Below are positions 1-64,000 of a DNA stretch of 64,000 nt, one piece after another. The stretch is from Comamonas odontotermitis. GTDB lineage: Bacteria > Pseudomonadota > Gammaproteobacteria > Burkholderiales > Burkholderiaceae_C. The notes below the pieces were generated by a model. The model was not told where the DNA came from. It searched no databases and saw nothing but the letters and a program-made list of their open reading frames with translations. The position numbers were made by a program, and so were the translations under genes. The DNA lies in contig NZ_CP083451.1 in NCBI RefSeq assembly GCF_020080045.1, forward strand, positions 1,364,001 to 1,428,000, read 5' to 3'. The first letter of the stretch is position 1. The number at the start of each line of letters is the position of its first letter.

Positions 1-901
1 TTTGGTGTGGCTCCAGTGTCAGTTCGTAGCGCAGTGGCTCGCCGGTGGTGACGATGTCGTCAAACAGCTTGTCGTCGGTTGCGCGAAAGCTGGGAGTGGC
101 GCGCCAGGTGGTGCCATCGAAATCAGCCAATACCGGGCCGCGCCAGTAGAGCTGGTTGGAGGGTGGCGGCTGGTTGCCAGGGGTATCGAACCTGACGCGA
201 AACGCGATGCCTTCGTCTTGCGCCAGTGATGCCATGTTGCCGACCGTCATTTCATCGGAGAGCCCTGTTTTCCCGGCATTCGGGTTGGGCACGCCCCATA
301 GCGGAGCCATGCGCGGAAAAAGCACGAACAGAGCCAGTGTCAGTGGCGCGCCGATGGCGATCATCTTCAGCGACAGGCCTGCCGCGTATTTGAGCGAAGG
401 CTGGCCCACCGGCATGTGTGCATTGACCAAGGCGGTCAGCAGGCCCACCAGGCCAATCGCGATGGCCAGGGCGGTGAGCAGCGATTGCGAATGCAGAAAA
501 TTGGCCAGCAGCGCAAAAAAGCCGAGAAAGAACACCACCATGGCATCACGCCGGGCGCGCATCTCCATGGTCTTGAGTGCCAGCAGCATGCTGATGAGGG
601 TGACACCGGCTTCCGAACCAACGATGGTTTTGTAGCTGGCAACCGTGGCACCCACCACACAAGCCAGCAGCGCCACCAGCACCCAGCGTCCGGGCAGCGG
701 CTTTTGGCGCACTGCAAGCACACCGCGCCACAACAGCAGGGTGTACGCAAGTGCCGTCGCCCAGATGGGCAGGGATGCCGCAAGTGGCAGCAGCACCCAG
801 GCCACGACGACGAGCAGAAACACGGTATCGCGCGCTTCGCGCGGCAGACTGGGCCATGTGGAGCGCATTGCAGCGGACGGAGGGGACAGGTTGTGTGCCA
901 T
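1..901 (-). CDS. Transglutaminase-like protein, TgpA/DUF3488 type (partial)
   Basis: The frame opens with ATG at 901 and stays open to base 1, so about 300 N-terminal residues are present and the 3' part lies outside the window. The start is 9 bp after the stop of the DUF58 gene, so it is co-transcribed with it. The translation has several hydrophobic segments in the first 200 residues, then LFPRMAPLWGVPNPNAGKTG and YWRGPVLADFDGTTWR, both typical of the DUF3488 membrane part of TgpA proteins. The periplasmic transglutaminase domain expected downstream is not in the window. MoxR, DUF58 and transglutaminase is a recurrent bacterial gene set, probably acting in envelope maintenance. Family assignment is firm; the substrate is unknown. 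Confidence 0.88.
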   Translation of the reverse strand, partial: MAHNLSPPSAAMRSTWPSLPREARDTVFLLVVVAWVLLPLAASLPIWATALAYTLLLWRGVLAVRQKPLPGRWVLVALLACVVGATVASYKTIVGSEAGVTLISMLLALKTMEMRARRDAMVVFFLGFFALLANFLHSQSLLTALAIAIGLVGLLTALVNAHMPVGQPSLKYAAGLSLKMIAIGAPLTLALFVLFPRMAPLWGVPNPNAGKTGLSDEMTVGNMASLAQDEGIAFRVRFDTPGNQPPPSNQLYWRGPVLADFDGTTWRATPSFRATDDKLFDDIVTTGEPLRYELTLEPHQ

Positions 902-910
902 GTGCTTCCC

Positions 911-1936
911 TCAAGCCAGCGCCAGTGCCCGCAGGCAGGCCAGGCGGTGCTCTGCGCCGGTGTCCGGGGTTATCTCTCCGCGACCAGTCTGTATACGCAA
1001 ACCGTAGCGCAAACCCTGCTGGTCTGCTGCAAGCACCCAGGCTGTGAGGCGCGAGAGCTGCGCCTCGCGTTCGGCAAGGCCGCAGCGGCTGGCGTCCAGC
1101 CACAGGTCCTGCTGGGCCTGGTGCTGGTTGTCGCGCACCACAAAATGGCTGCTGCCAGTGCCCATCTCGGTTGCCATGGCGCTGGCTGCCTTCTTCCACA
1201 CCACCAGTTTCAAGGGGTCACCGCGCCGGTAGCCGCGCACGCCATCGAATTCGCCACTCGCTGCACGCAGGCTGGAACTGCTGCCCATGCCTGCATCGGC
1301 TGCGCCCAGTGGTAATGGCGGCGGGTGGGCCTCGGGGCTGGGGTAGATCAGGGCGTTTTCACTGCTGCGGAACACGGTCCACATCCGGAACACGCCCAGC
1401 GGAAAGCGGGTCTCCACCACTACCGCTGGCAAAGGTTGCCATCCGCGCTGCTGTGCCAGTGCGGCGAGCTGCACGGTGGCGCTGGCCTGAGCGCCGACGT
1501 CTGCCATGCTGTATTTGTCGTCCTGGTAGTGCCGCACGCCCAGGGCGTAGCGCGCGCGGCGGTTGGGGTTGTCGATGCGCAGCTCTACGCGCAGCGCCTG
1601 TCCGGCAAACTGTGTCTGCGGCGCATGCAATGACAATTGCAGGCCCAGCAGGTTGCGGTAGCCGATGCCAATGGAGACCAGGGCCGCTCCAGTCAGCATG
1701 AAGGTCAGCAGAAAGCCCAGATTGAGCTGAAAGTTGATGCTGGCCACCAGCAGCACCAGCAAGGTCAGGCCCAGCATGCAACCCGCACGGGTGGGCAGCA
1801 GGTACAGATTGCGCCGCGTGATGGTGTGGACGCTGCTATGGGCCAGTTTGCCCAGCCACCACAGGCGCATGCGCTGGCGCCATTGTTTGGGCCAAAATGG
1901 GCTTTGGCGCATGTCTGTAAAGCGCAGAGTGCTCAC
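911..1936 (-). CDS. DUF58 domain-containing protein
   Basis: 341 residues. Two adjacent hydrophobic helices at about residues 50-90 (LGLTLLVLLVASINFQLNLG and the segment after it) anchor it in the membrane. The C-terminal part carries the DUF58 signature GEFDGVRGYRRGDPLKLVVW near residue 227. DUF58 proteins are usual partners of MoxR ATPases and may serve as scaffolds or substrates in envelope processes. The start lies 1 bp beyond the MoxR stop and the stop is 9 bp before the TgpA-like start, so the three genes form one leftward operon. The molecular function is not established for the family. Confidence 0.9.
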   Translation of the reverse strand: MSTLRFTDMRQSPFWPKQWRQRMRLWWLGKLAHSSVHTITRRNLYLLPTRAGCMLGLTLLVLLVASINFQLNLGFLLTFMLTGAALVSIGIGYRNLLGLQLSLHAPQTQFAGQALRVELRIDNPNRRARYALGVRHYQDDKYSMADVGAQASATVQLAALAQQRGWQPLPAVVVETRFPLGVFRMWTVFRSSENALIYPSPEAHPPPLPLGAADAGMGSSSSLRAASGEFDGVRGYRRGDPLKLVVWKKAASAMATEMGTGSSHFVVRDNQHQAQQDLWLDASRCGLAEREAQLSRLTAWVLAADQQGLRYGLRIQTGRGEITPDTGAEHRLACLRALALA

Positions 1937-1937
1937 C

Positions 1938-2858
1938 TTATTGCAGCGGTACGCTGTCCATCATGGCGCGCACCTGCTCGACTGCGCTGCGGCCTGCGCT
2001 GCTCACCGGCACCAGGCGGTGCGCCGTGGTCTGCGGCAGAATGGCCTGCACATCATCGGGGGCGACATAGTCGCGGCCATGGATCAGAGCCTGTGCCTTG
2101 GCGGCGCGGATGAGACCGATGCCCGCGCGTGGCGACAGGCCCTGCACAAACCACCGCCCCGAGCGTGTGGCCGCAATCAGTGCCTGCACATAGTGAATCA
2201 GCGCATCACTGGCGCGCACACTGCTCACTTCCTGCTGCAGGAATTTCAACTCGACGGCAGAGGTCAGGGCGGGCAGCTGGTTGGCGATGTCGCGGTGCCC
2301 CTGGCCGGCCAGCAGCTGGAACTCGGCCGCCTGGTCGGGGTAGCCGAGCGAGATGCGCATCAGAAAGCGATCGAGCTGGCTCTCGGGCAGGGCGTAGGTA
2401 CCCAACTGCTCCAGCGGGTTCTGTGTGGCGATGACAAAGAACGGCTGCGGCAGCGCACGCGTGGCGCCTTCGACGGTGACCTGCTTTTCCTCCATGGCTT
2501 CGAGCAGGGCGCTTTGCGTCTTGGGGCTGGCGCGGTTGATCTCGTCGGCCAGCAAGACCTGGGTGAACACGGGGCCCGGGTGGAAGACGAAATTCTGCTG
2601 TTCGCGTTCGTACACCGACACGCCCGTCAAGTCGCTGGGCATCAGATCGGCGGTGAACTGCACGCGCGAGAACTGCAGGCCCAATGTGCGCGCCAGAGCG
2701 TGCGACAGCGTGGTCTTGCCCACGCCGGGTACGTCTTCGATCAGCAGGTGACCTCCCGCCAGCAAACAGGTCAGACAATCCTGAACCTGAGCCGGTTTCC
2801 CCACAATCACCGTGTTAAGCTGAGCCAATAATTTTTGTATGGTGTGCTGCGTTTGCAT
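1938..2858 (-). CDS. MoxR-family AAA+ ATPase
   Basis: 306 residues from ATG at 2858; an in-frame TTG at 2888 is an alternative start. Walker A is DVPGVGKTTLSHAL, Walker B is VLLADEINRASPKTQSALLE and the sensor region reads VIATQNPLEQLGTYALPE, all standard for MoxR. MoxR ATPases act as chaperones for metal-cofactor or envelope proteins, usually encoded with DUF58 partners as here. It is the first gene of the leftward operon. The promoter must lie in or near the roughly 40 bp that separate it from the divergent deacetylase-like gene. Confidence 0.93.
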   Translation of the reverse strand: MQTQHTIQKLLAQLNTVIVGKPAQVQDCLTCLLAGGHLLIEDVPGVGKTTLSHALARTLGLQFSRVQFTADLMPSDLTGVSVYEREQQNFVFHPGPVFTQVLLADEINRASPKTQSALLEAMEEKQVTVEGATRALPQPFFVIATQNPLEQLGTYALPESQLDRFLMRISLGYPDQAAEFQLLAGQGHRDIANQLPALTSAVELKFLQQEVSSVRASDALIHYVQALIAATRSGRWFVQGLSPRAGIGLIRAAKAQALIHGRDYVAPDDVQAILPQTTAHRLVPVSSAGRSAVEQVRAMMDSVPLQ

Positions 2859-2901
2859 GCCATAACGATATACGACAAAAACAATCAAGGAGACGAAAGC
2901 G

Positions 2902-3855
2902 GTGTCTAAGACAGGTTATTTCACACATCGCGATTGCTGGATGCACGATATGGGCGCGGGCCATCCAGAGTGTCCGCAGCGACTCGATGCCATTGAAGAC
3001 CGGCTTTTGATGACGGGCGTGGGCGATGCGTTGGAGCGGCGCGACGCGCCCAAGGCCATGGTTTCCGACCTGGAACTGGGCCACGATCGCTTGCACATCG
3101 CCGCGATCCGGGGTCTGTCGGAGATGGCCGCCGACAACCAGGCCGTGGGCGGTCCGGCCACCTTGATGCTGGATACCGACACCTCCGTCAACGCGCATAC
3201 CTGGAACGCCGCATTGCGCGCTGCCGGGGCTGCATTGGCCGCTACCGATGCCGTGATTGGCGGCGAGATGGAAAATGCCTTCTGCGCGGTGCGCCCACCC
3301 GGCCACCATGCCACGCGCAAACAGGCCATGGGATTTTGCTTTTTCAACAATGTGGCACTGGCAGCCAAGTACGCGCTGATGCGCCACCAGCTGCAGCGCG
3401 TGGCGATCGTGGATTTCGACGTGCACCACGGCAACGGCACCGAAGACATCTGCGCGGGCGATCCGCACATCCTGATGTGCGGCATCTTTCAGCATCCGTT
3501 CTACCCATTCAGTGGCGACAAGGACCCGGCTGGCAACATGCTGAACGTGCCGGTACCTGCCTATACCAAGGGCATGGACATCCGCGAGATTGTGGAGACC
3601 TACTGGATGCCGCGGCTGGAAGCGTTCAAGCCCGAGATGATCTTTGTCAGTGCCGGCTTTGATGCCCACCGGGAGGACGACATGGGCCAGTTGGGCATGG
3701 TCGAGGCTGACTATGCCTGGATCACGCACCGCATCAAGGATGTGGCGCGGCGTTTCAGCAAGGGGCGGATCGTCTCCTGCCTGGAAGGAGGCTACATGAT
3801 GGCGCCGCTGGCGGCCAGCGTGGAGGCCCACATCCGTGTTCTGGCTGATTTGTGA
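2902..3855 (+). CDS. Histone deacetylase family hydrolase
   Basis: 317 residues with a GTG start at 2902, supported by AAGGAG at 2887-2892. The family zinc and charge-relay motifs are all present: RPPGHHA at 131-137, DFDVHHGNGTED at 171-182, SAGFDAH near 253 and a C-terminal CLEGGY. Bacterial relatives deacetylate acetylpolyamines, acetoin-related or other small amides rather than histones, so the substrate is open. The next gene, an enoyl-CoA hydratase, begins 12 bp downstream, so the two are probably co-transcribed. Confidence 0.9.
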   Translation: MSKTGYFTHRDCWMHDMGAGHPECPQRLDAIEDRLLMTGVGDALERRDAPKAMVSDLELGHDRLHIAAIRGLSEMAADNQAVGGPATLMLDTDTSVNAHTWNAALRAAGAALAATDAVIGGEMENAFCAVRPPGHHATRKQAMGFCFFNNVALAAKYALMRHQLQRVAIVDFDVHHGNGTEDICAGDPHILMCGIFQHPFYPFSGDKDPAGNMLNVPVPAYTKGMDIREIVETYWMPRLEAFKPEMIFVSAGFDAHREDDMGQLGMVEADYAWITHRIKDVARRFSKGRIVSCLEGGYMMAPLAASVEAHIRVLADL

Positions 3856-3867
3856 GGTGAAGCTCTG

Positions 3868-4653
3868 ATGACGGATTCTGCTGTTCTTCTGCAAACCCGC
3901 GATGCGCGGGGCGTTGTGACCCTGACGCTGAATGACCCCGCACGCTTCAATGCACTGGGGGACAAAATGCTCGCCGCACTGCAGGCGGCCCTTGTGACCA
4001 TTGGCAAGGACGAAACCGTGCGTGCCGTGGTGCTGGCCGCCAATGGCCGCGCGTTTTGCGCGGGCCACAACCTCAAGGACATGGCTGCGCACCCGGATCG
4101 CGCCTGGTACCAGGATCTGTTCAACCGCTGTACCAAGGTCATGCTGGCCATTCAAAAACTGCCGGTTCCGGTGATTGCACGGGTGCAGGGCATGGCTACG
4201 GCAGCCGGTTGCCAACTGGTTGCGCAGTGCGATCTGGCAGTGGCCAGCAGCGACGCCAGTTTTGCCACCAGTGGCATCCACTACGGACTGTTCTGCGCCA
4301 CGCCCAGTGTGCCGCTGGTGCGCAACGTACCCATCAAACGGGCAATGGAGATGCTGCTGACGGGCGATTTCATCAGCGCGCAGGACGCGCTGGTGCAAGG
4401 GCTGGTCAACCGGGTTGCCAGCGAAGACCAGCTCGATGCCGAGGTGGAGCAGCTGGTTGCTGCAATCGTGAGCAAACCGCGTGTTGCCGTCAGTATGGGC
4501 AAGGCCCTGGTCTACCAGCAGCGCGAATTGGGCCTGGAGGCTGCCTACCAGACGGCCAGCCAGTGCATGGCAACGAATATGATGGATGCGGATGCACAAG
4601 AGGGCGCGCAGGCCTTTGCCCAAAAGCGCAAGCCGGTCTGGCCGCAGGGCTGA
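3868..4653 (+). CDS. Enoyl-CoA hydratase/isomerase family protein
   Basis: 261 residues, a typical crotonase length. The N-terminal oxyanion-hole segment reads GRAFCAGHNLKDM and the second is GMATAAGCQLVAQCDLAVAS. The two catalytic glutamates of classical enoyl-CoA hydratase are not obvious (Q and A/S residues sit there), so the exact reaction may not be simple hydration; it resembles the ECHDC3-like branch. It sits 12 bp downstream of the deacetylase-like gene and is followed by a clear terminator. The acyl-CoA substrate is not predictable from sequence. Confidence 0.88.
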   Translation: MTDSAVLLQTRDARGVVTLTLNDPARFNALGDKMLAALQAALVTIGKDETVRAVVLAANGRAFCAGHNLKDMAAHPDRAWYQDLFNRCTKVMLAIQKLPVPVIARVQGMATAAGCQLVAQCDLAVASSDASFATSGIHYGLFCATPSVPLVRNVPIKRAMEMLLTGDFISAQDALVQGLVNRVASEDQLDAEVEQLVAAIVSKPRVAVSMGKALVYQQRELGLEAAYQTASQCMATNMMDADAQEGAQAFAQKRKPVWPQG

Positions 4654-4674
4654 AAAAGCCCGGTAATGGATGGC

Positions 4675-4714
4675 AAAGGCGGCATGTGCACGGCATATGC
4701 CGCCTTTGTGTTTT
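4675..4714 (+). terminator. Rho-independent terminator after the hydratase
   Basis: A perfect 11-bp stem (4675-4685 with 4697-4707), an 11-nt loop and then a T-rich run (GTGTTTT). It closes the two-gene operon upstream of the mechanosensitive channel. Confidence 0.8.
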
Positions 4715-4769
4715 GGCGTCAATCTTTTCTAGGGAATGGAATGACTACCGGGTGGTCATGGAATGGTCT

Positions 4770-6041
4770 ATGGATATCTTTGAGAAACTGATTCACGATT
4801 TTCGCCAGGCCAGCACCTTGCTGGAGCTGGGAGTATTGCTGGCTTGTCTGGTGCTCGCTGGCTTGTTGGCACGCGCCTTGTATCGCCGCTACGATGGCGG
4901 GCCATCCGTATGGTTTGGCACTTCAGCCTGGGGTGGTGCCCTGTTTCCACTGCTAGCCCTCTTGTTCACCGCCGGGGCCCGTATGGTGGTGGAGCACTAC
5001 CAGCCCGTGTTCCTGCTGCGTCTGGGTGCGCAGATTCTGCTGTCGCTGGCAGTCATCCGCCTGGTGGCACGCGTACTGGCCAAAACCTTTCCACACTCCA
5101 CCGTGGTAAGGCTCATTGAGCGCATCTTCTCCTGGCTGGCCTGGGGTGTCGCCGTGCTGGGCATTCTGGGCGTGCTGCCAGCTGTGACGGGTGAGCTTGA
5201 TTCGATCCGCTTTGCGTTTGGAAAAACCTCGATCTCCATTCTGGAGCTGCTGCAGGGTGTTTTGTCGGTCGGCATCGTGATGATTGTGGTGCTGTGGATT
5301 TCGGCCACATTCGAGCAGCGGGTGATTGATGACATGGTCAGCGATCTGTCGATGCGCAAGATGGCCGTCAATTTGACGCGAATGGTGCTGATCACCGTGG
5401 GGCTTTTGGTGGCACTGTCGCTGGTAGGGGTGGATCTGACGGCCTTGTCCGTGTTGGGCGGTGCCTTGGGCGTCGGCCTAGGTTTTGGCATGCAGAAGAT
5501 CGCCTCCAACTATGTCAGCGGCTTTCTGGTGCTGATCGAGCGGGCCCTGCGCATTGGCGACAACGTTCGAGTGGATGGCTTTGAAGGCCGAATCACCGAC
5601 ATCCGTACCCGCTACACCGTGATACGTGCCGGCAACGGGCGCGAATCCATCGTGCCCAATGAAACCCTGATCACCCAGCGGGTGGAAAACCTTACCGCTG
5701 CCGACCAGAAATTCAACCTGACCAGCAATATCGTGGTCGCGGCAGACTGCAATGTGGCCCAGGTTCAGCAGATCCTGCAGGAGGCAGCTCTCGCGCAGAC
5801 GCGGGTGCTCAAAACGCCGGCACCTGTGGCCTACCTGGTCAATTTTGCCGCCGATGGGCTGGAATTCAGCCTCAGCTACTACATCAACGACCCGGTCAAT
5901 GGACAGGCCAATATCCGGTCGGCGGTCAATGTCGCGATCCTGGAAGGACTGCGCGCCGCGCAGATCGACATTCCGTTCCCGCAACGGATTTTGCATATTC
6001 AGAACAATGCGGGCGGTGCAATACCTGCCGCGCAAGGCTGA
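4770..6041 (+). CDS. MscS-family mechanosensitive ion channel
   Basis: 423 residues from ATG at 4770; an in-frame ATG at 4758 is equally possible, as neither has a strong ribosome site. Five hydrophobic helices precede the pore helix LSVLGGALGVGLGFGMQKIA (around residue 230), which has the Gly/Ala packing pattern of MscS TM3. It is followed by the beta-domain motif GDNVRVDGFEGRITDIRTRY and IVPNETL. It should open under membrane tension and release solutes on osmotic downshift. It stands alone between two transcription units. The N-terminal extension of extra helices is common in the larger MscS subfamilies. Confidence 0.92.
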   Translation: MDIFEKLIHDFRQASTLLELGVLLACLVLAGLLARALYRRYDGGPSVWFGTSAWGGALFPLLALLFTAGARMVVEHYQPVFLLRLGAQILLSLAVIRLVARVLAKTFPHSTVVRLIERIFSWLAWGVAVLGILGVLPAVTGELDSIRFAFGKTSISILELLQGVLSVGIVMIVVLWISATFEQRVIDDMVSDLSMRKMAVNLTRMVLITVGLLVALSLVGVDLTALSVLGGALGVGLGFGMQKIASNYVSGFLVLIERALRIGDNVRVDGFEGRITDIRTRYTVIRAGNGRESIVPNETLITQRVENLTAADQKFNLTSNIVVAADCNVAQVQQILQEAALAQTRVLKTPAPVAYLVNFAADGLEFSLSYYINDPVNGQANIRSAVNVAILEGLRAAQIDIPFPQRILHIQNNAGGAIPAAQG

Positions 6042-6125
6042 TGCACTGCCAACTTGTGCGGAAAATGGGGCAGTGCGCAGTGATGCGCAGATAATCAAGG
6101 CGACGTTGCCGATTGGGTATGAAAA

Positions 6126-6139
6126 AGCACGATCGTGCT
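6126..6139. promoter_or_regulatory. 14-bp perfect palindrome upstream of etfBA (candidate TetR-type operator)
   Basis: AGCACGATCGTGCT is its own reverse complement and lies about 100 bp before the etfB start. Palindromes of this form are common operators of TetR-family regulators of fatty-acid and branched-chain catabolism. No such regulator is encoded in the window, so assignment to a specific protein is inference. Confidence 0.45.
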
Positions 6140-6241
6140 AATTTGTGCGATGATCGCTTCAGCCATTCCCGTTGTCAGGGGGATGCAAGCAGCAAGCCAA
6201 CTGGCGCAGACCCATTTCAAATAACTCAGGAGTCGAGGTTT

Positions 6242-6991
6242 ATGAAAGTACTTGTACCCGTCAAGCGCGTGGTGGACTACAACGTGAAAGTGCGCGTCAA
6301 AAGCGACGGCACGGGAGTGGACATTGCCAACGTCAAGATGAGCATGAACCCGTTTGACGAAATCGCGGTGGAAGAGGCCGTGCGCCTCAAGGAAAAAGGC
6401 GTCGTCACCGAAATCATCGCCGTTTCCTGCGGCGTGGCCCAATGCCAGGAAACCCTGCGCACGGCCATGGCCATCGGCGCCGATCGCGGCATCCTGGTCG
6501 AGACCACCGAAGAGCTCCAGCCCCTGGCCGTTGCCAAGCTCCTCAAAGCCCTGGTCGACAAAGAGCAACCCGGCCTCATCATCTGCGGCAAACAAGCCAT
6601 CGACGACGACTGCAACCAGACCGGCCAGATGCTCGCAGCGCTGGCAGACCTCCCCCAGGCCACCTTCGCCTCCAAGGTCGAAGTCGCGGGCGACAAGGTA
6701 AGCGTCACCCGTGAAGTCGACGGCGGCCTCGAAACCCTGCAACTGACAACGCCAGCGGTCATCACCACCGACCTGCGTCTGAACGAGCCGCGCTACGTCA
6801 CCTTGCCCAACATCATGAAGGCCAAGAAAAAGCAGCTCGACACCGTCAAGCCCGAAGAGCTGGGCGTGGATGTGACCCCTCGCATCAAAACCCTCAAAGT
6901 GGCAGAGCCTGCCAAGCGCGGCGCAGGCGTCAAAGTCGCTGACGTCTCGGCCCTGATCGACAAACTCAAGAACGAAGCCAAAGTCATCTAA
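6242..6991 (+). CDS. etfB: Electron transfer flavoprotein subunit beta
   Basis: 249 residues, the usual EtfB length. It starts [20 protein letters not shown] and contains the adenine-nucleotide motif [20 protein letters not shown] of the family. The start at 6242 has AGGAG about 9 nt upstream; the longer open frame back to 6113 is not needed. EtfAB accepts electrons from acyl-CoA dehydrogenases and passes them to ETF-ubiquinone oxidoreductase. EtfA follows in the same direction, but 172 bp away, with a GC-rich repeat in the gap. Confidence 0.97.
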
Positions 6992-7002
6992 GCTTCACCC
7001 AT

Positions 7003-7095
7003 CCCCCCTGAGTCGCCTGCGGCGCCTTCCCCCCAGGGGGACGACGACCACGCTGGGGCAGCCCCGGCTGCGGGGCGGCCCTTGCTAGTCGTCCC
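7003..7095. repeat. GC-rich inverted-repeat element between etfB and etfA
   Basis: The stretch starts with CCCCCTG (7004-7010) and its complement CAGGGGG (7034-7040), continues with a GCAGCC/GGCTGC hairpin (7058-7071) and ends with GGCGGCCCTTGCTAGTCGTC, whose GTCGTC complements the GACGAC at 7040. Its composition and CCTGAG...CTTCCCCC...GGGGGACGAC layout match intergenic repeats common in Comamonadaceae genomes. No protein-coding signal is seen. Only one copy is visible in this window, so family membership rests on recall and not on a count here. Confidence 0.55.
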
Positions 7096-7163
7096 GCCGC
7101 ACGGGACCGCCAGTTTTGAAGGCCGCAAACGATACCGACACATTGAATTGAAGGACGATAGAC

Positions 7164-8096
7164 ATGACCGCTCTCGTTATTGCAGAACACGACAACCACA
7201 GCATCAAACCCGCCACCCTCAACACCGTCACGGCCGCCAAGGCCTGCGGAGCCGACGTCCACATCCTCGTGGCGGGTGAAGGCGCAGCCGCTGCAGCCCA
7301 GGCCGCAACCCAGATCGCAGGCGTTGCCAAAGTCATCCTCGCTGAAGGCGCATCGCTCAAGGACGGCCTGGCCGAAAACGTGGCAGCGCAAGTGCTCGCC
7401 ATTGCAGGCAACTACAGCCACATCCTCTTTCCCGCCACGGCAGGCGGCAAGAACGTGGCTCCCCGCGTAGCGGCCAAGCTCGACGTCGCCCAGATCAGCG
7501 ACATCACCAAGGTAGACGGCCCCGACACCTTCGAGCGCCCCATCTACGCGGGCAACGCCATAGCCACCGTGCAAAGCACCGACGGCAAGAAAGTCATCAC
7601 CGTGCGCACCACCGGCTTTGATGCAGCAGCAGCCACCGGCGGCACGGCAGCCGTCGAAACCGTGGCCGCTGTCGAGGGCAGCAGCAAAAGCGCCTTCGCA
7701 GGCCGCGAAGTCACCAAAAACGACCGGCCCGAACTCACGGCTGCCAAAATCATCGTCTCGGGCGGGCGGGCGCTGGGCAGTGCGGAAAAGTTCAACGAAG
7801 TCATCACCCCGCTGGCCGACAAACTGGGCGCGGCCATTGGCGCGAGCCGCGCGGCGGTGGATGCGGGCTACGCGCCCAACGACCTGCAGGTGGGCCAGAC
7901 GGGCAAGATCGTGGCGCCGCAGCTGTACATTGCAGCGGGCATCTCGGGAGCGATCCAGCACCTGGCGGGCATGAAGGACTCCAAGGTGATCGTGGCGATC
8001 AACAAGGACGAGGAGGCGCCGATCTTCAGCGTGGCCGACTATGGCCTGGTGGCCGATCTGTTCGAGGCCGTGCCCGAGATGGTGGGTAAGCTGTAA
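7164..8096 (+). CDS. etfA: Electron transfer flavoprotein subunit alpha
   Basis: 310 residues. The C-terminal FAD-binding region is clear: [13 protein letters not shown] near residue 195, [20 protein letters not shown] near 240 and [20 protein letters not shown] near 265. It partners EtfB upstream and is followed by a terminator, then by an acyl-CoA dehydrogenase gene that is a plausible electron donor. An AAGGAC ribosome site lies about 8 nt before the ATG. Confidence 0.97.
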
Positions 8097-8108
8097 AAGA
8101 GCGCATAC

Positions 8109-8136
8109 AAAAGGCATCCTGCGTGGTGCCTTTTTC
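8109..8136 (+). terminator. Rho-independent terminator after etfA
   Basis: An AAAAGGCA/TGCCTTTT stem (8109-8116 with 8127-8134), a 10-nt loop and a T5 tail. The acyl-CoA dehydrogenase starts about 40 bp later, so partial read-through is possible. Confidence 0.65.
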
Positions 8137-8178
8137 TTTGAGCGATACGCGATTGATTTGATGGTTGGAGACAAGACA

Positions 8179-9972
8179 ATGAGCTACAAGGCGCCCGTAA
8201 AAGACATGCTGTTTGCGATCGAACATCTGGCAAGGATCGACCGGGTGGCGCAGATTCCGGGCTTTGAGGATGCCGGCCTGGATACCGCTCAGGCTGTGCT
8301 GGAAGAGTGCGCGCGCTTCAATGAAGAAGTGGTGGCACCACTCAACGTGCCAGGGGATTTGCATCCCTCCACCTGGAAGGACGGCACGGTCACCACAACC
8401 CCCGGCTTCAAGGATGCCTTCAAGCAGTATGTGGAGGGTGGCTGGCAGGGCTTGCAGCACCCCGTGGATGCGGGTGGCCAGGGCTTGCCCAAGACAATTG
8501 GCGCGGCCTGTGTCGAAATGCTCAACAGTGCCAACATGAGCTTTGCCCTGTGCCCGTTGCTGACCGATGGCGCCATCGAAGCCCTGCTGACTGCGGGTAG
8601 TGATGCGCTCAAGAACACCTATCTCGAAAAGCTGGTTTCCGGCCAGTGGACGGGAACGATGAACCTGACCGAGCCACAGGCTGGCTCCGATCTGGCCCTG
8701 GTGCGCACACGTGCCGACAAGGAGGCCGATGGCAGCTACAAGCTCTTTGGCACCAAGATCTTCATCACCTACGGCGAGCACGATATGGCAGAGAACATCG
8801 TGCACCTGGTGCTGGCCCGTGTGGCAGGGGCGCCCGAAGGGGTCAAGGGCATCAGCCTGTTTGTCTGCCCCAAGTTCCTGGTGAATGGTGACGGATCACT
8901 CGGGGCGCGCAACGATGTGCACTGCGTCAGCATCGAGCACAAGCTGGGCATCAAGGCATCGCCCACCTGCGTGCTGCAGTATGGTGACAACGGCGGTGCG
9001 GTGGGTTACCTGGTGGGCGAGGAGAACCGTGGCCTCGAATACATGTTCATCATGATGAACGCTGCGCGTTACGCCGTGGGTATGGAGGGCGTGGCCATTG
9101 CCGAGCGCGCCTACCAGCATGCAGTGGCCTACGCCAAGGAGCGTGTGCAGAGCCGCCCGGTGGACGGCAGCGTGGCGGGTAGCGCCACCATCATTCACCA
9201 CCCGGATATCCGCCGCATGTTGATGACCATGCGCGCCTACACCGAAGCTTGCCGCGCGATGGCGCTGACGGGAGCCGCATCATTTGATGCTGCGCACCAG
9301 CACCCCGACGCAGAGGTCCGCAAGGTCAATCAGGCGTTTTATGAATTTCTGGTGCCGCTGATCAAGGGTTACAGCACCGAAATGAGCCAGGAGGTGACCA
9401 GCCTGGGCGTGCAGGTGCATGGCGGCATGGGTTTCATCGAGGAAACCGGGGCAGCCCAGTACTACCGGGATTCGAAGATCCTGACCATCTACGAAGGCAC
9501 CACTGCCATTCAGGCCAATGACCTGGTGGGCCGCAAGACGGCGCGCGATGGCGGGCAAGTGGCCAAGGGCATAGCCAGCCAGATCGAGGCGACCGAGAAG
9601 GCACTCATTGCCAGCGGTACCGAGGGTGCAAGGTCACTGGCCATCAATCTGGAAAAAGCCCGCAAGGCGTTTTTGGATGTGGTGGATTTTGTCGTCAGCA
9701 CCAGCAAATCGGCCCCCAACGACGTGTTTGCCGGCAGCGTGCCGTATGTGATGTTGGCGGGCAATCTGGTGGCGGGTTGGCAGATGGGCCGCGCCTTGCT
9801 GGCAGCGCAGGAGCTGCTGACGGCCGGCAGCGGCGACAAGGCCTTCCTCGAAGCCAAGGTGACAACCGCTCGTTTCTATGGCGAGCATATTTTGGTAAAA
9901 ACCTCGGCATTGCGTGATGAAATTCTGCATGGCGGCGCATCGGTGATGGCCTTGCCGCTCGATAGCTTCTGA
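8179..9972 (+). CDS. Acyl-CoA dehydrogenase with C-terminal domain (DmdC-like)
   Basis: 597 residues from ATG at 8179, chosen because GGAG lies 8 nt upstream. The flavin/substrate motif MNLTEPQAGSDLALVRT, the C-terminal signature VHGGMGFIEETGAAQYYRD and the catalytic-glutamate loop ILTIYEGTTAIQANDL are present. At about 600 residues it belongs to the long acyl-CoA dehydrogenase subgroup that includes 3-methylmercaptopropionyl-CoA dehydrogenase DmdC and phenylacyl-CoA relatives. Its position after etfBA suggests direct electron transfer to that flavoprotein. The natural substrate is not determined by the sequence. Confidence 0.9.
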   Translation: MSYKAPVKDMLFAIEHLARIDRVAQIPGFEDAGLDTAQAVLEECARFNEEVVAPLNVPGDLHPSTWKDGTVTTTPGFKDAFKQYVEGGWQGLQHPVDAGGQGLPKTIGAACVEMLNSANMSFALCPLLTDGAIEALLTAGSDALKNTYLEKLVSGQWTGTMNLTEPQAGSDLALVRTRADKEADGSYKLFGTKIFITYGEHDMAENIVHLVLARVAGAPEGVKGISLFVCPKFLVNGDGSLGARNDVHCVSIEHKLGIKASPTCVLQYGDNGGAVGYLVGEENRGLEYMFIMMNAARYAVGMEGVAIAERAYQHAVAYAKERVQSRPVDGSVAGSATIIHHPDIRRMLMTMRAYTEACRAMALTGAASFDAAHQHPDAEVRKVNQAFYEFLVPLIKGYSTEMSQEVTSLGVQVHGGMGFIEETGAAQYYRDSKILTIYEGTTAIQANDLVGRKTARDGGQVAKGIASQIEATEKALIASGTEGARSLAINLEKARKAFLDVVDFVVSTSKSAPNDVFAGSVPYVMLAGNLVAGWQMGRALLAAQELLTAGSGDKAFLEAKVTTARFYGEHILVKTSALRDEILHGGASVMALPLDSF

Positions 9973-10144
9973 TGTCAGGGCAGGCGGCCAGTGATCACCC
10001 CCTGGATTGCCATGGAGCAGAGGGCTGCTTGCGCAAACATGGTGGGCGTGAGCAGCTTTTTTACACCGATTACCTATGACAGGCGGCCTTTTGCAAAAAC
10101 AGCTGTTGGCAGGCCCGAAGGCCTTTTGAATCGAAGGAGATCCC

Positions 10145-11146
10145 ATGTCCCAACTTCCTGGCGCATTGAAACACGTGCCGTTTCCGGTGATCGGTTCGCC
10201 GCTTTTCATCATCAGCAATCCCAAGTTGGTGATTGCACAGTGCAAGGCGGGCATTGTGGGCTCCATGCCTGCGCTCAATGCCCGGCCGGCCGAGCAACTG
10301 GAAGACTGGCTGGCAGAGATTACCGAAGAGTTGGCTGCGCACAACCGCGCCAATCCGGACAGCCCCGCAGCACCGTTTGCCATCAACCAGATCGTGCACC
10401 GCACCAACGAGCGTCTGGAGCATGACATGGCGTTGTGCGAAAAGTACAAGGTGCCTATCCTCATCACTTCACTGGGGGCGCGCGAAGACGTGTTCCAGGC
10501 AGCGCACAGCTGGGGCGGTGTGGTGCTGCACGACATCATCAACAACACCTTTGCGCACAAGGCCATCGACAAGGGGGCGGATGGCCTGATTGCCGTGGCA
10601 GCAGGTGCAGGAGGCCACGCGGGCATCAAGAGCCCGTTTGCACTGGTGCAGGAAATCCGTGAATGGTTCGACGGCCCGCTGGCGCTGTCGGGCAGCATTG
10701 CCAGCGGCCGCTCGGTACTGGCGGCGCAGGCCATGGGCGCAGACTTTGCCTATATCGGCTCGGCCTTCATCGCGACCGATGAAGCACGTGCCGTGGAAGA
10801 GTACAAGCAGATGATTGTCAGCTCCAATTCGGATGACATCATCTACAGCAACCTGTTCACTGGCGTGCATGGCAACTACCTGAGCCCGTCGATCCGCGCG
10901 GCTGGCATGGACCCGGACAACCTGCCGGTCTCCGATCCAAGCTCGATGAGCTTTGGCAAGGAGCGCAAGGCCTGGAAAGACATCTGGGGCAGTGGCCAGG
11001 GCATTGGCGCCATCAAGCAGGTGGTGCCGGCCGCAGAATTGGTGGCGCGCCTCAAGCGCGAGTATTTCGCTGCCCGTGACGGATTGGTGGAGCGTGCTGC
11101 CGCTGCCGAGCGCTCCGCTGCAGCAAGTGAGAGTGCTGTGGCCTGA
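10145..11146 (+). CDS. Nitronate monooxygenase family flavoprotein
   Basis: 333 residues of the 2-nitropropane dioxygenase/NMO TIM-barrel family. FMN-binding features are visible: AVAAGAGGHAG near residue 155, SGSIASGRSVLAAQAMGADF near 183 and YIGSAFIATDEA. AAGGAGA lies 5 nt before the start. Family members oxidise nitronates or, in the enoyl-reductase-like branch, act on acyl carriers. The neighbouring acyl-CoA genes make either plausible. It is separated by about 170 bp from the dehydrogenase upstream and seems to have its own transcript. Confidence 0.88.
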   Translation: MSQLPGALKHVPFPVIGSPLFIISNPKLVIAQCKAGIVGSMPALNARPAEQLEDWLAEITEELAAHNRANPDSPAAPFAINQIVHRTNERLEHDMALCEKYKVPILITSLGAREDVFQAAHSWGGVVLHDIINNTFAHKAIDKGADGLIAVAAGAGGHAGIKSPFALVQEIREWFDGPLALSGSIASGRSVLAAQAMGADFAYIGSAFIATDEARAVEEYKQMIVSSNSDDIIYSNLFTGVHGNYLSPSIRAAGMDPDNLPVSDPSSMSFGKERKAWKDIWGSGQGIGAIKQVVPAAELVARLKREYFAARDGLVERAAAAERSAAASESAVA

Positions 11147-11208
11147 GCACCGTGCTGGCCTGCGAGCTTGCGCTTTGGCCGTTGTACAGCTGATTACAGA
11201 ACTTTTGG

Positions 11209-11250
11209 CAGATGGTGCGCTCCAATGGTGCGCCATCTGCTATAAGTTTT
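11209..11250 (+). terminator. Weak hairpin between the monooxygenase and the DUF1439 gene
   Basis: GCAGATGG and CCATCTGC form an 8-bp stem around a loop holding two copies of a TGGTGCG-like sequence, followed by TATAAGTTTT. The T run is imperfect, so it may be a weak terminator or a structure in the leader of the next gene. Confidence 0.35.
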
Positions 11251-11252
11251 GT

Positions 11253-11885
11253 ATGTTTCAGCGACGCAGGCCACCTGCCTTTCCAATATCACGCCGCGCC
11301 TGTATAGGTGGGCTGCTGGCGTTTTCGGCATTGCCCGGTTTTGCCGCAGGCGTGGAGAGAGCGGCCTCGTCCGCCCTGCCGCAGGGCGCGCGCAGCATCA
11401 GCATTACCCAGTCTCAATTGCAGAGCGCTGTGGCGGCCAAGTTTCCGCTGGCGCGGTCGTGGCAGGGTATGGTGGTGATTCAGCTGCAAAAACCCGCCGT
11501 GCAGTTGCTGGGCAGCAGCAACAGCCTGCGAACCATGCTGGATATCTGGGTGACTGAAAAGCTGATGAACACCGAGTATCCCGGCCAGATAGCACTGGAT
11601 TTTGGCCTGTACTACAACGACGCTGACAGTACCATCCGCATGCAGCATGTCCGCGTAGAACAGCTCCACATGCAAGGCGTGCCACCCCAGTACCAGCCCA
11701 TGTTCCAGACCTATGCGCCGCGCCTGGCGGAGCAGGTGTTGAACGGACTTGCCGTGTATGAGCTTCCCGCCAGCCAGCGCATGCTGCTCAAAGGCCTGGG
11801 CTACACGGTGCACAGCATGGACGTGCAGGCGGACAAGCTGCGCATCGTTCTCGCGCCCAAGCCGCTTGGCACTGAGCAGCCCTAG
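11253..11885 (+). CDS. DUF1439 domain protein with signal peptide
   Basis: 210 residues from ATG at 11253. The N-terminus is basic (MFQRRRPPAFPISRRACIGG) followed by a hydrophobic stretch ending at FAAG, a signal peptide that could be lipoprotein-like because a cysteine lies just before the hydrophobic core. The body has the alternating-strand pattern of DUF1439 proteins (YceB-like), which are envelope proteins with a lipid-binding fold. It lies convergent to the GbsR-type regulator. Function unknown. Confidence 0.75.
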   Translation: MFQRRRPPAFPISRRACIGGLLAFSALPGFAAGVERAASSALPQGARSISITQSQLQSAVAAKFPLARSWQGMVVIQLQKPAVQLLGSSNSLRTMLDIWVTEKLMNTEYPGQIALDFGLYYNDADSTIRMQHVRVEQLHMQGVPPQYQPMFQTYAPRLAEQVLNGLAVYELPASQRMLLKGLGYTVHSMDVQADKLRIVLAPKPLGTEQP

Positions 11886-11900
11886 AACGTCGACACGTTC

Positions 11901-12485
11901 TTAGTCGTTGATTTCTTTTTTGCCTGGTGATTTGCCCGTCAGCCGGTCCTTGAGACTCAGTACGCGGGTGACGGCGCTGCCCATGCCCATCAGCTGCATG
12001 GCGGTTTCCGGGTTCAGGCGTTGCACGTCGTCAAACCAGGTCATCAGGCGGTCGATCAGGTCGTACATCTCCTGCATGCGCTGCTGGGCGTATTTCTCAT
12101 CGTCCGAATGGGTTTCCTGCAGCAGGGCGGAGCGCAGCATGGATTGCGTGGGCTCGATCTCTCGGCGGCGGCGCTCTTCCGCCAGTGTGCGGAATATCTC
12201 CCACACATCGTTGGGTGACTCGAAATACTCACGCCGGTCACCAGGCAGGTGGCGCATATGCACAAGGCGCCAGGATTGCAGCTCTTTCAACCCCATGCTG
12301 ACGTTCGAGCGCGAGAACGACAGGCCTTCTGCGATCTCATCGGCATTGATTGGGCGAGGCGACAGAAAGATCAAAGCATAGATCTGCCCCACCGTGCGGT
12401 TGATACCCCAGCGGCTGCCCATTTCGCCAAAATGCGAAACAAACTGGCGGGTGAGTTCGGGCAGAGGAGCTTCGGGCGTTTTCAT
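11901..12485 (-). CDS. GbsR/MarR-type transcriptional regulator
   Basis: 194 residues from ATG at 12485; an upstream in-frame ATG at 12524 would add 13 residues. The winged-helix part reads VGQIYALIFLSPRPINADEI and LSFSRSNVSMGLKELQSWRL, typical of GbsR regulators that sense choline or other osmolytes. The C-terminal half is helical and charged, probably for dimerisation. It is divergent from the membrane acyltransferase gene about 295 bp away, which it may control. No ligand can be assigned. Confidence 0.82.
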   Translation of the reverse strand: MKTPEAPLPELTRQFVSHFGEMGSRWGINRTVGQIYALIFLSPRPINADEIAEGLSFSRSNVSMGLKELQSWRLVHMRHLPGDRREYFESPNDVWEIFRTLAEERRRREIEPTQSMLRSALLQETHSDDEKYAQQRMQEMYDLIDRLMTWFDDVQRLNPETAMQLMGMGSAVTRVLSLKDRLTGKSPGKKEIND

Positions 12486-12779
12486 GGTTGGATTATCGGT
12501 CTTTTCAGAAAATGCTGAATCCATTGCGGTCGGGCACCGGAGCGGTGAGGATTCTGCTGTGTAAAGAGGACGAATTTGTGTGTTGCGGCGTCAACCAGCA
12601 TACGCAAACAGGCGTTAGACCTTGAGCAGCACTGTTTATGCAGTGTTGCGACTGTGTTTGACCATTGTTGGTCTCCACTGCTGGATGGCTTTCCTGGCGT
12701 GCCCCTCCAATCCACGTTTGCAGCGATTGAGTGGAACGGGCCAGTCTTCCCCCAGCGGTGAGCGGCCGGCCTGACGACC

Positions 12780-13928
12780 TTGTCTTCTACAACAACGCAT
12801 AACAATCGCAATCTGTGGCTGGACGTCATCAAAGGAGCATGCTGCGCGGCGATCGTGTGGCATCACCTGGCCTTCTATGGCCCGATGTCCAACGTGGCTC
12901 GCCAAGTCACCCCGGGTGTCATCGACTGGCTGGCGGACTATGCCCGCATCGCCGTGCAGATTTTCCTGGTCATGGGTGGCTACCTGGCTGCCGCGAGCCT
13001 GGCGCCCCAGGGCATTGCACGGTTTGGCCAGCCTCTGGAAAAGATCGGCAAACGCGCGCTGCGACTGCTGGCGCCGTATTCCGTTGCACTGCTGTTTGCC
13101 GTGCTGATTGCCGCCTTGGTACGCCCCTGGTTTGCGCATGAATCCGTACCCGGAGAGCCCAGCTGGCACCAACTGATTGCCAATGCCCTGATGCTGCAGG
13201 ACATCACGGGTGAAGATGCGCTGTCGGCCGGTGTCTGGTATGTGGCCATCGATTTCCAGCTGTTTGCCGCAGTGACCTTGCTGTTTGCCGCCACGCGTGG
13301 CTGGGAGCGGCGTTGGATGGGGCTGTCCGTCAGCCAGTACCTGGTGATTGGCCTTACCGCACTGTCACTGTGGGTGCTCAATCGCAACAGCGATCTGGAC
13401 ATGTGGTTTGTCTACTTCATCGGCGCCTATGGCGTGGGCATGCTGGCCTATTGGGGCAGGTCCAGCAGCCGACCCTGGGCATGGACGGCGTTGCTTCTCC
13501 TGCTGGGGCTCGTTTCGTTCGAGATCGAATTCCGCCTGCGGATTGCCGTAGCCTGCGCCAGTGCCGTGGCTTTGCTGTGGCTGATGCGAGTGCCCTCCGA
13601 TGGCAAGGTGGGCGATTGGCTGGCGGGCCATATTGCTCCGCTGCGCTGGTTGCAGTCGCTGGGGCAGTTTTCGTATTCGGTGTTCCTCGTCCACTTCTCT
13701 ATCGTGGTGTTGTGCAATGCCGTGGCTTCGCAGGTGATTGCGACACAGCCCTGGCTCAACTGGCTGGGCATGTGTGTGGCATTCGCACTGTCACTGCTGG
13801 CGGGGCGTATGCTCTATCACTTTGTGGAGGCGCGTACGCCCAGCCTCAAAGGCGTGGCGCGCTGGGAGCTGGGCTTTATCGGCGCAGGCCTTGTCGTGAG
13901 CTTGTTGAGTGCCCGTTTTGCGCTGTAA
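12780..13928 (+). CDS. Acyltransferase 3 family membrane protein
   Basis: 382 residues with a TTG start at 12780; an in-frame stop lies at 12759 and no earlier ATG is available. The N-terminus NRNLWLDVIKGACCAAIVWH has the RxxxLDxxKG-type opening of acyltransferase-3 proteins, which are polytopic enzymes that O-acetylate or succinylate surface polysaccharides. About ten hydrophobic segments follow, including a C-terminal helix ending SLLSARFAL. The IS3-family element is inserted 25 bp after the stop codon, between this gene and the terminator at 15304 that probably used to end it. Confidence 0.82.
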   Translation: MSSTTTHNNRNLWLDVIKGACCAAIVWHHLAFYGPMSNVARQVTPGVIDWLADYARIAVQIFLVMGGYLAAASLAPQGIARFGQPLEKIGKRALRLLAPYSVALLFAVLIAALVRPWFAHESVPGEPSWHQLIANALMLQDITGEDALSAGVWYVAIDFQLFAAVTLLFAATRGWERRWMGLSVSQYLVIGLTALSLWVLNRNSDLDMWFVYFIGAYGVGMLAYWGRSSSRPWAWTALLLLLGLVSFEIEFRLRIAVACASAVALLWLMRVPSDGKVGDWLAGHIAPLRWLQSLGQFSYSVFLVHFSIVVLCNAVASQVIATQPWLNWLGMCVAFALSLLAGRMLYHFVEARTPSLKGVARWELGFIGAGLVVSLLSARFAL

Positions 13929-13952
13929 GCGCTGGTCAATGTGACCCGTCAT

Positions 13953-13985
13953 TGACTCGTCCTGTCATAGGTTGACACCTATTCG
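13953..13985. repeat. Left terminal inverted repeat of the IS
   Basis: Pairs with 15260-15292; the shared inner block GGTTGACACCT is perfect. The transposase stop codon (TAG, read leftward) lies inside this repeat. Confidence 0.9.
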
Positions 13986-15238
13986 CGACTAATCTCCAGC
14001 CCAAGCTGGTTGGCGAGAGACGCCCGATGTACTGCATCGGGCGTTTTGTATTTTAGGGACAGGTGCGGCCGGCGCTCGTTGTACAGCCGTACCGATTCGC
14101 CCACCATGGTGCGGGCCTGCGAGAGATCGGCAGGTCGTTGCAACAAGTATTCCATCTTGAGGATTCCATTGACCCGCTCAGCCAGAGCGTTTTGGTAGCA
14201 ATCGTAGCCATCGGTCATGGAGCAGGTGATGCGGTGGCGTGCATGGATGCGCTGGTATTGAGCCGAGCAGTACTGAACACCTCTATCAGAGTGGTGTACG
14301 AGCGGCTGATCTGTTCGCCGCTGACGCAGTGCCATCTTCAACGCTTGGCTGACCTGCTTGGTCTCCAGACTATCGTGCACGTGCCAGCCCACGATCTTGC
14401 GCGAGTAGGCATCGGTCACCAGGCTCAGATAGGCAGTCTTCTCCTTGGTGGGTAGATACGTGATGTCAGCGACCCATAGCTGCTCACAACCACTTGCCAC
14501 TGTTTTGGTCGGGCCCTCCTTGAGTAGATTGGGGTGCCTGCGGTAGTGATGATGGCTATTGGTGGTCTTGTGGTACGCATGCCGTGGCAGCACCAGCATG
14601 CGTGCTTGGCGCAGGACAACGAACAGTGCATCGCGCCCGATCTGGATTCCCGCCTGTTCAAGCGGCGGCTTGAGCAAGTGCAGCAGTTTGCGCGTGCCAA
14701 TGCGTGGCTGATGGCGCCTCTCTTCACTGGCCAACTCCACCACCGCCTTGTCCCGCTCGCTGCGTGCACGCTGGCAGACCAGGCGCTTGTAGTGCGCTTG
14801 GCGGCTGATTCCCATGTAGCGGCAAGCCCTCGTGACGCTTAACCCTTTGACGAGCTTTTGCGTGAGGACTTGCCCGCAGGCTTTTTTTTTGACTTGGACT
14901 CCGTAGTCGCGCTTGAGCACGTTCACTACCGCTTCAAAGAAGGCCGCTTTCTCGCGGGCTTCTTTCAGCTGCACTTCCAGCTCCTTGATGCGCTGCTCTG
15001 GAGTCAGCAGCTTGGGCGATTCAGGCATCTTCTGTAATCCTTTGCCCCTTGATGATGCAGCTTTCCAGTCCTGCCGTCCGTGCTTGCGAAGCCACACCAG
15101 TACAGTTGAGGCGCCCTGGATTCCGTACCGCTCATGGGCCTGCCGGTAGGTCAGCTCACCTCTTTCTACTTGATCGACTACTGCGAGTTTAAAAGCCAGC
15201 GTGTAGTCCCGTTGCGTTCTCTTAACCCACTGTTCCAT
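13979..15238 (-). CDS. IS3-family transposase, OrfA and OrfB in a single frame
   Basis: 419 residues. Residues 1-110 are an OrfA-like helix-turn-helix and coiled-coil part (HERYGIQGASTVLVWLRKHG; EQRIKELEVQLKEAREKAAF). The rest is OrfB with the rve catalytic core: D in QLWVADITYLPT, D in LVHHSDRGVQYCS and E in NALAERVNGILKMEY. Most IS3 elements need a -1 frameshift to join OrfA and OrfB. Here they are in one frame, joined through an A9 run (T9 at 14882-14890 on the plus strand) coding for three lysines. The start lies 22 bp inside the right inverted repeat. Confidence 0.93.
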   Translation of the reverse strand: MEQWVKRTQRDYTLAFKLAVVDQVERGELTYRQAHERYGIQGASTVLVWLRKHGRQDWKAASSRGKGLQKMPESPKLLTPEQRIKELEVQLKEAREKAAFFEAVVNVLKRDYGVQVKKKACGQVLTQKLVKGLSVTRACRYMGISRQAHYKRLVCQRARSERDKAVVELASEERRHQPRIGTRKLLHLLKPPLEQAGIQIGRDALFVVLRQARMLVLPRHAYHKTTNSHHHYRRHPNLLKEGPTKTVASGCEQLWVADITYLPTKEKTAYLSLVTDAYSRKIVGWHVHDSLETKQVSQALKMALRQRRTDQPLVHHSDRGVQYCSAQYQRIHARHRITCSMTDGYDCYQNALAERVNGILKMEYLLQRPADLSQARTMVGESVRLYNERRPHLSLKYKTPDAVHRASLANQLGLEISRE

Positions 15239-15259
15239 TTGACTTTCCTTTCTGTTCTT

Positions 15260-15292
15260 CAGAAAGGTGTCAACCCAATTCAGGACGGGTCA
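15260..15292. repeat. Right terminal inverted repeat of the IS
   Basis: Complement of the left end and upstream of the transposase start. Its outer 9 bases, read inward as TGACCCGTC, also occur just outside the left end at 13942-13950. Confidence 0.9.
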
Positions 15293-15303
15293 CATGTGAA
15301 ACA

Positions 15304-15327
15304 AAAGCACGCCATGGCGTGCTTTTT
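15304..15327. terminator. Bidirectional terminator between the IS and rnk
   Basis: AAAGCACGCC and GGCGTGCTTT pair almost end to end, with A and T runs outside. It ends the leftward rnk transcript. Before the IS insertion it was probably also the terminator of the rightward acyltransferase gene. Confidence 0.75.
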
Positions 15328-15353
15328 CATTGGGTTGCCGTGGGCCTGAAGGG

Positions 15354-15767
15354 TCAGCGGTGCAGTTCGCCAGCGCGCTCCGGCTGGTAGACGATACCGG
15401 TCACGCGGACGGTCATGCTCTTGCCGCCCACCGACGGCCATGCCAACTCGTCTCCGACCGACAGACCCAGCAGTGCGCTGCCGACGGGGGCGAAGACCGA
15501 GACCTTTTCGGTGCTGCCATCCAGATCCTTGGGGTAGACCAGGGTGAGCTGAAACTGTTTGCCTGATTCAGCCATGTCGAAGGTGACAGTCGAGTTCATG
15601 GTCACCACATCGGGCGGAATATCCGTGGGCTCGACGATGTCAGCGCGCGCAATTTCCGCTTCCAGATCCGCTTTTCCAGGGAAAGCCGCAGCAGACATTT
15701 GTGCCAGCAATGCCTCCAGGCGATCCACGTCCAGCGACGACAAGATGAGATGGGGCTTGCGAGACAT
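15354..15767 (-). CDS. rnk: Regulator of nucleoside diphosphate kinase (Rnk, GreA/GreB C-terminal domain)
   Basis: 137 residues from ATG at 15767, preceded by GGAGG with 9-nt spacing; the open frame extends to 15851 but lacks a ribosome site there. The N-terminal part (LSSLDVDRLEALLAQM) is the Rnk coiled segment. The C-terminal part (VFAPVGSALLGLSVGDELAW) is the FKBP-like GreA/GreB C-domain. Rnk binds RNA polymerase near the secondary channel and influences nucleotide metabolism and transcription. It is divergent from the radical SAM gene with its LexA box; the box is about 120 bp from this start. Confidence 0.88.
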   Translation of the reverse strand: MSRKPHLILSSLDVDRLEALLAQMSAAAFPGKADLEAEIARADIVEPTDIPPDVVTMNSTVTFDMAESGKQFQLTLVYPKDLDGSTEKVSVFAPVGSALLGLSVGDELAWPSVGGKSMTVRVTGIVYQPERAGELHR

Positions 15768-15885
15768 CAAAACTTCCTCCGGATGATGAAAAGTCGAACT
15801 GTAGGCGATCCGCAATCTCGCACCATATTGGTGCGAATAGAAGCTGGCCAATTCGTCCGATTGGCAAGTCTGCCTCGTCTTTGTA

Positions 15886-15905
15886 TACTGTATAAATATA
15901 CAGTA
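15886..15905. promoter_or_regulatory. LexA (SOS) box
   Basis: TACTGTATAAATATACAGTA is a nearly perfect palindrome with the CTG-N10-CAG core of the E. coli-type LexA operator. It ends 16 bp before the ATG of the radical SAM gene and therefore covers its promoter region. Confidence 0.9.
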
Positions 15906-15921
15906 TCAGCGATGAAATACC

Positions 15922-17187
15922 ATGCCGCAAAACAAGCATTCCTCTCGCTCTCCCATCATCGCTAATGGTGAGGAGTGGGTGCGCACCAGTGAAGATGCGG
16001 AGCCGGCACCAGTGGCGGCTGCGCCGGCTCGTTCTCTTCTGAAAGGGCGCGGTGCGGTCTCTGCGCCCCTGCACCGGTTTGCCAAAGAGCAGCGCGAATG
16101 GCTGGATGATGGCTGGAATGGAGCCGTGGCTCAAGGTGTCGGTATGGATGCGGAAGAGCATGATGCCTCGCACGACGAAGCGATCTGGTGGCGGCAGGCT
16201 GCGCAGGCACTGGGCACCCAGGTGCACGAGGAGCGGGCACGCAGCGCGATCCAGAAGAACGATTCCCCGGATATCTTCTTCGACCATTCGGTCAACCCGT
16301 ACCGGGGCTGCGAGCATGGCTGCATCTATTGCTATGCGCGGCCATACCATAGCTACCTCAACCTATCGCCGGGGCTGGATTTCGAGACGCAGTTGTTTGC
16401 CAAGACCAATATTGCAGAGGTGCTGCGGCGTGAGATCGGCCATCCCCGCTACCGGCCGGCCTCGCTCAACATTGGCTCGGCGACTGATTGCTACCAGCCC
16501 ATCGAGCGAGACTGGCGGCTGACGCGGCAGGTGATCGAGGTCCTGAACGAAGCCTGCCACCCGTTCTCGGTGATCACCAAAAGCAGTGGTGTCGAGCGTG
16601 ATATTGATTTGATAGCGCAAGCCGCAAGCCACAAGCGTGCTGCGGCCTATATCACCATCACCACGCTGGATGGTGGACTGGCGCGGTTGTTGGAGCCCCG
16701 CGCTGCCGCTCCGCGCCGAAGGCTGCAGACCATACGCCGCCTCGCAGAAGCTGGGATTCCCGTGGGGGTCAGTGTTGCACCGCACATTCCCTTTCTGAAC
16801 GACGACATGGAGCAGGTGCTGGATGCTGCACGTGAAGCAGGTGCAACCACCGCTTTCTATACAGTGCTGCGCCTGCCCTGGGAGCTGAACGGTGTGTTTC
16901 AGCAATGGTTGCAGGCGCACTACCCACAGAGAGCCCCGCGGGTGATGGAGCGTGTGCGCGACCTGCACCAGATCAGCGACGAGGAGCGCGCGCGCGGCAA
17001 AAGCTACAACAGCGACTATCTCACCCGCATGAAAGGCCAGGGCCTGTGGGCGCAATTGGTTCGCCAGCGGTTTGTGCGCAGTTGCGAGCAGCTGGGTTAC
17101 GGCCGCGAGCGTGAGCCGCTGGATTGGGCTCCGTTTGCTGCATGGCAGCAGGGCCAGCGCGGGCCACAGCAAAGCAGCCTGTTTTAG
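15922..17187 (+). CDS. PA0069-family radical SAM protein (SplB-like)
   Basis: 421 residues. The radical SAM cluster motif is NPYRGCEHGCIYCYARPYHS (Cx3Cx2C) near residue 132. Other marks are GSATDCYQPIERDWRLTRQV near 190 and the C-terminal RMKGQGLWAQLVRQRF. The family is related to spore photoproduct lyase and is assumed to act on nucleic acid damage, but no activity is proven. A LexA box directly upstream puts it under SOS control, as I recall for the Pseudomonas aeruginosa namesake. The N-terminal 85 residues before the SAM core are variable. Confidence 0.9.
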   Translation: MPQNKHSSRSPIIANGEEWVRTSEDAEPAPVAAAPARSLLKGRGAVSAPLHRFAKEQREWLDDGWNGAVAQGVGMDAEEHDASHDEAIWWRQAAQALGTQVHEERARSAIQKNDSPDIFFDHSVNPYRGCEHGCIYCYARPYHSYLNLSPGLDFETQLFAKTNIAEVLRREIGHPRYRPASLNIGSATDCYQPIERDWRLTRQVIEVLNEACHPFSVITKSSGVERDIDLIAQAASHKRAAAYITITTLDGGLARLLEPRAAAPRRRLQTIRRLAEAGIPVGVSVAPHIPFLNDDMEQVLDAAREAGATTAFYTVLRLPWELNGVFQQWLQAHYPQRAPRVMERVRDLHQISDEERARGKSYNSDYLTRMKGQGLWAQLVRQRFVRSCEQLGYGREREPLDWAPFAAWQQGQRGPQQSSLF

Positions 17188-17237
17188 CCTGGGTTGGGTG
17201 CATACAGAGTTGCCACCCGTGCTGCTGGGGCAGATAT

Positions 17238-19124
17238 TCAGGCGGGGGCGCCGGTATGGGCTGCCATGCCCGCCACACCCGGGCGTGCCTGGCTGCTGCC
17301 GGGATTGGCGCAACCGGCAAATATATCCAGCTTGGCGTTGTGCAGGCTGGTCTGCACATCCGTCAGGCCCAGCACGGAGTGAAAGTAGTTGTCGTGGCTG
17401 ATCCTGCTGCTGCCCAGGGATTGCTGCAGGCAGGCCGTGTTGACACCCATGCGCTGCTGCATCAGCGGCGACAGCCAGGTGATCCAGGGTACATGCTTTT
17501 GCACGTCGGGTGCTACGGAGTAGGGCAGGCCGTGCAGATAGATGTTGTTCTCGCCCAGCGATTCGCCGTGGTCGGCCACGTACATCATGGCAGTGGGCTG
17601 GCGCTGGCCTTTTTGCTCCAGCCAGCCAATCAGGCCGCCCAGCATCCGATCGGTCGCGACAATGCTGTTGTCGTAGGCGTTGACCAGCGACTCACGGTCG
17701 CACGATTGCAGGGCCACATTAGTGCACTCGGGCGCAAATTTCTTGTCCTGGGAAAGCGAGCGCTTGAAGTATGCCGGTCCGTGGCTGCCCATCTGGTGCA
17801 GTACCAGCACCACACCGCGCGCACGTTGTTCTACAGGCAGCGCGTCGATGCGATTGTCCAGATCGTCCAGCAGGGCCATGTCGACGCACTCGCCGTCCTT
17901 GCAAAGGGCGGCCTGTTCCTGTGGATTCAGGCCAATGGCTTTGCCTGCATCGGCTTTTTCGGGAGCGGATGGCTGATTGCTGGCGGGCAGGGTTGCGGCA
18001 CTGTGTACGCGCGCGCATACGCCCTTGCAGCCAGACTGGTTGTCTACCCACAGCACGGCGAGGCCAGCGCGTTGCAATACATCCAGCAGGTTTTCGTAGG
18101 ATTTGCTGCTGTTTTGACCATCTTGCCCCAGGTGCGAGAACATGCATGGCAGCGATACCGCAGTGCTGGTGCCGCAGGACCAGGCGTCCTTGGCTACGAT
18201 CAGGTCATTGCGGGCAGAAAGCTGGGGCGTGGTCGCGCGGTTATAGCCATACAGGCCAAAGTTGCCCGCACGGCCCGTTTCTCCCACCACCAGCACATAG
18301 ATGGGGTATTGCGACTGGCCGATGTAGCTGGCGCCCAGCTTGGCATCCTGACCAATGGGGTAAAGCGTGGTGTCACGGCGATGGAATTGCTGCACGCCCA
18401 GGCTGCCTGCGGCATACAGCGTGGAAAGCGGATTCATCATGTAGCGCAGCTGTGTGTGGTTGCGCATGGTGGAGGAGATGGGGCGAAAGCCTGCCAGAAC
18501 CACCAGCACCATGGCCACCACGGCCAGCAGCATGAGCGCGAGCTGGCGCAGCAACGGGCGCCAGCTGGTGTTGCGCTGCAGACTCTGGCGCAGCAACCAC
18601 CAGGTAGGTGGTATGGCGATGGCCCCTACGGTGACAAAGAGGCTCCAGTGCAGCAGATCGCGTGCTTCGCGCACATCGGTTTGCAGCACGTTGACCAGCA
18701 TGGACGCGTCAATGGCGATGCCGTAATTGAGCATGAAGTACGCAGCGAACGCCGTCACCCAGCACAGAAGCACCATCACCGGCTTGGATGCACGGCCCCA
18801 ACTGAGCAGATTCAGGATGGCCCAGCAAGCGAAGGCAATGGCCAGGCCGAGGGCGAGACCCAGTCCCCACGGCTGGGTATTTCCCTGGCCGGAGATGCCT
18901 GCAACAGCTTTCCACAAGGCCAGATTGCCGATGCTGGCAAGCCATAGGCTGATGACCAGCGCAACCCACCATACGGGGCGAGCCTGTACCAGGCCTCGGC
19001 TGGAGCGCAATGCCAGTTCACCCAATGCGGGCGCATTGCCCGCTATGGAGGGAGGAAGTGCAGCACTGCCGGGGGGGACAATGGATTTACCAGCGAGAGA
19101 GAGCAGCCGGGCAAGAAACTTCAT
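17238..19124 (-). CDS. eptA: Phosphoethanolamine-lipid A transferase, EptA/MCR type
   Basis: 628 residues. Five membrane helices lie at about 52-71, 88-108, 116-134, 160-178 and 193-212, followed by a periplasmic sulfatase-fold domain. Zinc and catalytic marks are VVGETGR (E282), SCGTSTAVSLPCMFS (nucleophile T321; C317-C327 pair) and ADHGESLGE near the C-terminus. Further cysteine pairs match the EptA disulfides. It transfers phosphoethanolamine from phosphatidylethanolamine to lipid A and lowers polymyxin binding. It is longer than usual, with about 45 extra N-terminal residues and a C-terminal tail. A PmrA-like box lies upstream. Confidence 0.88.
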   Translation of the reverse strand: MKFLARLLSLAGKSIVPPGSAALPPSIAGNAPALGELALRSSRGLVQARPVWWVALVISLWLASIGNLALWKAVAGISGQGNTQPWGLGLALGLAIAFACWAILNLLSWGRASKPVMVLLCWVTAFAAYFMLNYGIAIDASMLVNVLQTDVREARDLLHWSLFVTVGAIAIPPTWWLLRQSLQRNTSWRPLLRQLALMLLAVVAMVLVVLAGFRPISSTMRNHTQLRYMMNPLSTLYAAGSLGVQQFHRRDTTLYPIGQDAKLGASYIGQSQYPIYVLVVGETGRAGNFGLYGYNRATTPQLSARNDLIVAKDAWSCGTSTAVSLPCMFSHLGQDGQNSSKSYENLLDVLQRAGLAVLWVDNQSGCKGVCARVHSAATLPASNQPSAPEKADAGKAIGLNPQEQAALCKDGECVDMALLDDLDNRIDALPVEQRARGVVLVLHQMGSHGPAYFKRSLSQDKKFAPECTNVALQSCDRESLVNAYDNSIVATDRMLGGLIGWLEQKGQRQPTAMMYVADHGESLGENNIYLHGLPYSVAPDVQKHVPWITWLSPLMQQRMGVNTACLQQSLGSSRISHDNYFHSVLGLTDVQTSLHNAKLDIFAGCANPGSSQARPGVAGMAAHTGAPA

Positions 19125-19146
19125 CCGCGCATGGTCGCGGGGGGAG

Positions 19147-19163
19147 CTTAAAGCGGCATTAAT
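19147..19163 (-). promoter_or_regulatory. Candidate PmrA box upstream of the EptA gene
   Basis: Read on the minus strand, ATTAAT-GCCGC-TTTAAG fits YTTAAK-N5-YTTAAK at 11 of 12 defined positions. It is only 22 bp from the annotated start codon, which is close for an activator site. Either the true start is further downstream or the match is chance. No pmrAB genes are in the window. Confidence 0.35.
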
Positions 19164-19246
19164 GTGTCACAGATATGAAGTTGACCCTTGGCAGTCCCTT
19201 GAGCAGGCTATTGCACGGTAGGAGGGGACTGCGTGTTGTACAGGTC

Positions 19247-19273
19247 AAGAAAAAACCCGCCAGAGGCGGGTTT
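19247..19273 (-). terminator. Rho-independent terminator of gltA
   Basis: A 9-bp perfect stem (AAACCCGCC / GGCGGGTTT) with a 3-nt loop, followed by a T run on the minus strand. It ends the sdh-sdhE-gltA transcript. Confidence 0.85.
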
Positions 19274-19316
19274 GTGCTGCGGGTGCACCTCATTATGAGG
19301 TGCTGGCAGAGGCAGA

Positions 19317-20627
19317 TCAGCGTTGTGCGATAGGCTTGACGTCGCGCACCACCGAGCCGGTGTACAGCTGGCGAGGACGGCCGATCTTGTACTCGGGGTC
19401 TGCCATCTGCTCGTTGAGCTGGGCGATCCAGCCCACGGTGCGGGCCAGGGCAAAAATGCCGGTGAACAGCTTGACAGGGATGCCGATGGCGCGCTGCACG
19501 ATGCCGGAGTAGAAGTCCACGTTCGGGTACAGCTTGCGCGACACGAAGTAGTCGTCTTCCAAGGCAATCTTTTCCAGCTGCTTGGCCAGGGCGAACAGCG
19601 GATCGTTTTCCAGGCCCAGTTCTGCCAGGATCTCGTTGCAGGTTTCCTGCATCAGCTTGGCACGTGGGTCATAGTTTTTGTAGACGCGATGGCCAAAGCC
19701 CATCAGCTTGACGCCGCTGTTCTTGTCCTTCACCTGTTCCATGAACTCGCCTACCTTGGCAATACCGCCATTGGCCTGGATGTGTTCCAGCATGTTCAGG
19801 CAGGCTTCGTTGGCGCCACCGTGCGCAGGGCCCCACAGGCAGGCCACACCAGCGGAAATGGCGGCAAACGGGTTGGTACCCGACGAGCCGCACAGACGCA
19901 CGGTGGAGGTCGATGCATTCTGCTCGTGGTCTGCGTGCAGGATGAAAATGCGGTCCAGTGCGCGTTCCACCACGGGGTTGACCTGGTATTCCTCGCAAGG
20001 GTTGCCGAACATCATGCGCATGAAATTGCCTGCATACGACAGATCGTTCTTGGGGTACATGTAGGGCTGACCAACGCCATACTTGTACGCCATGGCAACC
20101 AGGGTTGGCATCTTGGCGATCAGGCGGATCGCGGCGATGTTGCGGTGCTCAGGGTTGTTGATGTCGGTGCTGTCATGGTAGAAGGCCGACATGCCGCCCA
20201 CCAGACCGGTCAGCACAGCCATAGGGTGTGCATCACGGCGGAAGCCACGCAGGAAGAACTGCATCTGCTCGTTGACCATCGTGTGCTGGGTCACGGTGTT
20301 CTCGAAGTCGGCCTTCTGCTTTTCATTGGGCAATTCGCCGTACAGCAGCAGGTAGCAAGTTTCGAGGTAGTTGCAGCTCTTGGCCAACTGTTCGATAGGG
20401 TAGCCACGGTACAGCAGTTCACCCTTGTCGCCATCGATGTACGTGATGGCGGACTGGCAGGCAGCCGTCGAGAGGAAACCTGGGTCATAGGTAAACATGC
20501 CGGTCTGGGCATACAGCTTGCGGATGTCGATCACATCCGGGCCGATGCTGCCCTGGTAGACCGGCAGGTCCACGCTTGCTGAGCCATTGCTAAACGATAG
20601 CGTGGCTTTGTTGTCTGCTAGTTTCAT
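19317..20627 (-). CDS. gltA: Citrate synthase (type II)
   Basis: 436 residues, the size of the hexameric, NADH-sensitive Gram-negative enzyme. Active-site histidines and aspartate fall in [35 protein letters not shown] and [15 protein letters not shown]. It condenses oxaloacetate and acetyl-CoA in the first TCA step. It is the last gene of the leftward sdhCDAB-sdhE-gltA operon; the gap to sdhE is only 18 bp. Confidence 0.98.
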
Positions 20628-20645
20628 AACTGGTTCCTTCTCGAG

Positions 20646-20936
20646 TTAGTCCGCTAGGGATGTGCGGTGTTTTCGGCTGCGCAGCATTCCCAGCACTTCA
20701 TGAACATCAGGTGTGTCGAGGTTGTCTGTTGGTTCCTTGCGGTTGAGCAGCAAGTCCAACAGATCGTTGTCCGACAGATTCATCAAAGCGGTCAGCCCTT
20801 GCGCCTGGCGGACATTCAGGCTTGCTCCATAGGTGTGGAAGAACTGTTCGATGAAGATGTCGTTCTCCACCAGGCCGCGGCGGCTGCGCCAACGCAGCAG
20901 ATCACGGGCACGTTCATCCAGCAGTTCGTTTTCCAT
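20646..20936 (-). CDS. sdhE: Succinate dehydrogenase flavinylation factor SdhE
   Basis: 96 residues, typical for SdhE/Sdh5. The conserved RGxxE motif appears as RSRRGLVENDIF near residue 18, followed by LMNLSDNDLLDLL. SdhE helps to attach FAD covalently to SdhA. It sits between sdhB and gltA in the same operon, 18 bp from each. Confidence 0.93.
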   Translation of the reverse strand: MENELLDERARDLLRWRSRRGLVENDIFIEQFFHTYGASLNVRQAQGLTALMNLSDNDLLDLLLNRKEPTDNLDTPDVHEVLGMLRSRKHRTSLAD

Positions 20937-20954
20937 CTTTGCTCTACCCGGTTC

Positions 20955-21659
20955 TTAGACGGCGCGACGCACCATCAGTTCCTTGATCTTGCCAATGGCC
21001 TTCGTAGGGTTGAGGTGCTTGGGGCACACATCCACGCAGTTCATGATGGTATGGCAACGGAACAGTCGGTACGGGTCTTCCAGGTTGTCCAGGCGTTCGC
21101 TGGTGTGGTCATCGCGGCTGTCCGCGATGAAGCGGTAGGCCTGCAGCAGACCGGCCGGGCCCACGAACTTGTCGGGGTTCCACCAGAACGATGGGCAGCT
21201 GGTCGAGCAGCTGGCGCACAGAATGCATTCATACAGGCCATTGAGCTCTTCGCGCTCTTCGGGTGACTGCAGGCGCTCCTTGTCGTTGGCGACAAAGCTG
21301 TCAGCCATCAGGTAGGGCTTGATCGAGTGGTACTGCTTGAAGAACTGGGTCATGTCCACGATCAGGTCGCGGATCACTGGCAGGCCAGGCAGCGGCTTGA
21401 GCACAATCTCACCCTTCAAGGTGTTCATGTTGGTCAGGCACGCCAGACCATTCTTGCCGTTGATGTTCATGGCGTCCGAGCCGCAAACGCCTTCACGGCA
21501 GGAGCGGCGGAACGAGATGGACGGATCCATCTCCTTGAGCTTGACCAGCGCGTCCAGCAGCATGCGCTCGTGGCCGTCGAGTTCCACCTCGACCGTCTGC
21601 ATGTAAGGCTTGGCGTCTTTATCGGGGTCGTAACGGTAGATTTTGAAAGTACGCTTCAT
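20955..21659 (-). CDS. sdhB: Succinate dehydrogenase iron-sulfur subunit
   Basis: 234 residues. All three cluster motifs are present: [21 protein letters not shown] is interrupted only as usual for the [2Fe-2S] cluster, [17 protein letters not shown] serves the [4Fe-4S] cluster and [13 protein letters not shown] the [3Fe-4S] cluster. It passes electrons from the SdhA flavin to ubiquinone in the membrane. It starts 30 bp after the sdhA stop. Confidence 0.98.
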
Positions 21660-21689
21660 TTGGGATGTTCTTTCGTGGGCTGCGTGGAT

Positions 21690-23495
21690 TTAGAACGTAC
21701 GGACCTTGGGAGGTACGGATGGCACGGTCAGAGGCTTGAGCTGGACCGGCTTGTAATCCAGGCTGTTGGAATCGCTGTACCACAGGGTGTGCTTGAGCCA
21801 GTCGATGTCATTGCGGCCCAGAGGGTACTTGGGATCGTCGGCAGGATGCTCGTAGTCATCCACGGTGTGGGCGCCACGGCATTCGGTACGGGCAGCAGCA
21901 GAAACCATGGTGGCCTGCGCCACTTCGATCAGGTTGGCCACTTCCAGTGCTTCCATGCGGGCCGTGTTCCAGACCTTGGATTTGTCCTTCAAGGTCACAC
22001 CGCCCACGCGAGCGCGGATCTCGGCAATCTTCTTGACGCCTTCGTCCATGCTCTTTTGCGTGCGGAACACACCTGCGTGCTGCTGCATGCAGTTGCGGAT
22101 GTCGTTGGCCACGTTCTGCGCATACTCGCCGCTGCTCGATTCGTCGAGCTTGTTGAGGCGCGAGAGCGAGAAGTCGGAAGCGTTTTCAGGCATTTCCTTG
22201 AATTCGCCATAGCCATTGACGTAGTTGACGATGTGCTTGCCGGCCGACTTGCCGAACACCAGCAGGTCCAGCAGCGAGTTGGTGCCCAGGCGGTTGGCGC
22301 CGTGCACCGACACGCAGGAGCATTCGCCCACGGCGTACAGTCCGTTGACCACGTTGTTCTTCTCGCCATCCCACACCACGACCTGGCCGTTGATGTTGGT
22401 AGGAATGCCACCCATCTGGTAGTGGATGGTGGGCACCACGGGGATTGGCTCCTTGGTGATGTCCACGTTGGCAAAGTTGTGGCCGATCTCTTCCACGGAC
22501 GGCAGGCGCTTGTGGATGGTTTCGGCTCCCAGGTGGGTCATGTCCAGCAGGATGTAGTCCTTGTTGGGACCGCAGCCACGGCCTTCCTTGATTTCCTGGT
22601 CCATCGAGCGCGAGACGAAGTCGCGGGGTGCCAGATCCTTCAGGGTGGGCGCATAACGCTCCATGAAGCGTTCGCCTTCGCTGTTGCGCAGAATGGCGCC
22701 TTCGCCGCGACACCCTTCGGTCAGCAGCACGCCTGCGCCGGCCACGCCGGTGGGGTGGAACTGCCAGAACTCCATGTCCTGCAGCGGAATGCCGGCGCGT
22801 GCCGCCATGCCCAGGCCGTCGCCGGTGTTGATGAACGCGTTGGTCGATGCCTGGAAGATGCGGCCAGCGCCGCCGGTAGCCAGCAGCACGGCCTTGGCGT
22901 GCAGCTCATAGAGATCACCGGTTTCCAGCTCCAGCGCGGTCACGCCGACCACGTCGCCCGATTCGTCACGGATCAGATCCAGTGCCATCCACTCCACGAA
23001 GAAGTTGGTCTTGGACTTGACGTTCTGCTGGTAGAGCGTGTGCAGCATGGCGTGGCCGGTACGGTCGGCTGCAGCGCAGGCACGTTGCACGGGCTTTTCG
23101 CCATGGTTGGCCGTGTGGCCGCCAAATGGACGCTGGTAGATCGTGCCATCGGGATTGCGGTCAAAAGGCATGCCGAAGTGTTCAAGTTCGTACACAACCT
23201 TGGGTGCTTCACGGCACATGAACTCGATGGCGTCCTGGTCGCCCAGCCAGTCGGAGCCCTTGATGGTGTCGTAGAAGTGCCATTCCCAGTTGTCCGGCGA
23301 CATGTTGCCCAGCGATGCGGACACGCCACCCTGCGCCGCCACGGTGTGCGAGCGGGTGGGGAAAACCTTGGACAGTGCAGCAACGGACAGGCCAGCCTTC
23401 GACAGCTCCAGTGCAGCGCGCAAGCCAGACCCGCCTGCGCCAACGATGACCACGTCAAACTTGCGTTTGGTGATGTTCTCTTTTGTATAGCTCAT
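21690..23495 (-). CDS. sdhA: Succinate dehydrogenase flavoprotein subunit
   Basis: 601 residues. The N-terminal FAD-binding motif is VVIVGAGGSGLRAALELSKA. The covalent FAD histidine lies in RSHTVAAQGGVSASL, and substrate-site motifs HFYDTIKGSDWLGDQ and MGGIPTNINGQ are present. It oxidises succinate to fumarate at the cytoplasmic face of the membrane. Order and spacing fit sdhCDAB. Confidence 0.98.
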   Translation of the reverse strand: MSYTKENITKRKFDVVIVGAGGSGLRAALELSKAGLSVAALSKVFPTRSHTVAAQGGVSASLGNMSPDNWEWHFYDTIKGSDWLGDQDAIEFMCREAPKVVYELEHFGMPFDRNPDGTIYQRPFGGHTANHGEKPVQRACAAADRTGHAMLHTLYQQNVKSKTNFFVEWMALDLIRDESGDVVGVTALELETGDLYELHAKAVLLATGGAGRIFQASTNAFINTGDGLGMAARAGIPLQDMEFWQFHPTGVAGAGVLLTEGCRGEGAILRNSEGERFMERYAPTLKDLAPRDFVSRSMDQEIKEGRGCGPNKDYILLDMTHLGAETIHKRLPSVEEIGHNFANVDITKEPIPVVPTIHYQMGGIPTNINGQVVVWDGEKNNVVNGLYAVGECSCVSVHGANRLGTNSLLDLLVFGKSAGKHIVNYVNGYGEFKEMPENASDFSLSRLNKLDESSSGEYAQNVANDIRNCMQQHAGVFRTQKSMDEGVKKIAEIRARVGGVTLKDKSKVWNTARMEALEVANLIEVAQATMVSAAARTECRGAHTVDDYEHPADDPKYPLGRNDIDWLKHTLWYSDSNSLDYKPVQLKPLTVPSVPPKVRTF

Positions 23496-23517
23496 TGTTT
23501 TCTTTCAATCGCAGGGA

Positions 23518-23883
23518 TCACAGACGCCACAGGACCTGGAGACCCCAGCCGAGGCAGCCAACCAACCACACCAGCACGAACACCTGCAGCACGAGGCGCA
23601 GGCCGGCAGGCTGGATGTAGTCCATGAAGATTTCGCGCATGCCCACCCAGGCGTGGTAGGCCAGAGCCACCAGGGTGCCGACGGTGATGAACTTCATCCA
23701 CTGGTGGGCAAAGATGCCTGCCCACTGCTCGTAGCCGATGGGGCCCTTGATCAGCAGTACCTGCACCAGCAGGGCCACGGTGAACAGCGCCATCAGCAGG
23801 CCGGTCACGCGCTGGGCCAGCCAGTCGCGCAAGCCGTAGTGGGCACCTGTCACGACACGCTTGGAGCCGTAATTGACGGACAT
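23518..23883 (-). CDS. sdhD: Succinate dehydrogenase membrane anchor subunit
   Basis: 121 residues with three membrane helices (about 28-48, 60-83 and 96-118). RVVTGAHYGLRDWLAQRVTG at the N-terminus and AYHAWVGMREIFMDY, with its haem-ligand histidine region, match the betaproteobacterial SdhD family. With SdhC it forms the haem b and quinone site. Confidence 0.93.
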   Translation of the reverse strand: MSVNYGSKRVVTGAHYGLRDWLAQRVTGLLMALFTVALLVQVLLIKGPIGYEQWAGIFAHQWMKFITVGTLVALAYHAWVGMREIFMDYIQPAGLRLVLQVFVLVWLVGCLGWGLQVLWRL

Positions 23884-23925
23884 GGGGAGATCCTTTCTAT
23901 TCTTTGGTAATGCAATCGCAGGTGA

Positions 23926-24360
23926 TCAGTACAGGCCAAACAGCTTGGCGCCCAGGATCGCGGTGAGGATCAGACTGATCGCAAAGCAGGCGAGGGCCGA
24001 CGAGCGGCCAAATTCCTTGGTGACCGACTTGTGCGAGACATCCATCCAGATGTGGCGCAGGCCGGCGCAGAAGTGGTGAAGATAGGCCCAGATCAGTGCC
24101 AGCACCACCAGCTTGATGAACCAGCCAGCAAAAATGCCGACGCCCGTGTTGAAGGCGGCGGCAAATCGGGCGTAAGAGTATTCCGACGAAATCGAGGTAT
24201 CGAGCAGCCAGATCACGAATGGCAGCAGCAGGAACATGATCAGACCGCTGGCGCGGTGCAGGATCGACAGCTTGGCAGCCGCGGGCAGGCGATAGGTCGT
24301 GAGGTCCGATAGAGGGTTGATATTTCGGAACTCTGGCCGCTTTTTCGTGGTATCTGTCAT
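23926..24360 (-). CDS. sdhC: Succinate dehydrogenase cytochrome b556 subunit
   Basis: 144 residues with three membrane helices. It has the RPEFRNINPLSDLTTYRLP N-terminus and the quinone-side motif SILHRASGLIMF. The haem region is HHFCAGLRHIWMDVSH. It is the promoter-proximal gene of the sdh operon. The 137 bp upstream to the GntR gene hold the operon promoter; no clear box stands out there. Confidence 0.95.
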   Translation of the reverse strand: MTDTTKKRPEFRNINPLSDLTTYRLPAAAKLSILHRASGLIMFLLLPFVIWLLDTSISSEYSYARFAAAFNTGVGIFAGWFIKLVVLALIWAYLHHFCAGLRHIWMDVSHKSVTKEFGRSSALACFAISLILTAILGAKLFGLY

Positions 24361-24497
24361 GGTGAGGATATCTTTCGTGGATGTAACTGCTATGTAATCG
24401 GGTTGCTCAAACCGGGAAAATTTTATTGCAATGCAGCGCGAAGGTCTAAGGGTTTCTCATTAAACCCCGGGGTGATCGCTATGACTTGACCGGCGCA

Positions 24498-25292
24498 CTA
24501 GCTCAGGGTATTGCTGTAGTGGTGGGTGTCCGTGCGGTAAAGTCCTCGTCGTAATTCCATGGGAACATCGTTATAGGTATAGGCCACGCGCTCCACACTG
24601 AGAAGCGGGGTGGCCTGGTCTACTTGCAGAAGCTGGGCCTGCGCTTCGTCCGGTAGCACGGCGCGCAGTTTCTCCTCGGCACGCACCATGCGCACGCCGT
24701 ATTCCACCTCGAACATGGCATAGGTGGCGCCGGGGTAGTCACGCATCTGCTCGGCAGACAGGCCTTTGAAGTTGCTGCTGGGCAGCCAGAGGTCTTCCAG
24801 AATGGTGGGCGTGGATGCCAGAACCAGCACGCGCCGCACGTGGATCAGGGATTCACCCGTGGGGACCTGCAGCAGCTTGCAGATGTCGCTCAGGCCTTTG
24901 ATGGTACGGCACGAAATGATATTGCGCTGGGTGGGCCCTTCCTCGTTGCGGTCACCGGCATCGGGCAGCAGCCGCAGAAAGCGGTATTGCACATTGCGCT
25001 CCGCATGGGTGGCCACAAAAGTGCCCTTGCCCTGGCGGCGTAGCAGCAGATTCTCGGCAGCCAGTTCGTCAATGGCCTTGCGCACGGTCCCCTGGCTGAC
25101 ACGGTAGCGGGCAGCCAGCTCCATTTCGCTGGGAATCATCTCCCCTGGCTTCCAGGCCCCTGCCTGCAGGCTTTGCAGGATCAGGCTCTTGATCTGCTGA
25201 TAGAGCGGGCTGAATGCCGGTGCGCCGCCACCCACGCTGTCGCCTGCAGGCGTGCTGCTGGTGTCGTTTGCGTTGGGGGTGGAGGATGTCAT
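24498..25292 (-). CDS. GntR-family regulator (HutC/UTRA type), likely TCA regulator
   Basis: 264 residues from ATG at 25292; the open frame reaches 25394 but the upstream part looks untranslated. The winged helix (ELAARYRVSQGTVRKAIDEL, LLRRQGKGTFVA) lies at about residues 58-95, and the UTRA effector domain fills the rest (VERVAYTYNDVPMELRRGLY near the end). It lies between the sdh operon and the divergent mdh gene, and a 12-bp palindrome sits in the shared upstream region. Context makes autoregulation and control of mdh and perhaps sdh likely. The effector is unknown. Confidence 0.85.
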   Translation of the reverse strand: MTSSTPNANDTSSTPAGDSVGGGAPAFSPLYQQIKSLILQSLQAGAWKPGEMIPSEMELAARYRVSQGTVRKAIDELAAENLLLRRQGKGTFVATHAERNVQYRFLRLLPDAGDRNEEGPTQRNIISCRTIKGLSDICKLLQVPTGESLIHVRRVLVLASTPTILEDLWLPSSNFKGLSAEQMRDYPGATYAMFEVEYGVRMVRAEEKLRAVLPDEAQAQLLQVDQATPLLSVERVAYTYNDVPMELRRGLYRTDTHHYSNTLS

Positions 25293-25399
25293 GCGCTTGT
25301 CTCTTCGGAGGCTTAACCTCTCGTGCGCCGCTCGTCGGGCGGCGCCAGTCAGTTCGTATCTGGGATGCACATATTGTAGCAACCGAAGCTGCAATCATA

Positions 25400-25420
25400 T
25401 CTTATATAAGACATAAGACA
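25400..25420. promoter_or_regulatory. Candidate GntR operator between gntR and mdh
   Basis: TCTTATATAAGA (25400-25411) is a perfect 12-bp palindrome, and the overlapping heptamer ATAAGAC occurs twice in tandem (25406-25412, 25413-25419). It is about 110 bp from the gntR start and 140 bp from mdh. No other copy was seen upstream of sdhC or acnB. Confidence 0.55.
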
Positions 25421-25561
25421 AATTGACTGAGTGATCTGTTCAAGAGTACACTTGCACGTTGTTTACAGGCCTGTAACTGGGATGCTGCCAGCCGTAAAGC
25501 GACATGTTTTACCGGTAATGGCCTGGATGGACACCTCTCATCTATTTTCTGGAGTTTTCCC

Positions 25562-26548
25562 ATGAGCAAGAAGCCCGTACGTGTCGCTGTCACCGGCGCC
25601 GCTGGTCAAATCGGTTACGCCCTGTTGTTCCGCATCGCTTCCGGCGAAATGCTGGGCAAGGACCAGCCAGTCATCCTGCAATTGCTGGAAATCCCGGACG
25701 AAAAGGCCCAGAACGCGCTCAAGGGCGTGATCATGGAGCTGGAAGACTGCGCATTCCCCCTGCTGGCTGGCATCGAAGCCCACAGCGACCCCATGCAGGC
25801 TTTCAAGGACACCGACTACGCGCTGCTCGTGGGTGCCCGTCCTCGCGGCCCTGGCATGGAGCGTGCCGACCTGCTGGCCGCCAATGCACAGATCTTCACT
25901 GCACAAGGCAAGGCGCTGAACGCCGTGGCTTCGCGCAACGTGAAGGTGCTCGTGGTGGGCAACCCTGCCAACACCAATGCCTACATCGCCATGAAGTCGG
26001 CACCTGACCTGCCAGCGAAGAACTTCACCGCCATGCTGCGCCTGGATCACAACCGCGCTGCCTCGCAGCTGGCTGCCAAGGCCGGCTTCAAGGTGGGCGA
26101 CATCCGCAAGCTGACCGTCTGGGGCAACCACTCGCCCACGATGTATGCCGACTACCGTTTTGCCACCGTGGACGGCAAATCCGTGAAGGAAACCATCAAC
26201 GACCAGGAATGGAACAAGGACGTGTTCCTGCCCACCGTGGGCAAGCGCGGTGCTGCCATCATCGCCGCTCGCGGCCTGTCGTCGGCAGCCTCTGCCGCCA
26301 ATGCCGCCATCGACCACATGCGCGACTGGGCCCTGGGCTCCAATGGCGAGTGGGTCACCATGGGCGTGCCTTCCAACGGCGAGTACGGCATCCCTGCCGG
26401 CATCGTGTTCGGCTTCCCTGTGACCACCGAAAACGGTGAGTACAAGATCGTGACCGGCCTGGAAATCGATGCCTTCTCGCAAGAGTGCATCAACAAGACC
26501 CTGGCCGAGCTGCAAGGCGAGCAGGACGGCGTCAAGCACCTGCTGTAA
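25562..26548 (+). CDS. mdh: Malate dehydrogenase
   Basis: 328 residues of the NAD-dependent, cytosolic-type MDH family (not the mitochondrial type). The Rossmann motif is [20 protein letters not shown]. The substrate arginines fall in [16 protein letters not shown], the catalytic Asp in [13 protein letters not shown] and the catalytic His in [16 protein letters not shown] lies 6 nt before the start. It oxidises malate to oxaloacetate for citrate synthase. The gene is first in a rightward series with tam and the CitE-like lyase. Confidence 0.97.
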
Positions 26549-26566
26549 TCTAGCGAGGCAATAGAC

Positions 26567-27355
26567 ATGGTTCAGTGGAATGCCCAGCTCTACAGCCGCT
26601 TTGAGGACGAGCGTACGCGCCCGGCCGCCGAGCTGCTGGCGCGCGTGCCCTTGGCTGATGATGCGGCGTGTGTCGTGGACATCGGCTGCGGCCCGGGCAA
26701 TTCCACCGAACTTCTGGCCCGGCGCTTTGTGCATGCGCAGGTGCTGGGTGTCGACAATTCGCAGGACATGCTCACGGCTGCGCGTGCACGTCTTGCGAAT
26801 GCCCGCTTCGAACTGTCAGATATCGCCAGTTGGCAGCCTGAGAAGATCAATGGCCGCCTGCCTGACCTGATCTTTGCCAATGCTGCACTGCAATGGGTGC
26901 CGGATCATGAGCAGCTATTTCCGCGCCTGCTTGGCATGCTGGCGCCCGGTGGCGTGCTGGCCATCCAGATGCCGGACAACCGCGAAGAGCCTACGCACCG
27001 CCTGATGCGTGCAGTGGCTGCCGAGCAACCCTGGGCAGACCATATCGGAGACCCGCATGCGGTTCGCACCGATTTGCTCGCCTTGAATGACTACTACGAT
27101 TTGTTGGCCCGTGGCGCGCAGGTAGATGTGTGGCGCACGGCATACCAGCACCCAATGGACAGTGCCGAGGCCATTGTCCAATGGGTTCGTGGCACCGGAC
27201 TGCGTCCGTTCCTGGAGCCTTTGAATCCCGAGCTGCAAGCCAGTTTTCTGACCGAATATACGCGCCGCATCGACGCGGCCTACGGCAAGCGCAGCGACGG
27301 CAAGCGCCTGCTGGCGTTCCCTCGCTTGTTTTTGGTGGCCAAGCGCCCCAACTGA
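26567..27355 (+). CDS. tam: Trans-aconitate 2-methyltransferase
   Basis: 262 residues. The SAM-binding motif is VVDIGCGPGNSTELLARRF near residue 40, with an acidic loop VLGVDNSQDM. The family marks WNAQLYSRFEDERTRPAAEL at the N-terminus and FANAALQWVPDHEQLFPRLL fit Tam closely. Tam methylates trans-aconitate, which forms spontaneously from cis-aconitate and inhibits aconitase, so its position between mdh and acnB makes sense. It starts 18 bp after mdh and its stop overlaps the start of the next gene. Confidence 0.92.
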   Translation: MVQWNAQLYSRFEDERTRPAAELLARVPLADDAACVVDIGCGPGNSTELLARRFVHAQVLGVDNSQDMLTAARARLANARFELSDIASWQPEKINGRLPDLIFANAALQWVPDHEQLFPRLLGMLAPGGVLAIQMPDNREEPTHRLMRAVAAEQPWADHIGDPHAVRTDLLALNDYYDLLARGAQVDVWRTAYQHPMDSAEAIVQWVRGTGLRPFLEPLNPELQASFLTEYTRRIDAAYGKRSDGKRLLAFPRLFLVAKRPN

Positions 27356-28350
27356 TGTCTGATATGAGCGTTTCTGCCATCCATCCTGCACAGGTTCTGC
27401 TCGGCGCCCAGGGCGGCGCCCTGAGTTTGCCGGTGTGCGACCACTACAGCGGCGTGGAAGAGCGCATGCGCAAAAGCTTGGCCTTGCAGGCAGAAATGGC
27501 GGCCGAGTTTGGCCGTTGCGTGTTCGATGTGACCCTGGACTGTGAAGACGGCGCTGCCGTCGGGCAGGAAAAGGAACATGCGCGGCTCGTCGTATCGCTG
27601 GCCAATGGCGCCGCACCGGGGGCTCGTGTGGCTGCACGCGTGCATGCGGTGGATCATCCGTCGTTTGCCGATGACATCGCCATGATTGCAGGCGAAGCGG
27701 GCCACAGGCTCTGCCACATCATGCTGCCCAAGGTGGAATCGGTGGACGATGTGGTGCAGGCGGAAAAGCTGCTCCAGCGTGCGACCGGTGCAGATGTGCC
27801 ACTGCATGTCCTGATCGAATCGCCGCAGGCGGTGCACCGCGCTTTTGAGATCGCAGCGCACCCGCGCGTGCAGAGCATCAGCTTCGGGCTGATGGATTTT
27901 GTGTCTGCACACGGCGGCGCGATCCCTTCCAGCGCCATGGGCGTGCAGGGGCAATTCACGCATCCGCTCGTGGTGCGGGCCAAGCTCGAAATTGCTGCTG
28001 CCTGCCATGCCTATGGCAAGGTGCCGTCGCATTGTGTGGTAACAGAGTTTAAAAATCCTGACGCGATGCAGCAGGCTGCCCACAGGGCGGCCAGCGAGTT
28101 TGGCTATACGCGCATGTGGAGCATTCACCCCGCACAGATTCGCCCGATCCTGCAGGCATTTGCGCCGGCAGAGGCAGAAGTCGCACTGGCTGCACGCATT
28201 GTGCGGGCGGCGGCCGATGCGCAGTGGGCCCCCATCAGTGTGGATGGAGTGTTACACGATCGCGCCAGTTATCGTTACTTTTGGCAAGTTTTGGAGCGGG
28301 CTGCGCAAACCGGCTGTCCTTTGCCGAGTACAGTGCGGGAGTGGCTGTAA
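27355..28350 (+). CDS. HpcH/HpaI aldolase/citrate lyase-type (CitE-like) protein
   Basis: 331 residues from ATG at 27355, which shares one base with the tam stop (TGATG); ATG at 27364 is an alternative. CitE-superfamily marks: FDVTLDCEDGAAVGQEKEHA (metal acidic residues), HIMLPKVESVDDV, VLIESPQAVHRAFEIAAHPR and a C-terminal MWSIHPAQIRPI. Relatives cleave (S)-citramalyl-CoA or malyl-CoA, or are stand-alone CitE-like lyases. Translational coupling to Tam suggests a linked role in clearing TCA side products. The precise substrate is unassigned. Confidence 0.85.
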   Translation: MSDMSVSAIHPAQVLLGAQGGALSLPVCDHYSGVEERMRKSLALQAEMAAEFGRCVFDVTLDCEDGAAVGQEKEHARLVVSLANGAAPGARVAARVHAVDHPSFADDIAMIAGEAGHRLCHIMLPKVESVDDVVQAEKLLQRATGADVPLHVLIESPQAVHRAFEIAAHPRVQSISFGLMDFVSAHGGAIPSSAMGVQGQFTHPLVVRAKLEIAAACHAYGKVPSHCVVTEFKNPDAMQQAAHRAASEFGYTRMWSIHPAQIRPILQAFAPAEAEVALAARIVRAAADAQWAPISVDGVLHDRASYRYFWQVLERAAQTGCPLPSTVREWL

Positions 28351-28406
28351 CCAGATCCGGTCAGCCCTTTCCCTGTTTCTTGCGTTGTATCGCGGGAGTT
28401 ATTGTT

Positions 28407-29003
28407 ATGAAAAATCGCGTGATTTCGTTGTTGGTGCTGGCTCCTGCGCTGGCCTTGGTTCAAGTGGGTGCACAGGCTGCAGAAAAGAAGCCCGCCAAGC
28501 CTGCCGCCGCTACGGCCAAGAAGGCCGCAGCCCCTGCCAAGAAAACGACTGCCAAAAAATCCACCGCCAAGAAGGGTGCAGCGGTTGCCGCTGGCGCTGC
28601 TGGTGCAGTAGCCGTCGGCTCTGCCGCCGCCATTCCGACCCAGCAGACGCTCACGCCAGCCGAGCTGGCCATTGCCGAGCAGGTGTACCAGGGCCGCATC
28701 AGCTGCGAACTGGGTGCTTCGGTCAGCATTGCCAAGGACTCGGTCAACCCCGGCTACTTCTTTGTGGAAGGCAAGGGCTTCAAGTACCACATGTCGCCTG
28801 TTTCCACCTCCACCGGCACGGTGCGTCTGGAAGATGCCAAGGCAGGTGCGATGTGGCTGCAGGTGGCCAACAAATCCATGCTCATCAACCGCAAGCTGGG
28901 CCAGCGCATGGCTGACGAATGCATGAGCCCAGAGCAAAACCAGGTGGCTGAAGCCATCAAGAAAAACCCCCCCGCCGCCTTGTTTGAAGGCAACGGCCGC
29001 TGA
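28407..29003 (+). CDS. Exported Lys/Ala-rich protein with a C-terminal folded domain
   Basis: 198 residues from ATG at 28407, with GGAG 9 nt upstream. Residues 1-24 are a signal peptide ending GAQAAEKK. Residues 25-60 are a low-complexity histone-H1-like tract with repeated AKK/PAKK units, followed by an Ala/Gly/Val hydrophobic stretch. Residues 75-198 form a domain with two cysteines (RISCELG, ADECMSP) that I do not recognise. It is placed between the CitE-like gene and acnB. The basic tract might bind anionic surfaces or nucleic acid in the periplasm; this is inference. Confidence 0.75.
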   Translation: MKNRVISLLVLAPALALVQVGAQAAEKKPAKPAAATAKKAAAPAKKTTAKKSTAKKGAAVAAGAAGAVAVGSAAAIPTQQTLTPAELAIAEQVYQGRISCELGASVSIAKDSVNPGYFFVEGKGFKYHMSPVSTSTGTVRLEDAKAGAMWLQVANKSMLINRKLGQRMADECMSPEQNQVAEAIKKNPPAALFEGNGR

Positions 29004-29072
29004 TCCCTGTCAGCGGCGCGGATGCAGCAGGCACGGCGCGCCCCACCATTGAAATAGAGAACCGGAGTAAGT

Positions 29073-31658
29073 ATGTTGAAAGCCTACCGCGACCATGTGG
29101 CTGAACGCGCCGCACTGGGCATTCCCCCGCTGCCCTTGGATGCCAAGCAGGTTGCCGAGCTGATCGAGCTGATCAAGAACCCTCCCGCTGGTGAAGACGC
29201 TTTCCTGCTGGATTTGCTGACCCACCGCGTGCCCCCGGGCGTGGACGATGCCGCCAAGGTCAAGGCGTCCTTCCTGGCAGCGGTTGCGCATGGCGACATC
29301 AAGGTTGGCCTGATCTCCAAGGCCAAGGCGACCGAATTGCTGGGCACCATGGTGGGTGGCTACAATGTGCAGCCGCTGATCGAATTGCTGGACGATGCCG
29401 AAGTCGCCACGGTGGCCGCCGATGCGCTCAAGAAGACCTTGTTGATGTTCGATTACTTCAACGACGTCGCCACCAAGGCCAAGGCTGGCAATGCCAAGGC
29501 GAAGGAAGTGATGCAGAGCTGGGCCGATGCCGAATGGTTCACCTCGCGCCCCAAGGTTGAGGAAAAGATCACTGTCACCGTGTTCAAGGTGCCTGGCGAA
29601 ACCAACACCGACGATCTGTCGCCAGCACCCGATGCCTGGAGCCGCCCCGACATTCCGCTGCACTACCTGGCGATGCTGAAGAACACCCGCCCCGACGCGG
29701 CCTTCAAGCCCGAGGAAGACGGCAAGCGCGGCCCGATGCAGTTCATTGACGACCTGAAGAAAAAGGGCCACCTCGTTGCCTACGTGGGCGATGTGGTCGG
29801 CACCGGCTCTTCCCGCAAGTCGGCCACCAACTCCATCATCTGGGCGACCGGCATGGACATTCCCTTCGTGCCCAACAAGCGCTTCGGTGGTGTGACGCTG
29901 GGCGGCAAGATTGCGCCGATTTTCTTCAACACGCAGGAAGACTCCGGCTCGCTGCCGATCGAAGTCGATGTCTCGAAGATGGAAATGGGCGATGTGCTCG
30001 ACGTCTTCCCGTACGAAGGCAAGGTCGAGAAGAACGGTGCCAAGATCGCCGACTTCGCCCTCAAGAGCGATGTGCTGCTCGATGAAGTGCAAGCCGGTGG
30101 CCGTATCAACCTGATTATTGGCCGTTCGCTGACCGCCAAGGCTCGCGAGACGCTGGGCCTGCCTGCATCCACCGCTTTCCGCCTGCCGCAAGCCCCTGCT
30201 GCTTCCAATGCAGGCTTCACGCTGGCGCAGAAGATGGTCGGCCGTGCATGTGGTCTGCCAGAAGGCCAGGGCATTCGTCCCGGTACCTACTGCGAGCCTC
30301 GCATGACCACCGTGGGTTCGCAAGACACCACCGGCCCGATGACCCGCGATGAGCTCAAGGACCTGGCTTGCCTGGGCTTCTCGGCTGACATGGTGATGCA
30401 GTCCTTCTGCCACACCGCAGCCTACCCCAAGCCCGTGGACGTGAAAACCCACCGCGAACTGCCTGCCTTCATCTCCAACCGTGGCGGCGTGGCCCTGCGT
30501 CCTGGTGACGGCGTGATCCACAGCTGGCTCAACCGCCTGCTGCTGCCCGATACCGTGGGCACCGGCGGCGACTCGCACACGCGTTTCCCCATCGGCATCT
30601 CGTTCCCCGCAGGCTCGGGCCTGGTGGCCTTCGGTGCTGCCACCGGCGTGATGCCTCTGGACATGCCTGAATCTGTGCTGGTGCGCTTCAAGGGCGAAAT
30701 GCAGCCCGGCGTGACGCTGCGCGATCTAGTGCACGCAATTCCTCTGTACGCCATCAAGGCAGGTCTGCTGACCGTGGCCAAGGCTGGCAAGAAGAACATC
30801 TTCTCGGGCAAGGTTCTCGAAATCGAAGGTCTGCCCGATCTGAAGGTGGAGCAGGCATTCGAGCTGTCCGACGCCTCGGCAGAGCGCTCGGCTGCTGGCT
30901 GCACGATCAAGCTCAACCCCGAGCCAATCAAGGAGTACCTGACCTCGAACATCGTTCTGATGAAGAACATGATCGCCGACGGTTACGCCGACGCCAAGAC
31001 CCTGCAGCGCCGCATTGAGAAGGTGGAAGCCTGGCTTGCCACGCCCGACCTGCTCGAAGCCGACAAGGACGCCGAGTACGCCGCCGTGATCGAGATCGAT
31101 CTGGCCGACATCAAGGAGCCTATCGTCTGCTGCCCCAACGATCCGGACGACGCCAAGTTCCTGTCCGAAGTGGCCGGTACCAAGATTGATGAAGCCTTCA
31201 TCGGTTCGTGCATGACCAACATCGGCCACTTCCGCGCTGCAGCCAAGCTGCTGGGCGGCCAGCGTGACATCCCCGTCAAGCTGTGGGTGGCACCGCCAAC
31301 CAAGATGGACCAGAGCGAGCTGATCAAGGAAGGCCACTACGCTGCCTTCGGCACCGCTGGTGCTCGTACCGAAATGCCCGGCTGCTCGCTGTGCATGGGC
31401 AACCAGGCACAGGTGCGCGAAGGTGCGACGGTGATCTCCACCTCCACCCGCAACTTCCCCAACCGCCTGGGCAAGAACACCAACGTGTTCCTGGGCTCGG
31501 CCGAACTGGCTGCCATTGCATCGCGCATCGGCAAGCTGCCTACCAAGGAAGAGTACCTGCAGGAAATGGGCGTGATCGATGCCGACAAGGCCTCGGTGTA
31601 CCGCTACATGAACTTCAACGAAATCTCCGAATACGCAGAAGTCGCAGAGAAGGTCTGA
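29073..31658 (+). CDS. acnB: Aconitate hydratase B
   Basis: 861 residues with the AcnB domain order: N-terminal HEAT-like helices (to about 160), the swivel domain, then the catalytic Fe-S domains. The [4Fe-4S] cysteines are in [20 protein letters not shown] and [23 protein letters not shown]-type substrate motifs appear as [20 protein letters not shown]. It interconverts citrate and isocitrate. A strong terminator follows. AcnB of other bacteria also binds mRNA in the apo form. Confidence 0.98.
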
Positions 31659-31713
31659 TGCCCGGCAGCCTGAGGGCTGCTGAAGCACGAGGCTGCATTT
31701 GCCACCCCCCTAG

Positions 31714-31748
31714 AAAACCCCGCCAGATGATGTCTGGCGGGGTTTTTT
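31714..31748 (+). terminator. Strong Rho-independent terminator after acnB
   Basis: A perfect 14-bp stem (31714-31727 with 31733-31746), a TGATG loop and a T6 tail. It may also end the leftward MmyB-type regulator transcript. Confidence 0.92.
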
Positions 31749-31795
31749 CATTGCATCGGCAGGAGTGCTGCGTTCGGCCCGCGCAGCCCGGGCGA

Positions 31796-32674
31796 TCAGG
31801 CGTCGGGAGCGCCGTCCGCAGCCTGCATGGCGGCACGCATGTCCGCCAGGGCCGTTTTGGTTGCGGCATCCGCAGGAAAGAAGGATTCGACCGCCAGCTC
31901 CTGCAGGGTCACATCCACCGGCGTGCCGAAGATGGTGATGGTGCTGATGAAGCTCAGCTTTCCCAAAGCGGTGTGCAGCTCGAAGGGTACGGCAATGTGG
32001 CTGCCGGGGGCTGACCCGTGCGAGGCATCATCGCCGCCCTGGCAGGGGTAGGCGGCGATTTCATCATGCAGGGCCTGCAACTGGCCGTCGGCCGTTGCTG
32101 CAATCTGTTGTTGCAGGCGGTGCAGCAGGTGGGCGCGCCACGCTCCGGCATTGGCCAGGCGCGGGCCCAGCCCGTCGGGGTGGAGGCTCAGGCGCAGAAC
32201 ATTCACCGGGGGCTCCAGCAGGTGCGGCGCAACGCCTTCGAGCAGCAGCGGCACGATGGCATTGGCGGCCACCAGATTCCAGTGCCGGTCCACCGCGAGC
32301 GCGGGGTTGGGCTCATGGCCCTGGAGCACCAGTTCCACGGCCTGGCGTGCGGCCGCCAGATCGGGGTGGTCAAGCGGGCGCGCCTGGTACATGGGCGCAA
32401 AGCCCGCAGCAACCAGCAGCGCATTGCGCTCGCGCAGCGGCACCGACAGGCGCTCGGCCAGACGCAGCACCATCTCGCGGCTGGGCTGCGCGCGGCCGGT
32501 TTCCACATAGCTCAGGTGCCGGGTCGAAATATCGGCTTCCAGCGCCAGGCCTTGTTGGCTCAACCGGCGGTGCTGGCGCCAGTGGCGCAGGTGCTCGCCA
32601 AATGGGGCGCGGGCACCTGGTGGCGCAGTGGATGCAGGAGTCGCATGAAAGGAGGGCGCAGTGCTGGTGTTCAT
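31796..32674 (-). CDS. XRE-type regulator with MmyB-like ligand-binding domain
   Basis: 292 residues. The N-terminal helix-turn-helix is HLRHWRQHRRLSQQGLALEA with ISTRHLSYVETGRAQPSREM (about 28-75). The C-terminal 200 residues match the MmyB-like domain (VDRHWNLVAANAIVPLLLEG; LGKLSFISTITIFGTPVDVT), which binds fatty-acid-like ligands in characterised relatives. It is divergent from a small four-helix membrane protein that it probably regulates. Target and ligand are unknown. Confidence 0.87.
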   Translation of the reverse strand: MNTSTAPSFHATPASTAPPGARAPFGEHLRHWRQHRRLSQQGLALEADISTRHLSYVETGRAQPSREMVLRLAERLSVPLRERNALLVAAGFAPMYQARPLDHPDLAAARQAVELVLQGHEPNPALAVDRHWNLVAANAIVPLLLEGVAPHLLEPPVNVLRLSLHPDGLGPRLANAGAWRAHLLHRLQQQIAATADGQLQALHDEIAAYPCQGGDDASHGSAPGSHIAVPFELHTALGKLSFISTITIFGTPVDVTLQELAVESFFPADAATKTALADMRAAMQAADGAPDA

Positions 32675-32814
32675 GCCTGCATCGTAGTGGCAAGCGGGGA
32701 GGGCGGGCCATGACCTGCGAGGTTATCGACGCAGTGCACGCAGATGGGAACCATGGAGCCCTGCAGCCGGTACTGGACTGGCCGCAGACCTTCTTCATTC
32801 AACAGGAGTCTTTC

Positions 32815-33237
32815 ATGTCCGTCTTTGCTTCTCCCCGGTTCTTGCCCCGTGTGATGTGGGCCGATGCAGCGTCCTGTGCGGGTACAGGTATTGCCCAGCT
32901 GGCTTTTACGCAGCCGCTCGCCCGCTTGACGGGCCTGCCTCCATTCTTGCTGGCCGGGACGGGCCTCTTTCTGCTGGCCTATGCCTTGGCTGCAGGCTGG
33001 ATGGCGCGGCGCCAGCCAGTGCCGCGCACGCTGGTCGGGCTGGTCGCCGTGGGCAACCTGGGCTGGGCGCTGGCTTGTGCAGCCCTGGTTCTGGGCTCCA
33101 GCCTGGTATTGAGCGGCTGGGGCGTGGCATGGGTGGCGGTGCAGGCGGTTGTTGTGCTGGCCCTGGCCGATCTGCAGTGGATGGGGCTGCGCGCCACGCG
33201 GCAGGCAGCAATGCCGGGTCAGCGGGCGGTTGCCTGA
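32815..33237 (+). CDS. Small four-helix integral membrane protein
   Basis: 140 residues from ATG at 32815, with AGGAG 6 nt upstream. Four hydrophobic helices (about 17-33, 43-61, 71-95 and 98-119) and a basic C-terminus; no conserved catalytic motif was recognised. It is divergent from the MmyB-type regulator, the usual arrangement for such regulators and their target. Function unknown. Confidence 0.72.
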   Translation: MSVFASPRFLPRVMWADAASCAGTGIAQLAFTQPLARLTGLPPFLLAGTGLFLLAYALAAGWMARRQPVPRTLVGLVAVGNLGWALACAALVLGSSLVLSGWGVAWVAVQAVVVLALADLQWMGLRATRQAAMPGQRAVA

Positions 33238-33321
33238 ACTGCCGCCAGAGGCCACCCCACTTGACTCGCAGGCAGCTGGAAGCAGGAGCCCAGCCTCCAC
33301 GCTGGGCCTGCTAGCAAGGCA

Positions 33322-33618
33322 TCAATGCAGCTTGACTTCAAAAAACGCTTCTTCCACCGCGATGTCGCGAAAGCCGGCAAACCGGGCGCGCTCAAAGGCC
33401 TTGAGCCAGCTGCGGGCTAATTGCTCCTGGCCGGGGTTGATCTCATCAGCGCCTTCTGCAGCGCTGCTCCACGCTTCCCATGCCTCCACCAACGCTTGTT
33501 CCGAAGGGAACTGGCGCTGCAGCTCTTTGACAAAACGCGCTTCTGCCTTGCTGCGCAGCGCCGGTTCAATGCCCTGGCAATCCTGCAGGTGGGCTTCGAT
33601 CAGGGTGACAGTTTCCAT
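33322..33618 (-). CDS. Unrecognised 98-residue protein under a LexA box
   Basis: 98 residues, mostly helical, acidic overall, soluble, rich in Glu, Ala and Phe. No family was recognised; it shows no membrane segment, signal peptide or metal motif. The ATG at 33618 is 11 bp from a LexA box (33629-33644), so SOS induction is the main clue. The aromatic C-terminus (ARFAGFRDIAVEEAFFEVKL) might be an interaction surface. It is monocistronic as far as can be seen: the next leftward neighbour is on the opposite strand. Confidence 0.7.
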   Translation of the reverse strand: METVTLIEAHLQDCQGIEPALRSKAEARFVKELQRQFPSEQALVEAWEAWSSAAEGADEINPGQEQLARSWLKAFERARFAGFRDIAVEEAFFEVKLH

Positions 33619-33628
33619 GGATGAATAT

Positions 33629-33644
33629 CTGTATATAAAAACAG
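33629..33644. promoter_or_regulatory. LexA (SOS) box
   Basis: CTGTATATAAAAACAG has the CTG-N10-CAG core and an AT-only spacer, flanked by TAT on both sides. It overlaps the promoter region of the leftward 98-residue gene and lies 13 bp before a possible rightward 52-codon ORF at 33658. Confidence 0.8.
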
Positions 33645-33881
33645 TATTGAGTATCTTATGAAACTGTTTATTTGTACAGGTATTTTGTGCGAATTGTTTC
33701 GCTGCATCCGCAGAAGAGGGTGTTGCATGGCATGTAGCCCGCCAGGCCCAAGCACAGAAACCGGCGGGAAAAACGCTGCCGGTCCTGAATTAAAACGCTA
33801 TGAAAATGATAGTTGAAGTGCGCACTGTATAAGCACTAGTGGGTAGTTTTGCTTGGATGAGGGTACCCGTGCCTTTGGCTG

Positions 33882-34784
33882 CTATACCTTGCCTTTGCCA
33901 ATGGCGCTGACGGCTGCGCGCAAGTTGTGCAGCAGGTCCTCCACCAGTGCGTTGTCCGGCTGGCTGCGCCAGATTGCCAGCAGTTCGGACACGGGGTGTT
34001 GGCCCTGCAGCGGTCTGAATACGACCCGTGGCATGCCCACGCGCTGCAGGGCAGCGGGTACGATGGCGGTTCCCTGGCCGTGGGAGACCAGCGACAGCAC
34101 CGACAGCCAGTGCCGCACCTCGTGGCGAATCTCCGGGGCAAAGCCATGGGCCATGCACATCTGGTAGATGCGCTGGTGGTAGACCGGCGAGACGGCGCTG
34201 GAAAAGAGAATCAAGCGCTCGTTCTTCAGGCGCGCCAGATCAATTTCCGGCTCCTTCGCCAATGCGTGGCCTTCGGGCAGGCAGGCGACGAAGGCCTCCT
34301 CCATCAGCAGCTGGCTGGCAATGCCTTCGGGCAGCAGAATGCTGTGCACCAGGCCCAGGTCAAGCCGTCCCTGCTGCAGGCCCTGCACCTGCTCGGCACT
34401 GTTGAGTTCGAGCATGTCCACGCGCACCTGCGGGTGCTGCGTCTGAAAGGCTGCCAGCGCCTGTGGCACGCCACGGTACAGGGCCGATCCGACGAACCCG
34501 AGCCGCAGGTGGCCGCGCACGCCGTGGCCCACATCACGCGTCTCCTGCACTGCCTGCTGGGACAGCGTCAGCAATTGCCGCGCACGAGGCAGCAGGTGCT
34601 CGCCCGCAGGCGTCAGGCGCACGCCCTTGCTGGTGCGCTCGAACAGCTGGGCACCAATCTCCTCTTCCAGCTGCTTGATGGCTACCGACAGCGGCGGCTG
34701 CGATATGGACAGGCGCCTGGCCGCGCGGCTGAAATGCAGTTCTTCGGCGAGGGTTGCGAAGTAGTTGAGAAGGCGCAGTTCCAT
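33882..34784 (-). CDS. LysR-family regulator
   Basis: 300 residues from ATG at 34784, with AAAGGAGA just upstream. The N-terminal helix-turn-helix is FSRAARRLSISQPPLSVAIK with EEEIGAQLFERTSKGVRLTP, followed by the periplasmic-binding-like effector domain (LRLGFVGSALYRGVPQALAA). It is divergent from the acyl-CoA dehydrogenase gene, with an AT-rich dyad-containing stretch between them, so it probably controls the dehydrogenase/Bug/CaiB cluster. Confidence 0.92.
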   Translation of the reverse strand: MELRLLNYFATLAEELHFSRAARRLSISQPPLSVAIKQLEEEIGAQLFERTSKGVRLTPAGEHLLPRARQLLTLSQQAVQETRDVGHGVRGHLRLGFVGSALYRGVPQALAAFQTQHPQVRVDMLELNSAEQVQGLQQGRLDLGLVHSILLPEGIASQLLMEEAFVACLPEGHALAKEPEIDLARLKNERLILFSSAVSPVYHQRIYQMCMAHGFAPEIRHEVRHWLSVLSLVSHGQGTAIVPAALQRVGMPRVVFRPLQGQHPVSELLAIWRSQPDNALVEDLLHNLRAAVSAIGKGKV

Positions 34785-34989
34785 GCTGTCTCCTTTAATC
34801 TGGGCTCCTCCGTCCACGGTTGGTTCCATGGCTCTGGGACGCTATTAATATTTAATATGTATCGATCAAGATTTTAATAATATTTGACGCGAATCGGTCA
34901 GGGTGCTGAAATTCAGCGATCAAACACAGGCTGCGCTGCAGGCTCCAAGGTGGAACTGTGGCGACAGACCCGCTTTCCAGGAGACGCGC
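34785..34989. promoter_or_regulatory. Divergent promoter region with AT-rich dyads (LysR / acyl-CoA dehydrogenase)
   Basis: About 205 bp. The core 34845-34890 is strongly AT-rich and contains TTAATATTTAA, an imperfect palindrome of the size bound by LysR proteins, plus an ATAATATTTGAC segment that could be part of a promoter. Exact site assignment is inference. Confidence 0.5.
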
Positions 34990-36693
34990 ATGTCCGCCCA
35001 TGACCAGCCCCAGCATACTGCCGTTGCCAAGACGGTGCTGTCCAACGAACACCCGGTGCCAGATCGCCACGGCGCCAATTTCTACGAGACCGATCCCGAG
35101 CTGCAGACACTGCTCAGGCTGTACCTGCCTGCCGATCTGCTCGCGCATCTGCAGCCGCACTTTGCGCGGATGGGAGAGTTGGCAGGTGGCCGGATCGACG
35201 AGCTGGCAGGCATTGCCGACAAGAACCCGCCCACGCTCGAATACCGTACCCGCGCGGGCGAAGACAGGCAGCGCATCATCAAGCACCCGGCCTATGAAGA
35301 GCTGGAGCGCATTGCGTACGGCCAGTTCGGCCTGCAGGCCATCTCGCACCGCGACGACATGCTGGGCTGGAAGGGCAAGATGCCGCCCATCGTCAAATAT
35401 GCGCTGACGTATCTGTTCGTGCAATCCGAGTTCGGGCTGTGCTGCCCGCTGTCGATGACCGACTCGCTCACCCGCACCCTCAAGAAGTTCGGTGACCAGG
35501 CGCTGGTGGACAAATACCTGCCCCAGCTCCTGTCGCTGGACTGGGACACGCAGGCCCAGGGCGCCATGTTCATGACCGAGCAGGCGGCGGGCTCCGATAT
35601 CTCGAACACCCAGACCGTTGCCAAGGCGGCTGCCGACGGAAGCTGGCGCCTGATAGGCGACAAGTGGTTCTGCTCCAACCCCGATGCTGCATTTGCCATG
35701 GTGCTGGCGCATGTCGATGGTGCGCCTGCCGGCATGAAAGGCATATCGCTCTTCTTGCTGCCGCGCACGCTGGACGACGGCAGCAACAACCACTACCGCA
35801 TCATCCGCCTCAAGGACAAGATGGGCACCAAATCCATGGCCAGTGGCGAGATCCGCATGGATGGCGCCGTGGCCTATCTGGTGGGTGAGCAGGGCCGGGG
35901 CTTTGTGCAGATGGCCGACATGGTCAACAACTCGCGCCTCTCCAATGGCGTGCGTTCGGCAGGAATGATGCGCCGCGCCGTGGCCGAGGCCGAGTTCGTC
36001 GCGCGCGAGCGCATCGCCTTCGGCAAGCGCCTCGAAGACATGCCGTTGATGCAGCGCCAGCTCGACAAGCTGCGCGTGCCCGCCGAGCAGGCACGCACCA
36101 TGGTGTTCCAGACTGCGCGCACATTGATGCGCTCGGACGCGGGTGAAGAAAACGCCTACGCGCTGCTGCGCATTCTCACGCCGATGATCAAGTTCCGCGC
36201 CTGCCGCGATGCGCGCAAGGTGACAGGCGACGCCATGGAAGTGCGTGGCGGCTGCGGCTACATCGAAGAGTGGAGCGATCCGCGCCTGGTGCGTGATTCG
36301 CACCTGGGCTCGATCTGGGAAGGCACCAGCAACATCGTGGCGCTTGATGTGATCCGCGCCATCAAGCGCGAAGGCTCGCTGCCGGTGCTGCAGGCCTATC
36401 TGAAGGATTTGCTCGACCACAGCACGACCACCGCTGGCTACCGCAAGGCGCTGGAAGACGCATTGGGCCGCGCCAGTGCGCTGGCCGAGCGCGCCGCGCA
36501 GGAAGGTGGCGATGCGCTGGCCCGCCAGGCCGCCACGGGCCTGTACAACTGCACCACCGCGATTGCCATGGCGTGGGAAGCGGGCAAGACCGGATCAGCC
36601 GAGCGCCTGCGCCTGTCGCAACTGGTGCTGCTGCACCGCGTGCTGCCCCGCGATCCGCTGGAGAGCGGCGCCGTGCCTGCCGACTGGCGGTAA
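34990..36693 (+). CDS. Acyl-CoA dehydrogenase, AidB/long-form type
   Basis: 567 residues from ATG at 34990. The flavin motif is FMTEQAAGSDISNTQTVAK, the middle-domain contacts are LKDKMGTKSMASGEI, and the C-terminal region reads VRGGCGYIEEWSDPRLVRDS with the glutamate loop IWEGTSNIVALDV. The N-terminal extension (NFYETDPELQTLLRLYLPAD) marks the AidB-like group. With the LysR, Bug and CaiB genes it suggests an uptake and CoA-activation route for an unknown organic acid. A structured terminator follows. Confidence 0.87.
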   Translation: MSAHDQPQHTAVAKTVLSNEHPVPDRHGANFYETDPELQTLLRLYLPADLLAHLQPHFARMGELAGGRIDELAGIADKNPPTLEYRTRAGEDRQRIIKHPAYEELERIAYGQFGLQAISHRDDMLGWKGKMPPIVKYALTYLFVQSEFGLCCPLSMTDSLTRTLKKFGDQALVDKYLPQLLSLDWDTQAQGAMFMTEQAAGSDISNTQTVAKAAADGSWRLIGDKWFCSNPDAAFAMVLAHVDGAPAGMKGISLFLLPRTLDDGSNNHYRIIRLKDKMGTKSMASGEIRMDGAVAYLVGEQGRGFVQMADMVNNSRLSNGVRSAGMMRRAVAEAEFVARERIAFGKRLEDMPLMQRQLDKLRVPAEQARTMVFQTARTLMRSDAGEENAYALLRILTPMIKFRACRDARKVTGDAMEVRGGCGYIEEWSDPRLVRDSHLGSIWEGTSNIVALDVIRAIKREGSLPVLQAYLKDLLDHSTTTAGYRKALEDALGRASALAERAAQEGGDALARQAATGLYNCTTAIAMAWEAGKTGSAERLRLSQLVLLHRVLPRDPLESGAVPADWR

Positions 36694-36725
36694 GGCGGCG
36701 ACCGGTTGATATAAGCAGTTTTAGG

Positions 36726-36776
36726 AAAAAAGTGGTGATGGCACGCACGGGGCGTGCGCCATAAGCTACTTTTTTG
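36726..36776 (+). terminator. Composite hairpin after the acyl-CoA dehydrogenase
   Basis: An AAAAAAGT/ACTTTTTT outer stem (36726-36733 with 36768-36775) encloses a GATGGCACGC / GCGTGCGCCAT hairpin. The T run at the end is typical of a terminator, though the Bug gene starts only about 75 bp later, so attenuation or partial read-through is possible. Confidence 0.65.
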
Positions 36777-36851
36777 ATAGTGAATTGGCCTGTGGTGCGG
36801 CGCAAAACCGTGCTGCAGGCTGCGAAACAACAAGATGCAAGGAGACAGATG

Positions 36852-37838
36852 ATGAAAAAACGCAGCATGTTGCTGGCCCTCGTGGCCGCAGGTGTGGCCC
36901 AGTGGATGGGCGCTTCGGTGGCCAGTGCGGCAGAGAAGTTTCCCGATCGCCCGATCATGTTCACCGTGCCCTTCCCGCCGGGCGGTCCCACGGATGCCAT
37001 GGCGCGCATTCTGGCCACCGCAATGACGCAGGAGCTGGGCCAGAGCGTGATCGTGGAAAACAAGGCGGGCGCTGGCGGCAACATTGGCGCCGAGTACGTG
37101 GCGCGTGCCAAGCCTGACGGCTACACCATCATGTTTGGCACCTCCGGCCCGCTGGCCATCAACCAGAGCCTGTACAAGGCCATCAAGTACGATCCGCGCA
37201 CCAGCTTTGCGCCCATCATCTACGTGGGCTACCTGCCCAACATCCTGGTGGTCAAGCCCGATCTGCCCGTCAAGAACGTGCAGGAGCTGATTGCTCTCGA
37301 CAAGGCCCAGCCCGGCAAGCTCAACTTTGCCTCGTCGGGCAACGGCGCTTCGTCGCACCTGGCAGGTGTCATGTTCAACGGCGTTGCCGGCACCCATCTG
37401 CAGCACATCCCCTACAAGGGCACGGGCCCTGCGCTCAACGACCTGCTGGCCGGTCAGGTGGACATGACCTTCACCGACATCCTCACCGCCATGCCGTACA
37501 TCAAGACCGGCAAGGTGAAGGCGCTGGGCGTGGCCACCGCCAAAAAATCCAGCGCCATGCCCGAGATTCCGACCGTGGCCGAGCAGGGCCTCAAAGGCTA
37601 TGACGTGAGCGTATTCTTTGGCGTGGTAGCGCCCAAGGGAACGCCGCAGGACCGCATCCAGGTGCTGAACCAGGCGTTTTCCAAGGCGCTGGATTCGGAC
37701 GCTGTGAAGAAGGCATTTGCCGCCCAGGGGCTGGAGGCATCGCCTGACCGTTCGCCAGCCTACCTGGCGGGCTTCATCAAGACCGAAGTGGACAAGTGGA
37801 AATCCGTTGTGCAGCAGTCGGGTGTGACGCTGGATTGA
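36852..37838 (+). CDS. Bug-family solute-binding protein (tripartite tricarboxylate transporter type)
   Basis: 328 residues; the ATG at 36852 has AGGAG 7 nt upstream, and one codon earlier (36849) is another ATG. The signal peptide ends SVASAAEKF. Family motifs: ITMF-type opening IMFTVPFPPGGPTDAMARIL, VENKAGAGGNIGAEYVARAK, and LNFASSGNGASSHLAGVMF. Such proteins capture carboxylates in the periplasm, often without a local TctAB partner, as here. It is co-oriented with the dehydrogenase and CaiB genes. Confidence 0.9.
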   Translation: MKKRSMLLALVAAGVAQWMGASVASAAEKFPDRPIMFTVPFPPGGPTDAMARILATAMTQELGQSVIVENKAGAGGNIGAEYVARAKPDGYTIMFGTSGPLAINQSLYKAIKYDPRTSFAPIIYVGYLPNILVVKPDLPVKNVQELIALDKAQPGKLNFASSGNGASSHLAGVMFNGVAGTHLQHIPYKGTGPALNDLLAGQVDMTFTDILTAMPYIKTGKVKALGVATAKKSSAMPEIPTVAEQGLKGYDVSVFFGVVAPKGTPQDRIQVLNQAFSKALDSDAVKKAFAAQGLEASPDRSPAYLAGFIKTEVDKWKSVVQQSGVTLD

Positions 37839-37873
37839 ACGCACAATCAGGGCCCAACCATCAGCATCCGAGC

Positions 37874-39022
37874 ATGAGCAATACTCCGCAATCCATTCCC
37901 AATACCGGCGCGCTCAAGGGCGTGCGCGTGCTGGACCTCTCGCGTATCCTGGGTGGCCCGCTGTGCGGCCAGATCCTGGGCGACCATGGCGCCGATGTGC
38001 TCAAGGTCGAGCCGCCGCAGGGCGACGACACCCGCACCTGGGGCCCCCCGTTCCGTGACGGCGTAGCCTCGTACTACTTTGGCCTCAACCGCAACAAGCG
38101 CATCCAGTTCATGGACCTGGCAAGCCCCGAGGGGCAGCGGGAGATCAAGGAGCTGATGGCGCAGGCCGACGTGGTGGTGGAAAACTTCAAGGTCGGCACC
38201 ATGGAGAAATGGGGTATCGGCTACGAGCAGATGCAGCATGTGTTTCCGCACCTGGTGTGGTGCCGTGTGACCGGCTTTGGCGCCGACGGCCCGCTGGGCA
38301 GCCTGCCCGGCTACGACGCCGCCATCCAGGCCATGGCAGGCTTGATGAGCATCAATGGCGAGGCCGACCGCGACCCGCTGCGTGTGGGCTTGCCCGTGGT
38401 CGACATGGTGACGGGCCTGAACGCCGTCATCGGCGTGCTGCTGGCGCTGCACGAGCGCGCGGCCAGCGGCCAGGGCCAGCTGGTGGATGCATCGCTCTAC
38501 GACGTAGGCATTTCGCTGCTGCACCCGCATGCGGCCAACTGGTTCATGAACGGCAAGATTCCCGGCCGCTCTGGCAATGCCCACCCCAATATCTACCCGT
38601 ACGATGTAGTGAGCACCGGCACCTCGCCCATCTTTCTGGCCGTGGGCAACGACCGCCAGTTCCGCCTGATGTGCAAGCACCTTAGCCAGGAAGGGCTGGC
38701 GGACGACCCGCGTTACGCCACGGCGGGCCAGCGCTCGGTGCACCGGGCCGAGCTCAAGCCGCTGCTGGAGACGGCTTTTGCCGCGCTGGACGGCGTCAAG
38801 CTCGCGGAGGAGCTGATGGACATCGGCGTGCCCGCCGCCCCGGTGCTGAATGTGGAACAGGCCCTGCAGGCTCCGCACACCCAGCACCGCGAGCTGGTCG
38901 TCAGAATGGGCGAATACACCGGCCTGGGCGCGCCGGTCAAGCTCAGCCGCACGCCTGCGTCCTACCGCTTTGCGCCGTTGACGGAAGGCAAGGCCTTTCT
39001 GGATGCCGCCAACGATGCCTAG
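37874..39022 (+). CDS. CaiB/BaiF-family CoA transferase
   Basis: 382 residues. Class III CoA-transferase features: LDLSRILGGPLCGQILGDHG, VLKVEPPQGDDTRTWGPPF and LNRNKRIQFMDLASPEG, with the aspartate in PGYDAAIQAMAGLMSINGE acting as the expected acyl-anchor. Starts 35 bp after the Bug gene. It should transfer CoA to the acid taken up by the cluster, for use by the dehydrogenase. A terminator with a GCAA tetraloop follows. Confidence 0.9.
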   Translation: MSNTPQSIPNTGALKGVRVLDLSRILGGPLCGQILGDHGADVLKVEPPQGDDTRTWGPPFRDGVASYYFGLNRNKRIQFMDLASPEGQREIKELMAQADVVVENFKVGTMEKWGIGYEQMQHVFPHLVWCRVTGFGADGPLGSLPGYDAAIQAMAGLMSINGEADRDPLRVGLPVVDMVTGLNAVIGVLLALHERAASGQGQLVDASLYDVGISLLHPHAANWFMNGKIPGRSGNAHPNIYPYDVVSTGTSPIFLAVGNDRQFRLMCKHLSQEGLADDPRYATAGQRSVHRAELKPLLETAFAALDGVKLAEELMDIGVPAAPVLNVEQALQAPHTQHRELVVRMGEYTGLGAPVKLSRTPASYRFAPLTEGKAFLDAANDA

Positions 39023-39050
39023 GCGGTGATTACCGCGCACCGCATGACGC

Positions 39051-39076
39051 AAAAGAGGCCGCAAGGCCTCTTTTCC
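39051..39076. terminator. Bidirectional terminator with GCAA tetraloop
   Basis: A perfect 10-bp stem, AAAAGAGGCC / GGCCTCTTTT, closed by GCAA. It separates the rightward CaiB gene from the leftward endonuclease gene and can serve both. Confidence 0.88.
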
Positions 39077-39119
39077 ATGGTCGTTCCCTGGGGGCTACGC
39101 CATTCAGGGGTCATGCCAT

Positions 39120-39833
39120 TCAATTCAGCAGCCGGATGCCCGTGCGCTGAACAAATGCCTCATAGCTGATCGGTTTGCCTGCGCGGGTGGATTTCTGGTT
39201 GGCCTGCAGGTGCACCCAGCGCTCGCCGGTGGCCGGGTCGTACACCATCTTGAACACGGCGTCCGGCACCCAGACCTCGCTATTGCCAATCGTGTGGGGC
39301 TGGCGGCTGCTGAACACTGGGCCGGTGATCACGTACACATCGCCTCGGGCGCGGCGGATGTAGCGGCGCGTATCCTGCTCGATCTGCGACCAAGGCTTGC
39401 CGTTCTGCGTCGGGTCCTGCGGCACCATATTGGCCAGCGAATAGCTCTGCGCCTTGCCAAAGGTGGTGCTCATATCGCCTGCCGCAGCCATGTGGCCCCG
39501 GCTGAAGCCCGAGCGGCGGTAGTCGGAGAGCAGGGCGCGTTCGGATTCGGGAAGGCGAGCTTCCTCATAGAACTTGTCATTGCGCTTCAGATCCTTGGCC
39601 TTGTTCAGCATTCGGGCGTTCAGGCGCTGGGCGGTGTAGAGCGGCGTCTTGGTCTGGCCCGAGTGCAGCACCGCAAACTCCTCAAAGCACAGCGCACGCT
39701 GCTGGCCATAGCCTTGAATGACCGGGGGCTTGCCGGAGAAGAATTGCGGGCAATCATCAAAACCTGCTGCAAAAGCCGTAGCGGCACAGGAAAGCAGGGC
39801 GGGCGCGAGAAGAAAAGAGGGGCGGAAAAACAT
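39120..39833 (-). CDS. DNA/RNA non-specific endonuclease, exported
   Basis: 237 residues from ATG at 39833; a start at 39854 is also open. The N-terminus is a signal peptide ending AFAAGF. The family motif appears as SGFSRGHMAAAGDM, with the active-site histidine, and the metal Asn region is SLANMVPQDPTQNGKPWSQI, both typical of NUC1/Serratia-type nucleases. It degrades DNA and RNA outside the cytoplasm, for nutrition or defence. A LysR gene lies upstream in the same direction, 72 bp away. Confidence 0.88.
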   Translation of the reverse strand: MFFRPSFLLAPALLSCAATAFAAGFDDCPQFFSGKPPVIQGYGQQRALCFEEFAVLHSGQTKTPLYTAQRLNARMLNKAKDLKRNDKFYEEARLPESERALLSDYRRSGFSRGHMAAAGDMSTTFGKAQSYSLANMVPQDPTQNGKPWSQIEQDTRRYIRRARGDVYVITGPVFSSRQPHTIGNSEVWVPDAVFKMVYDPATGERWVHLQANQKSTRAGKPISYEAFVQRTGIRLLN

Positions 39834-39905
39834 AAGCGCGCAAGTGTTGCACAACTTGGCGGGCTTGCGGCCAAAAAACCTCGCGCGCTGCGGGCATTGA
39901 AAAGG

Positions 39906-40811
39906 CTATGGGCTTGCAGGCAGTTCCATTAAAAAAGCCCAGAGCTGCTGCGCATGCGTAGGCAATTGCTCGGGGTTGCGGCAAGCCAGCACCAGGTGGC
40001 GTGCGGCCCATCCGGCAGCCAGGGGGAGGATGCGCAGTGGCGTCTGTGGCCAGCGCTCAACGCAACGCTGTGCGGCAGCCTGCGGCACCAGTGCCGCGCC
40101 CAGGCCCATGGCAGCCCAGTCGCACAGGGCGTCGAGATGCGGCGCTCTGGCACGGTAGCGCAGGCCAACGCCTGCCTGCAGCGCCTGCGTGGCAATCAGC
40201 TGCTGCAAGGCATGCTGTGGCAGCAGTCCCAGCAGGGGCAGATCCTTGAGGTGGGACAACTGACTATCTGCCGGCAAGCCTTCGAGCAGTGGCGCAGGGC
40301 CCAACAGCACCAGCGGGTCGGCGCGCCAGGTCTGCGTATGCAGTGCGCCGGAGGCGGCTGCGTTGGAGAGCACGCCCAGGTCTGCCTCTCCGTCCAGCAG
40401 CGCGCGTGCAATGGTGTCGCTGGTGCATTCGCGCAACTCCAGTCGCAGCAGCGGGTTGGCCTGCATGAAGGCACCCAGCGGTGCAATCAGGTGTTCGCTG
40501 ATGGCCGAGGTGTTGGCCAGCAGTTCGATGCGTGTACCCAGCCCTTGGCCAAAAGCCTGCATGTCGCCCGCCATCTGCTCCATCTGCAGCAGCATGCGGC
40601 GTGCGTGGGGCAAGAGCACGGCCCCAGCCTCGGTGGGCAACACGCCGCGCTTGCTGCGCGAGAGCAGGGCCATGCCCAGCACGGCTTCCATGCCACGGAT
40701 GCGCTCGCTGGCTGAAGCCAGGGTGATGTGGCTGCGCTCGGCGCCCTGGGTGATGGTGCCTGATTCCACCGTGTGCACAAAAAGGCGCAGGTCCTGCAGA
40801 TCAAAACGCAT
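39906..40811 (-). CDS. LysR-family regulator
   Basis: 301 residues from ATG at 40811. The helix-turn-helix is GTITQGAERSHITLASASER with MEAVLGMALLSRSKRGVLPT, and the effector domain follows. It is divergent from the TauE/SafE-type transporter gene; the 256-bp space between them is AT-rich and has two inverted repeats, so the transporter is the likely target. Confidence 0.9.
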   Translation of the reverse strand: MRFDLQDLRLFVHTVESGTITQGAERSHITLASASERIRGMEAVLGMALLSRSKRGVLPTEAGAVLLPHARRMLLQMEQMAGDMQAFGQGLGTRIELLANTSAISEHLIAPLGAFMQANPLLRLELRECTSDTIARALLDGEADLGVLSNAAASGALHTQTWRADPLVLLGPAPLLEGLPADSQLSHLKDLPLLGLLPQHALQQLIATQALQAGVGLRYRARAPHLDALCDWAAMGLGAALVPQAAAQRCVERWPQTPLRILPLAAGWAARHLVLACRNPEQLPTHAQQLWAFLMELPASP

Positions 40812-40884
40812 GGCGGGCAAAGCGTGAAAGGGAGGTTGGATGCATCAGTCCATGGTAGCGGACGGGTAATGTTCTGAATATGGA

Positions 40885-40959
40885 TTTTCCATAGTAATAA
40901 TCAGAAATATCCAGTTTGTCTAAAGAAAATATCTGATTCAGAATTTTATCTATGGAAAA
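40885..40959. promoter_or_regulatory. Dyad-rich regulatory region between LysR and the TauE-type transporter
   Basis: TTTTCCATAG (40885-40894) and its complement CTATGGAAAA (40950-40959) flank an AT-rich stretch that also holds the 11-bp palindrome TCTGATTCAGA (40932-40942), which matches the T-N11-A style of LysR sites. Confidence 0.5.
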
Positions 40960-41067
40960 AACTGAAATGAATGGGTGCCTGCATGGCTTGCCGCTGCTCC
41001 CTCCGGTCGCAGATGCGGGCTGTGTTGCCATGGCTGCTGCAAACACGCAGGCCTATGGAGGTGGCGC

Positions 41068-41826
41068 ATGACGGATCCGGGTTGGTGGCTGGGTGTTGCA
41101 GCCGTCTTTGTAATCGCAGGCATGGTCAAAGGAGTGGTGGGCCTGGGCTTGCCCACGGTGTCGATGGCGCTGCTGGCGCTGTGGCTGACCCCGGCAACGG
41201 CTGCGGCCTGGCTGGTGTTGCCCTCGATGGTGACGAATATGTGGCAAATGCGCCCCTGGCCCCAGTTGCGCGTATTGGCACGGCAGCTGTGGCCCATGCA
41301 ATTGGGCGTGGTGATTGGTACCTTGGGCGCGGCCTGGCAGTTTGGCGCCTTGCAACTGGCCAGCAGCCAACGCTGGTTGGGCGCGGCGCTGGTGTTGTAT
41401 GCGCTATGGGGTTTGTGGGGCAGGCCCTTGGTGGTTCCGGCTTCTGCTGGTGGCAGGCAGCAGTCGCTGGCGCATAGCATGTTGGGCGCGCTGGTGGGTG
41501 CGGCCACAGGTGTGGTGACGGCATTGACCGGCGTGTTCGTCATCCCCGCCGTGCCCTATCTGCAGAGCCTGGGCTTGGGCAAGGATGCCCTGATCCAGGC
41601 CATGGGCTTGAGTTTTTCGGTATCGACCATCGCACTGGCCATCAGCCTGCAGCAGCATGGCGGCGTGGCCATGGCCGAATGGGCATGGTCTGCACTGTGG
41701 CTGCTGCCCGCACTGGCAGGCATGTGGTGTGGCGAACGGCTGCGCGGGCGACTGTCGCCCCAGGTCTTCAAGCGCTGCCTGTTTGCGAGCCTGTTGTTGC
41801 TGGGGACCTATATGGTAGTTCGCTGA
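41068..41826 (+). CDS. TauE/SafE-family membrane transporter
   Basis: 252 residues from ATG at 41068, preceded by GGAGGTG. Eight or so hydrophobic segments. The family marks are the N-terminal VFVIAGMVKGVVGLGLPTVS and the internal-repeat copy ALVGAATGVVTALTGVFVIP. Members export sulfite, sulfoacetate or other organic anions. The divergent LysR gene probably controls it. The substrate is unassigned. Confidence 0.87.
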   Translation: MTDPGWWLGVAAVFVIAGMVKGVVGLGLPTVSMALLALWLTPATAAAWLVLPSMVTNMWQMRPWPQLRVLARQLWPMQLGVVIGTLGAAWQFGALQLASSQRWLGAALVLYALWGLWGRPLVVPASAGGRQQSLAHSMLGALVGAATGVVTALTGVFVIPAVPYLQSLGLGKDALIQAMGLSFSVSTIALAISLQQHGGVAMAEWAWSALWLLPALAGMWCGERLRGRLSPQVFKRCLFASLLLLGTYMVVR

Positions 41827-41838
41827 AAAAGTGCGCTG

Positions 41839-41872
41839 AAAACAAAAGCAGCCGAAGCTGCTTTTGTTTTTT
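41839..41872. terminator. Bidirectional terminator between the transporter and tolA
   Basis: A perfect 14-bp stem (41839-41852 with 41857-41870), loop CGAA, with A and T runs at the two ends. It ends both the rightward transporter gene and the leftward tol operon. Confidence 0.9.
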
Positions 41873-41912
41873 GCTGCTGGCGATCAGCACATGTGCGGAG
41901 TTTGCCGTGCGC

Positions 41913-43046
41913 TCAGTCCTTGGGTCGGAAGCCGATGACGAGGTTGCTCGGCACTGTGCCATCCACATCCTTGGGCAGCGTCTCGGTCTTGTGCATGGCG
42001 CGTACCACGGCGTCGTCCCAAGCCTTGTTGCCGCTGGATTTGACCACGCGCACGCCGACGATGGTGCCGTCGGGTGCGGCACGTACTTCCAGCTCAGCCC
42101 GCGGATTGCCCTGGATATCGTCCGGGAAGGCGATATTGGGGCGCACCTTGGCTGCCACACGGCCACCATAGCCGCCGGATGGGCCACCTGCGCCCTTGGC
42201 AGTGCCACTCGGCGAGCCGCCCTTGGAGGCGCCGGATGCACCATCGGCCCCCGCCAAGCCCTGCATGCGGGCCAGGTTGGCGGCGCGCTGGGCTTCGGCG
42301 GCCTTGGCATCGGCTGCTGCCTTGGCTTTGGCCTTGGCGTCGGCTTCTGCCTTGGCCTTGGCATCGGCCTTGGCTTTTTCGGCCTTCTCGCGCTCGGCTT
42401 GTTCCTTCTGGGCTTTTTCCTTGGCGTCCTTTTCCTTTTGCAGGCGATCTTTCTTCTCCTGCTCCAGGCGATCCTTCTTGTCCTGCTCGGCCTGCTTCTT
42501 GCGATCGGCTTCCTTGCGTTCGGCCTCGGCTTTCTGCGCCTTTTCCCTGGCTTCTTTCTTCTCTTGCTCGATGCGGTCCTTCTTGTCCTGCTCGGCTTGC
42601 TTCTTGCGCTCGGCTTCCTTGCGTTCGGCCAGTTCGCGCTCCTTCTGTTCCTTTTGCTCGCGCAGCTTCTTTTCCTGCTCCTTTTTCTTGCGCAGGGCAA
42701 TCTCGGCTTCGTGGTCGTCGTCATCCTCCTGTGCAGCAACAGGCTTGGGCGGCGGCGTCACCACGGGTTTGGGCGCGGGAGCAGGTGGTGGGGGAGGCGG
42801 TGGCGGCGGTTCAGGCACCGGCTGGGGAGCGGGCGGGGGCGTGACCGGGGCAGGCGCGGCCTGCTCATTGGTGGGGGCCCACAGCTCGGCCTCGACAGCG
42901 GGCTGGTCGCTGTCTCGCGGGTTGCGCACCGTCCACAACAGTGCAATCACCACCAGCAAATGCGCAACCGCTGCCAGGGACCAGGATTTGGTCCGCGACG
43001 GTGGCTTGGGTGGTGCGAACTGGTCGCGTTCTTGGCGAGGGGACAT
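41913..43046 (-). CDS. tolA: TolA, inner-membrane bridging protein
   Basis: 377 residues. One membrane helix (SLAAVAHLLVVIALLWTV, about 23-40), a proline-rich linker with a run of prolines at about 80-90, then a long Lys/Glu/Ala-rich helical domain (about 110-265) with repeats such as RKKQAEQDKKDR. The C-terminal TolA domain starts near 300 (RPNIAFPDDIQGNPRAELEV; ALPKDVDGTVPSNL-type end). TolA connects TolQR in the inner membrane with the TolB/Pal side. Last gene of the leftward operon; the expected tolB and pal do not follow. Confidence 0.93.
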   Translation of the reverse strand: MSPRQERDQFAPPKPPSRTKSWSLAAVAHLLVVIALLWTVRNPRDSDQPAVEAELWAPTNEQAAPAPVTPPPAPQPVPEPPPPPPPPPAPAPKPVVTPPPKPVAAQEDDDDHEAEIALRKKKEQEKKLREQKEQKERELAERKEAERKKQAEQDKKDRIEQEKKEAREKAQKAEAERKEADRKKQAEQDKKDRLEQEKKDRLQKEKDAKEKAQKEQAEREKAEKAKADAKAKAEADAKAKAKAAADAKAAEAQRAANLARMQGLAGADGASGASKGGSPSGTAKGAGGPSGGYGGRVAAKVRPNIAFPDDIQGNPRAELEVRAAPDGTIVGVRVVKSSGNKAWDDAVVRAMHKTETLPKDVDGTVPSNLVIGFRPKD

Positions 43047-43066
43047 GGAGGCTTTTCGTCTTTTGC

Positions 43067-43501
43067 TTACTTGCTGGCGCCGCCTGCAACCTGCAGGGCA
43101 ATGCGCTGCACATTGGCACGCTGCAGGGCGCCCATGGCATCCATCACCTTCTGGTAGCTCAGGTCCTTGTCGGCCACCAGCAGTACGGCACTGTCATCGG
43201 GCTGTTCGGTCTGCCAGGCCTTGGCGGCATCGCCCAGCTCCTTCACCGTGAGGGCTTTGGTGGCCTTGCCGGTTTTCAACTGGATGGTGCCGTCCTTTTC
43301 GAGCAGCACATGGGCGATGTTCTTGGTCGGCGGGCGTTCGCTCTTGCCTGCCTTGGGTACATTGATGGCGCCGGGCGTGAGCATGGGTGCCGTCACCATG
43401 AAGATGATGAGCAGCACCAGCATCACGTCGATGAACGGAACCATGTTGATTTCGTTCACGGTGCGGCGGTTGCGTTTTCCGCGAGAGGCTACGGCCGGCA
43501 T
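43067..43501 (-). CDS. tolR: TolR, ExbD/TolR-family protein
   Basis: 144 residues. A single N-terminal membrane helix carries the conserved aspartate: MVPFIDVMLVLLIIFMV near residue 22. The periplasmic domain (NVPKAGKSERPPTKNIAHVL; QPDDSAVLLVADKDLSYQKV) follows. TolR forms the proton channel with TolQ and energises TolA. It lies between tolQ and tolA with 20-bp gaps. Confidence 0.95.
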   Translation of the reverse strand: MPAVASRGKRNRRTVNEINMVPFIDVMLVLLIIFMVTAPMLTPGAINVPKAGKSERPPTKNIAHVLLEKDGTIQLKTGKATKALTVKELGDAAKAWQTEQPDDSAVLLVADKDLSYQKVMDAMGALQRANVQRIALQVAGGASK

Positions 43502-43522
43502 GGCAGTTTCCTTTGAATCTTG

Positions 43523-44221
43523 TTAATGCGCCGCGTGCAGCGGCTGGGCGCCCAGGTTGCGCTGCAGAATGTTGGAGAACTCTTCGATGAAGGTTTCCTG
43601 CTGGCTGGCGATGCGGTCGATGCCGCTGGAGAAGCGGTTGTAGGCCGTGACGGCCGGAATGGCGGCGAACAGGCCCATGGCGGTGGCTACCAGCGCTTCG
43701 GCAATGCCGGGGGCCACGGTGGCCAGTGTGATCTGTTCCATGTTGGCAAAGCCGGTGAAGGCATGCATCACGCCCCACACGGTGCCGAACAGGCCGACGT
43801 AGGGCGAGACCGAGCCGATGGTGCCCAGCAGCGACAGGCCCGATTCGATCTCGTCCATCTCGCGCTGGAAGCTGGCGCGCATGGCGCGGCGGGTGCCGTC
43901 CAGCAGGGTGTCGGGGTTGGTGATGTGGCGCTCGCGCAGCTTCTGGTATTCGCGCATGCCACTGGCAAAAATGCGTTCCATGGGGCCGCAGGTTTTGACG
44001 TTGTGGATGGCGTTCTGGTAGAGCTCGTTCAGGCTCGATCCAGACCAGAAATCGGTCTCGAAGGCTTCATTCTTGTTCTTGATCGATTTGAGCATGCCCA
44101 CCTTGCGCAAGATGGTGGCCCAGCAGGCGACCGAGGCGCCGACCAGGATCAGCATCACGAGTTGCACTACCCAGCTGGCGTGCAAGACCAGACTGGCAAT
44201 GGACATTTCTTGGGGGTTCAT
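43523..44221 (-). CDS. tolQ: TolQ, proton-channel subunit
   Basis: 232 residues with three membrane helices (about 13-34, 134-157 and 168-193). The signature GLFGTVWGVMHAFTGFANM and the helix EALVATAMGLFAAIPAVTAY are characteristic of TolQ/ExbB. Its start overlaps the ybgC stop by 4 bp (ATGA), indicating translational coupling. Confidence 0.95.
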   Translation of the reverse strand: MNPQEMSIASLVLHASWVVQLVMLILVGASVACWATILRKVGMLKSIKNKNEAFETDFWSGSSLNELYQNAIHNVKTCGPMERIFASGMREYQKLRERHITNPDTLLDGTRRAMRASFQREMDEIESGLSLLGTIGSVSPYVGLFGTVWGVMHAFTGFANMEQITLATVAPGIAEALVATAMGLFAAIPAVTAYNRFSSGIDRIASQQETFIEEFSNILQRNLGAQPLHAAH

Positions 44222-44646
44222 GAGATGGTTTGAATCAGGGTTGGAGGAATTCTTGCGGGCCGCATGCTGGCAGCATCGACCCAGCCGATACGGATTGTGC
44301 CTTCACACAGCAGCACAGGTGTATCCGTTGGTTGCTTCGGTTTTAAGAGCACCTGCTGCGCTATGGTCATGGACGCGCGGCCTGCGGATTGGAGTTGCGC
44401 GGTGACGACGAGTTCATCGTCGAGCCGTGCAGGTTGTAAATATTTGATATTGGCCTCGCTCACCACAAACATGCCGCCTACCTCGTCGCGCAGGCGCTGC
44501 TGCTCGATGCCCAGCGAGCGCAGCCATTCGGTGCGGCCGCGCTCCATGAACTTGAGGTAGTTGGCGTAGAACACGATGCCGCCGGCATCGGTGTCTTCCC
44601 AGTAGATCCGGATGCTGTGTGTGAAGGGCAGGGCACTGGAGGTCAT
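44218..44646 (-). CDS. ybgC: YbgC-type acyl-CoA thioesterase of the Tol system
   Basis: 142 residues from ATG at 44646. The hot-dog motif YWEDTDAGGIVFYANYLKF carries the catalytic aspartate region. ybgC precedes tolQ in many Proteobacteria, as here, with a 4-bp overlap. It hydrolyses short acyl-CoA or acyl-ACP thioesters and associates with phospholipid synthesis. The aminotransferase gene ends 11 bp upstream. Confidence 0.93.
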   Translation of the reverse strand: MTSSALPFTHSIRIYWEDTDAGGIVFYANYLKFMERGRTEWLRSLGIEQQRLRDEVGGMFVVSEANIKYLQPARLDDELVVTAQLQSAGRASMTIAQQVLLKPKQPTDTPVLLCEGTIRIGWVDAASMRPARIPPTLIQTIS

Positions 44647-44657
44647 TGCATAGCGCC

Positions 44658-45854
44658 TCAGGCCAGGAGCTTGCGCAGGCGGGCGATGGCCTCCTGCAGC
44701 TGTTCCATCGAGTTGGCAGTGGAAAAGCGCACAAAGCGGCCCGTGTCCACGGTGCCGAAATCGCGCCCCGGCGTGATGGCCAGGTGGGCCCGCTCCATTA
44801 CGGCATAGGCAAAGTCCCAGCTGCAATCCTTGCCGGGTGCGATGCCCAGCTTCTGCGCCGCCTGCGTGCAATCGGCCCAGGCGTAGAAAGCGCCATCGGG
44901 CGCCACCGGCACGGGCAGGCCGAGCGCTTCGAGCGCGGGGATGAAGTAGTCGCGGCGCGCCTTGAATTCGGCGCGGCGGCGTTCATACTCGGCAATGCTC
45001 TCGGGGGCAAAGCAGGCAAGCGCCGCATGTTGGCTGATGGTGCTGGCACAGATGAAGAGGTTCTGCGCCAGGCGCTCGATGGCGGGCGCCAGCGTCTCGG
45101 GCACCACGGCCCAGCCCAGTCGCCAGCCGGTCATGTTGAAGTACTTGCTGAAGCTGTTGATCGAGATGATGTCTTCGCCCAGGGCAAGCGCCGTCTGGCC
45201 GTAGGCGTCGTCATGCGACAGGCCCAGGTAGATTTCGTCGATGATGGTGAAACCATCCCGCGCCTTGACCACGTCGTGGATCTTGCGCAGCTCGGCGGGT
45301 GCAATGGAGCTGCCGGTCGGATTGCTGGGCGATGCCAGCAATACGCCACGTGTCCGGTCGCCCCAGGCGGCGCTCACCTTGTCGGCGCTCAGCTGAAAAC
45401 GCTCTTCGGCCGTGGTGGGCAGCAGCACGGCATTGCCTTCCGCTGCGCTCACAAAGTGGCGATTGCAGGGGTAGCTCGGATCGGGCATCAGAATCTCGTC
45501 GCCCGCATTGATGAGCGCCAGGCACACCAGCTGCAGCGCGGCCGATGCGCCTGCGGTGATCACGATGCGGCGGGCCGGAATATCGACGCCAAAGCGCTGC
45601 GCGTACCAGGCTGACAGCGCCTCGCGCAGCGGTGCAATGCCCAGCGCAGGCGTGTACTGCGTCATGCCGCCCTCGATGGCCTGGCTGGCGGCTTTCTGCA
45701 CCAGAGGTGGCGCGGTGAAATCGGGCTCGCCAATGTTCAGGAAGATCATGGGATCGGCCGTGCCCGCCACCTTGGCCGCCAGTGCCTGGGCGGCCTTGGC
45801 CACTTCCATCACATAGAACGGTTCAATGCGGTCGGCACGGTTGGCAATCTTCAT
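44658..45854 (-). CDS. Pyridoxal-phosphate aminotransferase (class I/II)
   Basis: 398 residues from ATG at 45854. The Schiff-base lysine is in SINSFSKYFNMTGWRLGWAV, the Asp/Tyr cofactor contacts in FTIIDEIYLGLSHDDAYGQT and the arginine for the substrate carboxylate in GRFVRFSTANSMEQL. It resembles aspartate/tyrosine-type aminotransferases of the same family. It lies 11 bp upstream of ybgC, so it may be co-transcribed with the tol genes. Confidence 0.88.
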   Translation of the reverse strand: MKIANRADRIEPFYVMEVAKAAQALAAKVAGTADPMIFLNIGEPDFTAPPLVQKAASQAIEGGMTQYTPALGIAPLREALSAWYAQRFGVDIPARRIVITAGASAALQLVCLALINAGDEILMPDPSYPCNRHFVSAAEGNAVLLPTTAEERFQLSADKVSAAWGDRTRGVLLASPSNPTGSSIAPAELRKIHDVVKARDGFTIIDEIYLGLSHDDAYGQTALALGEDIISINSFSKYFNMTGWRLGWAVVPETLAPAIERLAQNLFICASTISQHAALACFAPESIAEYERRRAEFKARRDYFIPALEALGLPVPVAPDGAFYAWADCTQAAQKLGIAPGKDCSWDFAYAVMERAHLAITPGRDFGTVDTGRFVRFSTANSMEQLQEAIARLRKLLA

Positions 45855-45940
45855 GGTCTCTGCAATCAAGGGTGAAACAGGTGCTGGCGCTTGCTGTTGA
45901 TACGCAATGCGCTATCAAAAGTATAACTGTACGGTAGATA

Positions 45941-45987
45941 AGCGCAAAAGCCAGAACCGATGCCGGCAGCCTGTGCGGGCATCGGTT
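45941..45987 (-). terminator. Terminator-like hairpin after nusB
   Basis: A perfect 10-bp stem AACCGATGCC / GGCATCGGTT (45955-45964 with 45978-45987), followed leftward by CTGGCTTTTGCG, a short T run. It is moderately convincing as the end of the ribBX-ribH-nusB transcript. Confidence 0.6.
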
Positions 45988-45996
45988 GTCTGGGGA

Positions 45997-46533
45997 TCAG
46001 GCCGCCGTGTTGCGGTCGGCTGCCACTTCGGCAGCGCGCAGGGCGGGTGCCAGGGCATTGAGCACGGCGTTTACATACTTGTAGCCATCGGTGCCGCCAA
46101 ATTCCTTGGCCAGTTCGATGCTTTCGTTGATGACCACACGCCAGGGCACATCCAGGCAGTGCTGGAACTCGTACACACCGATCCACATGCAGGCGTGCTC
46201 GATGGGCGAGATCTCGGCCATCGGGCGGTCGAGGTGCGGCACGATCTGGGTGTTGAGCGCTTCGGCATTCTCGATGCAGCCGTGCAGCAGGGCGTCGTAG
46301 TGCGCGGCGTCGGCTTTGTGAAAGCCTGCGAGGTCGCGCGTGAAGCTGTCGATGCTGCTGGCGCTGTTGCCGCTGACCAGATGCTGGTAGAGCGCCTGCA
46401 GCGCAAACTCGCGCGAGCGGCTGCGGGTGGACTTGGAGGCGGCCTTGCGCGCGCCGGTCGAGGTCAGGCCCTTGCGGGATTGGCGCGGCGGGCGCTTGTC
46501 GGGAGAGGATTCGCTCTGGTCGTGGTTGTTCAT
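45997..46533 (-). CDS. nusB: Transcription antitermination protein NusB
   Basis: 178 residues. A lysine/arginine-rich N-terminal extension (about 40 residues) precedes the helical NusB domain, with [20 protein letters not shown] and [20 protein letters not shown] as marks. NusB with NusE binds boxA in rRNA leaders. Its start overlaps the ribH stop by 4 bp; ribH-nusB is a common pair. Confidence 0.95.
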
Positions 46534-46991
46534 AGTGTTTCCAGCAGGTTGGCCATTTCGACGGCGACGATTGCGGCATCGCGCCCTTTTTCCGTCTGGC
46601 GTGCAATGGCTTGCGCTTCGTTTTCGGTGGTGATGATGGCGTTGGCGATCGGAATCTGGAAGTCCAGCGCCACGCGCGTGACGCCAGCACCCGATTCGTT
46701 GGCCACCAGCTCAAAATGGTAGGTTTCGCCTCGGATGATGCAGCCCAGGGCGATCAGGGCGTCGAAATCTTCCGATTCGGCCATGGCCTGCAGGGCGACG
46801 GGCACTTCGAGCGCGCCGGGCACGAGGACGTGGCGGATGTTGTCTGCCTGCACGCCCATGGCTGCCAGCTCCTGGAGGCAGGCGTCTGCGAGGCTGTTGG
46901 TGATGCTTTCATTGAAGCGCGCCTGCACGATGCCGATGGACAGCTTGCTGCCGTCGAGGTTGATGGCCTTGCCTTTTTCTGCTCCAAACAT
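46530..46991 (-). CDS. ribH: 6,7-dimethyl-8-ribityllumazine synthase
   Basis: 153 residues. Marks are [20 protein letters not shown], the [20 protein letters not shown] segment and [20 protein letters not shown] with the active-site histidine. It condenses the RibBX product 3,4-dihydroxy-2-butanone 4-phosphate with the aminopyrimidine. Starts 3 bp after the ribBX stop. Confidence 0.96.
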
Positions 46992-46994
46992 GGC

Positions 46995-48116
46995 TTATTC
47001 CTTGCTGATGTATCCGGTGATTTCGAGTCCGTAGCCTGCCATGCTGGGCAGGCGGCGGGGGGCGCCCATCAGGCGCATTTTCTGTACGCCGCAGTCACGC
47101 AGGATCTGCGCGCCGATGCCGTAGGTGCGCAGGTCCATGCGGCCACGCTCGGGCGCCTGTGCGGCGCGGGCCTTGCCGTCGAACTGCTGCACCAGCTGGC
47201 TGGCGCTTTCATTGCAGTTGAGCAGCACGGCCACGCCGCTGTCCTGCCCGCCCAGGTAGGCGAGGCTGGCGTCCAGCGTCCAGCTGTGCATGGAGCGGTT
47301 GGTTTCCAGCAGGTCCATTACCGACAGGGGCTCATGCACGCGCACGGGCACGTCGGTCTCGGCCTTCACTTCGCCCTTGACGAGGGCGATGTGCACGGCA
47401 TGGCTGGCGCGGTCTTCATACAGGTGGGCGGTGAATTCGCCGTGCGCGGTCTGCAGGCTGCGGCTGCTGATGCGTTCGACCAGGCTTTCGTTGCGGCTGC
47501 GGTATTCGATCAGGTCAGCAATGGTGCCGATCTTGATGCCGTGTTCGGCGCAGAACAGCTGCAGATCGGGCAGGCGGGCCATGGTGCCGTCGTCCTTCAT
47601 CACCTCGCAGATGACAGCAGAAGGCGAGCAGCCAGCCATGCGTGCCAGATCGCAGCCCGCTTCGGTATGGCCTGCACGCATGAGCACGCCGCCATCGACG
47701 GCCTGCAGCGGAAAGATGTGGCCGGGCTGCACCAGATCGCTGGCCTTGGCATGGGGCGCCACGGCGGCCTGCACGGTGCGGGCGCGGTCTGCGGCCGAGA
47801 TGCCGGTGGTGACGCCCTCGGCAGCTTCGATGGAGACGGTAAAGGCGGTGGAGAGCGGGGCGCCGTTGCGCGCCGTCATCTGGCGCAGCTCCAGGCGCTC
47901 GCAGCGCTCGCGGGTCAGGGTCAGGCAGATCAGGCCTCGGCCCCACTTGGCCATGAAGTTGATGGCCTCGGGCGTGACATGGTCCGAAGCCAGCACCAGA
48001 TCGCCTTCGTTCTCGCGGTCTTCTTCATCGACCAGGATGACCATGCGCCCAGCGCGCATTTCGGCAACGATTTCCTCCACCGGAGAGATCGGTGCAGGGG
48101 ACAAGGGGCTGCTCAT
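46995..48116 (-). CDS. ribBX: 3,4-dihydroxy-2-butanone 4-phosphate synthase with degenerate GTP cyclohydrolase II domain (RibBX type)
   Basis: 373 residues. The N-terminal RibB domain is intact: [20 protein letters not shown] near residue 29, [17 protein letters not shown] and the [19 protein letters not shown] segment near 149. The C-terminal RibA-like domain lacks the zinc cysteines and HRQEGR-type residues of GTP cyclohydrolase II: the place of the CDCG segment is taken by [16 protein letters not shown]. This matches the RibBX variant described in Proteobacteria, in which the second domain has no cyclohydrolase activity. A functional ribA is therefore needed elsewhere. First gene of ribBX-ribH-nusB. 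Confidence 0.92.
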
Positions 48117-48304
48117 GGATTGCCTTTAAAGAACATAGGTGGCGGGTTGCCGTTACGTCGCCTGGCAGGCGCTGGTGGCACCGGGCAGGCAGTAAAAACC
48201 CCAATTTTAGACCAGGCACATGGCGCTCGCGGGGGGAGGCGTCCATATTTGAGAGCGAGAGAGGGCTACGCACTGCGCAGGGCCCGCTTGCTCGGCGTGG
48301 ATGA

Positions 48305-48595
48305 TCAATATTCGCCGCGCAGCAGTACCACATTGCCATCGGGGTAGGCGACGCAAGGCAGGATGCAGCCTGCCTCCTTGTCTTCGGGGCTCAGGCCCGG
48401 CCATTCAATTTCGTAGTGCACGCTGCCTGATTTGAGGCGGCCCACGCAGGTGCGGCAGGTGCCGTTGCGGCAGCTGCTGGGCCAGTCGACGCCGCCTTCT
48501 TCCAGCGATTGCAGCAGCGGCGTGTCGGCCCAGGCGTCCACCTGGATGTCTTCGTTATCGATTTGGGCGTTGTAAAGCTCTGGAGTGATCGGCAT
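48305..48595 (-). CDS. Plant-type [2Fe-2S] ferredoxin
   Basis: 96 residues. The cluster cysteines are in SSCRNGTCRTCVG (Cx4Cx2C, starting near residue 42) and the fourth in CILPCVAYP near the C-terminus. Electron partner unknown; such small ferredoxins serve oxygenases or cluster biogenesis. It is monocistronic, leftward, and separated from ribBX by about 190 bp. Confidence 0.88.
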   Translation of the reverse strand: MPITPELYNAQIDNEDIQVDAWADTPLLQSLEEGGVDWPSSCRNGTCRTCVGRLKSGSVHYEIEWPGLSPEDKEAGCILPCVAYPDGNVVLLRGEY

Positions 48596-49069
48596 GGGGA
48601 ATCAATGCACGGGCGGTAGCCGGGTGCGGGTAACAAATCAAATGAAAAAAGCATAGCGCCTTGCGCTTGCCTGGTATAAGCAAACGGCCAAAACGATAGT
48701 TGGGCCATGTTTTGCTGAAATTGCGGGCAATGTAACACGTGTGTAATAAAAACATGGGCTTAGCGGTTGAAATGGCCGGGATCGGCCACTTATCCACATG
48801 GTTGTTCAGCAAATTTCGGGATAACCCTAGGAATCCTCTGCAAAACTCCCTGCCGTGGTCTGAACGCGGTCTTAGGCGATCCGCGTCCATCCCATCTGGC
48901 GAGGGTGTTGCAGAGGATTCCTGGGAGTACAGCCCTGTCGCCCAAGCGGCGCAAATGGTGGTGCGGCTGGCTTACAGTGCCTCTGCATCACGGCTTTCGC
49001 GCTTGGGCGGAGGCAGTCAAACAATACTGGGGTGCCTGCGTGCACTCCGCAGCCAAAAAAGGTGCAGCT
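48596..49069. other. 474-bp intergenic region with several strong inverted repeats
   Basis: No convincing coding frame. It holds the leftward promoter of the ferredoxin and, toward 49070, that of the SDR gene. Inverted repeats: TGGCCG/CGGCCA (48773-48788), the 15-bp arms 48829-48843 / 48908-48922, and GCCCAAGCG / CGCTTGGGC (48940-48948 / 49000-49008) with inner pairing GTGGTGC/GCATCAC. The last two could fold as adjacent hairpins of about 94 and 70-80 nt. The signals suggest a structured RNA or a palindromic repeat element. Confidence 0.5.
48829..48922. repeat. Inverted repeat with 15-bp perfect arms
   Basis: AGGAATCCTCTGCAA (48829-48843) and TTGCAGAGGATTCCT (48908-48922), spacer 64 nt. Pairing can continue inward (TGCC with GGCG and an ACGCGG/CCGCGT hairpin at the tip). 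Confidence 0.7.
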
Positions 49070-49987
49070 ATGGGATTGGACTTCAGCGAACGGGTGGCGA
49101 TTGTGACGGGCGCAGGCGGCGGTTTGGGCCGCGAGCACGCGCTGGCCCTGGCGCGGCGCGGCGCCAAGGTGGTGGTCAATGATCCCGGTGGCGCGGTCGA
49201 TGGCCGCGGCAACTCGTCGGCAGCCGAAAAGGTGGTGCAGGAGATCGAGGCGGCAGGCGGCATTGCCATGGCCAACCATGCATCGGTCACCGATTTTGCG
49301 GCTGTCGAAGCCATGGTGGCCCAGGTGATGGAGCGCTGGGGCCAGATCGACGTGCTGGTCAACAACGCAGGCATTCTGCGCGACAAGAGCTTTGCCAAGA
49401 TGGAGCTGGACGATTTTCGCCAGGTGCTCGATGTGCATCTGATGGGCAGCGTGCACTGCTGCAAGGCCGTGTGGCCCCATATGCAGGCGGCCGGGTACGG
49501 GCGCATTGTGCTCACCACCTCGTCATCGGGCCTGTTCGGCAATTTTGGGCAGAGCAACTACGGCGCTGCCAAGATGGCCCTGGTGGGCCTGATGCAGACC
49601 CTGGCGCTCGAAGGCGCCAAGTACCACATCCATGTCAATGCACTGGCGCCCACGGCGGCCACCCGCATGACCGAGGGCCTGATGGCGCCCGAGGTGCTGC
49701 GCGCGCTGCGTCCCGAGCTGGTGTGCCCTGCCATGCTGGTGCTGGCGCACGAGAGCGCACCCACCCGCACCATTCTGTGCGCAGGCGCAGGCAGCTTCGA
49801 GGCGTCGCACATCACCATGACGCGCGGCGTCCACATCAGCACCGAATGCGTGCCGCTGGCCGATATGGATACACGCCTGGCCGAGCAGTTGCCCCAGGTG
49901 CTGGATCGCCAGGGCGACGCCGTGCCCGACAACGGCTTTGTGCAGGCCGACATGGAAATGCGCAAGGCCCTGCAAAAGCTGCATTGA
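49070..49987 (+). CDS. SDR-family dehydrogenase, MFE-2-like hydroxyacyl-CoA dehydrogenase type
   Basis: 305 residues. The NAD motif is VAIVTGAGGGLGREHALALA near residue 9, and catalytic S-Y-K are LTTSSSGLFGNFGQSNYGAA followed by KMALVG. The insert VVNDPGGAVDGRGNSSAAEK is typical of the dehydrogenase part of multifunctional enzyme type 2. The start ATG at 49070 follows a weak ribosome site. It is likely a 3-hydroxyacyl-CoA dehydrogenase. It stands alone. Confidence 0.88.
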   Translation: MGLDFSERVAIVTGAGGGLGREHALALARRGAKVVVNDPGGAVDGRGNSSAAEKVVQEIEAAGGIAMANHASVTDFAAVEAMVAQVMERWGQIDVLVNNAGILRDKSFAKMELDDFRQVLDVHLMGSVHCCKAVWPHMQAAGYGRIVLTTSSSGLFGNFGQSNYGAAKMALVGLMQTLALEGAKYHIHVNALAPTAATRMTEGLMAPEVLRALRPELVCPAMLVLAHESAPTRTILCAGAGSFEASHITMTRGVHISTECVPLADMDTRLAEQLPQVLDRQGDAVPDNGFVQADMEMRKALQKLH

Positions 49988-50274
49988 GCAGGCCACGTGC
50001 ATTGGCGTGCAGTTGGAGTTGAAAAAACAATAGCTGGTAGCGCGCGTCAATATTTCGTTTCAATAGGTTTTATATTTGTAATGCAGTGCTGGCAAGCGTT
50101 GACAGCTCTCGTTTTTGCCAGAAAAAGGCGACGGGCTGCGACCGCCTACACTGCCCGCAGCGCTTGCGCAGCGGTGGGCTGGCAAAATCCCGGGGCGGGC
50201 GCGGGCTGACTGCGCGTGGCGCAACCAAGGCGGGCACAACCTGATAATGTGCTGCCTCAGCTTGGCACACAACA

Positions 50275-51810
50275 ATGCAGATGAACCATATCCAACAACG
50301 AATCGACGCGGTCGGCCGCGAGCGGCTGCTGCACATCGGCCGAGGCATTGAAAAAGAAGGCCTGCGCGTGACCGAGGACGGCGCGCTGGCGATGACGCCG
50401 CACCCTGCCGCCCTGGGCTCGGCCTTGACGCACCCCAGCATCACGACCGACTTCAGCGAATCGCAGATCGAAATCATCACCGGCGTGCACCAAAGCGTGC
50501 AGGGGTGCCTCGACGACCTCTCGCAGGTACACCAGTATGTGTACCAGGTGCTGCAGGCCAATGACGAGCGCCTGTGGATTTCGAGCATGCCCTGCTCGCT
50601 GCCGCCGGACGAAACCATCCCGCTGGGCAGGTACGGCTCGTCCAACATCGGCCGCAGCAAGAGCGTGTACCGCATGGGCCTGGGCCACCGCTATGGCCGC
50701 CGCATGCAGACCATCTCGGGCATCCACTACAACTGGTCCATGCCCGGCATCAGCAGCGAAGAGTACTTTGCGCTGATCCGCAACTTCCGCCGCCAGGCCT
50801 TTGTGCTGCTGTACCTGTTTGGCGCATCGCCGGTTCTCTGTCCGTGCTTTGTGGAAGGCCGGCAGCACCAGCTGCAGCCACTGGGCGACGGCAGCGGCGC
50901 GCTCTACCTGCCGCATGCCACATCGCTGCGCATGGGGCGCCTGGGCTACCAGAGCGACGCGCAGGCGTCCATCAGCGTCAGCTACAACCACCTCAAGGGC
51001 TACGCCGATTCGCTGTACGGTGCGCTCACCCAGCCGTATCCGGCCTACGAGAAGATTGGCATCCAGAACCTGGGCGGCGAATACAACCAGCTGGGCACCA
51101 GCCTGTTGCAGATCGAAAACGAGTTCTACGGCACCATCCGCCCCAAGCGCACCGTGCAGCGCGGCGAGCGCCCCCTGCATGCACTGCGGGAGCGTGGCGT
51201 CGAATATGTCGAAGTGCGCTTGATGGACATCAATCCATTCGAGAGCATGGGCATTTCGGCGCAGACCATGCGCCTGCTGGACGTGTTCCTGCTGCACTGC
51301 CTGCTGTCAGACAGCCCGCCCGATTCGCCTGCCGAAATCGCCGAGATGAAGCACAACCAGCACCTGACTGCCGAGCGCGGCCGCGAGCCGGGCCTGCAAC
51401 TGCAGCGCAATGGCCAGCCGGTGCTGCTGACCGGGTGGGCCGCAGAGGTGCTGCAGGCCTGCGCGCCCATTGCGGCGGCGCTGGATGCTGCCCACGGCGT
51501 GCAGGACTATTCGCAGGCGCTTGCTGCAGCGCACCAGTTGCTGGCCAATCCCGAGCAGACGCCATCGGCTCAGGTGCTGGCAGCGGTGACCGGACAGTTC
51601 CAGGGCCAGTTCAAGGCCTTTGGCGCCGCGCAGTCGCAAGCCGCCCGCGCCGCCACGCTGGCCCAACCCTGGAGCGAGGCACTGACCGCCAGCTACCAGG
51701 CCCTGGCGGCAGACTCCGTCGGCGCCCAGAAATCGCTGGAAGCGGCCGACACCGTGCCGTTTGAAGAATGGCGCCAGTGCTATATGTCGCCCGAGCACCT
51801 GGTCGTTTGA
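50275..51810 (+). CDS. gshA: Glutamate-cysteine ligase
   Basis: 511 residues of the E. coli-type GshA family. Marks: IGRGIEKEGLRVTEDGALAM near residue 21, LTHPSITTDFSESQIEIITG, RSKSVYRMGLGHRYGRRMQT and ISGIHYNWSMP. It makes gamma-glutamylcysteine for glutathione. A second in-frame ATG is at 50281. The upstream 287 bp have no clear regulator site. A terminator follows. Confidence 0.95.
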   Translation: MQMNHIQQRIDAVGRERLLHIGRGIEKEGLRVTEDGALAMTPHPAALGSALTHPSITTDFSESQIEIITGVHQSVQGCLDDLSQVHQYVYQVLQANDERLWISSMPCSLPPDETIPLGRYGSSNIGRSKSVYRMGLGHRYGRRMQTISGIHYNWSMPGISSEEYFALIRNFRRQAFVLLYLFGASPVLCPCFVEGRQHQLQPLGDGSGALYLPHATSLRMGRLGYQSDAQASISVSYNHLKGYADSLYGALTQPYPAYEKIGIQNLGGEYNQLGTSLLQIENEFYGTIRPKRTVQRGERPLHALRERGVEYVEVRLMDINPFESMGISAQTMRLLDVFLLHCLLSDSPPDSPAEIAEMKHNQHLTAERGREPGLQLQRNGQPVLLTGWAAEVLQACAPIAAALDAAHGVQDYSQALAAAHQLLANPEQTPSAQVLAAVTGQFQGQFKAFGAAQSQAARAATLAQPWSEALTASYQALAADSVGAQKSLEAADTVPFEEWRQCYMSPEHLVV

Positions 51811-51836
51811 CACCGCTGGTGAAGCCATCCATACCC

Positions 51837-51861
51837 AAGCCCGCCTGCGCGGGCTTTTTTG
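51837..51861 (+). terminator. Rho-independent terminator after gshA
   Basis: An 8-bp stem AAGCCCGC / GCGGGCTT, CTGC loop and T6 tail. Confidence 0.85.
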
Positions 51862-52008
51862 TTGCACCCAGGCTGCAGCGCGGGGCAGAGGATTGCAAGA
51901 AGTTGCAAGCGGCAGCCCGCTTCTCTTTTGATAGCTGACGGCGCGCACCATCGCGGCGCTATCATTTGTCTGACAACAAGAACTCCATCCATCCCGTATC
52001 GTTCAGCC

Positions 52009-54363
52009 ATGGCGCATTTCTCTCCCGACCGCAGCTGGCGCACCTTCAAGCGCAGCCTGCTCAACCACTATGTGCTCAATGGGCTGGAGGTGGCGCTGGG
52101 CCTGTTCCTCGTCACCACGCTGGTGCACCTGGTCTGGGGCGTGCAGCATGCGGCGGCGGCCTCGGTGGGGGTGATTGTCACCATCGTGGTGGACATGCCG
52201 GCGCCCAAGCGTGGCAAATTCTGGCGCATGCTGCCTGCGCCGCTGCTGGGCGCGCCGCTTTTCTGGCTGGTGCAGCTATTGCACCAGCACCCGGTGCTGC
52301 TCGGCTTTCTGGCCGTGTTCTCCACCTTCTTCGGCTTTTTGTGGATGGCCTGGGGCAAGCGGGGCGGGCCGGTGGCCATTGCCGTGGTGCTGGCGATGGT
52401 GCTGGCCATGTCGATCACGCCGCAGCCCGGCCATGTGCTGGAGGTGGCAACGCAATCGACCCTGTTCTTCGTCATCGGTGCTGCCGTCTATCTGGTGTAC
52501 GCCGTGGCGGCCAACGCCATCCTCAACCTGCGCTACCGCGTGCAGTTCATCGCCGATACGGTGCTGTCGCTGGCCGCGCTGATGCTGGAGCAGGCGCGCA
52601 TGGTGCTGCCCGACGCCGCGCGCCATGTCGGGCTGGACGACGAGATGGTGGACGGCGAGGCCTATGGCGACAACCTGGCCGACCGCAATTTCGGCAGCTT
52701 CTCGCGCCAGAGCCCGCAGGCGGCGCACATGGGAAACCTGCTGGCGCGGCACGCCGCCTTTGCCGACCAGCTGCAGGCGGCGCGCGACATCGTGCTGGAG
52801 AGCCCGCGCACCCCACGCCGCCAGCGCCTGGCGGGCATGCTGATGCAGATGCTCGACATCCGTGACCATCTGCTCGCCTGCGAGCTCGATCTGGAGCACC
52901 TGCGCAAGGTGCCCGAGCAGGCACCCATGCTGCTGGCCCAGCAGGCCATGCTGCGCGCGCTGGCGCTGGAGCTGGTGCACCTGGCAGACAGCCTGCTGTG
53001 GGCGCGCAAGCCGCAGCCCATGGCCAACCTGAACACTTTGCTGCTGCCCATGAAGGCGGCCTGCACACCGCGTCAGCGCCTGGAAGAGACGCTGCCCGAC
53101 CAGTACGACCCCGCAGCCCTGCCGCCGCAGGCGCTGTCACAGGAGCTGAGCGAGCGCATCGTGCGCATCCATGGCGAGGTGAACCGCCTGATCCAGCTGG
53201 GGCGCGACGAGGCTGAGCCCGATCTGGCCGTGGTGCGTGCCAGCTGGCAAATGTTCGTCAGCCCCACAGCCTGGTCGTGGTCGCCCTTCAAGGGGCTGAT
53301 GAGCTGGGATGCACCGCCGCTGCGCCACGCCATTCGCGCTGCGCTGGCGATTGCACTGGGCTATGTGGTGGTACAGCTTCTGCCCTGGAAGGCGCATGCC
53401 TACTGGGTGCTGCTGACCATCGTGGTGGTGCTGCGCGGCAGTCTGGCGCAGACGCTGGAGCGGCGCACCATCCGCGTGCTGGGCACCTTGCTGGGCTGCG
53501 TGGCGGCGCTGGCCATTCTGTCGGCCCACCTGCCGCCGCTCGCGCTGATTCTGTGCCTCACGCTCGCGCAGGGCATATCGCACGGCTTTGCCCTGCGCCG
53601 CTACCTGTTCACCGCCATGGGGGCTACCGTGCTGGGTCTTGTGCAGGCGCACATGCTCAATGCCGAAGGCAGCACGAGCTTTCATATGTTCGAGCGCGTG
53701 GTCGACACCATCATCGGCACCGGCATCGCCTGGGCCTTTGCCTATGTGCTGCCTTCGTGGGAGCGCTCGCAAGTGCCTGCGCTGGTGCAGCGGGTGCTCA
53801 AGGCCCAGGCCGCGCATGTGCGCACATCGCTCTCGGTGGAGCAGTTGCAGGCCGTGGACAACGCGCCGGAGCTCGCCTGGCGCCTTGCAAGGCGTGAAGC
53901 CTATGACAGTCTCTCGGCATTGGTGCAGGCCGTGGACCGTTCGCTCAAAGAGCCGCGCGCCGTGCAGCCGCCGCTGCAGGCGCTGGAGCAATTGCAGGCC
54001 CACTGCTACCAGTTGCTGGGGCAGATGACCTCGGTCAAGATCATGCTGATGATGCGCCGGGGGCAGACGCCATCGTCGTTTGCCGTGCAGCAAATGCAGG
54101 AAACGGTGGCTGATGTCGATGCGCACCTGCTGGCGCCCGTGGCCGCAACGCCGCAGCCCGGAGACGCCGCTTTGCCCAAACCGCCCGCGCCAGAGCCCGT
54201 GCCTGATCCGGAAGACCGCGACCTGCTGCCCTGGCTGATGCGGCGCCTTGCGGCATCGCGCATCCTGGCGCGGCAGCTGCAGGCCGATGCAGCGCAGATT
54301 CACCAGGCATTGGCACGGCAGGAGCCTGAAATGCCTGCCGCAGAAGCCGCGCAGGCCCACTGA
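52009..54363 (+). CDS. FUSC-family inner-membrane protein (YccS-like)
   Basis: 784 residues from ATG at 52009. Two sets of membrane helices, about 25-160 and 435-590, with a long cytoplasmic or periplasmic helical domain in between and at the C-terminus, as in YccS/FUSC proteins. The second set has ALAIALGYVVVQLLPWKAHA. FUSC proteins are related to aromatic acid exporters such as AaeB; substrates are mostly unknown. Its stop codon touches the stop of the leftward small gene (TGATCA). Confidence 0.85.
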   Translation: MAHFSPDRSWRTFKRSLLNHYVLNGLEVALGLFLVTTLVHLVWGVQHAAAASVGVIVTIVVDMPAPKRGKFWRMLPAPLLGAPLFWLVQLLHQHPVLLGFLAVFSTFFGFLWMAWGKRGGPVAIAVVLAMVLAMSITPQPGHVLEVATQSTLFFVIGAAVYLVYAVAANAILNLRYRVQFIADTVLSLAALMLEQARMVLPDAARHVGLDDEMVDGEAYGDNLADRNFGSFSRQSPQAAHMGNLLARHAAFADQLQAARDIVLESPRTPRRQRLAGMLMQMLDIRDHLLACELDLEHLRKVPEQAPMLLAQQAMLRALALELVHLADSLLWARKPQPMANLNTLLLPMKAACTPRQRLEETLPDQYDPAALPPQALSQELSERIVRIHGEVNRLIQLGRDEAEPDLAVVRASWQMFVSPTAWSWSPFKGLMSWDAPPLRHAIRAALAIALGYVVVQLLPWKAHAYWVLLTIVVVLRGSLAQTLERRTIRVLGTLLGCVAALAILSAHLPPLALILCLTLAQGISHGFALRRYLFTAMGATVLGLVQAHMLNAEGSTSFHMFERVVDTIIGTGIAWAFAYVLPSWERSQVPALVQRVLKAQAAHVRTSLSVEQLQAVDNAPELAWRLARREAYDSLSALVQAVDRSLKEPRAVQPPLQALEQLQAHCYQLLGQMTSVKIMLMMRRGQTPSSFAVQQMQETVADVDAHLLAPVAATPQPGDAALPKPPAPEPVPDPEDRDLLPWLMRRLAASRILARQLQADAAQIHQALARQEPEMPAAEAAQAH

Positions 54364-54660
54364 TCAACGGCAGGATTGAATGCCCGACGGGGTGCCGGGC
54401 GAGGTGGGGAGCGCCTCGGTGTCGGCCAGGGCCTGCAGCGCGCACTCCTGCCAGTACATGGCGGCGGCAAAAAAACCTTCCCACACGCAGCCATTGCAGC
54501 CACGGCCGCAGCAGGTGGTGGGGGCATCGGGCGGCGCGCGCAGGCTGATGCGGCGTGCCGTGGCTGCTGCCAGCAGCGTGTCAAAACAGTCTCGTGCGGC
54601 TCGCAGACTGGTGAGCGACTGCAGGGCGGGCAGGGCAGTGGCGGCCGAAGGCACCGTCAT
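54364..54660 (-). CDS. Small oxidoreductase-like protein (PF09791 motif)
   Basis: 98 residues from ATG at 54660. The core CCGRGCNGCVWEGFFAAAMY (about 49-68) is the cysteine-rich signature of the oxidoreductase-like N-terminal family, probably binding metal. Function unknown. The start overlaps the stop of the upstream small membrane gene by 4 bp, so they form a two-gene unit. Confidence 0.75.
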   Translation of the reverse strand: MTVPSAATALPALQSLTSLRAARDCFDTLLAAATARRISLRAPPDAPTTCCGRGCNGCVWEGFFAAAMYWQECALQALADTEALPTSPGTPSGIQSCR

Positions 54661-54908
54661 TCCGAGGGGCGTGGCGGCACGGCCTTGCGGCGCAGGCCAA
54701 AGCGCACCACAAAGGCCGCCCCCAGTACCAGGGAAAACCAACCCACCGCAGCGGCCTTGGCGAAAACTCCCTGCACAATAGCGCCTTGGCTGACAGAGGG
54801 CGACACAACAATCACCAGCCCGATCAAGACCAGAATAATGCCTTTGATGAGCAGATCCTGATCGGATTTTCGCTGCGCATCCCACTGGCGTTGAGATAAA
54901 GAAGACAT
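54657..54908 (-). CDS. Small two-helix membrane protein
   Basis: 83 residues from ATG at 54908. Two hydrophobic helices (IKGIILVLIGLVIVVSPSV and AAAVGWFSLVLGAAFVVRFG) and a basic C-terminus. No recognised family. Coupled to the PF09791 gene by a 4-bp overlap and divergent from rbgA. Confidence 0.68.
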   Translation of the reverse strand: MSSLSQRQWDAQRKSDQDLLIKGIILVLIGLVIVVSPSVSQGAIVQGVFAKAAAVGWFSLVLGAAFVVRFGLRRKAVPPRPSE

Positions 54909-54978
54909 GGCTGCATTATCCGGCACCTGCGTCGTCCGCAGGCGCACCGGGCCCTGGCAGCCTGCAGAAAGCAAGATT

Positions 54979-55923
54979 ATGAGTATCCAATGGTTCCCGG
55001 GGCATATGCACCTGACGCGCAAGCTGATTGCCGAGCGCATCAAAGACATCGATGTGGTGATCGAGGTGCTCGACGCGCGCATGCCGGGATCGAGCGCCAA
55101 CCCCGCCCTTACCGAGCTGACGGGCCACAAGCCCACGCTCAAGATCATCAACAAGCAGGACATGGCCGACGCCGCGCGCACGGCGCTGTGGGTGGACTGG
55201 TACGACGCGCAGCACGAAACCAAGGCCCTGCCGCTCGATGCCAGCGAGCCCGCGCCCGCCAAGCGCCTGGTGGAAGCCTGCCGCAAACTGGCCCCCGGGC
55301 GCGGCGGCATGGCCAAGCCGCTGCGGGTGCTGATCTGCGGCGTGCCCAACGTCGGCAAATCCACCCTGATCAACAGCATGAGCGGCAAAAGCCAGGCCAA
55401 GGCAGGCGACGAGGCCGGCGTGACCAAGGACGAGCAGCGCATCGTGCTGGACGACGATTTCTACCTGTGGGACACCCCCGGCATGCTGTGGCCCAAGATC
55501 ATCGTGCCGCAGACCGGCTACAACCTGGCCGCCTGCGGCTCGGTGGGTCGCAATGCGTATGACGACGAGCTGGTGGCTCTGGAACTGTTGCTGTACCTGC
55601 AAAAGCACTATGCCCGCCGCCTGGACGAACGCTACAAGCTCGGCCTGGACGACGACGAGATTGCGGCGCTGCACGACGACGAACTGCTGACCCTGATCGG
55701 CAAGAAGCGCGGCGCGGTGATGAGCGGTGGCCGGGTGAACCTGCAAAAGGCGGCAGAGCTGCTGATCACCGATTTCCGCACGCAGATGCTCGGTCGCATC
55801 ACGCTGGAGACGCCGCCAGAATTCGAGCAGTGGCGTGCTGCAGGAGAAGCCACAGAGGCCGAGCACCAGGCCAAGAAGGCCGAACACGCCAAGCACCGCA
55901 AGGCTGGCCGCAAACGCTATTGA
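54979..55923 (+). CDS. rbgA: Ribosome biogenesis GTPase YlqF/RbgA family
   Basis: 314 residues from ATG at 54979. The circularly permuted GTPase order is visible: G4 NKQD at 58-61 comes before G1 GVPNVGKSTL (around 119), then G3 DTPG. The N-terminal IQWFPGHM is the family signature. RbgA matures the large ribosomal subunit. The C-terminus is basic (KKAEHAKHRKAGRKRY). The 170 bp after the stop are featureless up to the promoter at 56095. Confidence 0.92.
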   Translation: MSIQWFPGHMHLTRKLIAERIKDIDVVIEVLDARMPGSSANPALTELTGHKPTLKIINKQDMADAARTALWVDWYDAQHETKALPLDASEPAPAKRLVEACRKLAPGRGGMAKPLRVLICGVPNVGKSTLINSMSGKSQAKAGDEAGVTKDEQRIVLDDDFYLWDTPGMLWPKIIVPQTGYNLAACGSVGRNAYDDELVALELLLYLQKHYARRLDERYKLGLDDDEIAALHDDELLTLIGKKRGAVMSGGRVNLQKAAELLITDFRTQMLGRITLETPPEFEQWRAAGEATEAEHQAKKAEHAKHRKAGRKRY

Positions 55924-56094
55924 GACAACAGCAGTTGGCGCTTGCTGGCTGGCTGCCGCGGGCTCCAAAGGCGGGGCATGCAAAAATGCTGCCCATATCG
56001 ACGCCTTGCAGCGTGCTTTTCGCATCATTGGCGACTTGCCGGCAGATAGCATCCAAAGCCAGCACAAAGTCGTGCAAAGCCCGCTGTTGAGAGG
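55924..56094. other. Intergenic stretch before the 56095 promoter
   Basis: No coding frame, terminator or clear repeat was seen here; rbgA has no obvious terminator in this interval. Confidence 0.6.
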
Positions 56095-56123
56095 TTGCAT
56101 TTTTGCAACGAATTTTGTATAAT
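56095..56123 (+). promoter_or_regulatory. Sigma70 promoter of the leader/AAA-M41 operon
   Basis: -35 TTGCAT (56095-56100), 17-bp spacer and -10 TATAAT (56118-56123), near-consensus. Transcription would start near 56130, giving a leader of about 310 nt before the first full gene at 56438. Confidence 0.85.
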
Positions 56124-56222
56124 GCTTGATTCCCGCCAGTCTTGGCACTACATTCATCGCTCATCTTCCTATCGCTGCAGTAACGAATGACCTTCTGCAG
56201 CGCACCGCAAGGAGTTTTTGCT

Positions 56223-56255
56223 ATGTCCTGTTTCATGTTCAACCATTTCGACTGA
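56223..56255 (+). CDS. 10-codon leader ORF (MSCFMFNHFD)
   Basis: ATG at 56223 has AAGGAG with 8-nt spacing (56209-56214), better than most sites in the window. The peptide has three Phe, one Cys and one His among ten residues, with no run of one amino acid as in classical attenuators. It lies in the leader between two stem-loops. Its translation might set the folding of the following hairpins. Confidence 0.5.
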   Translation: MSCFMFNHFD

Positions 56256-56342
56256 ACACGGTTCTTGCCCCGGCTGAACTGTGGTCACACCGTTCAGCCT
56301 CGGCCCAGATCGCTGCCCGCTCCCCTTGCAGGCAGGATCGAC

Positions 56343-56377
56343 AAAAGCCCTGGCTTCCCCGCCGGGGCTTTTTGTTT
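56343..56377 (+). terminator. Leader terminator upstream of the small basic gene
   Basis: AAAAGCCC / GGGCTTTT (56343-56350 with 56365-56372) with an inner GGC/GCC pair and a TTTTTGTTT tail. It lies between the promoter and the downstream genes, so transcription must pass it or restart after it. Confidence 0.85.
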
Positions 56378-56437
56378 GGGCCCGCGCCTTCCTGTTACCT
56401 GTGCAGGTGCCTGGCGCGGCCCGTGAGGAACCGCACA

Positions 56438-56683
56438 ATGAGTGCAAAAACCGTTTCCCGCGCCTATGGAGAAGGCCGGGTCAAGGCCTTGCGCCGCATG
56501 AAGCAGCCGATGGCGCTGCTGATCGTGGCCGATGCCGCTCCTTTCAACCCTGTTGCCAAAGCCATGGCCCAGCGGCGTCTGTCCGGCGCCGCTGGCAAGC
56601 ACATCCGCAGCCAGGGCGCGCAGCGCCGGGCCGACCGCATGGCTTTGCAGCAGGTCATACGCAGGGATGGTCGTGATGACTGA
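56438..56683 (+). CDS. Small basic protein upstream of the AAA-M41 gene
   Basis: 81 residues, strongly basic, with helices rich in Arg and Ala (RVKALRRMKQPMALLIVADA; GAQRRADRMALQQVIRRDGR). No family was recognised; it could bind nucleic acid or act as adaptor or substrate of the protease encoded next. AGGA lies 9 nt before the ATG at 56438. A GC-rich hairpin (GGGCC..GCGCC / GGCGCG-GCCC, 56378-56421) covers part of its leader. Its stop overlaps the start of the ATPase gene by 8 bp, indicating coupling. Confidence 0.62.
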   Translation: MSAKTVSRAYGEGRVKALRRMKQPMALLIVADAAPFNPVAKAMAQRRLSGAAGKHIRSQGAQRRADRMALQQVIRRDGRDD

Positions 56684-58763
56684 TTCCGTTTTCAAACCAT
56701 CCGACGGCTTTGTCCTCTTGGGTACGCGAATGGTTGAACAATGGAAAGCCTCTGCCAATGATGAGAACAAGAACATGAACGATCTGAGAACCCCGAGTGA
56801 GCTGCTCCTGCGTGAGCAGATGCATGAACGTCAACAAAACCTGCAGGCCATTGCGGCGCAGCTGAAAACCGAATTGATCGGTATTGATGACGTGATCGAC
56901 CGTGTCATTGGCGCCGTGCGCGCCTGGTACGTGATGCCGCAGCTCATTACCCGCCCCGTGATCGTGTGCCTGTGGGGCCTCACAGGCACAGGCAAGACCC
57001 AGCTGACCAGGCGCCTGGCGCAGCTTCTGGGTTTTTACGATCGCTTTGTCGAAGTGCAGATGGATGGCTTCAGTCAGAACAGCGGCAACTACGGCGCATC
57101 AACGATTTCTGGCACGCTCGAGAGTGCCGGTCTGGTCGAAGGCGTGCCGGGTATCCTGGTGCTCGACGAGTTCCAGCGCTACCGCACGGTGAGCAGCCGG
57201 GGTGAGGACAGCAAGGTCGAGCGTTACCAGGACGTGTGGGCGCTGCTGTCGGACGGCAAGCTGCCACCTGCGCTGTCGGAGCTGCACAACATGGAGCGCA
57301 AGCTGGCCGATGCGCACTATGAGGCGGAGCGCGAAGACGAGGATGACGAAGAGGAGCGACGCAAGAAGCAGAAGCTGCGCTACAAGATTGACGCCTGGGA
57401 CGCGCAGGCGCTCAAGCGCAGCCTCAAGCTGGCCGAGCCGCTGATCGAGATCATGCAGTGGAGCAACGACTACATCCACCAACTGCTGGTCAAGTTCCGC
57501 GAATCGCAGCAATCCTGGGAGACCGACTACAGCAAGCTCCTGGTGTTTGTCTGCGGCAACCTCGACGAGATGTACACCGAGACGGCCAGCCGCGTGGAGG
57601 ACTGTGACACCGATGCCGACATCTTCCACCGGCTCACGAGCCGGTTGTCGTTGATCGATGTCAAGCGCGCGCTGGCCGAGCGCTTCAAACCCGAGCAGAT
57701 TGCGCGGCTGGGCAACCACCATGTGATCTACCCATCGTTCAGCCGCGCTACCTATGAGCAGCTGATTGCCGCTACGGTGCGCAACTACGTGCAGGGCATT
57801 GCCGACAACTGTGGCCTGCATTTCGTGATCGGCAGCGATGTGCTGGCGCAGATCTACCAGAACGCGGTGTTCCCCACCCAGGGCACGCGTCCGCTGTTCT
57901 CGTCGGTGCACACGATCCTGTCGAGCTCGCTGGTCGATGCGGCGCTCTGGGCGCTGGAGCAGGGGGCGCAGGCAGGCCAGTCGCTGCAGGTGCACATGGC
58001 GCCTGATACGGCGGAGCTGGTGGTGCAGATGCAGCTGCCGTTGCATGAAGCCGTTGGCGGGCAGGTGCACAGCCAGCGCTTTGCCGTGCCGCTGGATCTG
58101 AACCGGATCAAGCAGCGCACCAGCGCAGATTTCCGCGCGCTGCTGGCGGTGCATGAGGCGGGACATGGCCTGGTGTATGCGCTGCTGTTTGGCCGCGCGC
58201 CGCAGGAGCTCAAGATCAACATCGCCACGTTCGAAGGCGGCTACAACAGCTTTACCGAGCTGCAGGCCACCTCGCGCCGCAACATGCTCGACATGGTGTG
58301 CGTGGGGCTGGCTGGCCGCGCTGCCGAGCGCCATGTGTTTGGCGAGGCCGCCTGCACCACCGGTGCCGAGCAGGACATCCGCCAGGCAACGGCCGAGGCT
58401 GCGCGCTACCTGCGCCACCTGGGCTTTGGCGACCGTCTTTCGCGCACCGATGTGGCGGACGAATCCGGTGAGAACATGAACACCGAGGTGGAGCCGACCA
58501 ACACTGCCATCGAAGCACTGCTGCAGGCGCAGATGCTGCGTGCCCAGCAACTGCTGGTGCAGCACGACGCCTTGCTGGTGGCGATGACGGAAGTGCTGAT
58601 GCGTGAGGGCCTGATCACCCCGGCCGCGATGGTGGCGCTGTGTGCTGCCCAGGGCCAGCCCGTGGCGCTCACAGTGGCCAAGGGAGGCGACGCGCCAGAG
58701 CCCAAGCTGGTGCTGGAGCCCTATGCCAGCATGCTGGCAGCGCATACCCAAGGGGCTGCATAG
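56676..58763 (+). CDS. AAA+ ATPase fused to an M41 (FtsH-type) metallopeptidase, soluble
   Basis: 695 residues from ATG at 56676; ATG at 56775 is another possible start. AAA+ part: Walker A GLTGTGKT 101-108, Walker B ILVLDEFQRY 160-169, an acidic/basic coiled insert at 205-235, sensor-1-like LLVFVCGNLDE 288-298 and arginine candidates in HRLTSRLSL. C-terminal M41 part: HEAGH at 493-497 and the third ligand region TTGAEQDI (D567). FtsH normally has membrane helices at its N-terminus; none are seen here. It could be a cytosolic unfoldase-protease. Substrates are unknown. Confidence 0.87.
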   Translation: MTDSVFKPSDGFVLLGTRMVEQWKASANDENKNMNDLRTPSELLLREQMHERQQNLQAIAAQLKTELIGIDDVIDRVIGAVRAWYVMPQLITRPVIVCLWGLTGTGKTQLTRRLAQLLGFYDRFVEVQMDGFSQNSGNYGASTISGTLESAGLVEGVPGILVLDEFQRYRTVSSRGEDSKVERYQDVWALLSDGKLPPALSELHNMERKLADAHYEAEREDEDDEEERRKKQKLRYKIDAWDAQALKRSLKLAEPLIEIMQWSNDYIHQLLVKFRESQQSWETDYSKLLVFVCGNLDEMYTETASRVEDCDTDADIFHRLTSRLSLIDVKRALAERFKPEQIARLGNHHVIYPSFSRATYEQLIAATVRNYVQGIADNCGLHFVIGSDVLAQIYQNAVFPTQGTRPLFSSVHTILSSSLVDAALWALEQGAQAGQSLQVHMAPDTAELVVQMQLPLHEAVGGQVHSQRFAVPLDLNRIKQRTSADFRALLAVHEAGHGLVYALLFGRAPQELKINIATFEGGYNSFTELQATSRRNMLDMVCVGLAGRAAERHVFGEAACTTGAEQDIRQATAEAARYLRHLGFGDRLSRTDVADESGENMNTEVEPTNTAIEALLQAQMLRAQQLLVQHDALLVAMTEVLMREGLITPAAMVALCAAQGQPVALTVAKGGDAPEPKLVLEPYASMLAAHTQGAA

Positions 58764-58824
58764 ACCGCGCGGCGGCGCTGCCGTATTTTTGAGCGTACAG
58801 CGTTTTTAAGTTGAGTTGCTTTTG

Positions 58825-58855
58825 AGCCACCCATGGACTGCGGGTGGCTTTTTTT
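58825..58855 (+). terminator. Terminator after the AAA-M41 gene
   Basis: AGCCACCC / GGGTGGCT stem (58825-58832 with 58842-58849) and a T7 tail. A near-identical copy lies at 60940-60968. Confidence 0.88.
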
Positions 58856-59060
58856 ATGCAGCGTTCATACTGCTGCTCGGTTAGCTGTAACGGGGCGTTT
58901 GGTGCCTAAGATTCTCTCAGGTCATGCAAGCCTGAAGGCTCCCTGCAACATATATGCTTCTATATTAATAAATGCGATTTCATTTTGGTGAAAATGTAAT
59001 ATATATATTAATCTGGGGGGATGATGCAAAATATTCCAATCTATATAGAAAGGAATGCAT

Positions 59061-60845
59061 ATGCAAAAAAATAGGGCGGCTCGACTGCTAAGAGCTGCTG
59101 CATGCTTGGGGCTCATGGCATGGAACTTATCCAGCCACGCCCAGGGCGTAAACAGCACGGCTTTTGTTCAAACGGTTGCAGGCGGGGGCACTGCTGCAGC
59201 CACCGGAAAAGCCATTTCTCTGAATATTGGCGCCCACGGGGAAGTAGTATTTGATGCCGCTGGAAATTTCTATATACCTGACTATAACGGAAGTCGCGTT
59301 ATCAAGGTAGATTTAGCAGGAAATTTCACAGTAGTCGCTACCGGCGCCACCTTCACCGACTTGGCCATTGATACCGCGAACAATATTCTTTATGCAGCGG
59401 GTTATGGCTCGGGTGCAATTTTTCGCGTAGACCTCAACACCAATACGCAGACTGCCTTGATCAGCCCTGGAGGCACACCAGTGGGTGTGGCACTGTCGCC
59501 GGACGGAACAAAGCTCTACTACAGCATCCAAACTCAATGCAGTTGGTACCGCTTGGATTTGCCAAGCACCACGCCCACTCTGATTGCTGGAGATGGAAAC
59601 TGTACTGCCCCGTTTGTGACTGATGGTAGCAGCGCAACTTTAGGTAGCTTTCATGCTAATAACGAAGGCGTTGTTGCAGACGGCAATGGCAACGTATACA
59701 TTGCAGACGCAGGTGACAACCGCATTTGGCGCATCAATGCGGCAGGCACTGCAAATATCATTGCAGGCAATGGCATTGCAGGCACTGCAGGAGACGGCGG
59801 GCCCGCCACGGCGGCCAATCTCAACTTTCCAGACTTCATGGTTCTGGATGCCAATGGTGATCTGATCTTTTCAGACCGAAATAACTCGGCGATTCGCAAA
59901 GTGGCTTTGAGCACCGGCATCCTCACCACACTGACGGGCGGCTTGGCAACCACCACATCGTCTGCCAATGGAGAGCCTTTCGCCACCACGAATTTTAATG
60001 TCACCATAGGGCTGGGTATTGATGCTGCAGGCTACTACTATGTCAATACAAGTGGGTTGATCCGACGTTTTGCGCCATTCCCCATCACCATGGGCAAGAC
60101 GGTGACCAATGCACCCCCAGAAGGCGTTTCGGGCAGCTTTGGCCTGGGTATTTCTTGTAACGATGGCAGCAGCAACCCCGGCACGCTCACACTGGGCAAT
60201 CAGGCAACCAATAGCCAGTTGTTGCAATACATGCCGTCACTCGGGGCAACTTGCACCGTGGCAGAAAGCACGCCATTGCCTGCCGCTCCCGCCTACCATG
60301 AATGGACGGGTGCACCGAGTTACTCCGTTGATGGCGGTGCGCCAACCGCGCAACTTAACAACCTGCTGATTGACAGCACGGGTCATTCGGTGATGGTGAC
60401 CAACAATCTTTTGCGCCAGACCTCCACTTTGAACGTGACAAAGCTGATCGCACCTAGCACGGTGACAGCGGCAGGAGATTTTGGTTTTGCCGTAAATTGC
60501 CAGACCCCTGTCGGTAGCTATACAGGCACGGTGACCGTGGCCACAGGCAATACGGCATCCAGCGCCATCAGCGTACCTGCAGGTAGTACAAATTGCCAGA
60601 TCAGCGAGACGAGCAAAGCCACGCCGCCCCAGGGCTACCAATGGATTGATCCGGTGTATCAACAACCGTCTGCTGGCCCGCTGCAGGATGGTGTTGCCGT
60701 GAGTGTCAGCATTACCAATACGCTGCGCGCCAACTCTAGCGCCAGTGCTGCACCTGTGCCTGTGCTTTCTTTGCCTGGGTTGTTGGCATTGGGGGTTTTG
60801 ATGGCTGGCGTTGCAGGTTGGGGCCGCCGTCGCAATCTGCAGTAA
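59061..60845 (+). CDS. Exported NHL-repeat protein with repeated surface domains and C-terminal sorting-type tail
   Basis: 594 residues from ATG at 59061, with AAAGGA 6 nt upstream. Signal peptide 1-28 (ends SSHAQG). Residues 35-350 are a beta-propeller of NHL-like repeats (DAAGNFYIPDYNGSRVIKVD; DGNGNVYIADAGDNRIWRIN). Two similar domains of about 100 residues follow, each with paired cysteines (LGISCNDG; FAVNCQTP), resembling DUF5979-type repeats. The C-terminus VPVLSLPGLLALGVLMAGVA plus GWGRRR is a tripartite IPTL/PEP-CTERM-like tail. Base composition is lower in GC than the neighbours, and the gene sits between duplicated terminators. Confidence 0.8.
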   Translation: MQKNRAARLLRAAACLGLMAWNLSSHAQGVNSTAFVQTVAGGGTAAATGKAISLNIGAHGEVVFDAAGNFYIPDYNGSRVIKVDLAGNFTVVATGATFTDLAIDTANNILYAAGYGSGAIFRVDLNTNTQTALISPGGTPVGVALSPDGTKLYYSIQTQCSWYRLDLPSTTPTLIAGDGNCTAPFVTDGSSATLGSFHANNEGVVADGNGNVYIADAGDNRIWRINAAGTANIIAGNGIAGTAGDGGPATAANLNFPDFMVLDANGDLIFSDRNNSAIRKVALSTGILTTLTGGLATTTSSANGEPFATTNFNVTIGLGIDAAGYYYVNTSGLIRRFAPFPITMGKTVTNAPPEGVSGSFGLGISCNDGSSNPGTLTLGNQATNSQLLQYMPSLGATCTVAESTPLPAAPAYHEWTGAPSYSVDGGAPTAQLNNLLIDSTGHSVMVTNNLLRQTSTLNVTKLIAPSTVTAAGDFGFAVNCQTPVGSYTGTVTVATGNTASSAISVPAGSTNCQISETSKATPPQGYQWIDPVYQQPSAGPLQDGVAVSVSITNTLRANSSASAAPVPVLSLPGLLALGVLMAGVAGWGRRRNLQ

Positions 60846-60939
60846 ACTGGTGACGGAAGAGAGATTGGTGCGATTTCTCTTCCGTGCATTACTGGTTCAT
60901 GCACTGTAAGCGCTCATCTCTGGCGCCAGTCTGCTTTCA

Positions 60940-60968
60940 AGCCACCCGAGAACTGCGGGTGGCTTTTT
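60940..60968. terminator. Terminator after the NHL-repeat gene
   Basis: AGCCACCCG / CGGGTGGCT stem (60940-60948 with 60956-60964), T5 tail. Similar to the one at 58825-58855 in stem, loop end (ACTG) and the bases that follow. It may also serve the leftward TraB gene. Confidence 0.86.
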
Positions 60969-61031
60969 CATGCGGCTTTCAAGCGGCCCTTTGCAGCCCT
61001 CACGCATACATTCATGCCGCTGCAAGCGGCT

Positions 61032-62213
61032 TCATTGCGCGCTATCGGCTCCTTTGCCGGTCAGCTGGCGCACGGTAAAGCCTTCTTTCTGCAGCAGTTG
61101 CAGCAGGTTGTTGTCTCCCACCATGTGCAGCAGGCCGACGGCGATGAACAGCTTCGGGTGCTGGGCGACCAAGGGGGAAATGCGTTCTGCCATGCGACGG
61201 TTGCGGTCGTCGAGCATGGCGGTTTTCATACCCAGGTCGTCCATGCAATTGCAGGTACGCATCAGCGTCTCCAGGGCCGCCAGATCGCCGCTTTGCCAGT
61301 GGCGCACCAGGTCGCCGGTGATCTCGCGGCTCTTGCCGCTGCGGATGTCGTCCAGCACCTTGGTGATGTCGTCGGGGGTGGCCAGGTTGGCCAGCGAATC
61401 CTTGCCGCCCAGGCCCATGGCGTCGAGCTGCTCCTGCGCAGTTTCGAGTGCCAGGATCGGCCGGCCCCCGGCCTGCGCCATGGCTGCCAGGTTCAGATCG
61501 ATGCCAAAGGCCATGCTGTAGCCATCGCGCGACACATCGGCCACGGCGAGTGCCAGTATCTTGGCAATGGTGGCCATGCCTTGCCAGCTGCTGCGCTCCA
61601 CGCACAGCGTCTGGGCCATGGCATCCATGCGCGCACGCAACTGCGGGTTGTTGCGCATCACCAGTTGCTGCGCGTCGCTGTCGCGGGCCATGGCCTGCAT
61701 CAAGGTCTGCAGGGTTTGCGGGTCCAGCGGATTGAGTTCCAGCGCAATGGCGGGGGCGGCGCGCAGGGCCCGCGCGGTACGCGGGCCGGGGTAGATCCAC
61801 GGCAGCTTGCCCAGGTGAATGGTGCCTAGCAGGTACGCGGTGTGCTCGCCTTTGCGCAGTTCCCACAGAACGCCTTGGTCGGGATGCTGGCGCTGTGCCT
61901 CGGCCTGGTAGTCGGCCGGGCTTGGCAATGTGGGCGCGGGGCACTGCAGAGGCGCTGCGGCGGTGCTGGTACTGGCAGGTGATTGCGGAGCGCGGGCCTG
62001 CGCGCCAGGCGTGGCCAGCAGGGCGCCGCCTGCCAGCGCCAAAGCCGCAAGGCCCGTCTTGACACAGGATGTCTGAAAATAATTTACTATATTTTTGATA
62101 GCTGATGGCGCTTGACAGTATTGCGCCAGAGGCAGTTTTCTCCGCAAATCTCTCTCCCGGTAGTGGCAGAGCGCATTGTTGCCGCAAACGCAAAAAAAGC
62201 GAATGCCGGGCAT
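61032..62213 (-). CDS. TraB/GumN family protein, exported
   Basis: Up to 393 residues. The hydrophobic signal core GLAALALAGGALLATPGAQA comes only at about residue 54, so translation probably starts later than the ATG at 62213, perhaps at a TTG near residue 23; no internal ATG is available. TraB/GumN marks: AYLLGTIHLGKLPW with the GxxH motif and the C-terminal VGLLHMVGDNNLLQLLQKEG. Members are predicted metal-dependent hydrolases related to TIKI proteases. It is leftward, convergent with the NHL gene. Confidence 0.82.
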   Translation of the reverse strand: MPGIRFFCVCGNNALCHYRERDLRRKLPLAQYCQAPSAIKNIVNYFQTSCVKTGLAALALAGGALLATPGAQARAPQSPASTSTAAAPLQCPAPTLPSPADYQAEAQRQHPDQGVLWELRKGEHTAYLLGTIHLGKLPWIYPGPRTARALRAAPAIALELNPLDPQTLQTLMQAMARDSDAQQLVMRNNPQLRARMDAMAQTLCVERSSWQGMATIAKILALAVADVSRDGYSMAFGIDLNLAAMAQAGGRPILALETAQEQLDAMGLGGKDSLANLATPDDITKVLDDIRSGKSREITGDLVRHWQSGDLAALETLMRTCNCMDDLGMKTAMLDDRNRRMAERISPLVAQHPKLFIAVGLLHMVGDNNLLQLLQKEGFTVRQLTGKGADSAQ

Positions 62214-62243
62214 TCGCTGTGTTGTGCCAAGGCAGCGGTGCGT

Positions 62244-63236
62244 TTACTGCGCCTGGATCTGGGCTTCCCGCACCACCTTGCCATTGGCTTCCCATTCCTT
62301 GCGGATCAGGGCCTGGAACTGGTCTGCGCCCATGGACAGCGGGATGTTGTCGAGCGAACGCAGCTTGTCCTGCACCTCGGTGTGGGCCAACTGGGCGTTG
62401 ATGGTCTGGTTCAGGCGCTGCACCACGGCAGCAGGCGTGCCTGCCGGTGCGTAAAAGCCGAACAGCGAGGTGAGGTTGGCGCTTTGGTAGCCCAGCTCGC
62501 CGAGCGTGGGCACCTGCGCAAATGCCGCGGCGCGCTCGGGGCCGGTCACCGCCAGCACGCGCAGCTTGCCTTCGGCGATCAGCGCATTGATGGGCGCGTA
62601 GGGGTTGGCCACCAGCAGATCGAACTGGCCGCCTGCGGCATCGGTGATCAGCTGGCTGCCGCCCTTGTAGGGCACGTGCACGAGGTTGGCGCCGGTCTGG
62701 CGGGTGAACTGCTCGATCATGATGTGGCCCAGCGTGCCGTAGCCGGAGCTGGCGATGGTCACGCCCTTGGCGCTGGCCTTGGCAGCAGCGAGCACGTCGG
62801 CAACGCTGCTGCCCTTGAAGGCCTTGGTGGCCAGCAGGTACACCGGTGCATACATGGTGGAGGCCACGGCGCTGATCTGCTTCATCGGGTCGTAGGCCAC
62901 CTTCATCACGTGCGGCAGCAGGGTGAGGGTGCTGATGCCGGAAAAGGCCAGCGTGTGGCCATCGGGGGCAGAGCGAGCGAGCGCGTCCATGCCCATGCTG
63001 CCGCCCGCGCCGGGCTTGTTGTCCACGATGATGGAGGTTTGCAGCAGCGGTGCCAGCAGGTCGGCAAACTGGCGCGCCACCACATCATTCACGCCACCGG
63101 CCGGGAAGGGCACGATGATGCGGATGGGCTGGCCGCCGGGCCAGGGCTTGTCTGCAAAGCTGCTGCCGCAGGCAAGGCCCGCAGCCAGGGCGGCGCCGGT
63201 TTTCAGCCATTGGCGACGGGAGAATGGGGAAGTCAT
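62244..63236 (-). CDS. Bug-family solute-binding protein with Tat-type signal
   Basis: 330 residues from ATG at 63236. The N-terminus has SRRQWLKTG followed by a moderate hydrophobic stretch, a twin-arginine signal of the type common in this family. Body motifs: IRIIVPFPAGGVNDVVARQF, VDNKPGAGGSMGMDALARSA and SSGYGTLGHIMIEQF. It should bind a small carboxylate in the periplasm. It lies directly downstream of the M20 hydrolase gene, in the same direction, 31 bp away, and may bind a substrate or product of that enzyme. Confidence 0.88.
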   Translation of the reverse strand: MTSPFSRRQWLKTGAALAAGLACGSSFADKPWPGGQPIRIIVPFPAGGVNDVVARQFADLLAPLLQTSIIVDNKPGAGGSMGMDALARSAPDGHTLAFSGISTLTLLPHVMKVAYDPMKQISAVASTMYAPVYLLATKAFKGSSVADVLAAAKASAKGVTIASSGYGTLGHIMIEQFTRQTGANLVHVPYKGGSQLITDAAGGQFDLLVANPYAPINALIAEGKLRVLAVTGPERAAAFAQVPTLGELGYQSANLTSLFGFYAPAGTPAAVVQRLNQTINAQLAHTEVQDKLRSLDNIPLSMGADQFQALIRKEWEANGKVVREAQIQAQ

Positions 63237-63267
63237 GGGCATCCAGGGCATATGAAGGGCTCAGGGC

Positions 63268-64000
63268 TCAGCGCACGGCCTGGGTGTCAAACCAGCGGCG
63301 CGCCAGGCGGTCCCAGAAACGGGCGCCCAGATCGAGGTTGTTGTCGTTGAAGTCGTAGCCGGGGTTGTGCAGGCCTACCCCGGGCTGGCCATCGGCGCCA
63401 TTGCCGATCCAGCCGTAGGCGCCGGGAACGGCTTCGAGCATGAAGCCGAAGTCTTCGGCGGTCATCGCGGGCAGCACATCGGTGTGTGCATGGGCGTCTC
63501 CCACCATCTCGCGCATCACCTCGCCCATGAACACCGCTTCCTTTCTGTGGTTGGTGGTGTTGGGGTAGCCGGGTTTGATGATGACTTCGGCGCTGGCAAA
63601 GTGCGCCTCGGCAATGTGGCTGCTGATGCGGTGCAGGCCGTCGATCAGGAACTGTTGCGAGGCATTGGTGAGGTTGCGGCAGGTGCCGTAGATGCGCGCT
63701 TCGTCGGGGATGATGTTCTCCACTGTGCCGGACTCGATCTTGCCGATGGTGAGCACTGCGCTGTCCAGCGGATCGGTGCCGCGCGAGATGAGGGTCTGCA
63801 ACTGGCCGACGATGGCGCAGGCCACCGGAATCGGATCGATGGTGGTGTGGGGCAGGGCGGCATGGCCGCCACGGCCACGCACGATGATCTCGAACCGCAG
63901 CGCCGCTGCCATGATGGGGCCGACGCGCACGCCCATCTCGCCCTGTGGCAGCGCGGGCCAGTTGTGCAGCGCAAACACGGCCTGGCAGGGAAATTGGGTA
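63268..64000 (-). CDS. M20-family amidohydrolase (partial)
   Basis: The C-terminal 244 residues of a hippurate/N-acyl-amino-acid hydrolase-type enzyme; the 5' part is beyond the right edge. The reading frame is open from 64000. Marks: VFALHNWPALPQGEMGVRVG, IIVRGRGGHAALPHTTIDPI (dimerisation-domain region), LPAMTAEDFGFMLEAVPGAY and the C-terminal GVGLHNPGYDFNDNNLDLGA with a metal-ligand histidine. It hydrolyses N-acyl amino acids to the free amino acid and carboxylate; the Bug protein downstream supports a role in scavenging these. Confidence 0.92.
   Translation of the reverse strand, partial: TQFPCQAVFALHNWPALPQGEMGVRVGPIMAAALRFEIIVRGRGGHAALPHTTIDPIPVACAIVGQLQTLISRGTDPLDSAVLTIGKIESGTVENIIPDEARIYGTCRNLTNASQQFLIDGLHRISSHIAEAHFASAEVIIKPGYPNTTNHRKEAVFMGEVMREMVGDAHAHTDVLPAMTAEDFGFMLEAVPGAYGWIGNGADGQPGVGLHNPGYDFNDNNLDLGARFWDRLARRWFDTQAVR

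Follow-up and report, generated by a model that had tools for sequence, protein, structure and literature searches.

A predicted soluble protease joining a Clp/Hsp100-like AAA+ motor to an M41 zinc peptidase, encoded with a small basic protein behind a putative structured RNA leader

A review lists five AAA+ proteases in E. coli, namely ClpXP, ClpAP, HslUV, Lon and FtsH, and presents the FtsH family as membrane-anchored (PMC9020784). FtsH is like the protein reported here in that an ATPase and an M41 zinc peptidase lie on one chain in the same order, and both the HExxH motif and the third zinc ligand within TGAxxD are conserved in the present fusion. The D2 modules of ClpB, ClpA and ClpC share with its ATPase part an N-terminal box, the Walker motifs, the FRPE-x-x-x-R context of the arginine finger and a GARP-like sensor 2. 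Lon is a soluble AAA+ unfoldase that carries its peptidase on the same chain. How does the locus compare with these systems? The window, which is the whole 64,000-nucleotide stretch of Comamonas odontotermitis DNA that was analysed, holds the fusion gene with the following features:

56676..58763, plus strand: AAA+-M41 fusion protein of 695 amino acids, start ATG 56676
56730 and 56775, among others, plus strand: alternative in-frame ATGs of the fusion open reading frame
56808..58010, plus strand: AAA+ module assigned to the Clp/Hsp100 type by similarity, residues about 45-445
Residues of the AAA+ motor motifs: Walker A 101-108; Walker B to E165; sensor 1 N295; sensor 2 R405
Residue R344: putative arginine finger
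Residues about 200-284: insert in the AAA+ module
58125..58625, plus strand: M41 zinc peptidase domain, residues about 484-650, with H493-E494-H497 and third ligand D567

The preliminary description of this DNA, made from the letters alone, had claimed that the AAA+ module and the M41 site are both complete, and its coordinates, frame and motif positions proved right. The family alignment comprises 82 members, with identities of 47-87% to the window protein. Pfam matches the AAA family at residues 97-184 (30.2 bits, cut-off 21.2) and M41 at residues 485-650 (64.2 bits, cut-off 29.9); Walker A reads GLTGTGKT, Walker B ends in D164-E165 and HEAGH occupies 493-497. The motor residues G106-K107-T108, D164/E165, N295, R344 and R405 and the zinc-site residues H493, E494, H497 and D567 do not vary across the 82 aligned sequences, which include the window's. 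The dN/dS ratio of the fusion gene against Comamonas loci L003 and L004 is 0.14-0.15, with a third locus, L005, left out because its value (2.6) came from a misplaced four-codon frame, and such ratios indicate that the gene is under purifying selection. Based on the invariance of the key motor and zinc residues together with these ratios, the fusion protein is likely active. The charged stretch at about 205-235, which had been pointed out as foreign to FtsH, was found again; it belongs to a family-wide insert (columns 200-280 hold 76-101 residues in the 82 sequences) that is about 80 residues long, lies between Walker B and sensor 1, counts among the differences from FtsH and is absent from the D2 modules of ClpB and ClpA.

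We hypothesize that the fusion and its leader represent a soluble, presumably hexameric ATP-dependent zinc protease with a Clp-type motor, encoded in an operon under RNA-level control, and we put the probability of this reading at roughly three in four. The hexamer would act in the cytosol, where a Clp/Hsp100-type AAA+ ring would unfold proteins and thread them into the M41 ring of the same chain. The protein would thereby work in the manner of FtsH, with motor and peptidase in one polypeptide; its motor would come from a different lineage, and it would lack a membrane anchor. The structured leader would limit translation, and perhaps transcription, of the operon until a signal arrives, and the small, very basic protein encoded upstream would most likely assist the fusion or be handled by it, its candidate roles being adaptor, regulator or substrate. 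The sequence shows how the domains are arranged, that the key catalytic residues do not vary, that AAA signatures of FtsH are missing, that selection is purifying, that the neighborhood is conserved and that the leader covaries; the hexamer, the proteolysis, the place in the cytosol, the role of the partner and the signal are inferred. Most likely the product is a zinc protease that is soluble, depends on ATP, has a new architecture and is controlled at the RNA level. A fuller version, in which an Hsp100-type motor and an M41 peptidase were joined independently of FtsH and the soluble zinc protease acts together with a dedicated small basic adaptor and is turned on by way of a structured leader RNA of a kind not described before, is offered tentatively, as it falls somewhat short of an even chance.

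The fusion of a Clp/Hsp100-like motor with M41 may be a further kind of ATP-driven protease. It combines a known motor class with a known peptidase class in a way that is without description in the literature searched, where no title or abstract opening describes such a fusion protein. If the proposal is true, motor and peptidase lineages would be exchangeable within one chain, a soluble natural comparison for the FtsH mechanism would be at hand and a recurring FtsH annotation would be corrected; moreover, the small protein and the RNA leader would make the physiological signal directly testable. Of the 8000 candidates that each of two protein searches scored, 1226 and 1183 matched at E 1e-5. 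Among the relatives listed (the best 120 of each set) the labels are general or unrelated, for instance 'AAA family ATPase', 'peptidase M41', 'cell division protease FtsH' and 'hypothetical protein', so that none of these relatives appears to have been characterised under another name. The genera among the matches listed are Acidovorax, Comamonas, Delftia, Diaphorobacter, Lampropedia, Polaromonas, Ramlibacter, Variovorax, Xenophilus and Xylophilus, with one record from Cupriavidus. Two further matches, L006 and L007, were rejected as relatives on being recognized by eye as ordinary FtsH.

The main oddity of the fusion as an unfoldase is its pore loop, whose aromatic residue shows no clear conservation, with Y, W, H, S, G, R and others at positions 138/139. 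As this residue of unfoldases is poorly conserved in the family, the grip on substrate may differ or be weak. A different hypothesis builds on this point, according to which the protein is a regulatory remodelling ATPase, not a processive protease of general range, and its M41 part cuts a single dedicated partner, such as the small basic protein. We consider it unlikely, and the relation between the fusion and the small gene bears on it directly:

56438..56683, plus strand: small basic protein of 81 amino acids, calculated pI 11.8, conserved operon partner

The preliminary description had reported that the two proteins are encoded by overlapping frames, and they do overlap, by 8 nucleotides, with ATG 56676 of the fusion overlapping the stop codon of the small gene. 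Of 38 loci, five lacked one of the genes; in 18 of the other 33, counting the window, an in-frame fusion ATG overlaps the small-gene stop. Because of this recurrence the suspicion that the overlap is an artefact was dropped; it had come from the Comamonas relatives L003-L005, where the first fusion ATG lies 30-31 nucleotides past the small-gene stop. The small gene lies within about 1 kb upstream of the fusion on the same strand in 34 of the 42 fusion-bearing genomes; three more (G122, G738 and G807) hold a weak copy elsewhere, and it was not found in five (G696, G761, G791, G864 and G904). In locus L079 of the last genome, the leader stands before the fusion with no small gene found between. 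This pairing with one small protein, the overlapping starts, the pore loop and a patchy distribution all speak for a dedicated partner.

The small gene is also present in ten genomes without a fusion match, which weighs against that hypothesis. Among the 399 genomes surveyed from the window's family it occurs in 47, and the copies without a fusion include three in one genus that score 132-138 bits (G787, G850 and G908), as well as G147 at 107, G752 at 96, G821 at 53 and four more at 29-36 bits. The small genes of G787 and G908 keep the leader RNA without a fusion match, and G850 retains a fusion fragment beside its small gene. Since each gene occurs without the other, neither strictly needs the other; the two are linked but separable, which also argues against an obligatory toxin-antidote pair. 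The small protein has 274 homologues at E 0.01 (120 of them listed), matches nothing in Pfam, NCBIfam, PADLOC, PHROG or PDB, and its gene shows dN/dS of 0.15-0.16 against L003-L005. In the genus g123, two loci (L067 and L076) that lie apart from the fusion gene combine a divergent small gene with this leader RNA, and one genome (G141) holds two divergent fusion copies (L029 and L040), with a small gene found beside just one.

The fusion itself was found in 42 of the same 399 genomes (E 1e-40 or better), in 40 of the 350 of good quality and in 25 of 141 genera, so that its distribution is patchy. Two of the 42 genomes carry split copies (L043 in G146 and L082 in G822) and one carries a remnant (L081 in G791), from which it follows that the fusion gene decays in some lineages; three further matches, in G811, on contig C64 of G141 and in G035, each contain one stop inside the matched stretch. 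In a phylum sample of 299 genomes the sole match at 1e-20 was the window's own genome, and in an order sample of 250 genomes the own genome was matched together with an FtsH-type protein of genome G531. The latter (L064, positions 28-2118) was rejected as a member since its AAA part is FtsH-type by eye. It shows, also by eye, a receiver-like N-terminal region followed by FtsH-type AAA and M41, and comes from another family of the order.

Is the soluble zinc protease proposed here nevertheless an FtsH that has diverged strongly and lost its membrane helices, with a degenerate classical AAA domain as its AAA+ part? We regard this as improbable. The shared order of motor and M41 domain speaks for it. 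By hydropathy scan no membrane helix is predicted in the fusion, N-terminal or overall: the highest 19-residue Kyte-Doolittle mean, 1.52, falls at residue 640, and residues 1-95 reach a maximum of 1.02, as compared with 2.11 near the N terminus of the genome's own FtsH. Eleven of the 82 sequences reach at least 1.6, the top value being 1.88, in the C-terminal part of P0071 (residue 615). Could a wrong start have hidden a helix? The upstream in-frame ATG at 56532 lies within the small gene, in another frame, and the first 90 residues of the extension reach just 0.96. The earlier statement that no transmembrane segment precedes or interrupts the domains agrees with these values, and alternative starts add no hydrophobic segment. 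As the start position varies among loci, residues 1 to about 33 are uncertain.

Other Pseudomonadota have proteins (L114-L118) that combine M41 with a classical AAA domain of the FtsH type and lack a strongly hydrophobic N terminus, and they lend the divergent-FtsH reading some plausibility. Their first 200 residues reach at most 1.48, and for this reason the absence of membrane helices alone is not unique to the fusion. They resemble it in the M41 domain and in lacking a strongly hydrophobic segment in the N-terminal 200 residues, and differ from it in the FtsH-type AAA domain. L114-L117 are grouped apart from the fusion family in the AAA tree, and all five are apart from it in the M41 tree, where they form their own group beside FtsH.

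Evidence against a divergent FtsH comes from the AAA+ half, for which a profile was built from fusion residues 45-445. Against the genome's own proteins, whose AAA+ members were named by NCBIfam, this profile scored ClpB at 34.4 bits, Lon at 15.9, ClpA at 13.9, ClpX at 10.3 and HslU at 9.6, and the 31 FtsH proteins compared, one of this genome and 30 of the phylum sample, stayed below 4 bits; an FtsH-type M41 protein of another genome (L120) reached 16.0 bits. The best NCBIfam models on the AAA side are ClpA and ClpB, the latter matching residues 329-442, and the FtsH_fam equivalog gives 56.9 bits against a cut-off of 600, over residues 479-647 alone. A PDB profile search with the 82-member alignment found ClpE, ClpB and ClpC to match the AAA part best, and the best stretch for FtsH, AFG3L2 and YME1 to lie in the M41 part. 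When the window's AAA part alone was searched against PDB, ClpE was best (E 3.1e-6), followed by Hsp104 and ClpC (E about 0.001). Aligned with ClpB D2, the fusion presents Walker A and B, sensor 1, the arginine finger and a GxR sensor 2 in the Clp arrangement, with RFKPEQIARLG opposite FRPEFLNRID and GTRPL opposite GARPL. The motif RF[KR]PEQ[IV]ARLG is present in 81 of the 82 fusion sequences, and the Clp-type arginine-finger and sensor-2 residues are invariant. In contrast, the SRH motif of classical AAA proteins (RxGR[FL][DE]) occurs in 0 of 82 fusion sequences and in 31 of 31 FtsH. These comparisons indicate that the AAA+ half is not FtsH-like and that its best matches are Clp/Hsp100 D2 modules. 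The profile, PDB and SRH results support the original suggestion of a soluble unfoldase-protease type separate from FtsH, and the comparison with ClpX, HslU, Lon and FtsH that had been proposed along with it did not place the AAA+ part inside the FtsH clade.

Phylogenetic support for the Clp placement is moderate. In the AAA tree, where long branches were flagged, the fusion family groups with ClpB/ClpA D2 at 91/76, and an AU test of joining the family to classical AAA does not reject that arrangement (p 0.077), a point for a divergent FtsH. An exclusive clade of the family with ClpB/ClpA D2, ClpX and HslU is absent from the AAA tree but is not rejected either (p 0.379). When the profile was compared with 18 single sequences by hhalign, the P-loop dominated and the top score, over 86 columns, fell to the FtsH-type M41 protein L120, again a point for that reading; ClpB D2 alone gave a long alignment, of 261 columns, as compared with 105 or fewer for the others.

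The protein with the proposed Clp-type motor also differs from the Clp proteins. Unlike ClpB, ClpA and ClpC, the fusion has a single AAA+ module, no canonical GYVG pore loop, no IGF-like motif and a fused peptidase. A ClpP-docking motif resembling IGF or IGL was found between residues 296 and 340 in none of the 82 sequences, and IGF is present in the genome's own ClpX and ClpA; Pfam ClpB_D2-small (PF10431) has no match in the fusion up to E 1, and the protein is not among the genome's three matches. Lon gives a weak AAA match of 15.9 bits, the Lon profile matches residues 48-131 only (E 0.05), and an M41 zinc peptidase replaces that of Lon. From FtsH the fusion differs by having no membrane helices by hydropathy, no classical AAA with its SRH, a Clp-type AAA+ module in its place, the insert, and an M41 part that stands apart from the 31-member FtsH group.

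The M41 half is a real but remote relative of the FtsH peptidase. An M41 profile of the fusion family scores the 31 FtsH at 49-70 bits over the whole sequence, and in the M41 tree these form one group (99/98) apart from the fusion family, with long branches flagged and the root set by choice. The window's genome (4.83 Mb, 3 contigs) has one other M41 match, at C1:3040454-3041023 (247 bits), which is a true FtsH (NCBIfam 896.7 bits); in the same genome-wide search the fusion protein scores 66 bits.

What surrounds the gene elsewhere? Across 20 loci the small gene is the only broadly common neighbor (18 of 20), and seven loci lie beside hrpA and six beside argA, five of them beside both, these names having been given by NCBIfam to representatives in L070 and L061. 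The small gene of G908 lies between hrpA and argA. In the window, the fusion copy is downstream of a YlqF GTPase gene (54907-55923, 307 bits). An rRNA or tRNA neighborhood, suspected from conserved short open reading frames, was discarded after no Rfam match was obtained in six loci, and among 17 loci and the window tRNAs are found in L032 only. That the two genes form a mobile or selfish cassette, acting as toxin-antitoxin or in phage defence, in place of a housekeeping or stress protease is a long shot: patchy presence, differing genomic places (YlqF in the window, hrpA/argA elsewhere), split or remnant copies in three genomes and a PADLOC DolB match to the AAA part (26.5 bits) can be cited for it, but phage records hold no match to the fusion, plasmid records hold two that are both FtsH, the PADLOC match and those to PHROG (phrog_4871 at 43.3 bits, phrog_30773 at 39.8 bits) look like general AAA or M41 similarity, and the repeated location at hrpA/argA, where the small gene alone can survive, is in keeping with an ancient chromosomal locus that was lost many times.

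The RNA-level control included in the protease hypothesis refers to a putative structured leader that is absent from the observations of the preliminary description:

56223..56255, plus strand: short upstream open reading frame of 10 codons, its stop abutting the leader
56256..56437, plus strand: predicted structured RNA leader, model match 56251-56390
About 56259-56264, plus strand: 5' arm of P1
56272-56279 with 56292-56299, plus strand: P2
About 56343-56373, plus strand: P3, terminator-like hairpin
About 56428-56433, plus strand: proposed 3' arm of P1, in the ribosome-binding region of the small gene, on the basis of duplex computation

In relatives, the order upstream of the small gene is a short open reading frame, GCCCCGGCTG, a hairpin, a terminator-like hairpin and the start codon. 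Short frames that look similar stand in corresponding positions in most of the 43 upstream regions. In the basal stem P1, the stretch past the short frame pairs with the ribosome-binding region. Of the 43 upstream regions, four (L038, L072, L074 and L153) were set aside and a search for the motif found none in two of the remaining 39 (L034 and L149), and after identical leaders were merged 32 distinct ones were available for P1. Their cognate duplexes average -11.6 kcal/mol and mixed ones -9.3 kcal/mol, with 0 of 5000 permutations as low, in a test that leaves relatedness in place. The cognate duplexes of P2 and P3 (31 leaders) likewise gave 0 of 5000 permutations as low each under the same kind of test, the difference for P3 being small (-17.6 vs -16.8).

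A covariance model built from eight leaders matches 37 of 57 loci at E below 1e-4, the eight included. In 32 matches, whose sources were preselected among the 37 and whose alignment was fitted to the structure, 91.9% of cells pair, and 81.6% in P1. Fifteen of 26 modelled pairs change on both sides, with 0 of 500 shuffles as high, and a sliding pairing partner gives at most 5 such pairs, which shows that the leader covaries. In the window, the match ends at 56390, short of the proposed 3' arm of P1, because of an insert in this leader. A search of 200 genomes at E up to 0.001 returned 27 matches, 16 of them at the small gene; the other 11 have E-values of 2.9e-5 to 9.9e-4, and the six of these that were inspected look like ordinary terminators before unrelated genes. 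Rfam has no match at gathering score for the leader in positions 50000-64000 of the window or in six loci, and in E-value mode the matches are weak and far below gathering scores.

When applied to the plain alignment, RNAalifold proposes only the long-range pair of GCCCCGGC with GCCGGGGC, which is a possible alternative fold. Since both conserved elements could pair, a switch of the leader between two folds is possible. The U tract appears by eye to be missing from the leaders of L041, L082 and L150, and its lack in some relatives is easier to reconcile with control of translation than with attenuation alone. The window contains an extra GC-rich stretch with an inverted repeat (56376-56425) that lies after the terminator-like hairpin and before the small gene; it is found in part in L003-L005 and L145, is present in L159 and is absent from most other aligned leaders.
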